Below, one piece after another: positions 1 through 64,000 of a stretch of DNA of 64,000 nt (positions are counted from its first letter, which is position 1; the number at the start of each line of letters is the position of its first letter). Position numbers and translations under genes: made by a program. The notes beneath the pieces are model-generated. The model saw nothing but the letters and a program-made list of their open reading frames with translations, was not told where the DNA came from and ran no database searches. The stretch comes from Lytechinus variegatus (taxonomy: Eukaryota > Echinodermata > Echinoidea > Temnopleuroida > Toxopneustidae), in assembly GCF_018143015.1 (NCBI RefSeq), contig NC_054757.1, positions 912,501-976,500 of the forward strand, in the 5' to 3' direction.

Positions 1-1127
1 TGATCTGATGGCAAGAGAAGCTGTCTGTGTACGAGGTCTCAGGACCCAGGGGTTAAGGGGACGGACAAGTCGATTGCAATACATCGCCAAAATATCTGTT
101 TCCCGTGATCGAAGAAAGAAACGGTTATCTAACAATGGGAGAAAGAAATTACAGACAAAATTACAACAACAAATGAAGGAGGAAAATGTGTTAACTTTTA
201 AAAGTTTGAGTCTAGAATATTACCCCCATTGAGGGCCTATGTCTACAAAATATGCATTTTGTAGGCATGCGAACCCACCGAAAACGGATGAGTTCAAAAT
301 TTTTTAAAACATTTTTATTCACTTTGTTGGGAATATTTCGAAGGTATTTTTTCCAAAATTGTTCAAGGTACTAAAACATCTGAATATTTGATACTGACCT
401 GACAATTCGCAAATTCAACTTCAAAATTTAGGCAAAATTGGTCAAAAACTGTCAAAAATTTGGCAGTGAGTTCTCTAGATCGCAAAGTAGCAAAGAGAAT
501 GAGGTTTGTTTACAGAAAATTTTGTTACCATGGTGCGTAAGGGAAGCGGCTGTTACCAGGGCGTGGTCAATCAGATTCGCGCATGGTTCCGCGCTGTGTA
601 GCGCTTTCGGTTTGTTATTGGCCTTTTTTTCGCGCCAAGGTCATTATTATTGCGTCATCACTGGTTTTATCATGCGATTACCAGCTTCTGCGCATGTTAC
701 GTCACATTCACTGACCCATATTCTACGTTTCAATCCGGGCCATACGTCGCAAAAAGTTGCCTGTATCTTTTTGGAATGTCAACTTTTATTGAAAGAGCTA
801 ATCAAAAAAGCATAACTTTCACTGTTGCCATGGTAGTTATTCCAGCCTGACTTTTATCATAGCAACTTTTTATATGAAATGGTACCCTGTCTGAAATCTT
901 TCCTTGATATTCATTGGCAGAGAAGCTTCACTGTTACTGTTACTATGGTAACTCGGGTAAAATTGGACCTGTCTGAAAAATGTCCGACATGCAGATATTC
1001 CCGGATATATTTATTAATATTCATGAAATGTCCCGGCTCCCGCTATCAGCTGATACTTGCATTCTATTGTGGTAAACTACGGGGCTCATCTAATCAAAAT
1101 GAGGATTTTCATGACCGTCATCATCAT
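1..1127. other. Intergenic, no gene recognised
   Basis: No coding region, RNA gene or named repeat was recognised. Short open frames are present but their translations resemble no family I know and show no splice context. The stretch at 530-860 is more GC-rich and contains several CATGG/TGGTAAC-like motifs of the kind seen in GGTAAC-type MITEs elsewhere in the window, but no paired ends were found. Confidence 0.4.
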
Positions 1128-1225
1128 AGGCGGCGGAGCAGAGGATTATCTTTTGTGTTTGGGGGGGGGGGCGCAACAATAGCCTTCCCCCCAAAACACA
1201 AAAGATAATCCTCTGCTCCTCCGCC
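1128..1225. repeat. Near-perfect hairpin (inverted repeat)
   Basis: Two arms of about 37 bases read as near-exact reverse complements (GGCGGCGGAGCAGAGG... at 1128 and ...CCTCTGCTCCTCCGCC ending about 1225), separated by a G-run and a short loop. High arm identity suggests a young structure or one maintained by conversion. It may be the end or core of a small non-autonomous DNA transposon; no target duplication was identified. Confidence 0.7.
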
Positions 1226-1825
1226 AATGGTCATCATTAACCAATAAAAGTTGGTCATTTATAAAACGGACATATCAGCGGAAAGCCTTAATCTCTAAAA
1301 GAGCCCGTAAAAGAGTTAATCTATTCCCTACAATCACGTACACTCTTCTTGGAGTGATACGAACTTATTATTTCCGAGTGAGATTTGAATCTTTCTTGAG
1401 TGGAATTTACATCTGTTCGGAGTGAAAGTGTCTAAAAAGATCCTCAGTTTACTCCACAAGAAGCTATAATGCAATCTAAGGATATATACAGTTCACTCCA
1501 AATGGATTGGTATCTACTACCACTCCGAGAGGAGTGTTGTTTATAGGGGCCAGATTAGCTCTTTATTTTGCACTCTTGCATTTTAAGAGGACATTATTGA
1601 CATGGTATCCAATTTGAATAATCCTGATGAAAAAACGCCCTGGTTATACGATTTATATCGATCGGATCCTTTGACAAATATTTCAATCCATCGTTAATTT
1701 CTGGTCAGGTGCCGGTCAGGTACCAGATAAAATCAAAATTTTAAAGGTCAGTCAATCCACTAAAGAAAAGTGACAATGTTTTTTATCGCACAATTTCTTT
1801 ATCATCATCTGAAAAACGAAGTTTT
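1226..1825. other. Intergenic with GGAGTG motifs
   Basis: Between about 1,340 and 1,560 the motif GGAGTG or its complement CACTCC recurs about every 30-60 bases in both orientations, suggesting a decayed repeat. No gene is seen. Confidence 0.3.
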
Positions 1826-2135
1826 AATAATGATAAATAATTGGCATTTATATAGCGCTTTATCAATCTACGACTGTTCAAAACGCTTCACATTTATTAT
1901 TACCCGGTAACTGGATTCATAGCATTCCAAGCAGCCTGTTAGGCGCAAACTTGCTAAACCAACCACAATGACGGTTCTTTCCTACCGGTACCCAATTAGC
2001 ACCTGGGTGAGAGTGGCAAACTGAGTGTGGATTGACGCCTTGCCAAAGGGCGCTAGGCCATGGTGGGATTTGGACACACGACCCTCTGATTACAAGGCGA
2101 GAGTCAGAACCGATACACCACGGCGCTTCCACATT
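1826..2135 (-). mobile_element. tRNA-derived SINE, near full length
   Basis: Read on the minus strand the element starts near 2,133 with a tRNA-like head: an A-box-like segment around 2098-2119 and a B-box-like segment (GTCCAAATCCCACC type) around 2061-2082. A unique body follows with GGGTACCGGTAGGAA and the end motif GATTGATAAAGCGCTATATAAATGCC, then an ATT-rich tail. The same 3' body occurs in plus orientation at 13,508-13,680, which confirms a family. Head without a paired 3' acceptor strand argues against a true tRNA gene. Confidence 0.8.
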
Positions 2136-3017
2136 TAAAGAATGAACATTTGATTTCTTGAAATCTATAAAAAAAAAATTCCACTTTCATTTTGGATTTA
2201 AAGAAAAAAATGAGACAGAAGAGGCACGAACTTTGTTGATAACTTGGCACGCGCTTTCGACAATTATTGTTCACATCTATATAGTTGGCACTTTTTAAAT
2301 ATCTTTCTGCATTAATTTGCCTCCAACCATCAACAATTGATATCTTATCATATAAACTCGATCTCTATGGGGTGCACTGGAAGGCCTCAGAGTGATTCAA
2401 AAGCAATGGAGGACCAATTCATGTTTTTGAACAGCCGTAACACGCAAAATATTAATTCTGGAGTACCAAAAGCGGTTTATCATGCCTTTGCTGTTGTTCA
2501 TCTGCATTTACGATTTTTGTTGATCATCCGAAGTCCTTTCGTTCATAATTTCAGTAGAATATAAAGTATTCCATTCCCATATCTTTGATACTAATTGAGG
2601 GGGGGGGTAGTCACAAGACTGATAATTATCTTGTATATTGATATACCTGCTATATTTTGATTCATGTTTAGTAAATCTATTAAATTCCCATGAATAGTGT
2701 TGGATATCTAGGAAATGTCCCAACAAGCCCCCCCCCCCTCCCTCTTCATCCCGGCTTCATCCTCATACCGATTCTCATTGATCTTCTCTCTTTTCTCGCT
2801 CACATCATATAGGACCTCCGTCTTCTCTATCTTCCCACATTCTATCTCCCTTTCTCCTTCTTTCTGTCTCACCTCTCTTCTATTTCTCTTTTGTCTTCTC
2901 AGTGGTCTTTAATTTATTTTTTTTTCATTAAGTCAGGGGTGCCAGTCAATTTCACTCACCCTGCTCACGAGGCCTGAAAAGAAGCCATGACATGCTACAG
3001 CCCTCCTAAATATCAGG
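2136..3017. other. Intergenic, low-complexity pyrimidine tract
   Basis: No gene seen. About 2,730-2,935 is a C/T-rich tract (CCCTCC, TCTCTTTTCTC and similar). The 8-bp ATATCAGG at 3010-3017 is the left target duplication of the next element. Confidence 0.4.
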
Positions 3018-4403
3018 CAGGGTGACCAGATTTCACAAAATGAAATACGGGACAATCGACAAAAAAGATCAACAAAGAAGGTTACACAGTGTTACACCTG
3101 TGAAATTTATAAAGAATTGGAAGGGAGGGTGAACGAAAGAATGAAGGAGAGAGAGAAAAGACGAAAGAAAAAAAATGAATTGAGAAGAAAGAAAGAAAAT
3201 ATGAAGGGGAAAATGAAGGTAAAATTTAAAAAAAAGAATAAAAGAAAGTTAGAATAAAACGACGAAAGAAAGAATAAAAAGCGAAAAAAAAAGTTTCTGT
3301 CATTCTTTGAATGGAATACCGAAAGAAAGGAATGGAAGAAGAATACATGTGTGAAAGACAAAATAAAGGAGAGAAAATAAGAAAAAGGAGGAGGAAAGAA
3401 AAAATGAAGGAAAGAAAAATGAAAAGAGAAAAAACAGTGAGGAGGGAAGGAATTAAGGTAGGGAGGAAGAGAAAGAATAAGTGAAAGAATTAGAAGTGAA
3501 AATAAAATAAAAAATGAAAGGAGGAAAGAGAGGGAGAAAGAATGAAGTGAGGAGGAATGAAAACATAATGGAAGAAGAGAAGAATTAAAAGGAGAGGAAG
3601 GGAGGGGGAGAAAAAAGTTTAAAGAAAGAAAGAATGAAGGAAATAAAAAAAGGAAATTTGATAAAGACAGGTAAGAAAAAGGAGAAAAGAAAGAAAAATG
3701 AACAGAGAGAGAGAAAGGATCAGGAAAGAAAGATAGATGGAACAAAAACGGGCAAGCAGGAAGGGTAGAAGGATGAAGAAAGGATAGAAAAGTAAGATAG
3801 AGGGAAAAAGTTCAGACTTCAAGCAAACAAAAAAAACAATCATCTAACAAAAAATCATAATGATATTTGGTGTTTTTCAAATATATTTTTAAAACTAAAA
3901 AAAAAGTTTTAGAAATGAATAAAATTTCAAAGTGATTTTCTTTTTATTTAAAAATTAGATGAAGCATCGCAGCATCATACACAACAAGACTCAAAACGAA
4001 GGCTTAAACAACTAGATCTATAAACTCAAGAACTTGTTCCTCCGATCACATCTCCAAATCAGTAATCTGAGAACCCAAAATATCATTATACAAATTTTGT
4101 ACATTTTTTGTGATTATTTTCGCATGTTTGATGGAGAGAACCTGCCACACAATGGCAGGAGGCCAGTTCGTTTGCGATGTATTGGGGTTAGCAAGAAAAT
4201 CACCGCAGAACTTATTCATCAATTTCATTGTTGTCTCTGCTTCGTCATATGTTGGTTATTTGGATGAAAATTACAAAATACATTTTGTTCAGTATTCTGA
4301 AATACGGGACAAATAGGCGTCCCGGGAAGGGTTTGTCGGGACGCCGGGACAAAGAAGCAAATACGGGACAATCCCGGGAAATACGGGACGTCTGGTCACC
4401 CTG
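3018..4403. mobile_element. Non-autonomous hAT-type DNA transposon (1,386 bp)
   Basis: The left end reads CAGGGTGACCAGATTT and the right end is its inverted partner (TCTGGTCACCCTG). The copy of ATATCAGG at 3010-3017 is repeated exactly at 4404-4411, giving a perfect 8-bp target duplication, the hallmark of hAT insertion. Both subterminal regions carry AATACGGGACAAT-type repeats. The interior has no transposase-like frame; it is dominated by a purine-rich tract (3,110-3,840) and AT-rich filler. It is therefore a passenger element needing a transposase from elsewhere. Confidence 0.88.
3110..3840 (+). repeat. 730-bp purine (GA)-rich tract
   Basis: Almost pure A/G on the plus strand, built from GAAAGAAAG/GGAGG/GAAAAG words. 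The open frames on the opposite strand (Phe/Ser/Leu runs) are composition artefacts, not genes. The tract lies wholly inside the hAT-type element at 3018-4403. Confidence 0.9.
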
Positions 4404-4411
4404 ATATCAGG

Positions 4412-4948
4412 AGTATGGAAGGGGTTGTCACCCGGGGTTGTCTGGTCCCGAAATCAAGGAAAAGCCTGAAGACTTCAATAGCTATAATAAACTTATTTAC
4501 TTTGAAGGGATTCCACCACAAAATGTATTTTTCTCCAATCTTTAATTGAAAGAGAATAGTATTTTCTCTGTCATTTCTCATTCTTTATCCCCTTTCTTCA
4601 TTTCTCCTTCCTTCTCCCCCTCCCCTCTGCCACTCACTCTCTTTGTCTCTCTTCCCTTACCTTCCATTCACCCCCCCCCCTTGAAGCCTCAAAATACTTC
4701 CATTCCTTTATAAGGTTACTCACTTGACTCAAATTTCACCACAAATAAAAACACTTTGGGTGTTTTTCTATTTTAATCCCTTCATTAAAGACACATTTAT
4801 TTGTAATCCATCCAAATAATGGAAGCCTTGAAATAATTAGATTTTCACAATTCTATGAAAAACATACAGTACACACAGATATAAACCAATAATATTATGT
4901 GTAATAAAGATACATGTACATAGTATTGAAAAGACATGATGGCAAAAG
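4412..4948. other. Intergenic
   Basis: AT-rich sequence with a short C/T tract (4,580-4,680). No gene or repeat boundary recognised. Confidence 0.35.
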
Positions 4949-4952
4949 TTAA

Positions 4953-5521
4953 AGGAGAATGAAACTTTTGGAACAAGATAGCTTGTGTGAAAACAGAAAA
5001 ATCAAAGAAACAGATCAACAAAAGTTTGAGAAAAATCGGACAAATATTGAGAAAGATATGAGCATTTGAATATTGCGATCACTAATGCTATGGAGATTCT
5101 CACATTGAAAATGTGACAAAGATGTGTGATGTCACTTGTGAACAACTCTCTCCATGACCTTATTATATATTTCACTTAAAATGCCTCTTTTATCACACCT
5201 ATCAGTAGATCATGTGTTCTTTCTATAGGAGGGCATGTAATACAGATTTTTAAAGAATACATCATGGATAAAGAATTTGTATCACAATAAGAAAAAACAA
5301 AAAGAGACATTTTGAGGGTATTTTATAGTCCATCAAAGGGAAAGTTGTTCACATGTGACATCACACATTCTTGTCGCATCTCCATAGGCATTAGTGATTG
5401 AAATATTCAAATGCTCAAATCTTTCTCATTATTTGTCCGATTTTGCTCAAACTTTCTTTGTTCTTATCCTTTGATTCTTCTGTTTTGACACACGCCTACA
5501 TGTTCCAAAGGATTCATTCCT
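4953..5521. mobile_element. Foldback MITE flanked by TTAA (piggyBac-like), 569 bp
   Basis: The element begins AGGAGAATGAAAC and ends with the inverted partner (GGATTCATTCCT). TTAA lies immediately outside each end (4949-4952 and 5522-5525), the target site and duplication typical of piggyBac-type transposition. The two halves are imperfect reverse complements over about 200 bases each, for example ACAAAGATGTGTGATGTCAC on the left against GTGACATCACACATTCTTGT on the right. There is no coding capacity. Confidence 0.82.
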
Positions 5522-5525
5522 TTAA

Positions 5526-7299
5526 TGAACATCTCTCTGCAAAAATGCAAAGGGATATAATTTTAAGTAGATGAAAAGAAAGTTCAATTTATAAAAAAGG
5601 GGGCTTCAAATCACCCAAATGAGATTAAAAACAATTGAAGATATCAGACAATTATGACATGTATCCTCCACAATACAGAGGTTGGTTAAAGTTATTTGAA
5701 AAACTGCTCAACATAGGGAAATATGCATGGACAACAAATACCAACATACATTTCATGTGCACTTAAAAATATAAAGTTGAATCAATAAACCTATAGCAAT
5801 ACATGTAGCTCAACAAAGTAAGCAACAGAAGACAAAATGGGTTTGATAACAAATGCTAAAAAAGTAGGACTTTCATGGTTACAAGTAATTAATTTCATCA
5901 ACTTAAATATTACTGGGAGTCTTGGTAGTCTGGAGGCACAGACCCTAATTTACACTTTAGTTAACAAGGTGGTCTTGACACAAAACTAGCATATTTTACT
6001 TTTTACAGGAACAGAACACAATCCCTACTCCTCTCTTGGACTCTAAACTTTCAGACTCTTTAATGCAAGGTCTGGATCACTTGGTATAAATTCATTTCAA
6101 TATATTGTAGCAAGGCAGTTACATTAACAATTATCAAGGCATTTCTCATATATGCAATCTGAATTGAATATTACAGTCAAGTTGTCAAAAAACACTGATT
6201 TCCAAGGCATTATTCTGCAAAATGGTGGTTCAGGCAAAAAAGAACATTTCAACAAACATGACAAAAAAATCAGAAATCAAACACAATCCATGCTGTCAAA
6301 TAGTTGGAAATTGCTTCCAATATCTATAAAAACTTAAGTAATCCTTAAAATGAATCAGTCTATACCAATTTATTTCATATTTATTTACCTACTTTTCTCA
6401 AAACAAACCTTGTAACTTTAGAATGATATGCCAACATAATTTATTTTTCTAAACTTAACCGACTACCATGGTATGCATATTCAACATAGATTAACTAAAA
6501 AAAGTTTCCCCCATAAATTGCATATAGCATGGATATGATAAGACTAATAAGATGCAAGCTGAGATTCCTGATCGGTGAAAAGTTTAGATTTGTAATATAG
6601 CTACTGAAAATTAATTAATGGGTAATAGGAAAGGAAACATGAGATGTACAATATAGTGCAGCATACCAAATGATTATCAAATTCACATTACTTGACTGTC
6701 ACATTTTTTTTTCTTCTTCTTTGGGAGATGGGGATATGCTTTGAAATAAACATCATTAGATAAAATATTCGAACAAGAGTTTCGAAACAAGGGAAAACAA
6801 AATTGCAAAACTTGAGTTGAGCCCCCCCCCCCCCTCCCCTGTAAAAAGGGAAAATGCCCACAAAAACTGAATAAGTATCATATAAAACCAACAAACAATG
6901 TATAATTAGTAATGGAGGTCATTATTGGGGCAGATTCTGACTGGCCTTGAAAAATAATGTTCAAATCTTTCCAAGACAGACAGATAATGTTTTCCTCAAT
7001 TGAGCTATTATACCCACGCACAGGAAGTCAAAATCCTGAAATTGTTTATAGGTCAAAAATACAGGAAAGGAGTTGTGCTAACAATACATCAATTTACTTC
7101 ATCCATGATACTTTTTGATGAATGGAACTCTGAAATTAGAGGAAATCCCCCAACATATTTCCTGACAATGTTTGGCAACCATCCTGTTTTCAGTTCAAAT
7201 ATTAGAAACAAAAAGTAAGTAATTGGGGGCATGTAAGCTTATTGCTTCACTGCCACAGAGGAATATAACTTCTTTCTTTCCTTTTATGTTAGCTCATAT
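5526..7299. other. Intergenic, AT-rich
   Basis: No gene seen. It contains a poly-G/C run at about 6,820-6,840 and scattered ACATGTA motifs. It lies 3' of VAMP7 on its strand, but nothing shows whether it is transcribed. Confidence 0.35.
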
Positions 7300-7600
7300 C
7301 TTACATGGATTAATCCTATTTCATCTCCAACCAACTTGTCTACTAACCATTTGGTCTATATTGTCATTCAGCCCAATAACTACTTTGTCTAATTATCAAT
7401 GCAGTGTAATATCCACTTGGTCCAACATCACATTAGCATATTATTATGAACCAAGTATGACAAAGTGCAAAATAACTTAGTAGATTAAGTGCAAATGAGA
7501 CAATTTTGGCATTAGACTAAATGAAGATTAGACTAAGTGGGCATTGGACCAATTGTAGTATAGACGAAACAGCAGTTACACCATAGACATCAAAATAAAT
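7300..7600. repeat. Inverted repeat with TTTGGTCTA / TAGACTAAAT arms
   Basis: The left side carries repeated TTGTCTAC, TTTGGTCTA and ACTTGGTCCAA words; the right side carries TTAGACTAAATGA, TAGACTAAGTGG and TTGGACCAATT, which read as their complements. A second member with the same words is at about 14,000-14,340. This looks like a MITE whose arms are themselves short-word repeats; ends are approximate. Confidence 0.55.
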
Positions 7601-7861
7601 CCAAAGGAGTTACTAATATTAACTAAAATGGCATAGATCTTTAACACAATGCACCATCTACATCAACATAATTGTGCTTGAAAATTAGCCTCTCTTTGTA
7701 ATAGAGTACTAAAATTGTGATGAAGCTGACAAGTTTGATTTGCATTTCAGCCTTTTCATAACCATGACCATAGGCATAGCACATGATGTAAACAATCCTC
7801 AAATTAAATTTGACATGGAATAGTTTGTATAGATCAAAGATATGGCCACACGAATACCTAA

Positions 7862-9112
7862 TTAGTTCCAGTTATGACCCCAGTCTATTGTAATACACTG
7901 AGTCCAAGCGGGATAAACAGGTATTCTTGTGGAAATATCCCGCCTTCCCTCCCAAGGATCAGGTCCCACCAAATCTGGACTCTGGTTGTTTCTCCACAAT
8001 GCTCCATGGACACATAATATGAACAAGTGGAATGCCTCTGGCCGTCTCACCTGCATCACGCGGTTCAATATAGCAGCAGTGCTGACTTTGAATACTACTC
8101 TAACTCGCACAAGATGTTCAGTGATACATGGTTACTCTTATGTCCACTTTTTATGAACTAGACCAATAAACTTACAGAGATATGATGGTTATTCAACAAA
8201 AAACCCCAACATGACCAAAGTTCATTGACCTTACATGACCTTTGACCTTGATCATGTGACCTGAAACTCGCACAGGATGTTCAGTGATACTTGATTACTC
8301 TTATGTACAAGTTTCATGAATCAGATCCATAAACTTTCAAAGTTATGATGGTAATTCAACAGATACACCCAATTCGGCCAAAGTTCATTGTCCTTTGACC
8401 TTGGTCATGTGACCTGAAACGCGCACAGGATGTTCAGTGATACTTGATTACTCTAATGTCCAAGTTTAATGAACTAGACCAATAAACTTTCAAAGTTATG
8501 ATGGTAATTCAACAGATACCCCCGATTCGGCCAAAGTTCATTGACCCTAAATGACCTTTGACCTTAATCATGAGACCTGAAACTTGCACAAAATGTTCAG
8601 TGATGCTTGATTACTATTATGTCCAAGTTTCATGAATCAGATCCATAAACTTTCAAAGTTATGATGGGAATTCAACAGATATCCCCAATTCGGCCAAAGT
8701 TCATTGACCCTAAATGACCTTTGACCTTGGTCATGTGACGTGAAACTCATGCAGGATGTTCAGTGATACTTGATTAACCTTATGTCCAAGTTTCATGAAC
8801 TAGGTCCATATATTTTCTAAGTTATGATGACATTTCAAAAACTTAACCTCAGGTTAAGATTTCGATGTTGATTCCTCCAACATGGTCTAAGTTCATTGAC
8901 CCTAAATGACCTTTGACCTTGGTCATGTGACATGAAACTCTAATAGGATGTTCAGTAATACTTGATTAACCTTATGGCCAAGTTTTATTAACTAGGTCCA
9001 TATACTTTTTAAGTTATGACATCATTTCAAAAACTTAACCTCAGGTTAAGATTTGATGCTGACGCCGCCGCCGCCACCGCCGTTCTCACTCTGCTTCGCA
9101 GGTGAGACAAAA
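7862..9112. repeat. Tandem repeat, ~165-bp unit, about six copies, DR1-bearing
   Basis: From about 8,085 to 9,040 a unit of about 165 bases repeats. It contains TTCAGTGATACTTGATTAC, CAAGTTTCATGAA, AAAGTTATGATGG, CAAAGTTCATTGACC and CATGACCTTTGACCTT-like blocks. The last copies replace part of the unit with AACCTCAGGTTAAG. The array ends at GCCGCCGCCGCCACC and GCTTCGCAGGTGAGACAAAAA; the counterpart GTCTCACCTGCATCACGCGG lies near 8,046, so the whole block may be one mobile unit. TGACCTTTGACCT occurs exactly at 8236, 8552, 8715 and 8907. Confidence 0.8.
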
Positions 9113-10215
9113 ACATGAAATGCTAAAAAATACCAAGTTTTTTGGTGACATCACTGCTAAGTACTCTTAAATATCAGCAAGGCATTTTGAACAACGCTGA
9201 TAAAAATGAAAACAAAATGGAATGGTGAATGAAATTTTGAGAATTACAATTACACTTCAATCTTTTATAAAAAGAGAAAGATCATACATATTACAAAAAA
9301 GTTAAATGAACATTTAACCTATAAAAGAGACGCAGCAAACAAAAGAGTACGGATTTAAAGAAACAACAAACATTTTTAAGCATTATGAAAATAGGGGGAA
9401 AGACAAACAATTCGGTTCACTGTGTGAATTTATATATGATTCAACATTTGTATACAAAGTATATTCTGGTAATATGTAGATATCACGTGAAAAGATGAAA
9501 ACACAAATGAATTATAATTAAATTACTAATTCCTACAAAATCTGAACAGAAATTGTTTTGTGATTTAACGCTTTTGGTGTAACAAAATATACCATACATA
9601 CAATTAGCAACATAAAGAGTAATAAATATAAACACACTGAATATAGTATAGATTAAACAGAAGAAAATATATTCTATGATAAACATAAAATCTATATACA
9701 TATTGCAAATCATACCAATAATTCAACATAATTTTCTTTGAAGAAATCATTGATTGTCATAGGGAAATTTTTGACAATAGAATTTCGCTCTACCTGTTAA
9801 CCTACTGAATTCTAAAAATGCCATAGGTATTCTTCTTTTTTTCAAGGATCATAACATAGGATTCCAGTCAATGGTTCTAATTTTCAATACAGCTTAATCA
9901 CTGCAAGGCAAGAGGTACATCTACATATCATTTACAATCAATTCTGAGTAAAATAATATAATTATGTAAAATCCTATATTAAATAACCTTTTAGAAGATA
10001 ATATCGTGTGCAAGAACAGCCCTAACACCATACTTTCAAGCTTAGCAGCACAAATAAGTGAATTGTGATGATTCAGCACGAAAGCGTTTTGCTAAGTGCG
10101 TTCTTGCACAGATACATATTCATATTTCTTCCCCTTGTTTACCTGTATGTCTCTTTTCCATCAATCTATGTGGAATACTGGTAAATAGTAATATTTTTAC
10201 CTGACTGCTAAGCAT
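9113..10215. other. Intergenic, AT-rich
   Basis: No gene or repeat with definable ends was recognised. Confidence 0.35.
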
Positions 10216-10384
10216 GAATGCTTGTAAGCAAGCAACCAGGGGACCAAAGGCTTAAGGTCCTCTACGAGAGACCTGATATTGAGGATGAATGCCTCACCAA
10301 AGGGCACTAGCGCACCAAGTGGGAATCAAAACCGGGTCACCAGAATGCAAAACCCTACTCTACTGACTGAGCTATCACACCTCA
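10216..10384 (-). mobile_element. tRNA-derived SINE fragment
   Basis: On the minus strand, starting near 10,384, the sequence reads GAGGTGTGATAGCTCAGTCA (an A-box-like head) then GGTTTTGATTCCCACTTGG (B-box-like), followed by a body with GTGCCCTTTGGTGAGGCATTC shared with other SINEs in the window. No acceptor-stem closure is seen, so it is not a functional tRNA gene. Confidence 0.65.
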
Positions 10385-10455
10385 ATAGAGAAAAGTGCAC
10401 ATAGAAAAGCCTATGAATGTCTGTATCCACACTACACATATTATGATTCATTTAA

Positions 10456-11561
10456 AGGAGATTGAAGGTTAAAATACATGTTTGGGGCTTCTAAAAGCCG
10501 ACATTTATATATTTTAGCTTGACAAAACACACAATCTGTCTTATTTTACATATTTGAGAAAATCTTACTTGAAATCAAACGAGTGCTACAATCTTATGTG
10601 ATGCTGTATGCTGCCATTTTGTTTGGACTACCAGAGGAGTGTGAAGTTTTTGCACTCTACGTGTGTGATTGACTATACTGTGGCCTACTTTCATTATTTA
10701 CAGCTCTACACAAAACTCAACACTTGAAAATATTTTCAGTTGTATTTTCCAACTGAGCTAAAATGTTTTTAGCCTATACCTATTTAATTTTTTTTCAAAT
10801 AATCAAATTTTACATTTTAATTGTTTTAAGAGTATAAATAACAGAATTTCACTTCATCAAATTGATCATCAAGCTATCACATATTGAGCTGCGAATTACG
10901 CGTTTTGCTAGTCTACTGCAGCAAACGCTATTTCGTTGTTTCATTCTCTCGTATAATGTCTGGTTCAATTAAAGCGTTTTACTTTTAGATTTTCACCTCA
11001 GCGTTTTATTTTTATCATAATTCATATACCATCGGTAAGCTCTCTAGATTTGTTACTTTAGAGTTTTGTGCATGTCCTCCGTGTATTTCCTCAGGCTGGA
11101 TATGGTCACTACAAATCACATGAAGCCAGCTATATTTGTACTATGAATTGAAGAATTTTCTACTTTTATCACCGCAATCAACTTTATGAAAAAAAAGTGC
11201 CTTGTTTCAGTCTTGGTTTGATCACACATGCAAAGGCCTGGCAGTACGGTATGATCTTGAATGCTGGTGAAAGATCATATACCTATTAATCGTGGCATAC
11301 ATAATTACATACAGGATACCAGGTTGAGCATTTCATTAGAATAGCATGATTTTGTCATATCTTTGCTGGGGGTCGCTGGAATCCCAGACAAAATGGCAGC
11401 CTGCTAAAGACCAAATATGCTTCTGGTAGCAGACAATGATAGCATTTTAAAAGTTGAATAACTTTTTTACTTGGGGGCCTACAGACCTGCCCTATACTGT
11501 ATACATCAAATTGTAGTTCTCTATTGGATATCAATGTAAACATGCAAACCTTCATTCTCCT
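10456..11561. mobile_element. TTAA-flanked MITE (piggyBac-like), 1.1 kb
   Basis: Ends AGGAGATTGAAGG and CCTTCATTCTCCT are inverted partners, each bordered by TTAA (10,452-10,455 and 11,562-11,565). The first bases AGGAGA(A/T)TGAA match the ends of the element at 4953-5521, placing both in one superfamily. The inner parts of the arms are more decayed and no transposase-like frame is visible. Confidence 0.75.
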
Positions 11562-11565
11562 TTAA

Positions 11566-12486
11566 ATCATCCAAAGCAAATGAAAAAAAATGTAAGATTT
11601 CATAGTCATTCCACCTCATGCAAGTCATTATTCAACTCTGCATTCTATCTGTTATTCAGTTAGTCTGCAGGTCCCTATACTGATGAGCAAGATGTATCCA
11701 GATCCTCTTGTGGCTTAATTCACCTCCCTGCAAAATCTCATGAATTGTGAGACTTTCTTCCTCACAACAATTTAACCACTTTATCTTCAAGTACAATTTA
11801 ATATATTTGTAACATAGGAAAGAGTAAATGTTAATCTTTGATATTGGTCATATCTCTTGAATAAAATGATTTGATAAATGGGCGAATTTCAAGCATGAAA
11901 AGATGCCTCAAAATTGAATTTTCTTCTTCTGTTTTCTCTTGCAAATTGTGCAAAACCTTTAGTTTTGAGCCCAAATACAATTTATATCATCAGAAAGCTC
12001 AAACTCTGTACTTTCTTACAATGTCACTCGTGATCAGTGTGGTATCAATTTCACTTTTCGTAATCACATGGAAAATTTATGGTGTTGAGAACATTGTTGT
12101 TGACCAACCTAGCGGAATTAATGAAAATGAGTGACATCATAATGAGTGTGCAATGTGTGCACGTATAATCTAACACACAAATGACACAAGATATATTGGT
12201 CAGATAACTCCACTTTCCCCAAGGTTATGGAGTCCACAGATGGGTTTTAAGACACTTCAACTGTGTCCAACTCCCCACAAGGCATCTTTAAAGGAATGTT
12301 TGAGAGGAAAAGTCATTAGTTTAGCTGTCCTTTGTTTGCAAGTCAATTGTTCTTGCGAGTGCATGTCAAATAAATCCAAAATAACGAGTGACCAAATAAT
12401 GATAATATTCAAAATTTATATTGTGCTTAATACAATGATTCTAAGAGCGGCACACTGCTAGTACTACCCATGCTTTAGCATGGCTA
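11566..12486. other. Intergenic / possible VAMP7 3' region
   Basis: No gene recognised. Around 12,355-12,400 a segment (TGCATGTCAAATAAATCC...) resembles 12,805-12,850 and may be a third remnant of the local duplication described for 12,719-12,790. Confidence 0.35.
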
Positions 12487-12662
12487 CACTGACCAGGTGC
12501 TTGAGCATTCTTCTTGGGTACCCATTTACCAAACACCTGGGTGGAGACTGGCAAATGTAGATAACACCTTCCCAGTGGATGATGCTGCTGCAGTGGGCTT
12601 TGAACCCCGGGCCTTGTGGTTCAAAGTCTGGAGACTATGTTTCTTGCATTGTCCCTATGAGG
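12487..12662 (-). mobile_element. tRNA-derived SINE fragment
   Basis: The minus strand shows a B-box-like GGGGTTCAAAGCCCAC segment near 12,590-12,610 followed by CATCCACTGGGAAGGTG and GTTTGGTAAATGGGTACCCAA, the same body layout as the other SINEs here. The head is partly decayed. Confidence 0.55.
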
Positions 12663-12718
12663 ATCTACTTCCTGTCACAAAAGTCCTAGGAAAAAAGAAC
12701 CCTGGTAGATCCTCAAGC

Positions 12719-12790
12719 CTATTGACGAGTCCATAAAGATAGAGACTGGTCAAAACTTTCGCAATGATGATGATGAGGATGATGCCAACA
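12719..12790 (-). other. Possible relic copy of the VAMP7 transmembrane exon
   Basis: Read on the minus strand this segment gives a run of hydrophobic residues (AAVGIILIIIIAKVLTSLYL) in the frame that aligns to the last VAMP7 exon at 13,054-13,130. By eye about two thirds of bases match over roughly 85 positions. Flanking words CTATGAGGATC and AAAGTCCTAG also occur twice (12,655 and 12,870), with a spacing of about 210 bases once the MITE at 12,912-13,040 is removed. I infer a tandem duplication of the terminal exon region. No matching SNARE-motif segment or clear splice acceptor accompanies the copy. The match includes GAT-rich codons, so chance similarity is not excluded. Confidence 0.4.
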
Positions 12791-12911
12791 GCTGCTCTGG
12801 GGCATGCATGTCCAATAAATCCAGAATAGAGATCGACCAAAATCATTTACTTATTTCTTGGATTGTCGCTATGAGGATCAACTCTAATTGCAAAGTCCTA
12901 GAAGAGATTCC

Positions 12912-13040
12912 TGGGAAGCATTTCATGAAACAAATAGCTATGGATTTACACTGACAAATTGTTATAAGCTACTGAAATCCTGGCATCTGATTAGCTCAGA
13001 GCAAATTTGTCAGTGAAAACATTCTTCATGAAACACTGCC
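12912..13040. mobile_element. Small palindromic MITE in the VAMP7 3' UTR
   Basis: The left end CTGGGAAGCATTTCATGAAA pairs with the right end TTCATGAAACACTGCCCTGG; internal words TGACAAATTGTTATAA and GCAAATTTGTCAGTG also pair. It ends about 14 bases past the VAMP7 stop codon, so it would be in the 3' UTR of the transcript. Confidence 0.65.
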
Positions 13041-13053
13041 CTGGTCAAGGCTT

Positions 13054-13200
13054 TTAGATGACCCCACCAAGATGAAGACCAATCAGGAGTATGGCAATGA
13101 CGACAATGAAGATGATCACAGTCAGAAGAATCTTCATTCTGATGTTCTGCCACCACATCTTGTCGTTCACTTTACGTGCCGTCTTCTGAAATGTCTTCGC
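13054..13200 (-). CDS. VAMP7: VAMP7 coding exon 4 (terminal)
   Basis: Acceptor TTATGCACAG after a pyrimidine tract. It encodes residues 173-220: the end of the SNARE helix ([13 protein letters not shown]), the WW juxtamembrane pair and the tail anchor ([18 protein letters not shown]), then TAA at 13,056-13,054. Confidence 0.92.
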   Translation of the reverse strand, partial: AKTFQKTARKVNDKMWWQNIRMKILLTVIIFIVVIAILLIGLHLGGVI

Positions 13201-16033
13201 CTGTGCATAAAAGACGAAGGAAAGAAAAGGAGAGAGACATTAATAATGTACAGCATAATGTCAAGTGACATTTAACTTTGTTGCGTTGCATCAGTTACTA
13301 CATCAATCTATGACGAAGGTCTTCTCAGGCTTGCAGCGTCAAAAGCAATTGCTTTAATTCCAAAATAGGTTACATTTCTCAATACTGCTCACAGCTATTA
13401 CTCCGAATTATTGTTAAAAATGCGGACTGCAACCAATTATGATGAGGAGGACATTGATGTTGATGGTTGATGATGATGATGATGATAATGATAGTGATGA
13501 TGATGATGATTGGGTACCGGTAGGAAACAACCGTCATTGTGGTTGGTTTAGCAAGTTTGCGCCTAACAGGCTGCTTGGAATGCTATGAATCCAGTGACTG
13601 GGTAATAATAATTGTGAAGCGCTTTGAACAGTCGTAGATTGATAAAGCGCTATATAAATGCCAATTATTATTATTATTATTATGATGATGATGATAATGA
13701 TAATGATGATGATGATGATGATAATGATGACGATGATGATGATGATCTGATAACAACAATATCAACAATGAATATAATGATAAAGGTGATGATGATGGTG
13801 ATCATTTTGACAATAATGGAGTTGATGATGATTTAATTATGGTGATAAAGAGAAAATGATGCTGACATTAACGGACGACAACCTTGAATGCTAGTATAGC
13901 GTGATGCAATGATAAAGTCTTTGAAAAATCAAGCCTAACCGATGAATATGTGATAATGAAACAGTTACTCAAGGTGAACAATGTGATCTACTTAGTCTCC
14001 TTTCCATTTGATCTCATCCAACATGATCTAATCCTAGTTCATTTTGATGATGTTTAGCCCATTCATAAATTTTTAACAATTTTCAGTGAGGCTTTATTCA
14101 TTTCGACTAACATATATTTCATCAAACACCACTAGTCTATAAATGACCTGTCTATGAACCAGATCCATTTGACAACTTGCAAAATGATATTAGATACAAT
14201 GGAAATTAGACCATCTGGGTGTTAGACTAAATGACAATGAGACTAAAGGGCTATTAGACCAAAAGGGGTTTAGAACAAACAGCAAACAGACCAAACTGAA
14301 AGGAGACCAAATGAGTTTAGCCCATGAATACAAACCAACATTACTACATGAGACTTACGCTTGCTTCCAGATCTTCAGTTTTAGAGAGCAGATCATCTAG
14401 TTTCTCTCCTCGACTCAAGACCTTGTCAATGTTCACTGTCATGATGTCCTTCACTTCATCAACTTGATTCTGCAAGACGGCTACCTTGTCGTTTCCACCG
14501 CCTTTCAAATTGGAGAAGTGGTCCTACAAGGGAAATTAAACCAAGGAGAATGAAGCAGTATAAAAGCTTCACGGTACACCATGTAATCATTTGTGGACAT
14601 GTTTGGTCACAATGGTCTCAATGTTTCAGCAATCAAGTTCTTTCCATCTTCAAAGGAGCATTCATCAACATTTTGGTCTGACAAGTTGTCAAATCTCATA
14701 ACTTTCCTTGGTTTTGATTGGCTGAGAAGCACAGTTCCTATGGTAACTGTCAGATAAAAACTACTTTCTTGGATAGAATGTCCGATAAGTCCTCTAATGA
14801 AACACTCTCCAGGAGAAAGAGCAAATATTGGTAAAGCAGTCAACCATAGAGGGCAGTGACTGCTGAAAGTAATTCAACAAATATTCTACATGTATGTCAT
14901 TATTTTTGCTTTTTTATTGAGAGTACTTCTGGATGGTATCTTATTTTATCTCAGGCCTTCCAATTGCTTAGATAATATCTTCAAGCGATATCACTGCCAC
15001 TTACCATTTCCTGGCCGAGGACCGAACTGAAATCCCTCTCCAGCTCCATCTCTCCTGCGTGGTGTACCCGCTGGGCAAGACTGCAGTTGGCTACCTTACT
15101 CATGATCTCCATGATAAACGAATAGGCCGTCTGTCTGCGGAAGTCCACCGTGGTGGCACACATGTAGGTGATTCGGTCCTTGATGACTACATGGAAAAGA
15201 TAGCTAGAAGAGAAGGAAGTGAGTTGGTAGCCCTCTCAAACCAAAGATCATGGATTTGAGTCCATCCCAGGGGGATGAATGATGACTGCTTTGTGTGTTA
15301 ATGTACCCCTTCTGTTTCATAGAAGCAAGCTCTGTTACAGTGGAAAACACTCACTCCCTCGAAAGGATGTTAAATTTAGGCCCGATGTACAGTTATGTCA
15401 TCATAAAGAGCACACTGCACTATTCGTATACATGTAAGAGTAGAGAGAAACCCTGGTGTAGTGGTCCACCTGCACTCCCCCAATCAGTTTTAACAGGAGG
15501 GGAGACCCGCAGAACACAGTGATTCAGTTCCCTTCGCCTTCCATGCACAGGTGATGCCAAAACAATCAATGATAACAATTCAAATTGTATTATTATATCT
15601 TACCTCATAGAAGTTACATGTAGATGTATAAGTAATCACACTTCCTTTGTTTAACTCTATATTAATTTTAACAAAGACTGCCTAACTCTATGTGAATTGA
15701 GCACTCAAGCACGACTTATTAAGTTAAACTCACAGTAATACCTATGCAAAACATCATCTGAAATCAAATTCATTTATTTGCCTTTCTATCGTATTGGATA
15801 TTTTACTCTTATTTAAACAATCGTGAAATACTCTGTCTTGAAAGTAGAAACCACCATTGCTTCAATTTGAATAAGACTTACTCTTGTGACGTATATACAG
15901 ATTTGAAGTTATCATGGGATGCTAGATTCTGCATCATGGACCCAACCACTTGTTGAAAGTTGTGTTCGTAGCTCTTTGAGAGTTCCACCAAGATGGTGGT
16001 CCCTCTGGCGATACAGCTGTACAAGATTGTCAT
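13054..16033 (-). CDS. VAMP7: VAMP7, longin-type R-SNARE (complete)
   Basis: Coding exons on the minus strand are 15882-16033, 15005-15203, 14359-14523 and 13054-13200; all introns are GT-AG and phases join cleanly to 220 residues, the same length as human VAMP7. Residues 1 to about 110 form a longin domain ([15 protein letters not shown] at the start, [15 protein letters not shown] around 52-66). Residues about 128-188 are the SNARE motif, with the zero-layer arginine at R155 in [12 protein letters not shown]. About 195-216 is a single hydrophobic tail anchor. The family mediates fusion of late endosomes and lysosomes and exocytosis with Qa/Qbc SNAREs; the longin domain gates SNARE assembly. 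The juxtamembrane KMWWQN differs from the vertebrate VAMP7 equivalent and recalls VAMP1-4. The start ATG is the first in frame with the longin fold. Upstream noncoding exons are likely but unproven. Confidence 0.93.
13440..13850. repeat. GAT/ATT microsatellites around a SINE
   Basis: (GAT)n-like tracts at about 13,455-13,510 and 13,680-13,830 and an (ATT)n run at 13,660-13,682 lie in the last VAMP7 intron. The Asp-rich open frames through them are composition artefacts. Confidence 0.85.
13508..13682 (+). mobile_element. 5'-truncated tRNA-derived SINE in VAMP7 intron
   Basis: Plus-strand copy of the 3' body of the SINE at 1,826-2,135 (GGGTACCGGTAGGAAAC through AAGCGCTATATAAATGCC) ending in an (ATT)n tail. 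The tRNA-like head is missing and replaced by GAT repeats. It is antisense to VAMP7. Confidence 0.8.
14000..14340. repeat. Inverted repeat with TAGACTAAATG words
   Basis: Second member of the 7,300-7,600 family: GTTTAGCCCATTCATAAA at about 14,053 and GTTTAGCCCATGAATAC near 14,317, with TAGACTAAATG/TAGACCAAA words in the right half and TCATCCAACATGATC/CATTTGATCTC on the left. It lies in the VAMP7 intron just 3' of the exon 3 donor. Confidence 0.5.
14359..14523 (-). CDS. VAMP7: VAMP7 coding exon 3
   Basis: Acceptor TTGTAG, donor GC|GTAAGT. Exactly 55 codons (residues 118-172) covering the linker and most of the SNARE heptads, including [17 protein letters not shown] and zero-layer R155. Confidence 0.93.
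15005..15203 (-). CDS. VAMP7: VAMP7 coding exon 2
   Basis: Acceptor CTTCTAG, donor ATG|GTAAGT. It encodes residues 51-117 ([11 protein letters not shown] ... FSSVLGQEM), the rest of the longin domain. FSSVL matches the conserved segment before the VAMP7 linker. Confidence 0.93.
15882..16033 (-). CDS. VAMP7: VAMP7 coding exon 1
   Basis: The exon starts at the ATG (16,033-16,031), preceded on its strand by CGTTACC, and ends at GA before the donor GTAAGT. It encodes residues 1-50 and two bases of codon 51, the N-terminal half of the longin domain. Confidence 0.92.
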
Positions 16034-16940
16034 GGTAACGGATGATAGTTGAACTTTGGTCTGGGGAATAGTACTAAGAATGGAATGGTTGCTGAATTGA
16101 GTTTCCTTTGGTCACTCCAGAGAGATATAGGCCCTGTTACACAAAGAGATAAAATTAATGATTTTACATGAAATTGGTTGCAATCTACATGTACATGTAT
16201 CTAAACAACGTTTGCCAAATATCTAATTTTGCACTTCATTATATTATAATTGGTTGTCTTTTTTTACATTAATCGATGCAGTACATAATAATAAATAAAT
16301 GAATAAATAAATAAGACCTATTCATAGTATTAATAAATTCAACAAGAAATGCAACTTACCACAACTGTATTAAAGGGCTAATCTCCCAAAATTAACATTG
16401 GAATAAAGTGTGGTATTTCGACATTGAAATTTTTTACAGGAAAATATATTGCCCACTTTAAGATATATTTTATCCATGCACACCAATATGCAATATTGCA
16501 TTACATACATACTCATAAGAAAAGGTCAAGTATAAATGCAGCTCAGCTCAACTTGGAGTGTTGTTGGCGATGTGTACATGTATACCCCAAACCGGAAGAT
16601 AGTTGCTAAGATACAAGAACTTTTGCTTGATAAAAGCAGTCTGCATTTGCAGTCTACAGTAAAGACACTGACTTGTGTATTGCTGTTGTTCCCCCTCTGA
16701 TATTGTATTTTTAATGCTAGTCTTGTATGAAGACCCGCTGGTTGTAACTGTGTCTCAATACTAACTGAACAAGGCCTGCTGTAGAATTATGTTTCAGATC
16801 ATAAATATTGCATTGCATTCCTTTTTTTTTCAATGTAAAGTCATATATTTGTTTTGAAAGTCATATTTTTAATAATTCCTTAAAAACAAAACCATAGATC
16901 AAAAGCAAATACCTTCAAAATCTACTGCAAGGAAAACAAA
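16034..16940 (-). other. VAMP7 5' UTR / upstream intron region
   Basis: The bases just above the start codon (to about 16,135) have splice-acceptor-like CAG sites on the minus strand and may be the 5' UTR part of coding exon 1. The motif TAGGCCCTGTTACACAAAGA at 16,126-16,145 resembles the ends of MITEs elsewhere in the window. No other coding sequence is seen. Confidence 0.35.
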
Positions 16941-17355
16941 GGCCCCGTTCTCATCATACTTTCTAAAACTATACTTTATACTGGTTCAAGAAACTAGTTC
17001 GGAAGATTGCATTGGTAGTGTTCCAATCTGATCATGAAGCGGGCTTGATGCTACGGGAACCCTCTCAGTGGCATCGCACAAAATTTGAAACCACAGCGGA
17101 GGCATCCTACACAGTGTGTGGAATATAGCGCTCAAAATGTGCACAGATTGCTTCCTGAAAAACAGTAGTGTCCTCACGATATAAACCAGTTTAATGAGGC
17201 AAAGCGGTCTTGAAAACTACATCACAATGATCACAAGGTAGTTTTCCAAACCTGTTTGGAAGATCACTTCCAAGACAGCTTCGACTGTTCTCATTACACT
17301 TTAAACTAATGTACTTTCCACTGAACTAGTTTTAGGATGGTAGTGAGAAAGGGGT
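16941..17355. mobile_element. MITE with GGCCCCGTTCTCA ends (~415 bp)
   Basis: The left end GGCCCCGTTCTCATCATACT and the right end AGGATGGTAGTGAGAAAGGGG are inverted partners; further inside, ACTAGTT and TAAAACTA words also pair. No coding capacity; superfamily not assigned because the target duplication is unclear. Confidence 0.65.
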
Positions 17356-19576
17356 CAAATTGCCAACTGAATACAGCTCCATCTTTTTAGTCTAGAGAAG
17401 TGGGTGTAACCTTAGATTTGATGACAGATGGTCAGAAAAACATGAATACTGAGTACATGTACAGGACTTGTTTTGCGACATTTGATATTTTCCCAAAAGG
17501 CTAAAGGCATTTTTGCACAATTGTAAAACAAAACTTCTAATAGTAATACCTTAGAAAGACTATTTTCAATGATGTTTGGTTCACACCATAGTTATGTTAA
17601 AATGATTCGAAAAACAGAAGACTTTTTCAAACATAAATGACGAAAGTGTACATGAAGTTTGCATGGATTCGGCAAACAGTGCCAAGAGATTGTCAGATTA
17701 GGGAAAAAAAACAGATCCCAGGAAATATCCTGTGGCATTATGAGTTTTCAGAATAACAAACCACTAAATAAATAATAAACATATTTTGGCAAAGAATTGC
17801 AATATACATACATTGTAAGTGAAACTATGAAGTGGGAAAAACATAGATTGTTGACAACCATGCTTCTATGAGGAAGTTTAAAAACAAAAAATTTCAAGAA
17901 TCCAAAAATATATAATAGGCCCACATTATGCTGTACATCCAGAGAGTTAAAACCATTTTTTAGTTTTGGTTTAAAAATCCACCCAAAACAGACACTGTAC
18001 ATGTGAATAAATGTACTTGTAATATGAATATATATTCCACTGTTATGATGTAAAACAGTATGTAACATCATGATTAATCAAACAAATTTAGTCATTTTAC
18101 ATTTCAAAAAAAGTATTTGATTGGGTGGCTGATCAAAAAAAAATTGTTCAATAAATTCAATTCATATCAAATAAGTCAACCACTAAGCAACAAAACTATA
18201 ATATAATTTCTGCTGTCAATGAACACTGAAAAGCAGTTGATGGCTGCAAGGTCAGACATGACTCACAGCTCAGCTGAGCTGAGATTTAATTCTGACATTT
18301 TCATCAATCAAATTTTTTTCTGATTGGTTGCTTCCACTGTTTTGGGTTTTGACACTTGATAATCTGCACAGCAATTTACCTGCGTAGCATTCAATATATG
18401 CAATGCATCAATAACAGGTTACATGTACATGTATATTTAATCAAAATAGAAGGCAACACTGAAATCAATTTTGAAATTCGATGGAAATCAATCAAAAGAA
18501 AACAGACGTGTAATTTTTTTTCTTTTTGTGAGCTGAGAACCCATTGTACAATAAGTTTTAAAATGTCCATTAAAGTAACTGCTCTATTTTACAAAAATTT
18601 GAGAGGAATAATTTACCCAAGTTATAAAATAGAAATGCATGACATTTAAAATGCGCATTTTCCCATTTACTTGGTAATGAATGAATGAGCTATATAGGAA
18701 ATTAACCATTAGTTGGCAAAATGGCAAATACAAAATAATTCAATGAAGTTTTCAAAGGAGACCCATGTATGAGGAAATATTTAATAATTCACACCAGTGA
18801 AAGGTCATCAAACCATAAAACAATTTCCTGAACTTATTTCACATTTTTCAGCTTTTTTTTTGGGGGGGTGGGGGGGTTATGTTGTAAATTCAATTATTAC
18901 TGTCATATTTTATACAACACATTGTAATGCCATTGCTACATTACACCTATATTTTCAAAATTTACTGTAATACTCACACGTAAATTTCAATTTGGATTAT
19001 GATAAAAAAGGATTTAAAAATACATAGGAACAACAAAATGGAGACCCAACTGTTTACATGTAATATGCTGTAATGTTTGCTTGTAGTATCTGTAGTGGTG
19101 ATGATACTGTAAAAATTCCATACGAAACCTTTAACTATAGCATTATAATTGCTTAATATGCAGCTGTATTAGCCTTCAATCAAAGTACCGGTATGCTTCT
19201 TTCCTACATGTACATTAGCCTACATTAGAATCTGGTTGGTAAAGTGTTCAATCAATAGTTTCCTATTCATATTGATAAGATATGATACCACAGTCACACT
19301 ACATGTATACTGTATGCAAGAAATCATTCTCTAATAGTATTGCAACATTACTTTTAACTTTCCTTTGAAATTTATTTTTTTACAACATACCCGTTCCAAA
19401 AATTTACTTAATTGTATAATTTGTAGCATGTTTTTGCATGAACTGTAATACAAATAATTTGTTGAAAAAAAACTTGAAATCTTTCCCCAAATTCATGAAC
19501 TAGTAATCATATTTGAGTCTTCAAATCATTTCCATTATATGTATAGGGTGTGTACAGTCAAAACATTGTTACTCAC
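17356..19576. other. Likely VAMP7 upstream intron, no coding sequence seen
   Basis: AT-rich sequence with many TACATGTA motifs and a G-run at 18,862-18,877. No exon, tRNA or bounded repeat recognised. Confidence 0.35.
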
Positions 19577-19775
19577 ATTAAATCTCCATCTATGCAGCTA
19601 CGATCGTCTCATTAACAAGTAGATGGCTGCATCAACATATCTCCCACTGAATCCTGTAATTCCAATATGCTTTGTATAGGGAGCACCCAGTTCCAGCAGT
19701 CTACGGGTTAATAATATCCAATGCTTTGGTGACAGATGGAGGAGTGAACACGTGAGCCAATCTGTGTGTACGAGT
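19577..19775 (-). promoter_or_regulatory. Candidate VAMP7 noncoding first exon and promoter
   Basis: On the minus strand a consensus-like donor (AAT|GTGAGT) lies at 19,576-19,571, and the preceding ~200 bases are less AT-rich than their surroundings. At 19,749-19,754 is the palindromic E-box CACGTG, flanked by an inverted CCAAT at 19,757-19,761. This would suit a first exon and proximal promoter for VAMP7, whose coding exons have no obvious promoter directly upstream. There is no transcript evidence. Confidence 0.28.
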
Positions 19776-21277
19776 CAGCGAGAGTTGGTCGTCATGGAGT
19801 CATTGCATCGAAGGTAAACTTAAACCAAGTGGAACTTCCTCTCTCTTGGCCGGCCAAGCAGTCATGAATCATCTATCATATGAGATTGAGAAACATGGTT
19901 TAATGAGAGGTTAAAGGATCTTTGGAATAATTAATTATTATGTGTCTGTAGTGAGTTGATTGTGCTTGAGGGATTGTATCTGTACAGGTATACTACATGT
20001 ATTTAGGATAGATTTGCAATCAGGACGTACTTATATAATCCATTTATAATGGTCAAAGTTCACATTCAGATCATATTAGGACTCAAACAACATGTGTTTC
20101 CATTAGCCTTAAAATGCCCAGTGATGTAAGCAAAGTAGTTGTTCAAGATTTTATATTAGGGAGGTTTATTTCTAATAGTAAATACGTGTACGAATACTAA
20201 AATGTTTTTTTAATATTACTTTTGGGAAGTAATTTAATTTCAAATGTTAATTTAATAGAGAGTGAGATATTACATGCATTTAGTCCTGTACAGTATGTAC
20301 ATGTGCACGCCTTGTGCAGTCTAATTGTTGCAAAGAGGGGCGAGGATTGAAAAATATGTAGATATGTACAAAAAATATAAAAATACTGAAATACACGTAC
20401 AAAACTATTCAAATCAAAAGAGACATCAAATTAATAATCACAATTTAAGGCAAATAAGACTAATACAGGATGATAAAAGCATGGAATAATAATCACAACT
20501 TACATTTAAACATCTGAATTTAAGAAAATCTGCAATTTCCATTCCAATTTAAAGCAGATAGTAGACCAAATATGAACAAGCACTCATTTATGAGATTTAA
20601 ATTTGTGTTTCCTTTCCCTTTAATTCTACAATTTCATTTAAAAGCCACACACCTATCATGTAATTCTGGGAGGAAAAATATTCCCTAAAGACACTGTAGG
20701 GAAAAACAATTTCTCTTCCATATAAGAAAGGTATTTAATAGATTTCAATTAATATGACTGGAAAATGTATCCATGCAGGGAATATATTCATACATGTAGT
20801 ATAGCATTGCAATTCACTCTGGACACATTTTCTAAAGACTGCTGAATGCCCGAATTGTTTTAGTGTAGCAGTTTTTTTACATAGGACTTTACTTCAACTT
20901 GATACTACATGTAGTAGTAGAGAGCTTTTCTCTTCCATGTACATGTATGACCCCAAAAATGTTAATCAAAATTATTCCCTGGGTGTACATGTATTTGGAA
21001 ACCAAAATGTTTTCAAATGTGTTTGTCAGAGAGATATTTTTTCTCCAAAATGACATTGAGGAAATATCCACAAAGGTTGAAAAGATACAGCATGTAGATC
21101 AAAGTCCAAAAAAGGACATATCCTAAACTTCAGATAATAAGTCCAATATAATTTCTACTTCCTTTTTCCTCTTATTAAGCTGTACCCATTTATGAAAACC
21201 TCCAATCTCATGTTCTAAACTTATATGTGCATCAATGAGTTTAATAACAAGTTAAAATTAACAACCTAAAAATCTTA
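19776..21277. other. Intergenic, AT-rich
   Basis: No gene recognised; scattered TACATGTA motifs. Confidence 0.35.
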
Positions 21278-21498
21278 GGTGGTGTTCCAACAAAATATTT
21301 GCAATCAATTGAATATTCTGTTGCCATTTTACAATTGATTAGTCACTTTTAACAATAGCAACTCAGATTACACTCCTTGTTTCAAGGAACTCATCAGCGA
21401 TTAATCACAAATTTGTAATTAACTTTTAAAAATATATGATTGATTTAGGGACCAAAAATAGACTTACAAATTGATCGCAAGTTTCTTGCAACACCCCT
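21278..21498. mobile_element. MITE with GGTGTTCCAACAAA / TTGCAACACCCC ends
   Basis: The left terminal GGTGGTGTTCCAACAAA and TTTGCAATCAATTG pair with the right CAAATTGATCGCAAG and TTTCTTGCAACACCCC. About 220 bases, noncoding. Internal words ACAATTGATTAG and CGATTAATCACAAATTTG extend the palindrome. Confidence 0.65.
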
Positions 21499-21534
21499 TA
21501 AAACAATACTTAAACCAATTAAATTTGAACATCA

Positions 21535-21795
21535 ATGATGATGATGGTGGTGGTGATGGTAGTTTGGTAGCGGTGGTGGTGGTGATGGTAATTGTGGTAG
21601 TGGTAATGGTGATAGTGGTGGACGATGGTAGTAATGGTGGTGGTGGTGGTGGTGGTGGTGGTGGTGGCGGTGGTGGTGATGGTGGTGGTGGTGATGGTGG
21701 TGATGGTGGTGGTGGTGATGGTGGTGGTGTTGGTTATGGGGTTAATGGTGATGGTGGTGGTTCACTAATTTGGTGAGTGATGTGGTGGTGATGAT
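21535..21795 (+). repeat. GGT/GAT microsatellite
   Basis: About 260 bases of (GGT)n interrupted by GATGGT. The polyglycine/valine frame across it is a composition artefact with no other coding character. Confidence 0.92.
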
Positions 21796-22252
21796 TATGA
21801 TAATGATGACAGTGTTAATAACAACAGAAACCACATCATTGTCATTGTCACTATCAGTATCATCATAATTATAAAGACATTAACAAAGAGTGTCGCTGGG
21901 GAGAGCTCATAATACGCCTGCCTGTTATGCGGAAAATGGAGTTAATGGTCCAGCAAGAAAAGTGGAAGGTGACGACTTGACCTTTTTACCTCAAAATCGA
22001 TAGGCTTCCTGATATCCATGCTAGTATCATACACATCAAATTACAAGTTATATAAGCCTAGGTAAAGTTAAACTGAGTTATCGCATTTGCATGGACTTCA
22101 GAAGGGTAAGATAAAAACATGCCAGTGTGACCTTGACCTTTGACCTCAAAATCAAAAGGCTTCCTGGGATCCACGCTAATATCAGAGTATCAGACACACC
22201 AAATTATATGAGCCTAGGTTAAATTAAGCTGAAGTTATCATATTTATAATAA

Positions 22253-22535
22253 TAATATAGGGTATTTATATTGCGCACATATCCACCTTGTTAGGTGCTC
22301 AAGGCGCTCCTATATTACCCGGCTAAGCTAGGCGTTCATAGCGCACACAGCTTTTTAAGGAATTACTTCCTACCGGTACCCATTTACCTCACCTGGGTTG
22401 AGTGCAGCACACTGTGGATTAATTTCTTGCTGAAGGAAATTACGCCATGGCTGGGATTCGAACCCATGACGACCCTCTGTTTCAAAGTCCGAAGACTAAT
22501 CCACTGGGCGACAATGCTCCACAAGGACTTCAGAA
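22253..22535 (-). mobile_element. tRNA-derived SINE, near full length
   Basis: The minus strand starts near 22,522 with a GTCGCCCAGTGGATTAGTCT head, a B-box-like GGGTTCGAATCCCAGCC, then a body with AATGGGTACCGGTAGGAAG, and ends TGCGCAATATAAATACCC followed by an ATT-type tail (about 22,245-22,260). It inserted into the DR1-bearing repeat. Confidence 0.82.
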
Positions 22536-22543
22536 GGGTGTTA

Positions 22544-22726
22544 AGGCATGGTCACACCGCCCAAGCGGTCGTGGAGCGGAGAGAAAAAAATCACCGCTCG
22601 CTACCGTTCACCATTTTCTATTTCGATTGTTTTTTATTGTTTTCGATTTTTCCCCCAATTTTGTGAGCGAAATTCGACCCTCTTTCCCCATCGCTCCAAC
22701 AACGCTCGGGCGGTGTGAACATGCCT
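22544..22726. mobile_element. MITE with AGGCATGGTCACACCGCCC ends (183 bp)
   Basis: The left end AGGCATGGTCACACCGCCC and the right end GGGCGGTGTGAACATGCCT are inverted partners differing at one position. Flanking bases are TTA and ATA, which would fit a 3-bp TWA target as in PIF/Harbinger elements, but this is not certain. Confidence 0.72.
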
Positions 22727-22950
22727 ATAGATGAAAACATGTTACTGTGACCTTGACCTTTGACCAATTGACCTCAAAATGAATAGGCTTTCCTGGAATT
22801 AAAGGCTGGTATCATTCACACCAAATTATATGAGCCTAGAATAAATGGAAATATCACGTTTACGGATGGACAGACAGATGGATAGACAGACAGACACTGA
22901 GCGTGATACCATAATACCTCCCATCCCGTAGTGGGGCGGGCATATAATGA

Positions 22951-24508
22951 AAAATAAAACATCATTATCAATTACTCATTAACAGGTAAATATTATCAAT
23001 TATAATGATGGCTTTTCATACAATTTTGCTGTGCAGCAAAATCACACTTTTTCTTACAATAATGTGACTCGTAAAGCGCCAAATCCACTCTGTAGAGAGC
23101 TACATGTAGGAGTTAAATAAAAGAGATTAAACTTTTAATGATGGTAATTTTTCTTTCAAAGTATGTGCTTATATATTCATAAGCCTGCTGGCCACTGAAA
23201 TACACACAGCTGCAGGAGGTTTTTAGACTGAAATTTTCAATCTTGATCTCACTAATAAACCATGACAGAAAGTTATATCAATCTTTGACAAAACTTGACT
23301 CTACACTCGGGGAAACATCAAGCCAGAACACTGGAAAATTTCCTTTCTTCTGGTTCTTGGTGTAAAATCAAAATCAACTGTCTGTCAAATATTGCTGACT
23401 TGGTCTGTAGTATACTTCGCTGGCTCCTGCGAAAGGATTCTCATTATAACAAAAAATGTGTACACAAACCGCACCAATAAACCACACCTTCTCACAGCTA
23501 CTTTGTTAAACGTGTGTCCATGCCCCAAGTTCCAAGCACCAAATCCCCTGCTGAAACAGTCAAAGAGATTTGCATATCTTTCCCTTCACCAATTCGCATT
23601 CAGATTCACCCCTTTTATTTACTGCTCACATCAACACATGTTCGTTGAAGGTTCAAAGTTTGTTGACCTCAAATTTTGACATCTCATTAATAATTTTTCT
23701 TCTCAATTGTCAAGGCTCCACATTAACTTTTTTTGTGGCGGCCTGTTCTGCCCGCCAAGATCTTAATACGATTTTTTTCGTTGGCCTGATATGAAAGTTT
23801 GGTGGCCCAAAAAATATAAAGAAAAACATTAAAAATAAATAAAACAAACTTCTGAAGTACTAATTCTACAGCAACTACACTAAGTTACTTTCACTTTGTA
23901 TATCTTGTATATGAACCTTGTTTGCTGTTATTTTACTTTGCAAATTGATTTGTGGTTAAATATAAATTGTTCTATCATTGTTAATATGAAATGATTGAAA
24001 GAGAATAAATGAACTGTATTTTTCCCAGGTGTGGACTTTTTTTATCTCCATATAGACACACACTCATAATGGTAAAGTAAATTAATTATGCATAACAAAC
24101 TCAGTAGATCTATGCAAAACAATTATTTTTTCCTTTCTTCCTCTTTGAATCCAAAACCAAATCCAGTTTATTTTTGTTTTCTCTTTTATTATGCAGGAGA
24201 AAATCTGAAGGAGGCAGATTAACCTGAAGAAGAAAATCACAGAAAAATATGCTGCAAAATTAGAACAATGCATAAAAGAGGAAAGTAAAAAAACAAAAAT
24301 AATTTTCAAAAAGTATATTACAAAAAGAAAACAAAAATAATAAAAGAAAAAAGTGAAATAAAACAAAAGAAAAAAATGAAAGACCAGTTTAGATTTATTT
24401 AGATTTCTTACTCTTAGCAGCAACATATCGCATCTCCTTGAGTCTGTATAACAAGTTAGGCTGCTAGCGCATAGCTGGCTGCAATGGCATCAAGCAGTGT
24501 TCGTTTTG
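22951..24508. other. Intergenic, AT-rich
   Basis: No gene recognised. Open frames around 23,300-23,800 have no family resemblance and no splice support. Confidence 0.35.
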
Positions 24509-25496
24509 GTAACCCACCCGAGGGAGCTCCGCTCTGGCACGCTTCCCACGGGCAGGAGTAGACAGTGCAAAACGAGGGAGACACAGGACTGGGGTAGCAG
24601 ATTGGGGTCTCAATATTACTCACAGAATGGAACCTCTAAAAAAACAAAATATAGCCTCGGTCTCGATCGCCCATTTTATTTTGAAAGGAGAGGTATCGCG
24701 ACAGAACTTTTCGCACTCATTCAATGAACAAGGTTATAAATATAACCTTGTTCTCAGTTATATCTCCATGTGTAGCAAAATAAGGGTGGCAATGTTTGGC
24801 TTATTTTCTCTTTTTCTTTGGGGCAAATGCTTGATTTTTTTACAATGACAGTTTCCATTACACCTATTATTCATACAACTTGGCTCTTATTTAAATTTGA
24901 TTCTTTAAATCATTTTTTTTCTTAATTAAAAATAGAGATCAAAAAATGAAAATTTTCTTGCCATATTACTTTCCACCAATAGAGGGCGTACACAAATATA
25001 TGCCCAAAATTCAAGTTTTTGAGCGCTCTGGTGAATGAAAAAAATTATTCCAAAGTTATACTAGTTACTAATGAAAAATAAATTGCAACTGTATGGAAAT
25101 TAGTAATTTTGGTCACAAAAGTGATATTTTAATGATTTTTTAAAGTGTGTGCTCTGTACAACATTGGCATACCATAGTCCTACCTCTAGATTCCCCACGG
25201 CCACAGGCAGGGTGGTAGCACTAGCAGTGAACAAGTGACTTTTCGTTTTTTTTTTGAGGTCCCAGTCGACAGTCTGTGGCTGTGCCTCGATGTCAGGATT
25301 TGTGTGTCACGATAGACCTTCCTCCATATAATTGTAATCAGTGCATAATTTCTGTTTCAACATTTTATTAAGATTACTATTATTGAGACTCCCAATCTGC
25401 CCCCAGTGTCTCCCTCGTTTTGCACGGTCGACTCCTGCCTGGCTCCGGCCCGCTTCATTCACGGGCGGCGGAGCTCCCTGCCTGGGACTGGGTTAG
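24509..25496. mobile_element. DNA transposon-like element with ~100-bp inverted ends
   Basis: The left end includes GAGGGAGCTCCGC, GGCAGGAGT, GTGCAAAACGAGGGAGACAC, CAGATTGGG and TCTCAATA in that order. The right end carries the same words in reverse order and complement (TATTGAGA, CCCAATCTG, GTGTCTCCCTCGTTTTGCAC, ACTCCTGCC, GCGGAGCTCCC). The AT-rich middle has no transposase-like frame. Flanking bases GGTAA and TTAGG could include a 3-bp TAA/TTA target but this is unclear. Confidence 0.75.
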
Positions 25497-25877
25497 GGTA
25501 AAAAAGGAGATTCCCCGTGCCATTTTCCAACTTTTTTTAATGACGAATTGATTACATGCCGAATTCCCCGGTCTGAAGCTTACATAAACACCAACGCCTC
25601 GCTCTGATAATAAGATTAAGAAGAACACTAAAACTTTAAAGAAATCAACGTTTAAGTAACTCACCAAATCCAAATCAAAGGTCCCTGCAAGGCAAAGATC
25701 CTCCACGAAAAATTGACCAATTAATAAAAAAAACCACCCAGTTTTCCATTATTTAGCAGTAGCTGGCGCTCTGCATAATGATTCATTCATGTGCAACAGT
25801 GCAGTGTGTGAGCAGATTTATTTTATTCTTATTAGTAGTAGTACTACTACTACTACTACTTTTATGATAGGACAAAC
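25497..25877. other. Intergenic
   Basis: No gene seen. A (AGT)n/(ACT)n mini-palindrome lies at 25,832-25,860. The 8 bases GGACAAAC at 25,870-25,877 are the left target duplication of the next element. Confidence 0.4.
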
Positions 25878-26539
25878 CAGTGGCGTAGTTACGGGGGGGG
25901 GGCCTGGGGGCACGTGCCACCCTGAGATTTGGTGTGCCCCCCCCCCCAGGTGCCCCACTGAAAAATTGGCAGAGCAAAAAAAAAAAGAAAAAAGGGAGAA
26001 AGAGAAAAGGAAAAAAAAGGAAAAGAAGAATTAAGAAAGAAAGGAGAAAAAAATAAGAGGAGGAAGACGAGTGAATGAAGAGGGGAAGACTTGCAACAAC
26101 AAAAAATCTTTAATGTTACTATATAAAATTTTCGCGCCAGAATTGCCTGTTCGATGAGATTCATATCTTGCTCAATAGGCTGGTATGGAACAAGTTTTGA
26201 AGTCAATATACAAAACATATTTTAGCTCAGACATCGAGCTTTCATTATTTCCATTTACAAATTTAAGTGCTCTCTCTGTAAATGTCTGTTTTATGGTCTA
26301 TAAATCAGCATTTTAAGCTCACGCTGCGTGGTCACATTGTTTGATTAGCCAAGTTACGATTGTCTGCGTGTATTCCATAATGTTCTATCAAAACAAATGT
26401 AAGTTCAGAATGCCCATATTCTAGGTCTAAATCTAAAACATGCGCGATAGCCTACATGTTCTTTAATGAAAATGTACTTAAATTATCCAGTTTCACATCA
26501 GAATATCGATTGTCTGCCCACGCTTCACGATCGCATTAT

Positions 26540-26706
26540 TATGCTCGGAGAAAAATACACTAATTATACCGATGCTTTAGAAGTGTGTTCTTTACAATCT
26601 TTATCTGAAAGACGAAAACAATTGTGTATGAACTTTGCTGTATCCCTTGCCAACAGTCCACTTTGTAACCATTGGCTACCTATGAACAACGATTTTGATT
26701 ACTCAT
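26540..26706 (+). mobile_element. LINE ORF2 C-terminal fragment, part 1
   Basis: The plus-strand frame contains YTDALEVCSLQSLSERRKQL followed by CMNFAVSLAN and NHWLP, matching the conserved tail of non-LTR retrotransposon ORF2 (pattern LESL-RR--LC--FA------WFP). It is 5'-truncated near 26,540 and split at 26,707 by a DNA transposon; it resumes at 27,816. Confidence 0.75.
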
Positions 26707-27815
26707 CAGGCGCGGATCCAGGAGCTAGGGGCCGAGCCGGCCCCGGCCCCCCTATTTTTTGACAACTTGCAAAAAAAGTGTACTCTTTATCTTGATAGAA
26801 ACTACGAAAAACAGAAAGAAAGGTAAGAAAGAGGTATTTTATCCATGATGGGTAATTTACAGCCTCGTAACGACCGGCCCGACTCCGAAAGGATACCCCA
26901 AAAAAGATGAGGGGAAGAATTGGAAAAAAGACTTTATATAAAATTTTTCGCTCGCGCTTCGCGCTCGCATTGCCTGTGTAATGAATCCCATTCAAGAGGG
27001 TTAAATGACACTAATATATAACCAATATATATATACAATATATCCAGTTCTGATATCAATTTGCACACACATTTTTTTAGCTCGCACATCAAGCTTTCAT
27101 TATTTTGTTTGATTTAAACAAATTGTTAATGTGTATCAAAATGTTCAGCTCGCGCTGCGCGCTCGCATTGCTTGATTTGTGAGAAACCTATGCTCTTTGG
27201 AAATTCTTACAAAAATTTCTCAAAATGCTCCTTTATCATGTCAGTATATCAAAAAATTAAGCTCATGCTTCGTGCTCGCATTTAATTGTTTGAGACACAC
27301 AGCCTGTTTATTTAAATAAAAACGCGCTTAGACTGTTCATTTTTTTCAGGTCGGAATATCAGAAATTTTGAACTCGCGCTTCGCACTCTCATTATTTAAT
27401 TGGTGATACTTGTATCCTCTTCATTAATCACTAAAAACAGTCCTAATTGAGTCACTTTTCACGTTACTATATGATAAAATTTCGGCTCGCGCTTCGCACT
27501 CGCATTGTTTAGTCGGATACTTATCTTTGTTCATGATTATAAAAACTGCTCTGAATCTTCAGTTCTAAGGACATAAAATATCAAAGATTTTTAGCTCGCG
27601 CTTCGCGCTCGCGTCATATATTAAGACCACATGAGATGCCTTATATTGTTTATAGCAATAAATACTAACATATACTTAAAACTTCAGTCTTTAGTTAGGA
27701 CTACCCCCTGAAAAACCAACAAAAAAAGCCAGATTGTAGCGGCCAATCAAAAAAATGTTGATCAAAATATTTCAGACCCCCCCCCCCCTATTGGCGAAAG
27801 CTGGATCCGCCCCTG
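26707..27815. mobile_element. Non-autonomous DNA transposon, 5-bp target duplication (1.1 kb)
   Basis: Ends CAGGCGCGGATCCAG and CTGGATCCGCCCCTG are inverted partners; CTCAT occurs directly outside each (26,702-26,706 and 27,816-27,820). It cuts the LINE reading frame, which resumes exactly on the other side. The interior has at least six copies of a ~110-bp unit marked by CTCGCGCTTCGCGCTCGCA (near 26,949, 27,148, 27,261, 27,372, 27,485, 27,593). A hAT group with 5-bp duplications is the likeliest home. Confidence 0.85.
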
Positions 27816-28990
27816 CTCATTGAGGAAAAGACCTAAATATCGTCAGTTTCATTGTAAAACCAAACGTTTCCTAAACAGCCCATTACCTTACTTTATAAAT
27901 TTATTAAACGCTAACTTGAAATAAGTTTGTGTTGTTCCTTGATATAGCTAGTTACCCGGTTGATATACATAGGTCTACAAACATCTACTGTGCAAGTTGT
28001 GTTTTGCTAATATATCGCGCCTAATACTAATTTGTTATTATTATTAGCTCACAAGCTTCAGATGAAAATTTTACAATTTTTAGAACTTTTTAAACTCAAA
28101 CACAATTGAATAGGTTTACAGGTTTTTATTAGTCATGATTTTAATGCATGTATTTCACATTGTAACAACTAAAGGGAAACAATGTTTGTTTTTTATGCCA
28201 ATAATTTACTCATTTTTATTGAGATTTCTCATGTGGTGGAAGATATGTTATTTTACAAACTGCGTCATTCTTCAAATTTTAAGTAAGCGTTCTCAGGATT
28301 GAGCAGGACGGTTTCTTGGGACGGGCGACCACTCACCCCCCCCCCCATGGTTCTTCCTTTTTTTTTTATCTGTATGCTTAATAAGTGCAAGGTGCGAGGG
28401 GTGACTGCTGGGTTGGTGGGTGCAGTTGTTTGATCTAACGTGCTTATTGTTGTTGGATGAATGAGGAGTGTGGTATGAATGTGAATGTTTTTTTTGTTTT
28501 GTTTTGTAAGAGATTGTTTGTCGGCCCTATTAATGTATAGCTCCAGTGAGGTTAGCTGACCCTAAGTTCCGCCTGAGCGATGGATTTGAATAACCAATTC
28601 CATTGCCCAGGTTGAATGGTGTTGTTGAGGAATTGGCATTCCCTGGCTGGAGCTGTGCATTGAACTTGACTGCTCGCTCGTCCCCAGACACCCTCCTGTC
28701 TTTAGTTATTTTGTTACTTGCTTAAATCTACGTTTATATTGTTTGAATTTGAGTAGCGAGGTTCGTCAATAAGCATTCTTCCACCACCACCACCTTTCAG
28801 TCTTCTATTTGTTCTTTTGTTAAGTTGCATTATATTTTCTTAATCATTTCAAGTTTTGATGTTTTTAAATCAGCTATTTATATATGTATATACCTGTAAA
28901 TTGTACACAATTCAGCCTTTTGGCTGCAACGCGTGGCTGCAACGTGCAATGATTTTGAATAATATGAATAAAATTCAATTCAATTATTAA
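27816..28990 (+). mobile_element. LINE ORF2 end and 3' UTR, part 2
   Basis: Right after the inserted element the frame reads LRKRPKYRQFHCKTKRF then NSPLPYFINLLN and stop, the standard last residues of many LINE ORF2 proteins. A ~1 kb 3' UTR follows, ending near AATAAAATTCAATTCAATTATT, a short-repeat tail as LINEs have. A possible target duplication is ATTATTATG near 26,532 against ATTATTAATG near 28,984. Confidence 0.7.
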
Positions 28991-29534
28991 TGATACTCAA
29001 TTAACTATATCCTATTTATGATTTACAAAATATGAATAGAATGTCCTGCTTTTAGGTGTAAAATCTCAATTGTTTAGTTACATACCTATCCCATTTATTA
29101 ATACAAAAAGTGTTTAGAATGACCATTTGTCTAGGTCGGAATGTCAAAAAAAATTGCTCGCGCTTCGCGCTCACATTAGTAAAATATATACCGTTGTGGG
29201 TAACTGTAAGCCCTTAACAGGTCCCTTTTCGATAATGCTAGAACTGTTAATAAAAATTTCTACTCGCGCTTGGCGTTCGCAGTAACCATCTAGTTACCTA
29301 CCATCTTGTTCAGGATCACACATAACATTGCCCAGAATATTAAATTTTCAGGACAAAATACTCGAAAGTAAAAAAAATCGCTCGCGCTTCGCGCTCGCAC
29401 TTTTTATAAGGCTCATGAGATTATTTTATGTTTATGTTGTTTTATAAGAATAAAACTAAGAAGTGACTGATCAGGAAAAATTTCGGGCTCTGTCCCCTAT
29501 AGGCAAAAGTCGGATCCACCATTTTGACACATAC

Positions 29535-29673
29535 CAGGGGCCGCGGAACGGTCTTCAAAGTGGGGGCTGACCATGCAAAAAATCGCAATCCTATGGTCAT
29601 TTTTACATTTTTGTACACGGTTTTGGAAAAAAGTGGGGGCTGAAGCCCCCCCCCCCCACTTCCGCGGACCCTG
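29535..29673. mobile_element. Tiny hAT-like element (139 bp)
   Basis: CAGGGGCCGCGGAA at the left and TTCCGCGGACCCTG at the right are inverted; AGTGGGGGCTGA occurs twice inside. It lies in the right subterminal part of the 3.85 kb hAT-type element. No clean target duplication was seen. Confidence 0.6.
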
Positions 29674-29739
29674 CATGCACACACACCAGAAAAATCGTGC
29701 CCCCCAAAAAAAAATCCTAGCTACGCCACTGGGACAAAC

Positions 29740-30507
29740 TGGCTTACAATGATTATATTGGCATATTAGATTGTAAGCATTGCACATTCGTAAATTGCTA
29801 ATTAAAGCTACATCATAGGATCCTATTCGTATGCAAACCGCAAAAAGGTAAAAAACGAGACTTTCACATTTCAAATTACTTTCAAATGTTCCATTCATTC
29901 GGATAGCTCTCTTATTGTGCATGCTCCGCATGCTACTCCCCCTTCACTTTAAAATTTCTCGCACCACTAAAGAGAACAACATCCTCAATTTGGAATTTGA
30001 AGTTCTTAATCCGACTCGCCCTTATTTGGGTCGGAGAAAATATAATTTTGATGATTTGCAATTTTCCAGACGAGTCAACAGCCTATCCTAGCTAGCACTA
30101 CACAATACAAAACCAGGTCAGCTTGTAGCAATTTTTCATATACGCCAGCAGGTCGATTACGAGTAACAGATTTTCATATACGTGCGTGGATATCGGTTTT
30201 TAGGCTATAGGCCTATTTTTATACAACACTCAACAATTAACATTATGATGTTTTAAAGTTATTATATTTTGCCCAAATTTAATTGTTATAAAAAGAAAAG
30301 AGCATCCTCAACAAATCTTGATGAAAAAGCATCGAATCATAGTCAAATCATTATCCGTCCCGTCCCTTTATTGAAAATTGCAGCAGTATGTATGAAAACC
30401 TTATCATTAACCCTTGGTCTAGGTCTACTTGAGCGGTCATGCATCTGGAAAAGATTTATGTTGTAATTACAGATTTCTTATGTAGATTAAGAAAATATAA
30501 TACTGTA
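29740..30507. other. Intergenic
   Basis: No gene or bounded repeat recognised. Confidence 0.35.
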
Positions 30508-31368
30508 GGGGAAGGCGGGGTAAGTTGAGCATAGGGGCAAGTTAATTGAGCCACCACCCCCAGGCCAATAATGAATGAGTCAGACATTATGGTGGTGTCA
30601 TGTATTGATGACCCATTACATAACCCTTGACCCCACCACATTGTTTTCAACTTTGAAACAAATAGTACTTTTTTAGATAGAAAAATGCCAATTTCAGCCA
30701 AAAAAGTAAAAAAGGGTATGAAATAGATCAATGCTTTTTTCACACACACGTCTTTCAATATAATAAAGAAATAAGAACAATATTGTTAGTCCAGGTATAG
30801 ATTCTCATTCTTGTCATGGTCTTTTACAAGACGGATGCATAAAAAATGTGTGGATGTCAAAATATTGCACTAAGGTCGGAATGGGGTAAGTTGTGCCAAA
30901 CAACACGGGGCAAGTTGAGCCATGGTAATTCTTATGGTAATGTATAATAAGAAAAACAAACAAACCTTAAAAAGTCATTGATATGCAGGCAGAAAGGAGC
31001 AAATTCACATGACAGTTCTTTTACTTGAAGAGGATGTTAGTATTTACGGCGAATTAGCAAGTGAAAAGACTTAAAATAAAAAAATTACATGCTGGTTCTT
31101 CCCGCATAGATTTTGTACATAGTTTTTGTGGCTCAGCTTACCCCACAGGGGGGCACAACTTACCCCATATATGGGGCAAGTTAAGCCATTTGACATTGTT
31201 TTTTTTTCAAAGGTCACATTGACTTTAAATGTGGGGGTAGAAAGTTATATATAGGTGAAAATATTTCCCAAGACTCAAATTTAAAGGCAAGGTACTTTTT
31301 TCTACAATATTATTGGTCATATCAATTCTAACATGCAAAATGTGTCACAACTTACCCCGCCTTCCCCT
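30508..31368. mobile_element. TA-flanked MITE with GGGGTAAGTTG repeats (861 bp)
   Basis: The left end GGGGAAGGCGGGGTAAGTTG and its inverted partner at the right (CAACTTACCCCGCCTTCCCC) are perfect over 20 bases. TA lies outside both ends, as for Tc1/mariner-type insertion. Internally the word GGGGTAAGTTG(A/T)GCC or its complement recurs several times (about 30,537, 30,886, 30,907, 31,134, 31,152, 31,173). Noncoding. Its right end is 66 bases from the foldback element. Confidence 0.78.
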
Positions 31369-31426
31369 ACTTGTGTTTGTATGTGGATCTAACATTTCTC
31401 AGTTTCATGCATACTGCAAGGGCGTA

Positions 31427-31434
31427 GATGATTT
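31427..31434. repeat. Left target-site duplication GATGATTT
   Basis: Identical to the 8 bases at 47,120-47,127 just outside the other end of the foldback element. Confidence 0.75.
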
Positions 31435-34400
31435 GGGGTCCACCCGCCAGTCATAAGGACCACTGGTCATAATACCCGCTAGTTATAAGGACCGCTAGTC
31501 ATAATAGTCATAAGGGTCGCTATTCATAAGGGGCTTTGTTCATAGAGGTCGCAAGTCATAATCAACGATGGGGTTCGCCATTCATAATCAAACAAGAGGG
31601 TCGCTAGTCATAATAAAGGAAGAGGGTCGCCAGTCATAAGGAGGAAAAGGGTTCGTTGATCATAAGGGTCGCCATTCATAATAGTGGATGAGGGTCGCCA
31701 GTCATAATAGTAGAAGGGGTTCGCCAGTCATAATGGTAGATGAGGGTCGTTAGTCATAATAGTAGATGGGGTTCGCCAGTCATAATAATGGATGAGGGTC
31801 GCCAGTCATAATAGTAGAAGGGGTTCGCCAGTCATAATGGTAGATGAGGGTCGCTATTCATAATAGTAGAAAGGGTTCGCCAATCATAATAATGGATGAG
31901 GGTCGCCAGTCATAATAGTAGAAGGGGTTCGCCAGTCATAATGGTAGATGAGGGTCGTTAGTCATAATAGTAGATGGGGTCCGCCAGTCATAATAATGGA
32001 TGAGGGTCGCCAGTCATAATATTAGAAGGGGTTCGCCAGTCATAATGGCAGATGAGGGTCGCTAGTTATAATAGTAGATGGGGTTCGCCAGTCATAATAA
32101 TAGATGAGGGTCGCCAGTCATAATATTAGAAGGGGTTCGCCAGTCATAATGGCAGATGAGGGTCGCTAGTCATAACAGTAGATGGGGTTCGCCAGTCATA
32201 ATAATAGATGAGGGTCGCCAGTCATAATATTAGAAGGGGTTCGCCAGTCATAATGGCAGATGAGGGTCGCTAGTCATAATAGTAGATGGGGTTCGCCAGT
32301 CATAATGGTAGATGAGGGTCGCTATTCATAATAGTAGAAAGGGTTCGCCAGTCATAATAATGGATGAGGGTCGCCAGTCATAATAGTAGAAGGGGTTCGC
32401 CAGTCATAATGGTAGATGAGGGTCGTTAGTCATAATAGTAGATGGGGTTCGCCAGTCATAATAATGGATGAGGGTCGCCAGTCATAATAGTAGAAGGGGT
32501 TCGCCAGTCATAATGGTAGATGAGGGTCGTTAGTCATAATAGTAGATGGGGTCCGCCAGTCACAATAATGGATGAGGGTCGCCAGTCATAATAGTAGAAG
32601 GGGTTCGCCAGTCATAATGGTAGATGAGGGTCGTTAGTCATAATAGTAGATGGGGTTCGCCAGTCATAATAATGGATGAGGGTCGCCAGTCATAATATTA
32701 GAAGGGGTTCGCCAGTCATAATGGCAGATGAGGGTCGCTAGTCATAATAGTAGATGGGGTTCGCCAGTCATAATAATAGATGAGGGTCGCCAGTCATAAT
32801 ATTAGAAGGGATTCGCCAGTCATAATGGCAGATGAGGGTCGCTAGTCATAATAGTAGATGGGGTTCGCCAGTCATAATAGTGGATGAGGGTCGCTATTCA
32901 TAATAGTAGAAAGGGTTCGCCAGTCATAATAATGGATGAGGGTCGCCAGTCATAATATTAAAAGGGGTTCGCCAGTCATAATGGTAGAAGAGGGTCGCTA
33001 GTCATAATAGTAGAAGGGGTTCGCCAGTCATAATGGTAGATAAGGGTCGCTATTCATAATAGTAGAAAGGGTTCGCTAGTCATAATAATAGATGAGGGTC
33101 GCCAGTCATAATAGTTGAAGGGGTACGCCAGTCATAATGGTAGATGAGGGTCGCTATTCATAATAGAAGAAAGGGTTCGCCAGTCATAATAATGGATGAG
33201 GGTCGCCATTCATAATCAAACAAGAGGGTCGCTAGTCATAATAAAGGAAGAGGGTCGCCAGTCATAAGGAGGAAAAGGGTTCGTTGATCATAAGGGTCGC
33301 CATTCATAATAGTGGATGAGGGTCGCCAGTCATAATAGTAGAAGGGGTTCGCCAGTCATAATGGTAGATGAGGGTCGCTATTCATAATAGTAGAAAGGGT
33401 TCGCCAGTCATAATAATGGATGAGGGTCGCCAGTCATAATAGTAGAAGGGGTTCGCCAGTCATAATGGTAGATGAGGGTCGTTAGTCATAATAGTAGATG
33501 GGGTTCGCCAGTCATAATAATGGATGAGGGTCGCCAGTCATAACATTAGAAGGGGTTCGCCAGTCATAATGGCAGATGAGGGTCGCTAGTCATAATAGTA
33601 GATGGGGTTCGCCAGTCATAATAATAGATGAGGGTCGCCAGTCATAATATTAAAAGGGGTTCGCCAGTCATAATGGCAGATGAGGGTCGCTAGTCATAAT
33701 AGTAAATGGGGTTCGCCAGTCATAATAGTGGATGAGGGTCGCTATTCATAATAGTAGAAAGGGTTCGCCAGTCATAATAATGGATGAGGGTCGCCATTCA
33801 TAATAGTAGAAGGGGTTCGCCAGTCATAATGGTAGATGAGGGTCGTTAGTCATAATAGTAGATGGGGTCCGCCAGTCATAATAATGGATGAGGGTCGCCA
33901 GTCATAATATTAGAAGGGGTTCGCCAGTCATAATGGCAGATGGGGGTCGCTAGTTATAATAGTAGATGGGGTTCGCCAGTCATAATAATAGATGAGGGTC
34001 GCCAGTCATAATATTAGAAGGGGTTCGCCAGTCATAATGGCAAATAAGGGTCGCTAGTCATAACAGTAGATGGGGTTCGCCAGTCATAATAATAGATGAG
34101 GGTCGCCAGTCATAATATTAGAAGGGGTTCGCCAGTCATAATGGCAGATGAGGGTCGCTAGTCATAATAGTAGATGGGGTTCGCCAGTCATAATGGTAGA
34201 TGAGGGTCGCTATTCATAATAGTAGAAAGGGTTCGCCAGTCATAATAATGGATGAGGGTCGCCAGTCATAATAGTAGAAGGGGTTCGCCAGTCATAATGG
34301 TAGATGAGGGTCGTTAGTCATAATAGTAGATGGGGTTCGCCAGTTATAATAATGGATGAGGGTCGCCAGTCATAATATTAGAAGGGGTTCGCCAGTCATA

Positions 34401-36090
34401 ATGGCAGATGAGGGTCGCTAGTCATAATAGTAGATGGGGTTCGCCAGTCATAATAATAGATGAGGGTCGCCAGTCATAATATTAGAAGGGGTTCGCCAGT
34501 CATAATGGCAGATGAGGGTCGCTAGTCATAATAGTAGATGGGGTTCGCCAGTCATAATAGTGGATAAGGGTCGCTATTCATAATAGTAGAAAGGGTTCGC
34601 CAGTCATAATAATGGATGAGGGTCGCCAGTCATAATAGTTGAAGGGGTACGCCAGTCATAATGGTAGATGAGGGTCGCTATTCATAATAGAAGAAAGGGT
34701 TCGCCAGTCATAATAATGGATGAGGGTCGCCATTCATAATCAAACAAGAGGGTCGCTAGTCATAATAAAGGAAGAGGGTCGCCAGTCATAAGGAGGAAAA
34801 GGGTTCGTTGATCATAAGGGTCGCCATTCATAATAGTGGATGAGGGTCGCCAGTCATAATAGTAGAAGGGGTTCGCCAGTCATAATGGTAGATGAGGGTC
34901 GTTAGTCATAATAGTAGATGGGGTTCGCCAGTCATAATAATGGATGAGGGTCGCCAGTCATAATAGTAGAAGGGGTTCGCCAGTCATAATGGTAGATGAA
35001 GGTCGCTAGTCATAATAGTAGATGGGGTTCGCCAGTCATAATAATAGATGAGGGTCGCCAGTCATAATATTAGAAGGGGTTCGCCAGTCATAATGGCAGA
35101 TGAGGGTCGCTAGTCATAATAGTAGATGGGGTTCGCCAGTCATAATAGTGGATGAGGGTCGCTATTCATAATAGTAGAAAGGGTTCGCCAGTCATAATAA
35201 TGGATGAGGGTCGCCAGTCATAATAGTTGAAGGGGTACGCCAGTCATAATGGTAGATGAGGGTCGCTATTCATAATAGAAGAAAGGGTTCGCCAGTCATA
35301 ATAATGGATGAGGGTCGCCATTCATAATCAAACAAGAGGGTCGCTAGTCATAATAAAGGAAGAGGGTCGCCAGTCATAAGGAGGAAAAGGGTTCGTTGAT
35401 CATAAGGGTCGCCATTCATAATAGTGGATGAGGGTCGCCAGTCATAATAGTAGAAGGGGTTCGCCAGTCATAATGGTAGATGAGGGTCGTTAGTCATAAT
35501 AGTAGATGGGGTTCGCCAGTCATAATAATGGATGAGGGTCGCCAGTCATAATAGTAGAAGGGGTTCGCCAGTCATAATGGTAGATGAGGGTCGCTAGTCA
35601 TAATAGTAGATGGGGTTCGCCAGTCATAATGGTGGATAAGGGTCGCTATTCATAATAGTAGAAAGGGTTCGCCAGTCATAATAATGGTCGCCAGTCATAA
35701 TAGGAGAAAGGGTTCGCCAGTCATAATGGTAGATGAGGGTCGCTAGTCATAATAGTAGATGGGGTTCGCCAGTCATAATAATGGATGAGGGTCGCCAGTC
35801 ATAATAGTACATTGTAAAAAATTAGGTGCTAATTTAGCGCTTACAGTGATTGTATAGTGATCGCACTGGGAGTGCTGGTTTTCTAGTTTAAATTTGAACT
35901 AGAAAATCAGCACTAGTAGTGCAGTCACTATACAAGCACTGTAAGTGCTGAATTAGCAATTAATTTTTACAGTGTAGTAGGGGTTTGCTAGTCATACTAG
36001 TAGATGAGGGTCGCTAGTCTTATTATTTGAAGAGGGTCGCTAACCATGATAGTGGATGGGGTTCGCCCGTCAGTAGAAGGGAACTTTGCT
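31435..36090 (+). repeat. Left foldback arm: ~26/52-bp tandem array
   Basis: The monomer is about 26 bases with core TTCGCCAGTCATAATAGTAG; two alternating versions (GGGTCGCC...AGAA, 24 bases, and GGGGTTCGCC...ATGA, 28 bases) make a 52-base dimer. A marker block with ATAATCAAACAAGAGGG recurs near 31,578, 33,215, 34,738 and 35,328, showing higher-order duplication. The outer 140 bases and the inner ~110 bases (after 35,976) are more divergent than the middle. A MITE sits at 35,810-35,974. Stops occur in every unit, so it is noncoding. Confidence 0.93.
35810..35974. mobile_element. TA-flanked palindromic MITE inside the left arm (165 bp)
   Basis: CATTGTAAAAAATTAGGTGC at the left pairs with TTAGCAATTAATTTTTACAGTG at the right; the centre TTTCTAGTTTAAATTTGAACTAGAAAA continues the palindrome. 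TA flanks both ends, and removing the element plus one TA restores a normal array unit. It therefore inserted after that part of the array existed. Confidence 0.85.
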
Positions 36091-36159
36091 ACATAATAGC
36101 TGAGGTGGGCGCAAAGCGTGAGAACACAAAAAAATGTGATTTTCAAGCCTAATATGTAT

Positions 36160-36490
36160 TATATTGTAGTTCAAAAAGGGTATTTAATTTCGAATAAGAG
36201 CACATTTTTATTTTGAAAAATGGGATTTTTTTTAAATCATAACCAGCAGGAGCTATTAAAAATGACACCCTTTAGAAAGATAAATTATCTCATGTTATTG
36301 ACATTACTTTTGTGACCATCCTGAAATGTTTTGTTGGACTTCAAGAACAGTATTTAGTTTTGAAAAAAGAGCACATTTCATTTTGCCAAAAGGCTTTTTC
36401 CTTTTGAAAAAGGGCATTTTTTTTACCTACGGCGATTTTTTTTTCATCATAACCAGCAGAAGTTGTTAGAAATGACACCCTCCCCTAAAA
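36160..36490. repeat. Direct repeat of ~190-bp blocks at loop start
   Basis: AGAGCACATTT(T/C)ATTTTG followed by CATAACCAGCAG(G/A)AG and AAATGACACCC occurs twice (near 36,197-36,270 and 36,368-36,480). Function unknown. Confidence 0.5.
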
Positions 36491-36739
36491 AAAATCAAAT
36501 TATCTTTAGGCGAAAAGGTGTAGATTGTGAATGATTCCAATAACAAGGAAATCTTCTTTGAATATATGCATTTAAGATAGTGTTGACCTAAACCTGTACC
36601 ACAGTATTTTCTAAAAGCCTTTTTTTAATAGAGGTTTTTTTTTAAGAAAAATGTCTTTTCTATCTATATTATACTTTTTTTTAGTTGATGTTGAATATGA
36701 TATGAGCATGAAATTATTCCTTCATATTATATATTTCAT

Positions 36740-37229
36740 TTTTTGAAAAGGAAAAAAAACAAATATTCATTGTTTACAGGAGACTCATTTTGTAAAGGAT
36801 TTGGAAGAAAGCATCTTAAAGGAGTGGGAGGAAGGTTTTTTTCTCATATATATCATCTAATGCAATGCTATATTATTTGATAAAAACATACAACTTGTTA
36901 TTAAGAGAGTAAAATGCGACACTGATGGAAAGTATGTTCCTTATTTCATTGATTTCATTGTATGGGCAAAATGACCCTAAATTTTTTAGATGTATTGAAA
37001 GTATCTTATTGGACTATGATGATCCTCATAAAATCCTATGTGGTGATTGGAACCTGGTCCAAAGTTTTGAGTCAGTGAGTTAATTTAGTTGATCCATGGC
37101 GTCAGTTAAATCCAAATCCAAAATGTTATACTTGGAGACAGCCCACACCATTGAAGCAAAGTAGAAAACATTATTTTTTGATATCTTCAGATATTATTTC
37201 TTTGGTTAGAAAATGTGATATTTTTATTT
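36740..37229 (+). mobile_element. L1/Tx1-like LINE, endonuclease part 1
   Basis: Plus-strand frames show NIHCLQETHF (the catalytic Gln-Glu-Thr-His block of APE-type endonucleases) near 36,762, CGDWNLV (GDFN-like block) near 37,039, and TWRQPTPLKQSR-like residues near 37,133. Frames change along the stretch, so it is a decayed copy. It is interrupted by a SINE at about 37,230-37,434. Confidence 0.7.
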
Positions 37230-37434
37230 TTTTTTTTTTTATTTTTTTTTAAACAAGTGCACACCTAGTTACCAATAATGCATACAGCATTTCCATTTAT
37301 TTGAAAGCAGGATAAAAGAGCATTGTAGATTAAATGCCTTGCTCACGGGCATAGCTGCTGCGGCCGGGGATCGAACCCCGGACTTTCCATGTATAGCCAG
37401 GCGCCTTAGACCACTCGGCCACGGCACCTCCACG
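37230..37434 (-). mobile_element. tRNA-derived SINE in LINE, Leu/Ser-like head
   Basis: The minus strand starts near 37,430 with GCCGTGGCCGAGTGGTCTAA (A box) and CCGGGGTTCGATCCCCGG (B box inside a T-arm hairpin), then CAGCTATGCCCGTGAGCAAG and an A-rich tail (T-rich at 37,220-37,252 on plus). The head looks like a type II tRNA, but the 3' acceptor strand is missing, so it is a SINE. GATAT on both sides (about 37,207 and 37,434) may be the target duplication. Confidence 0.78.
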
Positions 37435-37611
37435 ATATCCTAAATATTGATTTAGGATATCGTACCGATCACACAATGATCAGTTTAGAGATTGTGTTAG
37501 CTAAATGTTTTTACAGTATCTTGATATTGTCTTCATGGTAAAGCTTTTGAAACTGTTAGAAAAGAGAAACTCAGATTTATTATTGATTATCAGTTGTTTT
37601 TTTATACACTG
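37435..37611 (+). mobile_element. L1/Tx1-like LINE, endonuclease part 2
   Basis: The frame continues after the SINE with DILNIDLGYRTDHTMISLEI, matching the conserved GYRSDH block at the end of APE-type endonucleases. It is cut again near 37,612 by a block of DNA transposons. Confidence 0.7.
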
Positions 37612-38696
37612 TTCATAGGCGGATCTAGGGGGTCCGAGGGGCCCACCCCCCCCCCCCCATTGGCGGAGCAAAAAAAATAAAAGGGGGGAAGAAAGAAAGA
37701 AAGAAAGAGAGAAAAAAAAGAAAAAGAAGGGAAAAGAGAGGAGAAAAAAGAAGGGGAAACACAAGAAGAGGAAGACGAGTGAATAAAATAAGATGAGGGG
37801 AAGCCTAGGAAAATGATTTTTAAAATCCTTAATGTCACTATAAAAAAAAAAATCGCTTGCGCTTCTCGCTTGCATTGCATGTAAGGTGATTTACATATCA
37901 ATATGGAGATTGAAATATTAAAATTTGAAGTCAACATAGAAAACATATTTCAGCTCAGAAATCGTACTTTCATTATTTTGTTTGATTTACAAAGTGATTT
38001 TTAAAAAGTGCTCAGCAAAACTTTTTGTTTTATGGTCTGAATTTTTAAAAATTTCGGCTCGCGATTATAGCTCGCATTGATTGTTGAAAATCTATCAACT
38101 CATGCATCTTCTTCATAAATCATAAATACAAAAGTGCTTTAAATGTATAGTTTTCAGGTCATAATATTAATAGATTTCACGCTCTCACATTAGGCTTATT
38201 AGGTTAATAAATAAGATATTAATTTAAGAATCAAATTGTCCCTTTTTTTCTTATAGTCATAATTTTCATATGATGACACAATGCTCTTGGAATGTCCTGG
38301 TCCTATGTCAAAACTCAAAGTAATAATAATGAAACTTTTGAATGAAATTAAAATAATGAAACTCTTTTTTTTAAATCTCATCCATATCCACCTCACAATT
38401 TTTCCTACAAAGTGCTTGAAATACAGAGCTTAAATTGACCCTTTTCAGATCGGAATATCAAATGTTTTAAGCTCGCGCTTCGCGCTCACACTTTATCGAT
38501 TTTAACGATGACAAAAGGTATTTAGAATGCCCACTCAGATTCTAGGTCTAAATCTGAAAGAAATCATTATCCAGTTTTATTCCACAATATAAAAAAAATT
38601 GTGCTCGCGCTTTGCGCTCAATGTAGAAAGATATCCAATTACTCATCCTTTTCATGATTTACAAAACATGAATGGAGTGTCCCGTTTTTAGGTGTA

Positions 38697-39012
38697 AACA
38701 GCGGCGTAACAGGGGTCGGTGGCCAAGGGGAGGGGGGGGGGGGGCAAGAGACAAAAATTTCCCGGTCATATCATGGAATAAACAGGCGCAATGGTGTAAT
38801 TAGGCGACGATTTCGAAAGGGCAAGACATTGTGTATCAGGCAGAATTTATCTTTAAAAAAAAGTTGCGAGAGAGCGATGCGAGCGAGCAAAAATTTTGAC
38901 ATTTTTAATACAAAAATCCAATTTTGTGATAGATTTTGACATGATATCCAGAGAATATATTTCACTCTTCTCTCTTTCCATCCCTTTTTTGTGATCTGTA
39001 CGCCACTGTTAA
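38697..39012. mobile_element. hAT-like MITE with CAGCGGCGTAACAG / CTGTACGCCACTG ends
   Basis: The ends are inverted partners and match the CAGTGGCGTA class of hAT termini. The target duplication is not clean (GTAAACAG against GTTAACAG is one possibility). Confidence 0.5.
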
Positions 39013-40122
39013 CAGGATTATTTGCGGCAGTAGCGTGCAGAGTAAACAAAACCAAAATCAAGGGGCGCAGTATGGCGCATGTGCTAAAAAAGCTGCTTAA
39101 TATAAGTCCCGAGCGAGCGAAGCGAGAAAAAAATCACCTTTTCATGAGAATCTAAATTTGAGATATCTTTTTTTACATGGTAAAACTTTTGGGGACCATG
39201 GCCCAACCCTTCCATACTCATATACGGCAGTGCTATGCGTTTGGGGTCTGGGGCGGAGCCCCCGGAACTTCTTGATATCAAAGCCATTTAAACCTCGCAG
39301 ATTGCCGCTATTTAATCAAATTGCGGGTATATACAGAATATAGCTTTTACACAACACATTTATTCAACCCAGTTGAACCAAATATTTTGAGGGGGCAAAA
39401 CATAGCAATGTGGGGGGAAGTCGCCAGCGAGCAAGCGAGCTGGAAAAAAAATGCCTATTGAAATTAAATTCTAATTATGTGATAGATTTCTCCATTATAT
39501 TGAGCAAATAACACATTTCATTGTTTCCATTAATTTCATTATACGTTGTCTCCCATAAATTCTTTAATTTCCTCTTGGGTGTTGAACCAAGACCCCCCCC
39601 CCTGCGCCTGTACGCCAGTGATTGAAAGTAAAGCTTAATGTAGGAAGGGTCCCTAAAGGGGGGGGGGCGTAATAGAGCCATTTGAAGGTCATAGATGAAG
39701 AGCCCCTACTGCTTGGGGTCTGGGGCAAAGCCCCGGTAGCTTTTTTTGCATAAAATTTAGCAAGCTAATAGCACAATGTTGTATGCAGTTCCTCTTTCTT
39801 CTCGCTCTTTATTTTCTATCCTCGTCAGCCCGGTCGTGTTATTAAGTTTTTATTTCTTGTCCCTTTTCTTTGTTTTCCAATTTAGCTTTTGACTAATTCC
39901 ATTCTACCTTCATTTCCCGCTATTGTTTGCCATCTTTTAATTTATTTCCCATCATGCTATTGCACTATATAGGTCTATTTCAGAATGATTTGTTCTTTCT
40001 CAAATGTTTTTCTTTCGTTCTTCCCGCTTTCCTTCCTTTTCCATTTCAAAAAATATATTTTTCCTTGTTTTCTTTTTAATATATTATATTAACAATTTCT
40101 GCTCGCGCTTTGCGCTCGCTAT

Positions 40123-40540
40123 ATTAAAGGAAACCAATACCCAAGAAGAAAAGCAATTTTACTTGAAAGAGTAAAATGAAAGGATCAATTTAAAAAAAGT
40201 TTCATCAAAATCGGTTATGAAATAAGCAAGTTATGGGAGTTTGAAAACTCTTGTTGTACTTTCTAAGGGCATCCTTAAATTGGCAAACGTGCTTCAATAT
40301 GGCTGATTTTGTGGACAACTCTCCATTTGTTTTGTACACAAATTTTCAGATTTTCCTCATTATCTTTCAAGTTGCATCTTGCCTCCTTCTGAGCACAACA
40401 TATGTCATGGGAAAATATAATCCACACCATATATGTCAAGGTCAGGAGGTGATAATGTGAAATATGTAAAATAAAGGGGAAAATCTGAAAATATGTGTAC
40501 AAAACAAATGGAGAGTTGTCCACAAAATCAGCCATTCAGT
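40123..40540. mobile_element. Foldback MITE (~0.4 kb)
   Basis: ATATGGCTGATTTTGTGGACAACTCTCC near 40,298 is matched in reverse complement by GGAGAGTTGTCCACAAAATCAGCC near 40,510; TTTTGTACACA, CAGATTTTCC and CATATATGTCA also pair around a centre near 40,410. The outer left part (AAATCGGTTATGAAATAAGC) resembles the MITE at 53,750-54,170. Confidence 0.7.
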
Positions 40541-40797
40541 CATTTCTGCTCGCGCTTCATTCATTTATTCATTTGCATGCACATCTTTTTCAGAAAAAAT
40601 ACAAAGGATTTCCAAAAAATTAGCTCGCGCTTCGTGCTCACATTATATAAATAAAGATGATATTGTCTATAAATGTTTATTCATAGGAATAAAGCTAAGA
40701 AGTGAGTATTAGGATTACCCCTTCAAAGAAACCAAAAATTATCTTCGAGTGGCCGATCGGGGAAAATATGTCTGAAAAAAATTCCGCCCCCCCCCAT

Positions 40798-41769
40798 TCA
40801 ACATTTGTTGAATTGATTCATGATAATGGTACAGTATTGCAAGAACAAACAGACATCTTAAGAGAAATTGGGTCATATAATGAACAGTTATATAAATATC
40901 ATGGAAATAGTGATGCTGAAGAACCTTTTTTTATCTTATTAGAGAAGAGAGTTTCCATAGTCTTACAGAGGAAGACGATTCTTCTTTAGAAGGAGAAATA
41001 TCTTACAGTGAAGTTGATTTTGCATTAAAAAAATATGAAAAATAATAAGCCTCCTGGACGAGATGGATTTACAACTGATTTTTTTAAAGCATTCTTTCAG
41101 GACTTAGGTATATTCTTGGTACGAAGTATGAATTTTGCTTATATTTCTGGAAAATTATCCATCTCACAAACAATAATGGCTTGATAACATTAATTCCTTA
41201 AGGTGACAAAGTAAGACATTTCATCAAAAATTGGAGATCAATTTCATTGTTGAATGTTGTTTGTAAACTGTTGTAAAGTTGTATTGCTCACAGACTTTAA
41301 AAAGTATTACCATATAATTATTCATGTTAATCAATCAGGATTCTTGTCTGGACGATTTATTGGTGAAAATAGGAAAATTTTGTATTATTTGTGTATATGG
41401 AGAAGAAACTTATTCCTGATTTCTGATTTTTCATGATTTTTTGTTTAAAACGCTTTCCATTTTTAAATTTGGCAAATCTTTCATGACATGAATAAAAAAT
41501 ACTTGATCAGAATGCATTTTCTAGTGTTATAGTCAATGGGCAAATGACATTAAGATTCGTTTTTGTTAAGCGCTAAAAGTCTTGGGTTGTTAATTCGAAA
41601 TTCACACTCTGCCAAACGAATTTATGTTGGCTTAAAAGAATACAAAGTTCTTTAAAATGCGGATGACACAGTTTTATTTCTCAATGGTGCAGCTGCCAGT
41701 TTCTGTAATGTACTAAATATTTTGGATTCATTTGCTAAATGTAGTGGGTTGAAGATCAATACGCAAAAT
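40798..41769 (+). mobile_element. L1/Tx1-like LINE, linker and reverse transcriptase (decayed)
   Basis: In order: ELIHDNGTVLQEQTDILREIGSY near 40,815; NNKPPGRDGFTTDFFKAFF near 41,041; a GKLSISQ-type block near 41,150; NQSGFLSGRFIGEN near 41,330; NADDTVLFLN near 41,656 (the YADD catalytic block with Tyr replaced by Asn); CSGLKIN near 41,745. These are the conserved blocks of L1/Tx1-clade LINEs. Several frame changes and stops show it is dead. It ends abruptly where the right foldback arm begins, so the RT thumb and C-terminus are missing. Confidence 0.82.
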
Positions 41770-44700
41770 CTACCATCTACCTCAGCTACCATTTTGACTG
41801 GCGAACCCCTTCTACTATTATGAAAATCGACCCCCATCTACTATTATGAGTGGCGAACCCTTTCTTCTATTATGACTGGCGACCCTCATCTACCATTATG
41901 ACTGGCGAACCCCTTCTACTTTTATGAATAGCGACCCTCATCTACCATTATGACTGGCGAACCCCTTCTACTTTTATGTCTGGCGAACCCCTTTTAGTAT
42001 TATGACTGGCGACCCTCATCCATTATTATGACTGGCGAACCCTTTCTCCTATTATGACTGGCGACCCTCATCCATTATTATGACTGGCAAACCCTTTCTA
42101 CTATTATGAATAGCGACCCTCATCTACCATTATGACTTGCGAACCCCTTCTACTATTATGACTAGCGAACCTATTTTAGTATTATGACTGGCGACCCTCA
42201 TCCATTATTATGACTGGCGAACCCTTTCTCCTATTATGACTGGCGACCCTCATCCATTATTATGACTGGCGACCCTCATCCATTATTATGACTGGCGAAC
42301 CCTTTCTACTATTATGAATAGCGACCCCCATCTACCATTATGACTTGCGAACCCCTTCTACTATTATGAATAGCGACCCTCATCTACCATTATGACTGGC
42401 GAACCCCTTCTACTATTATGAATAGCGACCCTCATCTACCATTATGACTGGCGAACCCCTTCTACTTTTATGATTGGCGAACCCCTTTTAGTATTATGAC
42501 TGGCGACCCTCATCCATTATTATGACTGGCGAACCCTTTCTCCTATTATGACTGGCGACCCTCATCCGTTATTATGACTGGCGACCCTCATCCATTATTA
42601 TGACTGACGAACCCTTTCTCCTATTATGACTGGCGACCCTCATCTACCATTATGACTGGCGAACCCCTTCTACTATTATGAATAGCGACCCTCATCTACC
42701 ATTATGACTGGCGAACCCCTTCTACTATTATGAATAGCGACCCTCATCTACCATTATGACTGGCGAACCCCTTCTACCATTATGACTGGCAACCCTCATC
42801 CATTATTATGACTGGCGAACCCTTTCTACTATTATGAATAGCGACCCTCATCTACCATTATGACTTGCGAACCCCTTCTACCATTATGACTGGCGAACCC
42901 CTTCTACGTTTATGACTGGCGAACCCTTTTTAGTATTATGACTGGCGACCCTCATCCATTATTATGACTGGCGAACCCTTTCTCCTATTATGACTGGCGA
43001 CCCTCATTCCTTATTATGACTGGCGAACCCTTTATACTATTATGAATAGCGACCCTCATCTACCATTATGACTGGCGAACCCCTTCTACTATTATGAATA
43101 GCGACTCTCATCTACCATTATGACTGGCGAACCCCTTTTACTATTATGACTGGCGACCCTGATCTATTATTATGACTGGCGAACCCTTTCTACTATTATG
43201 AATAGCGACCCTCATCTACCATTATGACTGGCGAACCCCTTCTACTTTTATGATTGGCGAACCCCTTTTAGTATTATGACTGGCGACCCTCATCCATTAT
43301 TATGACTGGCGAACCCTTTCTCCTATTATGACTGGCGACCCTCATCCGTTATTATGACTGGCGACCCTCATCCATTATTATGACTGACGAACCCTTTCTC
43401 CTATTATGACTGGCGACCCTCATCTACCATTATGACTGGCGAACCCCTTCTACTATTATGAATAGCGACCCTCATCTACCATTATGACTGGCGAACCCCT
43501 TCTACTATTATGAATAGCGACCCTCATCTACCATTATGACTGGCGAACCCCTTCTACCATTATGACTGGCGACCCTCGTCCATTATTATGACTGGCGAAC
43601 CCTTTCTACTATGATGAATAGCGACCCTCATCTACCATTATGACTTGCGAACCCCTTCTACCATTATGACTGGCGAACCCCTTCTACTTTTATGACTGGC
43701 GAACCCTTTTTAGTATTATGACTGGCGACCCTCATCCATTATTATGACTGGCGAACCCTTTCTCCTATTATGACTGGCGACCCTCATTCCTTATTATGAC
43801 TGGCGAACCCTTTCTACTATTATGAATAGCGACCCTCATCTACCATTATGACTGGCGAACCCCTTCTACTATTATGAATAGCGACTCTCATCTACCATTA
43901 TGACTGGCGAACCCCTTTTACTATTATGACTGGCGACCCTGATCTATTATTATGACTGGCGAACCCTTTCTACTATTATGAATAGCGACCATCATCTACC
44001 ATTATGACTGGCGAACCCCTTCTACTATTATGAATAGCGACCCTCATCTACCATTATGACTGGCGAACCCCTTCTACTATTATGAATAGCGACCCTCATC
44101 TACCATTATGACTGGCGAACCCCTTCTACTATTATGAATAGCGACCCTCATCTACCATTATGACTGGCGAACCCCTTCTACTTTTATGACTGGCGAACCC
44201 CTTTTAGTATTATGATTGGCGACCCTCATCCATTATTATGACTGGCGAACCCTTTCTCCTATTATGACTGGCGACCCTCATCCGTTATTATGACTGGCGA
44301 CCCTCATCCATTATTATGACTGACGAACCCTTTCTCCTATTATGACTGGCGACCCTCATCTACCATTATGACTGGCGAACCCCTTCTACTATTATGAATA
44401 GCGACCCTCATCTACCATTATGACTGGCGAACCCCTTCTACTATTATGAATAGCGACCCTCATCTACCATTATGACTGGCGAACCCCTTCTACTTTTATG
44501 ATTGGCGAACCCCTTTTATTATTATGACTGGCGACCCTCATCCATTATTATGACTGGCGACCCTCATCCATTATTATGACTGGCGAACCCTTTCTACTAT
44601 TATGAATAGCGACCCTCATCTACCATTATGACTTGCGAACCCCTTCTACCATTATGACTGGCGAACCCCTTCTACTTTTATGACTGGCGAACCCTTTTTA

Positions 44701-47119
44701 GTATTATGACTGGCGACCCTCATCCATTATTATGACTGGCGAACCCTTTCTCCTATTATAACTGGCGACCCTCATTCCTTATTATGACTGGCGAACCCTT
44801 TCTACTATTATGAATAGCGACCCTCATCTACCATTATGACTGGCGAACCCCTTCTACTATTATGAATAGCGACTCTCATCTACCATTATGACTGGCGAAC
44901 CCCTTTTACTATTATGACTGGCGACCCTGATCTATTATTATGACTGGCGAACCCTTTCTACTATTATGAATAGCGACCCTCATCTACCATTATGACTGGC
45001 GAACCCCTTCTACTATTATGAATAGCGACCCTCATCTACCATTATGACTGGCGAACCCCTTCTACTATTATGAATAGCGACCCTCATCTACCATTATGAC
45101 TGGCGAACCCCTTCTACTATTATGAATAGCGACCCTCATCTACCATTATGACTGGCGAACCCCTTCTACTTTTATGATTGGCGAACCCCTTTTAGTATTA
45201 TGACTGGCGACCCTCATCCATTATTATGACTGGCGAACCCTTTCTCCTATTATGACTGGCGACCCTCATCCGTTATTATGACTGGCGACCCTCATCCATT
45301 ATTATGACTGACGAACCCTTTCTCCTATTATGACTGGCGACCCTCATCTACCATTATGACTGGCGAACCCCTTCTACTATTATGAATAGCGACCCTCATC
45401 TACCATTATGACTGGCGAACCCCTTCTACTATTATGAATAGCGACCCTCATCTACCATTATGACTGGCGAACCCCTTCTACTTTTATGATTGGCGAACCC
45501 CTTTTATTATTATGACTGGCGACCCTCATCCATTATTATGACTGGCGACCCTCATCCATTATTATGACTGGCGAACCCTTTCTACTATTATGAATAGCGA
45601 CCCTCATCTACCATTATGACTTGCGAACCCCTTCTACCATTATGACTGGCGAACCCCTTCTACTTTTATGACTGGCGAACCCTTTTTAGTATTATGACTG
45701 GCGACCCTCATCCATTATTATGACTGGCGAACCCTTTCTCCTATTATGACTGGCGACCCTCATTCCTTATTATGACTGGCGAACCCTTTCTACTATTATG
45801 AATAGCGACCCTCATCTACCATTATGACTGGCGAACCCCTTCTACTATTATGAATAGCGACTCTCATCTACCATTATGACTGGCGAACCCCTTTTACTAT
45901 TATGACTGGCGACCCTGATCTATTATTATGACTGGCGAACCCTTTCTACTATTATGAATAGCGACCCTCATCTACCATTATGACTGGCGAACCCCTTCTA
46001 CTATTATGAATAGCGACCCTCATCTACCATTATGACTGGCGAACCCCTTCTACTATTATGAATAGCGACCCTCATCTACCATTATGACTGGCGAACCCCT
46101 TCTACTATTATGAATAGCGACCCTCATCTACCATTATGACTGGCGAACCCCTTCTACTATTATGAATAGCGACCCTCATCTACCATTATGACTGGCGAAC
46201 CCCTTCTACTTTTATGATTGGCGAACCCCTGTTAGTATTATGACTGGCGACCCTCATCCATTATTATGACTGGCGAACCCTTTCTCCTATTATGAATGGC
46301 GACCCTCATCCGTTATTATGACTGGCGACCCTCATCCATTATTATGACTGACGAACCCTTTCTCCTATTATGACTGGCGACCCTCATCTACCATTATGAC
46401 TGGCGAACCCCTTCTACTATTATGAATAGCGACCCTCATCTACCATTATGACTGGCGAACCCCTTCTACTATTATGAATAGCGACCTTCATCTACCATTA
46501 TGACTGGCGAACCCCTTCTACTTTTATGATTGGCGAACCCCTTTTATTATTATGACTGGCGACCCTCATCCATTATTATGACTGGCGACCCTCATCCATT
46601 ATTATGACTGGCGAACCCTTTCTACTATTATGAATAGCGACCCTCATCTACCATTATGACTTGCGAACCCCTTCTACAATTATGACTGGCGAACCCCTTT
46701 TATTATTATGACTGGCGACCCTCATGTATTATTATGACTGACGAACCCCTTCTACTATTATGACTGGCGACCCTCATCACCTATTATGACTGGCGACCCT
46801 TATGATTAATGTAGCCTCTTCCTTTTTATGACTAGCGACCCTTATCTAGTATTATGAATACCGACCCTCGTTGTTGATTATGACTAGCGATCCTTATGAT
46901 CAATTACCCTTATGGTCCATTATGAATAGCGACCCTTATTTTGCATTATGAAAATCGGACCTTATGACCCATGGTCCTTATGACCTTATGACTAGCGACC
47001 CCTTTTGCCTATTATGACTAGCGAGCTTTTGGGTATAGGATTTTACACGTTATGACTAGCGGTCCTTATGACCAGTCAGTATTATGACTTATGGTCCTTA
47101 TGACTGACGGGCTTATCCC
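41770..47119 (-). repeat. Right foldback arm: ~26/52-bp tandem array
   Basis: Same monomer as the left arm, in opposite orientation (plus strand reads TATTATGACTGGCGAACCCC). The marker TGACTGACGAACCC occurs near 42,602, 43,382, 44,317, 45,306 and 46,346, so the higher-order period grows from 780 to about 1,040 in steps near multiples of 52. The outer ~330 bases (from about 46,790) are divergent and mirror the left arm's outer end. It joins the LINE directly at its inner end. Noncoding. Confidence 0.93.
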
Positions 47120-47127
47120 GATGATTT
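47120..47127. repeat. Right target-site duplication GATGATTT
   Basis: Partner of 31,427-31,434. Confidence 0.75.
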
Positions 47128-48380
47128 GATCTCCTTGATGTGACCATGGGGAGCTGTTTTTTTGTCTTTCCTCCTTCTTTCTTCTTCTCTATTAAATTTT
47201 ATTTATTTATTTATTTATTTCATTTCATTTCCAGGCAAGAAAACATGACAGCAATAGAAACATTACAACAGAAATGTAAAATTGAGCACCAGCCAATGCC
47301 TGGGGATCACCTAAAAGAATTGAAAATTCTGTCGAGAGGTTCTCCACATTGGCTGGTGTCTACATGGAATAACACAAAATAGCAATAAATTCAAACATGT
47401 AATTAGAATACTTCTATATAAATTAACATTCAGCGTAATATGAATGGAAAAAACAAGGTTATCAAATTAATACTTAAGAAAAAGAATAAAATGCAGATGG
47501 GTCAAATCAGAAATTAGTTTATCAAATTAGAGACAGAGATGGTAGGTCAATTTATTGAATTTTGAGAGTCTGAAATGAATTGTTGTATATGACATTTGTC
47601 ACGGTTATTTGCGGGTTTAACAAAAAAAAACAGCATAGTAAGTATATAACAAATAATGATTAAAAAACAATCAAGATTCATACCCAAAGTACATGTTTAT
47701 TCAAGGAAACGACTTCTTAGATATCAACTGAATCTAAGCTACCATGTAAAGAAAGGTAAATAAATTAATGTGTAACAGAAAAAATTAAACCGTATGACGA
47801 ATGGGAAAGTATGGCAAAGCATTAGAAAATCAAATACTCATAAATGAAACACACATTCAAAGCATTGGTCTGATGTGACATAAACTAAGTTGAGAGTTTT
47901 ACACGAAAAGGGGAATGGTAATTAATTAATTATATGAAGGTGTAATAGAATTTCAGTTGATTGAAATAGATGTATGGTTAATTATTAGGAAACCAAATAG
48001 TTAATCAAAGTACAAACAAGATCGAGTGTGACTTATTAAATGTAAAAAAAGTAACAAAAATAGTAACAAATAGATGCTTATTTAGCGCATTATCTTTATG
48101 AGCAATACACACAAGTACTTTAGTCTTATAACAGTAAATGTTACATGGTAAGTTAACAACAAGCTAATATCATAATACACCTTTCTAAAACAAAATAATT
48201 TACATGAGACCAAGTATGTTTTTAACGGTTTTGCAAGGAATACTTAAGTGATGACGATTAAACAATTTATACGATATTACAGGTGCTGCTGACTCTATTT
48301 ACTTGAAAATAAATATAGCCTTTCATGGGGGAAGACCTTCATACATAAAATAAAGATACTTTGGTCGGGACTTGTGTGTC
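47128..48380. other. Intergenic between foldback element and SNRPC
   Basis: AT-rich. A small hairpin (CACCAGCCAATG at 47,288 and CATTGGCTGGTGTC at 47,349) follows an (ATTT)n run. No gene recognised. Confidence 0.4.
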
Positions 48381-48599
48381 TGTACGTGCTTGGTCAGATC
48401 GGATACGAGGCACATATTTTTCAGCACGAGCAAGATTAGATTTCAATTTCTTTTTGCTCTATGTTTAGTACCATAGCTATATTACACGCCGATATCTATC
48501 TCGACGACTTTGTGACTTTAACTTGGATTTGGAGACTGGAAAATCTCATATATCTTCGAATTTTTAATACCGTTTCGCTGAATTAAAACATATTTGAAC
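48381..48599 (+). promoter_or_regulatory. Probable SNRPC promoter / 5' UTR
   Basis: The ~220 bases ahead of the SNRPC start codon must include the 5' UTR, since only eight coding bases precede the first donor. GC content is somewhat higher than the flanks. No TATA box or initiator could be assigned with confidence. Confidence 0.35.
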
Positions 48600-48607
48600 A
48601 TGCCTAA
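48600..48607 (+). CDS. SNRPC: SNRPC coding exon 1 (8 bp coding)
   Basis: ATGCCTAA before donor GTAAGT; encodes Met-Pro and two bases of Lys3. Chosen because the first base of the next exon completes AAA and continues with YYCDYCD. Intron 1 is about 3.7 kb. Confidence 0.88.
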
Positions 48608-51600
48608 GTAAGTTTTCGACAGATTTCTTTTTAATTGGTCGTAGAATCTTAATTAGAACGGTTTTCCCTTCGTGTTCGAAGTGAATGTGTGCGTGTCTGT
48701 GTAACTGAGTGTGGCGCTGTGTCTAGGCTATGTCTGACTGCTGTGGCGCTGTGCCTGACTACGTGAGTGAGTGACTGGGAAGTTAAGCGGCGGCGGAGCT
48801 GGCCCTTAAAGTCTTAGCCAGTCAAGGGCACTCACACGTATTGCGAGGGCAGGTGTTGTTGTTGTTTGTTGAAAATTAATGGCGACCAGTCATATTTGAC
48901 TATTATCGCCAACTCGTTAGGCCAATATTATTTCTTTACTTTTTTCGATGTGTCTTTAAAAAATCGTTCCTCTCCTTTTTTTTTCTTTTCTTTTTTATTA
49001 TTATTAATCATAAAGACCATCGTATCTTACACTACAGGTTACCGCATGATCCCGTCCTTTCTAACGACACCGTCCAGACATCGTCCTGTCTCTCCGGTGT
49101 AGACAGGGGGCTCCCTTTGGGATACAAGTCTTGAAACTCAAAAAAGAAATAGAAATAAAAATGATAGAGTCTTTTCCCGTGAAATGATCTCGCATATACC
49201 AATCAAATACATGTATGTCTGTTTTGTTTTGTATAAAAATGATAAAATTTGATATGGGGAGGTTAGGATGATTCAAAATTTATGGGGCATCCAAAATAAG
49301 GGCTTTAATAAATGGAATGGTGCATTGTTAAATCAAGGTTGTAAGTTAGGTGAACATGGAATTAGTAAATAACCTACATATATATACACACATGCATATA
49401 CATATTCTTTTTCCTTTCCTTCCATTTCTTCATTTTTATTATTTTCCTTTCATTTATTCTCCTCTTCCTTCCATTCTTTTTGTAACGGTATGCTATAGAG
49501 TATAGTTTATGCTAACCTCGCACTATACATGCAAGAACCCGGGGGGGGGGGGCACTCGACCAAAAAAGTGGTAGGGGCGTGCCGCGGGCGAGAAAAAAAA
49601 CGGGGGCCTTCAGTAGAGGCGCACGGCCAACATGGGAGACTCTCTCCAATAGGGGAGACAATCTCCCATATTGGAGACTTCCTTTGCAAAAGGTCAAAAG
49701 AAACAACACCAACAAAAGCATGATTTTTTCCACCCAAAATTTTGTGTCACTGAGGTCAGAAGCCCATTTGTTTCGTGTGTGATTGACAACAAAAATCCTT
49801 ATCAAAACAAAAGTAGACGGTGAATTTTTAAAGTAGACGGTGAAAAGGGGTAATTTTTCATGAGGAATCTGCTTAACACATTTTTATTTGCCGCCAAGGT
49901 AATCCTCTTGCCGCAAATGTAAACAAAGGAAATTAGTCTCCAAAACTGGAGACTGACTCTGGAATTGGATACCCAAATTCTTTACAAAAGTCTCTGATAT
50001 TGGAGATAATTTCACACATTGGAGACAGTCTCCAATATTGGCCGTGCGCCTCTACTGGCCTTGGAGCGGGCTTATTGTAAAAAGGAGGGTCCTCGGAACG
50101 GGCTTCGGAACTACAATTTTGTGAAAACGGGGGTCCTTTGAACGGATCGCCAGTGTGTGAGTACATGGGTATGCACCCCTATGGAACGCGTATGCGTGCA
50201 TGATGCAGCAAGCGTGGCCTCCGCCGGGTGCGCTCGCCCATAGACGATGGTCGGACAGCACTCGGCGGCCGCTTTTCACCAAAATTGCAGCAGATCATTG
50301 CGACCAGAACGGCGTAAAAAAAATATGCGAAGCTTTGGAGTGGATATCTTTCTTCTTTTTTCTCGATAAGAACATAATGCTATTCCTTCGAGCGGCTTTG
50401 TTTTTTTTTTCTCGATAAGACAAAAATGCTATGCCTTGGAACGGAAATTTGGGTGTAAAAATGGGGGTCCCCTCCGCGGCACATACCCACTATGCATTAT
50501 ATACTGAGTGCCCCCCCGGGGTACGAACGTGTTTATGCAATTTTAATGTTAGCCAAAACTCATTCCGCTACTCACCATCACCAGTGCCTTTTCTGGTGAA
50601 AAGCATTCCATTTTTAATAAAACCGAGTACCGGTACCGTATTTAAATTATTTTTTAATATAAAAACATAAAAAGAGCAAAATCGCATACCTACAGTGTAG
50701 GCCTGGAAAGTGGCTTCGCATGTCTCTTCCACGGAAAGAAAAGGAAGGCCATATTCTCATGATTGTTTGATAAAACAGAGTCAGAGATGCCAATATGCAA
50801 TAACTTAAAAAACATACTTTTTATATTATTCTTGCTGATGTCTGATAATACTTTTTAGAAAATTTTCAAAGCAATGACAGATTAAACAAAAAAGATAAAA
50901 TTCTATGTACCTTGAACGAATTACGCAAGTGCTACCGGTCGTTTGTCGATAAACATTCCACCAAAGTCTTTACAGTAAAAAAGATTGAACACTTTGCCGA
51001 CTTCATGTAATGCTTTGCATTGATTTACGTGTAGTTTTTGTGCCTAGTCTTTCCCTTGTAGTGTCTTTGATATGAAGATAAATCGCGATAAAATGGGCGA
51101 ATTTCTGCATGGTTTCAGACTATTGTCTAGCTGGCGATTGATCCAATGATTCATCTCCATGACAAAAATATGTTCATGTGGAGAGAATCGACTGATGGAT
51201 TGACTGCCGTGAAAAAGAGTGCATCAAATAATAGTTACTTGTTTACAGACTATAACACAATGAACCAGGGCAAGAATTGAATTGAAGTAAAATTAGAAAA
51301 TCCTACTTCCAAAGTTGAATTTCCATAATATAAAGTTTGAATACAAATGTCAAATATATATGCGCTTAAGCTAGGATAAAAAGAATACTTAACATTTTCA
51401 CCTTAGGCTTACATGTAGTCTACATAGCACTTAAGCTAAGTGATAGTAGTTGCAGTAAAACACTAATTTTGTGAGAAAGTCTGTAAAACAAAGGTTAAGT
51501 ATGACTATATCACTGTGGATCTAGATCTGGTACAGTTACGTAAACTGAACTTTGTGTAATCATAAAATCTAAGCTGAAATACGATCACACTGAAGATCGC

Positions 51601-54600
51601 CAACACAGATAGGCACACGTGGGACATTGTATTATTATTGCTGGAATAAAGACCAGACGGAAGTGACCGCATTTTGCTTATTTCTCAGCAATTACACAAT
51701 TTCTTCCAGAATCCTTTGGCACATATTTTTTATTCATACAAACAGACACTTGGGTGGTCAACTGGTCATTATATTAGATTCTGTAAAAAGTCATTTTGAG
51801 ATCATTACCAAAACTGGAATTTATCTTTAATTGTTATTTCGCTACTGTTACAACTGTTTGTCTGAACACCAGAATTGGAAACCTGTTCTTTTCAGATGGC
51901 ATCAGATGGATTCTGATGTTGTAGAATCCTTGAATGAGGTCTATGTAAAACATAGATTTATGTAAATTGTATTCTAGGTTGCACTGCATAGTCCTGAACA
52001 TTCATGTTTCCTTCTATATATTCTTTGTTAGATGGAAAAGGAAAATGAAAATATTATTGGTGAAGAAATGTTTCAATAAACTTTATTGAAAGTCCTGAGT
52101 GGGATTGCTACTTTTAAAGTTCTGAAAACAACTGCATTAAATTGCCAATTCTGACAATTCAAAAAGAGCATGTTTGAATTTCAAAAAGTAAAAAACAAAT
52201 CAATTCTTTTCCTAGTTCATCTGCAAATTTCTTCACCCATTGTTAACCACCATGCATGTACCTTTAAAGCTCATAAAAATATTCTTTTTTTATCTTACAG
52301 ATACTATTGTGACTACTGTGACACATATCTCACACATGACTCGGTAAGTCCTATGATTCACTGTGTTTCAGATGGAAAAGTTTGTCTTGTTTGTTGCTTT
52401 TCAAACTGACTGAGAACAACTGAAAATGTCAATTATGTAATCTATCATTTAATTTCTGAGTCAAACTTCAAGATGAATATCTTTTTATGCATTTGAGAGA
52501 AAAATGAATCTTGTTCACATAAGCTACATGTATTTAGCTATTGGAAAGTATTTGGTATTGGGGCAAGATGGAGAAAACTGGAAGGAAATTATAGTATCTG
52601 AATAAGCTGGCTATATGATGAAACATAAAAACTCTAAATAATGTGAGGAAGGGAAGAACAGTAAGGAGAAGAAGGATGAGAGGGAAGTATAAGGGAAAAG
52701 GAAGAAAGGATGGGGATGAGATGGAAGTAAAAGGAAGAAGGAGAGAAAGGAAGGAAGGGAGGGAGGGAGGAAAGACAGGAGACAGAGAAGGTGGAGAATG
52801 AATGGGATGAGAAGAGAGAAGGAAAAGGAAACAAAAAGTGGAGTATGAGGTAGAGCAGAAGAGCGAGGAGGTTGGAAAGAGAGAATGGACACACAAAGTG
52901 CTGATTTAATATTTTCTATCTTTATTATTTATAGCCGTCAGTAAGAAAGACACACTGCAATGGAAGGAAACACAAAGAGAATGTAAGGATATACTATCAG
53001 AAATGGATGGAGGAGCAAGCACAGTCTCTCATTGATAAAACAAGTAAGTACAGGGCTTAAACATTATTTTTAGGGGGGGGGCCTTTTGAATCTATGCTCG
53101 CAGGATTCCTCAAATCACTAGTTTTCAAACCAAAGACAGTCTAATTAAGACAAACTAAGCAGTTTCATCAATGAATTTAATTTTTGTTTTTGATGGGCCT
53201 TACAATGATATAAATCTTTTATCTACAGTATATTGTAGTAATAGTAGTTACAGTTGTAGATGTGACTTCATTTTTAAAAATGAATTATAATCATTTAGTT
53301 GACCTTGTCATGATGAACATTAGTTCCATCTCTACATGTGAATTGTATATCTTTCTGTATTTCTTCCTTTCGATCAGCAACTTATTTCTTCCTCATTTAA
53401 AGCTGAGTACCTGTAATTGCAACAAAAACGCTTGAATGAGAAAGTGTTTGTAATCAAGCTTAATTGCCACCAAATCATTGTTGATCTAGATCTGATTCAT
53501 TTACAATTGAAAGGTGACCAGACTGAAGATCAATAACATAGATAAGCACATGTGGGGCAGTGCATTATAGTTTGAAAAAAAGTCCAAACACCTGGCTGGA
53601 ATGTCTTGTTTAGTTTGCTCATTTCTCAGCGATTATGCATAATTTTCTACCAAAGTTAGCGGCCACATACAGTACCAGACACTTTTGATGTTCATTTTAT
53701 TGGCTTCTGTTTTAACTCATTTTGAGATTATTACCACCCCAACAAAAAGTTGAATTGAATAAAAAGAGAAAAATCCAACAGGCATAACACTGAAAATTTC
53801 ATTAAAATCGGATGTAAAATAAGAAAGTTATGACATTTTAAAGTTTCGCTTTAATTTCACAAAACAGTTACACGCACATCCTGGCTGGTATGCAAATGAG
53901 GAGACTATGATGTCATCCACTCACTACATGTATTTCTTTTGTATTTGATTATATGAAATATGAAATATTGTATAATTCAAACAATATAAAACAAAAGAAA
54001 TAGTGAGTGATGGACATCATCGACTGACTCACCTAGTAGTGCATATCACTGTTTTGTGAAAAAAAAGCGACACTTTAAAATGTCAACTTATTTTACATTC
54101 TATTTTGATGAAATTTTTAGCACTATGCTCGTTTTATTTGTCTCTATTTACTCAAGTCGGCATTCTCCTAGGGTGGACTTGACCTTTAAGTTTAACATAT
54201 TTTCATACTTTGTCTTTCTCAGCTGCTGCATTCCAGGCTGGTAAAATTGCACACAATCCATTCTCCAACAACAGTGGTCCTCCAGGCTCAGGACCCCCGG
54301 GCCCTGGTGGGCCCCCTGGACCCCCTGGTACAGGAGTCCGTGTACCCCCTCCTAATAACTACAATCCCAATGGACCATTCCCCGGTGGTCCTATGCCACC
54401 CGGCGCAGGTCTAATGAGACCCCCTCATCCCAGAGGACCTCCTGGTTTCATCATGGGTGGACCTAGACCTGGACCCTGTAAGTACTTGTCTTTGTTTTTT
54501 GCTAAAGTGACATCAACGAAACTGACTCCAAACCGACCGATGGTATCTCATCGGTAATAACGTAATAGATTATGATCAGTCTAAGGTTGGTTTGCTGATG

Positions 54601-55708
54601 TGACCGTGTACATAAAGAGAAACGGTCGTGCTACACTCACACCAACAAAACTGATTCCAAACCGACAGATGGTATCTCATTGGAAATCAAATCATGAATG
54701 AAGTCAGTCTGAAGTCAGTTTTGCCTAATTATACTGCAAATGTTATGTTGTCAGGGAAAAAAGGAATTGTCAAAATGTTATTCCAGGAATTAAATCTATT
54801 TGTTACAGCCTGTCTAATGCTTTTGAAGAGGATCAGTGCTATGAATTATACTTAGTATCTAGTACAATCTCTCTCTTCTGATTCTATTTTTATTTAAGAA
54901 TGACCATTTGGGCATTTACCTTGCAAAGTACTTTGATAAAAGAGGTCATTATATCAAAATTGTAGTGTTAAGCATGGAATATTCTTGTTATTGCTATAGC
55001 AGAGGCATAATATTTGAATGCTGATCCCCCCTGTAAAGTATGCAAGCAAAGTGGGAATATATGGAAGGTGATGACACTTATCGACAGGGGATCATATATC
55101 AACTTGTTCACATGGGGGAGGGGGCTCTTTTGAGCATTTTGAGGTCAAAATCACCCCAAGCCCCCATGTAACTTTTTTAAAGGATCATGGGGCTTGTTAT
55201 GATTATATTTCATAATTGTATTTTTTCATGCAGTGTGGAAGAGTGTGGTGTAGAAGTTCTAACTCTCGCCATGTGTTCGAATCCCACCGCGGTCTAGTGT
55301 CCTTTGGCAAGGCATTAATCCACACTTTGCCACTCTCGACCCAGGTGCTAAATGGGTACCCGGTAGGATGGGAAAGATATTGTATGTTTGATTTTACCAG
55401 TGCCATAATGAGGCTGCGATGAATGCAAGGAATGCTCCCTAGGGAGTAGAAATTGTGCACTTTTCATGCGGGATTGAAATGAATCCAATGACCAGGGTAA
55501 TAGTATGCTGTGACATGCTTAATCACACAAAAAGAATCAGCCCCATTTTCCATCACTAAGCTTTCTGTCGCGGGGGGCCCTGTGTATGAAAATGTACTGC
55601 AGTTGCAGATTTCGATTTTACACCCTCAATATCTTTTGTTATTTCTCATCTATTTTCTTCTGTGTTTGTGTTTTTCTTGCAGTAATGAGACCGATGGGAC
55701 CGTTATGA
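48600..55708 (+). CDS. SNRPC: SNRPC, U1 snRNP protein C (complete)
   Basis: Coding exons are 48600-48607, 52301-52343, 52935-53043, 54223-54477 and 55683-55708; junctions are GT-AG and phases join to 146 residues. The protein opens [17 protein letters not shown], then [17 protein letters not shown], giving the U1C-type zinc finger with ligands C6, C9, H24 and H30 at the same positions as in human. A helix follows ([17 protein letters not shown]), then a Pro/Gly-rich tail (about 60-146) ending LMRPMGPL. U1C is a core U1 snRNP protein in the nucleus; its finger stabilises pairing between U1 snRNA and the 5' splice site. The tail is shorter than in human (159 residues) and richer in glycine than methionine. 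The start is fixed by family conservation of MPK and by the donor AA|GTAAGT. Confidence 0.95.
48608..52300 (+). other. SNRPC intron 1
   Basis: The 3.7 kb intron holds the inverted-end element at 49,538-50,521; the rest is AT-rich with no exon recognised. Confidence 0.8.
49538..50521. mobile_element. Element with CCCGGGGGGG..CACTC ends (~1 kb)
   Basis: The left end CCCGGGG(n)CACTC and the right end GAGTGCCCCCCCGGGG are inverted. Inside, a second inverted pair (GAGGCGCACGGCCAACATGG near 49,616 and TATTGGCCGTGCGCCTCTAC near 50,036), with GGAGACT/AGTCTCC words, forms inner arms. No coding capacity. It lies in SNRPC intron 1. Confidence 0.7.
52301..52343 (+). CDS. SNRPC: SNRPC coding exon 2
   Basis: Acceptor TTATCTTACAG, donor TCG|GTAAGT. 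Encodes [14 protein letters not shown], with zinc ligands C6 and C9. Confidence 0.96.
52620..52900 (+). repeat. Purine-rich tract in SNRPC intron 2
   Basis: GAAGGAAGGGAGGGAGG-type sequence, about 280 bases, ending 35 bases upstream of exon 3. The opposite-strand Phe/Ser/Pro frames are artefacts. Confidence 0.88.
52935..53043 (+). CDS. SNRPC: SNRPC coding exon 3
   Basis: Acceptor TTATTTATAG, donor ACAA|GTAAGT. Encodes the second half of the finger (H24, H30) and the following helix. Confidence 0.96.
53750..54170. mobile_element. Foldback MITE in SNRPC intron 3
   Basis: Left-arm words TGAAAATTTCATTAAAATCGG, AAGTTTCGCTTT and CACAAAACAGT reappear as reverse complements at the right (ACTGTTTTGTG, AAAGCGACACTTT, TATTTTGATGAAATTTTTAGC). 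The centre near 53,960 is AT-rich. The right arm stops about 60 bases before exon 4. Confidence 0.72.
54223..54477 (+). CDS. SNRPC: SNRPC coding exon 4
   Basis: Acceptor TTTCTCAG, donor CCCT|GTAAGT. Encodes [14 protein letters not shown] and most of the Pro/Gly tail. It is GC-rich against the AT-rich introns. Confidence 0.94.
54505..54725 (+). repeat. Two-copy direct repeat (~130 bp) in SNRPC intron 4
   Basis: AACTGACTCCAAACCGACCG..ATGGTATCTCAT near 54,520 recurs as AACTGATTCCAAACCGACAG..ATGGTATCTCAT near 54,648, followed in both by a CAGTCTAAGG/CAGTCTGAAG block. It begins about 30 bases past the exon 4 donor. Confidence 0.75.
55225..55505 (+). mobile_element. tRNA-derived SINE in SNRPC intron 4
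   Basis: Starts with GTGGAAGAGTGTGGTGTAGA (head), has the B-box-like GTTCGAATCCCACCGC, the body AATGGGTACCCGGTAGGATGG, and ends near CCAGGGTAATAGTATG. Sense to SNRPC. No acceptor-stem pairing. Confidence 0.78.
55683..55708 (+). CDS. SNRPC: SNRPC coding exon 5 (terminal)
   Basis: Acceptor TTTTCTTGCAG. Encodes LMRPMGPL, then TGA at 55,706-55,708. Confidence 0.88.
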
Positions 55709-55904
55709 TCAACCCCGCACAGACCGCTGCTCCCCTGTACATAGCCCATCAATGTTTTTAAAGTCAATAAGGCAAGGCCAGAACAATCTGAAAGATATGT
55801 GGAATACCCATTTCATTGTTCAGTGCCATTTGGAACTTTGAAACTCTTCTTCATAATGATATTTGTGAATGATGATATTGTCAAATCTGCTTTTAAGAAC
55901 ACCA

Positions 55905-56040
55905 GGGCCCTGTTGCATAAAAGTGACTATGAAGGTAACTTTGCCATTGAATGGTATCTACCATGGTAACAATGTTAATCAGCCAATCAAGGATTTTAGG
56001 GAAGTTACCATCGTACTAGCTTCTGTTTATAATACTCTTT
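55905..56040. repeat. GGTAAC-type MITE fragment
   Basis: GGGCCCTGTTGCATAAAAG start followed by GAAGGTAACTTTGCCATTG and AGTTACCATCG. Shares the GTTGCATAAAAGT end with the element at 59,546-60,214. Confidence 0.5.
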
Positions 56041-57047
56041 GACAACAGTCATGTATAACACACCTCTTATCATCAAAGCTCCTCATACAAAGTGATAGAA
56101 TTGTAATTTTTGGTCTGAAGTATTTATTCCACCAATGATTTTAATTTGTTTTTAATATACCGGTATGTGTTTTTTTGTGTCTTTTTATTGAGCTGTCAGG
56201 ACAAGAAAACTTTGTATCTAAATAAATGAAATGATAGGACATAAATGTAGTTTGGGATAGAGAGAATTTGGGTAGGGGTGCATTATTATCAAAATTATGC
56301 ATGAAATCAAACATGTATTGTATGTATTTAATTTCCCAATATTTTTTTTTGTGAAAATACAGAGATATCAATGGGGATCTTCTGTTGTAGCAAGGGTATT
56401 AGGATTTTCTGTCTTTGTGCAAGGAAGAAAACATTTCAACAATTGAAATTGCATTATGACATTGTCCAGTACACCATACATTTAGTAGGAAGACATTACA
56501 TGTAACTGGAATATTCAATCACCATTCCAGAATATGCATGTTTGATGTACTAAAAATCAAGTAGCATTCAATTCTAGAGTTATGTTTGATCGTTACCCTT
56601 TGGGAAAATATACCAGGATATCTATGCCTTTTTATAATATTGCTAGGGAAGAGTCGTATCAGATCTGTTTCTACTCGGGATTCCGTTGGAGTCTGTCCAG
56701 TAGGAATCTGGTATTTGAGATACATACCACCTGTGTATCTATTTAAAAGAAAGAAAATAAGATCAATCATATTGTTGCAATTGATTTTTATTTGATCACA
56801 ACTCTTTAAAAGACAGGGCCCCTATGTGTATCTTTTTATACTGTAAATCCACTGCTATTTTTTTCTTGAATGAATGTTTGATCTTGTGTAATGTTTATAT
56901 ATGAGGAAGTTTGCCATAATGTTCTGTTAGTTAATAGTTATTTTTTTTCTCCTGTATGATACATGTTGTTATGCTCCACTATGTTGTTTCATTAGTTGAG
57001 GGGGGGGGTGATGATGTTTACCCATCCACGGCTGAGTTCCTGTGATG

Positions 57048-57195
57048 GCAAGGGGGCCATTTCATAAAACTTGTTATAATTAAAAAACTTACAGTAATAA
57101 TTTAAAGCTATAATTTTATTGGCTGATGGTAAATTTGTTATGGGAATTGTGGATTTGTTATAATGACATTTTAAAGAAGTCTTTATGAAACAGAA
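57048..57195. mobile_element. Palindromic MITE in SNRPC 3' UTR
   Basis: GGGGGCCATTTCATAAAACTTG at the left and AGTCTTTATGAAACAG at the right are inverted; TTGTTATAA and TTATAATGACA pair inside. The same CATTTCAT.AAAC end type is seen at 12,912-13,040. Confidence 0.6.
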
Positions 57196-57376
57196 TGCTA
57201 CTGTAAGCCTTTGAAATTGCATCATTTGATTCCTCAAGAGCTAATTTGTGACAGAAATCTTGCACATGTTTTACATGTAAACAAACATACCCCTTGCTCT
57301 GAAATGAGTCAACATTTTTCATGAAGCATTTCTTTCATTTCCTTATGTGACCATCATGAACTGTACAAATATATTC

Positions 57377-57382
57377 AATAAA
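57377..57382 (+). terminator. Candidate SNRPC poly(A) signal AATAAA
   Basis: AATAAA in CAATAAAGATACAACTTTTG, followed by a T-rich downstream region (57,410-57,440). The best-placed signal at the end of the probable 3' UTR. Confidence 0.5.
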
Positions 57383-57400
57383 GATACAACTTTTGTAAAT

Positions 57401-58907
57401 TATGATCCAGTTGATATGTCTTATATTTCTTTATTTATATCAGCTGAATTGTTGGACTTACAAAAAACCTTACTTTGAGAGAGGTATATACATGTAACAT
57501 GTTTTGCATATTTTGATATTTGACCATGGAGCTAACTTGATTTGACTAATGGGGGGTTTGTAAGATAATATAAGAGCGACTGAACAACTGATGATCCTTT
57601 CTTGTGTTAAAGATGTTCCACATTTATGTTTGTGCGCATCATAATCTGCACATATTTTTTAGCACTGACATCACAATGGATGAACAAGTGATTAGTCAGC
57701 TGTAGGTATGAGCTGATTTTCTCCTCTGCACTAACTGCAGATTTCATGAAGCTAACTGGAATTATTACATGGACCATTTAAAAAAATACCACTAAAATTT
57801 CAAAATACTTACTCTGTAATTCTGCAAAGTATGACGAATATGACAGTGAGTTTGAATAAGTGGTAGAGTAGTTTGGAATGTTTTCTCACATAGATACCAA
57901 GCATTTGGTGTTTTAAAAAGCACATTTGCTCTAATAAAAGTGCTGATAGTTTGAACACAAACACATAAACCCCTATTTTTTTAATGTTAGCACCGCTTAG
58001 GTATACCTTCCTCTACAACTTTGCAAAATTTGGTGAAAGTGACACGGTTTTGAATAAAGTGCAGCATTTCTTGTACTTCTCAAGCTTGTTATTGAAATTT
58101 CACATTTTTTTAGATTGAGTTTTTGTTATCTTTTGCAGAATTTCTGAGAACTGAGAATGTTGTTAGACTAAAAAGACCAAACAAATAGCAATATAAATAG
58201 ATTCTGCATCTTGAGGATATGACTGTGATGACTGTTGTGATCTTGTGAATTATTTTGAATGCGCAATTCTTAACATGCATTTAGGTGAATATTGAAGCTC
58301 TATAGCGAAAAATCAAGCACATGGACCCATATTAAGTTTTGCATATTTGGAATATTCCGGTGCTAAAGTATCTATTTGCAAAGTTTGGTGAAAATGACAT
58401 GGATTTCACTTTAACTGTGGAACGTCCTGAAGTGATACACACTAGAATTTGTTTCATTTAGTCTCCAAGAAAGGGTCACCGTTGAACTGTTAGGTCACTC
58501 AAGTTAGGAACAGCTTTATGAAACACCCACCTATACACATGAAAAAGGATATGTCCATAATAACATACAAGTAAAGTATATCAATCATACATGTTTTCCA
58601 TGGCTTTTTGAGAAAAGTTGTGAGAATATAATAAATTTGAGAGTGTACAAGAGAATAGAGTTTGGAGTTACCTATAACTGGTGATTTAACCCGATAGCAT
58701 TAAAATCTATTCACGTTGCTAAATGGATATCAAATTCATAAATTTTCAGCTATCAGATTTAATAGTTTATTTCATTCTATGTCATTAAAACACAACATAT
58801 TCTCTTAACTTTTAAACATTGAAATTTTGTTTCTAATGTTCTTTTTCACCACACTTCCTGCTTCTCATTATTGTCCCCTTTACTTTCTTTTCTCTAAGCC
58901 TACTCTC
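57401..58907. other. Intergenic between convergent genes
   Basis: AT-rich. GTTTGGTGAAAATGACATGG-like words recur at about 58,029, 58,385 and nearby (CAAAATTTGGTGAAAGTGACA), suggesting a decayed repeat. No gene. Confidence 0.35.
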
Positions 58908-59463
58908 CAGGGTAGGGGGCACTTCCATTGATGAGTGGATACCATGCACGACCAAGAGGTCTCGAAAAGCACCCTAAACACATATTTTTCATATTCTTAA
59001 AATGCACCCCTTAACAATTATTGGCGTGTGAAACCCTACCCTTAACAAGTATTGGAAACAAAACGATACTCTTGGCAAGTATTCCCTGAAATGAACCCTT
59101 AAACAAGTACAGCAATATTTTATTGTTATGTCACGGGTCCATCGGTTTTACCTTTGCACATCATTTGGTTTAGTACTGCCCCACCTTCCACAGCTCGCGT
59201 AAATCAGACTCTAAACACGTATTGGGGCAAAAAGGACATCCTTTATAAAACATTTTGTTTTATCATCCCTGCAAATTTGACCCTAAACACGTAGCTTTCC
59301 TAGCGAAATAGATACCCTTTTTTCATTATTTTTGTGTTTTTGACACCCTTATCACGTTACGTATGTAACATGCTCTATCTTGGAAAAAGACATCCTTTTT
59401 ATGTGTTTTTCTGGTCGCGCATGGTATCCACTCATCATTGTAAGTGGCCCCTCCCACGGGCCC
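58908..59463. mobile_element. Element with GATGAGTGGATACCATGC inverted ends (556 bp)
   Basis: Left GGCACTTCCATTGATGAGTGG continuing ATACCATGC, and right GCATGGTATCCACTCATC continuing ATTGTAAGTGGCC, are inverted over about 40 bases. The interior repeats AACACGTA/AACAAGTA-type words (for example CCCTAAACACGTA). No coding capacity. Confidence 0.7.
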
Positions 59464-59545
59464 ACTCTATAATTTCTTCCTTCTCTTGCTCTCTCTCCTT
59501 ATTTCATTACTCTCCCCTATTTGTCTCCCCTCCCTTCTTTCCTTC

Positions 59546-60214
59546 CTGGGCCTCAGTTGCATAAAAGTTATTATAGAATGGATGAGAAATATATGATTGG
59601 TTGAGAGCTATGCTCGCATTGTTACTGGCTGCATGAGAAAAAAAAATTGTAATTGAAGAATTTTTTTTCCAAATTTTTTTTAGACCATAATGCCAAAGTT
59701 ACCAAGTTTTATAGAATTTAGAAAAACAAAAAATTTCCCGGACGCATGATATTTTTTACCGGACGCAGGATTTTTTTACTGGACGCATGAAATAAAAAAA
59801 AAATCCCCAATTTTTTTTTTTGACCCAGTAATTTTTTTCATTTCATGCGTCCGGTAAAAAAAAATCATGCGTCCGGTAAAAAATCCTGCCTCTGATGAAT
59901 AATTTCATGCGTCTGGTAAATTTTTTGATTTTTTAAAATTCTATAAAACATGGTAACTTTGACAATATGGTCTAAACCCACTCGGCTGCGCCTTGTGAGT
60001 TAAACCCTGCCAAAGTTACCTTGTGCACACAGTTCCTACCAACCCACTCTAAACCCATGCATCATTGGTATACTATGAAGTATGGTAACTTTGCAATCCA
60101 ATGGTAACAACCATGGTAACGCTGATCAACAGCCAATCAGAATCAAGGATTCTATACAAGTTACCATTGGATGCCAAAGTTACCATAATGGTAACTTTTA
60201 TGCAATGGGATCCT
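59546..60214. mobile_element. GTTGCATAAAAGTTA-ended element with internal hairpin
   Basis: The left end GGCCTCAGTTGCATAAAAGT and the right end ACTTTTATGCAATGGGATCC are inverted. At 59,700-59,960 is an inner AT-rich inverted repeat with GGACGCATGA words in both orientations. At 60,080-60,200 GGTAACTTTG/CAAAGTTACC words pair. Looks like a MITE that received or grew a second palindrome. Confidence 0.62.
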
Positions 60215-61245
60215 TTCTCTGTACCATACTTTGTGTACCTCAGCTCTTTCTATTCCTTCTATCCTCCCTTTCTCATCTTGTCCCCTTCTCCTTTTCTTGA
60301 TTCATGCAAGTCTATTAATGTTGCATCCCCTCAAAGTGCACTATTCCAATACATTACACCATGTTTTACTGAACAAACTTTGCAATTTCGCATTCTCCCC
60401 CCCTTTTTTGTACAGATCCAGTTCTAAAGCCTAAAATGGGCTAAAAATATCAAATGTTTTATTTTTGTTTGATACTAGATTTGTAAGATAGTGTACAAAA
60501 TGCTCTTTTTAAAGATAAAGCAAAACAATATTCCAAAATATAGCGCTTTGCCTATGAATCCAGAAATTCAAAATTTTGACCCCAAAACAAAGGAGGAATA
60601 AAGATAAAAATTGGTAACTAGACTATTGTAAAATTAAAATGTTTGATGATAGTCAAGGATGATTGATATTATTAAACATTTGCTAAAACTTTGATGGGCT
60701 TTAATATCAACTACTACAAATATAAATGTTTTATATTAAAGAGTCGTATATAACATTACATATAAAATCAAGAAAACACATGACATAACAAAATGTGATT
60801 TTGAACTATAACTAGAGTATACTTTCAAAATATGTAGATATTTTATTCCACAGTATCTATAAATCAATTAGTTCATACTATGAAGATGTTACGTCCTATG
60901 TGGTTTTGAACCTCTTACATGTTTTTACACAAAACCTTCTAACAAAACATTGCACTTGTTCAATACGAAGTTACTATATTCAATATTCCTTCCTTGTTTT
61001 GTTTACTTCAATACAAATTGAATTGTAACAAATTATATAGCAAGCTAAAGATACAGGTAACTTTGCCATGGATGTAATATTATTTTCATGCCCTTTTTAA
61101 TTGTTCCTATTTGGGCTGTAACATAAAAATGTCACCTTTTGAAAAATGAACTTACTCTATGAATATTGTTGATACCACTAGATGTCACATGCCTTAGATT
61201 TAATACATGATTGCACATTGGGTGGCATTCTAGAAGCAAACTTGA
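60215..61245. other. Intergenic / IGHMBP2 3' flank
   Basis: No gene seen. On the minus strand, AATAAA motifs (plus-strand TTTATT at 60,842-60,847 and 60,458-60,463) could serve IGHMBP2 but lie over 700 bases past the stop. Confidence 0.35.
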
Positions 61246-61316
61246 TATTGGAGCGTTGTGGCCCAGTGGATTGGTCTCCAGACTTCAGGGTCATCACGAG
61301 TTCAAATTATAGCCAT
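61246..61316 (+). mobile_element. SINE head fragment
   Basis: GTTGTGGCCCAGTGGATTGG and CACGAGTTCAAATTATAGCC resemble the A- and B-box regions of the SINE at 22,253-22,535; the body is missing. Confidence 0.5.
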
Positions 61317-61615
61317 GGCTAAGGGGATCTAAGGGGGAGGGGGGTCTGCAAAGGGGTAAAGCCCACAATACGTCTGCAAAAGGGGGGATCCGAAATTTTG
61401 AAGTTCTGAGATGAGGGGTTCTTAAAAGAGGGAACACAAGCATGTGCTGAGGCTGTTACACGCTCTGTATTTCACAGAATAAATTAGCTATCAGTCCTCC
61501 ATTTCACTTCACTAAACTTCAGAATGGGGAAATTATTGCCTTTTACAAATGACCCTCTTTGAGAGTCAAAATTACGAGCTTCTATTAGCACCATTTCGTG
61601 ATTCACAAATAAAAG

Positions 61616-62482
61616 TTATTTTGGTTTCTGTTTGCGTTGTCTTTGTTCACCAAGCTGCCCAAGTTTAGCACCTAGTTTCTTTTGAAGATTAGCCCTATGT
61701 GCAGGGTCAACCTTTTTCTCCTTGACCCCGCTGCCGTTGGTTACAACCTTTGTCTTCAACATCTGATGCCGTACATGGTGGCGTGCCATCTCCTCGCATC
61801 CGTGGATTTCCGGTACGTGATGCTTAAAGCAATACCGTCTCGTACAGAACTCGCACATTAATCCCGTAATTGTGATCTTCTCTCGGCATCGTTTATAGTT
61901 ACACTCATTATCGCGCTTCATTGCCATGGCGACGAGCGTATCAAAGTCTTCCGCAGAGGCATCCTCAAGATTCTGCTTCTGCTTCTGTTTCTGAGCTTTA
62001 TTTCTATGCTTTTTATTCAACCCAGCCGAGTTCTGTCGTTTCTTCTCGGCTTGCGTCTTCTCGCAGTGGATCTCATGCAGGAGCCGGTTTCCCGGCGGTA
62101 AACGCTTCCCACAAAATTTACATTTCAAAAGATTCGCCGAAGCAAGTTCTGTATCAGGGCTCTTAACCTCTCTCTCTTTCTCTTTGGTCTGCTCTAACTC
62201 TGACTTCTCTATGTTACCAGCTATGGCACCGTCCTCTTCCGTTGCTTCTTCTTCGGCTTCCTCCTCCCGATCAGATAAAAGCTCCATTTTATTCTCTGTT
62301 TCAAAGTCCTCCACCAGTTCCTCAACAGACACGTTAGAATCATCATTCCTGGTGACAAGAGCGTTTCTTTCTTCTAATGTCCTTTCAACCTGAGGTGGCT
62401 CAGTCCTTTCCTTTCTAACAACAATCTGTCTCTCTTTCCCCTCACCTGTACTCAAGTGGTACAGTCCATAGCCTTCTGCGAG
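61616..62482 (-). CDS. IGHMBP2: IGHMBP2 terminal exon
   Basis: Acceptor AACTTTCAG, then 288 codons from LAEGYGLYHL and TAA. Holds the end of R3H, the acidic linker (EEEAEEEATEEDG), the CKFC...HEIHC motif, the AN1 finger and the basic tail QRQRKQKPK. Confidence 0.94.
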   Translation of the reverse strand, partial: LAEGYGLYHLSTGEGKERQIVVRKERTEPPQVERTLEERNALVTRNDDSNVSVEELVEDFETENKMELLSDREEEAEEEATEEDGAIAGNIEKSELEQTKEKEREVKSPDTELASANLLKCKFCGKRLPPGNRLLHEIHCEKTQAEKKRQNSAGLNKKHRNKAQKQKQKQNLEDASAEDFDTLVAMAMKRDNECNYKRCREKITITGLMCEFCTRRYCFKHHVPEIHGCEEMARHHVRHQMLKTKVVTNGSGVKEKKVDPAHRANLQKKLGAKLGQLGEQRQRKQKPK

Positions 62483-63736
62483 CTGAAAGTTAAACGAAAA
62501 TGTAATACTGAGGTAGCTATGGATTGTCAATAAATTTCATACCTCAGAAAGACTAGATGGATTCTTGACTCTGTACCTCCACCATTGCCAGATCAAGAAT
62601 ATGTTACATATCAAACTTTGAAACATTTTCAAATGACCTCTATGACCTTTGACATTGTGACCCCAAAATCAAATTAGATCATCGTCACCTGTTCAATATG
62701 CCGATGTAAGCCTAGTTTTGAAATGAAAAATAATCCTTCAAAAGGTTCTTAGGTTAACGTGAGAAGAGATATGTTCATATACATAATTACTTCTGACACC
62801 TTTGAACCCATGATCCTAAAATACAATCAGATCATCTCTCACATGTTCACAAATGAACAAAGTCTGAAGTTGACCCCTAAAATTGTTCTTTAGTTATCAC
62901 AAGAATGGGATATTTTAATACAACCTACATAGACCTTTGACCTCAATACCCCTAACTAATCAGATCATTAATGCTCCTTTAAAGCGTACTTGTACCAAGT
63001 TTGAAGTTCATCCATGAACTGATTCTTTAGTTATAGTAAGAAGGAAAACTGGTTAGACAACCATACAAAAATATAATTATAAATATGGACTAGCTTGAAG
63101 GTATCCAAGGAAAAATGAATTCAGGCACAAATTGGTCAGTAACTGTAACTTTAGTTTATGTGTGACAGAATGAGATGACACCAGTCATTTCAATGGAATG
63201 GGTTTGTATCCCACCGCTGCCACCATAAGTGGAACTTACTGACGATTAGGAAATGGAAAGCCATTTGTGATGGTACAATTAAACATTACATTATACATGG
63301 CTTTAAAAAAGTTCATTTTCAGCAAAAAAAAAAACCCTTCACAATTCATTGCCCCATCCATCTTTTGGCCTGAAGCCTAAGAATCTTGCATGGATCCTAT
63401 GACATTCTGTCAGGATAATAACAAATAACACGGATGTCTGATCATTGCATTAAATTTGTCATTCATAACAAAGAGATTTGGAATCTGCTTTTATACATGG
63501 ATGGGAGAGTTTCAAACCACTGACCGCAGATAAAGTGTGTACCCAGTCAAAGTCATGATTTTCAAGAATTATGACATTTTTTTAAATTGACCGAGTAGCA
63601 TCTTACCTCATGCACAAGATATCTCTGATGGGAATTGAGTGAAGGAGGAAACTCAAGAAGCCTCTCCTCTGGTTCTTTCTTAAACTCTAACAATCTTCTC
63701 TTGGTTTCATTCAGGAAGGTAGCATCTTCCTTACTC
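61616..63736 (-). CDS. IGHMBP2: IGHMBP2 (SMUBP-2), C-terminal part
   Basis: Partial gene: exons 63607-63736 and 61616-62482 on the minus strand, GT-AG, in phase; upstream helicase exons lie past the window. The exons encode an R3H domain (LEFPPSLNSHQRYLVHE joined to LAEGYGLYHLSTGEGKERQ), a long acidic/glutamate-rich linker, a CKFCGKRLPPGNRLLHEIHC segment (C-x2-C...H-x3-C), a lysine/glutamine-rich stretch and an AN1 zinc finger (CNYKRC ... CEFC ... RRYCFKHHVPEIHGC). The last residues (VDPAHRANLQKKLGAKL) match the human C-terminus pattern. The family is an SF1B 5'-3' RNA/DNA helicase linked to ribosomes and tRNA; R3H binds the 5' phosphate end of single-stranded nucleic acid. R3H-AN1 in this order is diagnostic for IGHMBP2 among animal genes. 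Stop TAA at 61,618-61,616. Confidence 0.92.
62483..63606 (-). other. IGHMBP2 last intron with ~150-bp tandem repeat
   Basis: At about 62,620-63,060 three diverged copies of a unit share ACCTTTGAC, ATCAGATCAT, TGAAGTT(G/C)A and TTCTTTAGTTAT blocks. The first copy has TGACCTTTGACATTGTGACC, a decayed DR1-like word. The rest is AT-rich. Confidence 0.7.
63607..63736 (-). CDS. IGHMBP2: IGHMBP2 penultimate exon (R3H N-half)
   Basis: Acceptor TTATTTTCAG, donor GAG|GTAAGA. One base completes the upstream codon, then 43 codons from SKEDATFLNETKRR to LVHE. Confidence 0.9.
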
Positions 63737-64000
63737 CTGAAAATAACAAAAATTAGGAAATAAAACACAATTAAAATTGCATGCATTGAATCTTTACTCT
63801 AATGGTTGCTAAGGAACCTGTTTCACACTACTTGGCATTTGATCAAGGGGTGATTTTTACGAAGGATAACTTTCGGTTATCAAATGTAATCAAGCATACA
63901 AATCAACAGTAGGATTGATCTAGAAAAAAATAGTCTCTTAAAATGAAACCCCATAAAAAAACATGAGAATCTCCCCCGCTCCATAAACAACCCCATTCGA
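63737..64000. other. IGHMBP2 intron (partial)
   Basis: Upstream of the R3H exon on its strand; no further exon recognised before the window edge. Confidence 0.5.

Follow-up and report, generated by a model that had tools for sequence, protein, structure and literature searches.

Evidence for a foldback-type DNA transposon family with unlike ends and long tandem-repeat arms in Lytechinus variegatus

Boundaries, arms and ends of the element

The question raised by this locus is whether a 15.7 kb block, formed by two inverted tandem arrays around a loop, entered the window (the whole stretch of 64,000 nucleotides analysed here) as one mobile unit, and what could have moved it. Very probably, positions 31435-47119 are one copy of a foldback-type DNA transposon that is not autonomous. 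Its arms, each several kilobases long, are arrays of a 26-bp unit in mutually inverted orientation, one of its ends is left-type (L) and the other right-type (R), and no transposase was recognised in its loop. The element measures 15,685 bp and is abutted on the outside of each end by GATGATTT, at 31427-31434 on the left and at 47120-47127 on the right (both read on the plus strand), which confirms the 8-bp target duplication that the initial annotation had placed around the block. This octamer was found four times on the plus strand of the window, and the chance of a match like it at exactly these two positions is about 4^-8. Both boundaries were sharp: at the best 40 places for each side, the window among them, matches started no more than 4 bases from 31435 and no more than 11 bases from 47119.

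Tandem Repeats Finder detected a 52-bp (2 x 26) array at 31669-35809 and its reverse-complemented counterpart at 41786-46800, and degraded 26/52-bp units continued beyond these arrays to both ends of the element. The left arm (31435-35809, plus strand) consists of a degenerate outer part followed by the 26/52-bp array, with the unit consensus TCGCCAGTCATAATAGTAGATGGGGG, and the right arm (41786-47119, minus strand) carries the same unit inverted. Both assignments come from Tandem Repeats Finder and the alignment of the arms, which gave 85% over 4,357 columns when gaps were allowed. Long inverted terminal arms of tandem repeats enclosing a loop, a trait of the foldback class, were thus present, as was variable arm length, the two arms of the window being unequal. 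The layout first described was confirmed with small corrections: the right arm is indeed 5.3 kb long, whereas the left one, given as 4.7 kb, measured about 4.4 kb by Tandem Repeats Finder, or 4.6 kb with the stray units at 35987-36042 included. The gapless register of the window arms with those of other copies broke at differing depths. The arrays would grow or shrink through unequal exchange or slippage.

The L terminus, GGGGTCCACCCGCCAGTCATAAGGACC, occupies 31435-31461 on the plus strand, and the R terminus, GGGATAAGCCCGTCAGTCATAAGGACC when read on the minus strand, was located at 47093-47119 by end comparison and genome search. Both are 27 bp long and, as had been noticed, align in inverted orientation: 22 of 27 positions were identical (53 of 66 over the longer comparison), and none of 100,000 27-mer shuffles reached 22 matches. 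The ungapped run shared by the ends is, however, CAGTCATAAGGACCA; the right end has TCAGTC, which rules out CCAGTCATAAGGACC.

The genome searched comprised 869,567,369 bases in 33 contigs (about 870 Mb). The first 20 bases of the L end were found at 172 places (92 forward, 80 reverse), and 186 places matched its 59-mer when as many as 3 mismatches were tolerated; both 27-bp end types together gave 336 places, and the reversed controls of the 20-mer and of the two 27-mers gave none. Forty facing pairs were present among the first 100 listed of these 336 ends, every one of them composed of one L and one R end; for 20 of these 100 ends, no exactly matching partner lay inside 40 kb. Through the 4-5 kb of inverted homology between the arms, one end could be overwritten by the other; the listed pairs stay L plus R.

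Copies, insertion sites and loops in the genome

The 40 facing pairs spanned 8.1-25.7 kb with a median of 13.6 kb, so that the size of 15.7 kb, which had been called unusual, is ordinary within the family. Variation of arm length among copies was judged from these spans, to which loops and insertions contribute too. At the best 40 places, window included, identity was 99-100% on the L side and 97-100% on the R side.

For counting duplications, only ends that matched the motifs exactly (38 L and 29 R) were used, which left 18 pairs whose flanks were read on both sides, that of the window being one of them; the exact-match rule excluded the R end at L056, which faces the L end of L016. An exact 8-bp duplication was found in 12 pairs, a 9-bp one in two and a 7-bp one in another two. 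The remaining two, one locus on contig C9 and its inverted duplicate, showed GTGGGGGC at a distance of 9 bp beyond the left end, and these mutually duplicated copies were taken as one insertion.

A paralogous empty site was found for a sister copy at C5:27759669-27772929. Its joined flanks matched C5:22558961-22559130 at 98% across the junction, and over the whole empty site 265 of 274 positions were identical (97%), the target being present once, with one substitution. This junction was crossed by 39 of the 40 listed places; the other was the right flank of the copy itself. Target-site duplication together with clean insertion, another trait of the foldback class, was thus observed, the empty site being that of the sister copy. 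For the copy in the window, none of the 40 places listed for its 291-bp joined flanks in the same genome crossed the junction; these flanks matched their own two places, and their last 100 bases matched a common repeat.

Target preference was analysed at 47 sites, omitting L003 (which abuts another copy) and one of the C9 duplicates, taking one flank per pair and reading all targets as 8 bp. Position 1 was G in 24 sites, position 3 was T in 31 and position 8 was C in 18. The sites were weakly palindromic (1.38 vs 1.04 pairs per site, a value reached by 37 of 5000 random sets). This preference is too weak for naming a superfamily.

The loop of the window element, loop A (35810-41785, plus strand), is about 6 kb long, apparently non-coding and includes the stray arm units mentioned above. 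It recurs at at least 21 other places, the 21 that were scored showing 96-99% identity. When 10 further copies were read at their centre, loop A was found in seven and a 3.4-kb loop B in three. No similarity between loops A and B was detectable, yet both are flanked by the same arms. The loops would change by trapping host or transposon DNA between the arms, or by recombination of the arms.

Loop A contains LINE debris. Broken pieces resembling an L1-type endonuclease lie at 36913-37249 (plus strand; weak match to PF14529, E=0.036, below the cut-off), and a longer endonuclease frame in a relative (L077:111-578) matched the L1 endonuclease structure weakly (E=0.059) and no Pfam family. Broken pieces of an L1-type reverse transcriptase at 41029-41799 (plus strand), which overlap the inner border of the right arm, gave weak matches to L1 ORF2p residues 466-495 (E=0.27) and 701-737 (E=0.021); the intermediate piece at 41254-41433 matched no reverse transcriptase. 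The three L1 matches are collinear and each of them is weak; for the two reverse transcriptase pieces, the top-scoring chain was another reverse transcriptase, not human L1. A further segment, at 40299-40535, is about 80% complementary to itself (query 4550-4786 matched its own place on the minus strand). The initial annotation had stressed a loop with a LINE instead of a transposase. No transposase was recognised here either, but the LINE is not a chance occupant peculiar to the window copy: it is old debris within a loop shared by many copies.

Search for a transposase and weighing of the alternatives

The longest stop-to-stop frames in the window loop were 129, 120 and 115 aa. None of 22 different frames, taken from the window loop, loop B and relatives, reached the Pfam cut-off; this is a subset of frames and copies, from which intron-split genes could escape. 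The sub-threshold matches were LINE pieces (E 0.036 and 0.075) and the unrelated families Nckap1, Pep1_7, DUF4418 and GatF (E 0.065-0.14).

The distances of P-, MULE- and Merlin-type transposase domains from the family were compared first with 133 places (two of them loop places) and then with 206 end places. None of the 124 genome-wide hits (42, 31 and 51, respectively) lay within 59 kb of the 206 listed end places, out of at least 336 ends that exist, so an autonomous copy may be missed. The nearest hits were at 85 kb (P-type), 60 kb (MULE) and 64 kb (Merlin): none of the 42 P-type hits lay within 85 kb, none of the 31 MULE hits within 59 kb and none of the 51 Merlin hits within 64 kb of these places. 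Eight hits fell on C16 and C19, contigs without listed ends (two P-type and three Merlin hits, each type on a single such contig, and three MULE hits). At three Merlin and two MULE loci (L079-L083), the best raw ungapped scores against the ends of the family were 14-17 of 27. One of the places so scored, in L079, begins GGGGTCCA; an opposite end accompanied by a duplication was looked for there and not found.

Duplications of 8-11 bp are a Mutator-like trait, which is not diagnostic alone; here they were of 8 or 9 bp in 14 of 18 pairs and of 7 bp in two, and were absent at the paired ends in two. Rehavkus, which is related to Mutator elements, carries a minisatellite and has a 9-bp duplication, according to the available text of PMC6446971. 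Merlin is defined by ends starting with GG and by 8-9 bp duplications (available text of PMC8101967); the ends of the present family start with GGGG and GGGA, and the 8-9 bp range was departed from by the 7 bp of two of the 18 pairs.

Three other explanations were weighed against a transposed foldback element. Tandem arrays form the arms and LINE-like debris is present in the loop, as expected if two satellite-like arrays in opposite orientation happened to enclose a LINE and an 8-bp repeat flanked them by coincidence. Ends, arms and loop, however, are found again at dispersed sites, where the 7-9 bp duplications differ, and shared ends, duplications and the empty site of the sister copy already refute this explanation, to which we give practically no credence. 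Spread of the copies by segmental duplication or recombination, rather than by transposition, has one clear instance in the C9 locus, whose copies at 25.57 and 25.63 Mb are inverted duplicates with identical 300-bp flanks on both sides. As a general explanation it is extremely unlikely: matches end at the ends of the element, 46 of 47 flanking 8-mers from separate sites differ, and a target duplication stands at the paired ends in 16 of 18 pairs and 9 bp away in the other two.

The element might also be autonomous, its loop or arms encoding an unrecognised transposase of their own, and the preservation of loop A in many copies speaks for this. We consider it very unlikely, given the short frames of the window loop, the lack of any Pfam match at the cut-off among the frames tested and the different loop B that occupies its place between the same arms. 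The transposed, non-autonomous element is hence retained. The earlier proposal that the block moved as one unit was borne out by the joint recurrence of ends, arms and loop at dispersed sites, with duplications of 7-9 bp (mostly 8), and by the sister copy's empty site; the search for other copies that it had called for revealed shared end motifs and target duplications. The element is probably non-autonomous and was probably moved in trans. A DDE-type transposase made elsewhere would bind the L and R ends, perhaps assisted by the unit copies in the arms, and would pair L only with R, moving all that lies between them as DNA.

A further step is possible, although we regard it as rather doubtful. 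Since every complete listed pair consists of one L and one R end, on this reading the ends are strictly unlike and no combination other than L plus R can be accepted by the transposase. Together with loops exchangeable between constant arms, such ends would make the family a modular vehicle of natural origin, by which 8-26 kb of arbitrary DNA are moved in trans, possibly by a transposase of a type that has so far not been associated with foldback elements.

Relation to known foldback elements

Arms in which tandem repeats extend over several kilobases are difficult to reconstruct from short-read data, and large foldback families with complete copies are probably under-recorded for this reason. 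The genome examined here is well assembled: its first 100 listed ends include 40 complete pairs, and the family shows unlike ends, exchange of loops and target duplications, with an empty site in addition. Therefore the identity of the mobilising transposase, its need for unlike ends and the expansion of arms with fixed ends become directly testable.

Foldback transposons were first described around 1980 (available text of PMC4079207). The present family was named in no title or abstract in our literature search, outside which most subscription papers lay, including those on TU. The TU elements of Strongylocentrotus purpuratus, reportedly described in a 1983 Nature paper, have a middle segment between two long inverted arms, which are built from short tandem repeats, and 8-bp duplications; in these three features, compared by description only, they are like the present family. 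The TU outer repeat unit is 15 bp, whereas the unit found here is 26 bp, with a 52-bp dimer. FB of Drosophila melanogaster likewise has a foldback layout with a loop of foreign DNA and can mobilise DNA between its ends; it differs in its 9-bp duplication and its repeats. The transposable element Ising is bounded by FB (available text of PMC6431247).

Galileo, a Drosophila member of the P superfamily, shares very long inverted repeats, internal tandem repeats of variable number in some subfamilies and many transposase-less copies, but its inverted repeats reach only about 1.26 kb, its duplications are of 7 bp and its P-type transposase is known (available text of PMC3573991). Tetris of Drosophila virilis is also an apparently non-autonomous foldback element with tandem repeats inside its inverted repeats and 8-10 bp duplications, for which the accessible text reports no transposase; it has a unit of about 220 bp instead of 26 bp, inverted repeats of up to 1,735 bp instead of arms of 4.4-5.3 kb, and three structurally complete copies versus the 40 pairs found here among the first 100 listed ends (PMC4079207). 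Tm1 of root-knot nematodes has a unit of about 14 bp, unlike the 26 bp found here, its duplications are most often of 9 bp and show no clear target consensus, and some of its members encode a Phantom-type Mutator transposase, of which none was found in the present family (PMC3169594). Yet, in the accessible text of the same paper, Tm1 resembles it in its composite inverted repeats, whose tandem arrays vary in length, in groups with different interiors, in terminal motifs that differ between the two ends (as a rule, A1 opposite A2) and in duplications of 8-10 bp (PMC3169594). The closest known counterparts are sea-urchin TU, Tm1, Tetris, Galileo and FB; the family belongs to this known kind of transposon, and its arms are unusually long and its ends strictly unlike.

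Ends and arms of the window copy

The element spans window positions 31435-47119 (15,685 bp), and GATGATTT immediately flanks its left and right ends. Both arms, 4.4 kb on the left and 5.3 kb on the right, are tandem arrays built from one 26-bp unit and its 52-bp dimer, in opposite orientation; they align at 85% over 4,357 columns. Self-similarity peaks at an offset of 19 dimers (988 bases) in the right arm and at offsets of 104 and 52 in the left arm, indicating that blocks of units were multiplied. The left-type (L) and right-type (R) ends of this copy are identical at 22/27 and 53/66 positions, yet they are different sequences. Outside the element, window 8102-9062 holds tandem arrays whose periods are 163/316 and 192 bp.

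End pairing, target duplications and a sister-copy empty site

The searches covered 869,567,369 bases in 33 contigs (the window being C18:912501-976500). The left-end 20-mer was found at 172 places (92 forward, 80 reverse; reversed control, 0) and, when up to 3 mismatches were allowed, the 59-bp left end at 186 (control, 0). The best 40 left-side places, window included, showed 99-100% identity with match onset within 4 bases of the element boundary, and the best 40 right-side places, window included, showed 97-100% with onset within 11 bases. A degenerate pattern for both end types gave 336 matches (control, 0). The first 100 of these 336 ends, about one third, formed 40 facing pairs separated by 8.1-25.7 kb (median 13.6 kb), and every one of the 40 joined L with R (25 and 15 in the two opposite orientations). 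Unlike L and R ends thus recur across copies. A transposase acting in trans would pair L with R and move the intervening DNA. If like ends paired, or if gene conversion of the arms freely reached the ends, L+L or R+R copies would be expected; none occurred among the 40 listed pairs, in a search that requires exact ends and that converted copies carrying mutations would escape.

Twenty of the first 100 listed ends had no exact partner inside 40 kb, four of them being a variant of the R type. A third end type, GGGATAAGCCCGCCAGTCATAAGGACC, at C1:274002, C1:48709062, C3:65421272 and C3:66227551, was partnerless throughout among the 100 listed ends and perhaps marks a separate subfamily whose opposite end differs. 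At C1:1621280 (L003), a left end and an R-end sequence short of its final 10 bases lie side by side, separated by ACAGC; this is either two copies joined head to tail or the product of an aberrant transposition.

Both flanks were read for 18 pairs, window copy included. The target duplication is mostly 8 bp: it was exactly 8 bp in 12/18 pairs, 9 bp in two and 7 bp in two. The remaining two are one C9 locus and its inverted duplicate, so that the 18 pairs represent 17 insertions. This locus carries 9 extra bases at the outer left end, with GTGGGGGC beyond them and also after the right end. The C9 copies (L027/L046 and L028/L047; C9:25.57-25.65 Mb) are mutually inverted with identical 300-bp flanks, and in each a further left end lies about 1.8 kb inward; the arrangement is either one large palindrome or a feature of the assembly.

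The joined flanks of a sister copy, C5:27759669-27772929, matched C5:22558961-22559130 at 98% over 171/172 bases, uninterrupted through the junction. The alignment at this empty site extends to 265/274 (97%), with the target single and one base in it different. The junction was spanned in 39 of the 40 listed places, and the 40th is the right flank of the copy itself. Members of the same repeat that are more distant, in the window loop and in the relative L077, likewise span the junction. The same joined-flank search for the window's own copy gave 0/40 listed places spanning the junction. The recurring L and R ends, the mostly 8-bp duplications and the sister-copy empty site bear out the initial annotation, in which the block had moved as one unit: the element moves as a unit.

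Replacement of the loop

Loop A (window 35810-41785) was scored at 22 places, the top ones that the search tool selected from 15,957 first-look candidates; the counts are therefore not frequencies. It was in one piece at 98-100% in 11/22 (window included), in two pieces interrupted by a ~775-base insertion near window 38854 in 9/22, and present as a half only in 2/22; the pieces in the two latter groups are 96-98% identical. The insertion (L073:2660-3434) lies at the same position in these nine copies, with flanking matches overlapping by 2-6 bp, indicating that this nested-insertion subfamily itself multiplied.

Ten further copies were read at their centres. Five carried loop A at 97-100%, including a copy that has a 2.1-kb deletion and a match extending into the arm at 92%; two carried longer relatives of loop A (94-98% outside the arm). 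The other three carried loop B (3.4 kb; 97-98% mutual identity), which gave no blastn match to the window's element at E 1e-10. The loop is thus replaced between copies. In L001 (C1:835003), the left arm is interrupted after ~460 bp by sequence with frames judged by eye to be LINE endonuclease/reverse transcriptase-like, which may help account for that copy's 24.5-kb size.

Pieces of loop A are collinear with the human LINE-1 ORF2 protein: the endonuclease end via L077 (E=0.059), residues 466-495 (E=0.27) and residues 701-737 (E=0.021), other reverse transcriptases matching slightly better in the last two. The piece between these two gave no reverse transcriptase match. The LINE-1 reading comes from the collinear order of pieces that are each weak by themselves.

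Candidate transposases and known foldback elements

No transposase was recognised in the 22 reading frames tested. Genome-wide, transposase domains were found at 42 (P-type), 31 (MULE-type) and 51 (Merlin-type) places; none of these 124 matches lay within 59 kb of the 206 listed end places, and eight were on contigs without a listed end. At three Merlin loci and two MULE loci, the ends showed no resemblance to the L and R ends (at most 17/27 positions). The element's ends and duplications fit the GG-starting ends and 8-9 bp duplications described for Merlin in an excerpt of PMC8101967, and its duplications also fit the 8-11 bp given for Mutator in part of PMC6446971. Most foldback elements have been assigned to Mutator, according to a section of PMC4079207.

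The layout is that of a foldback transposon, as in TU, FB, Tm1, Tetris and Galileo. Among the compared systems, TU, from sea urchin, is nearest in host group. Tm1 is nearest in its unlike terminal motifs and varied interiors, as described in a portion of PMC3169594. Inverted repeats are reported to reach 1,735 bp in Tetris (PMC4079207) and ~1.26 kb in Galileo (PMC3573991); the arms of the element (4.4 and 5.3 kb) are longer.
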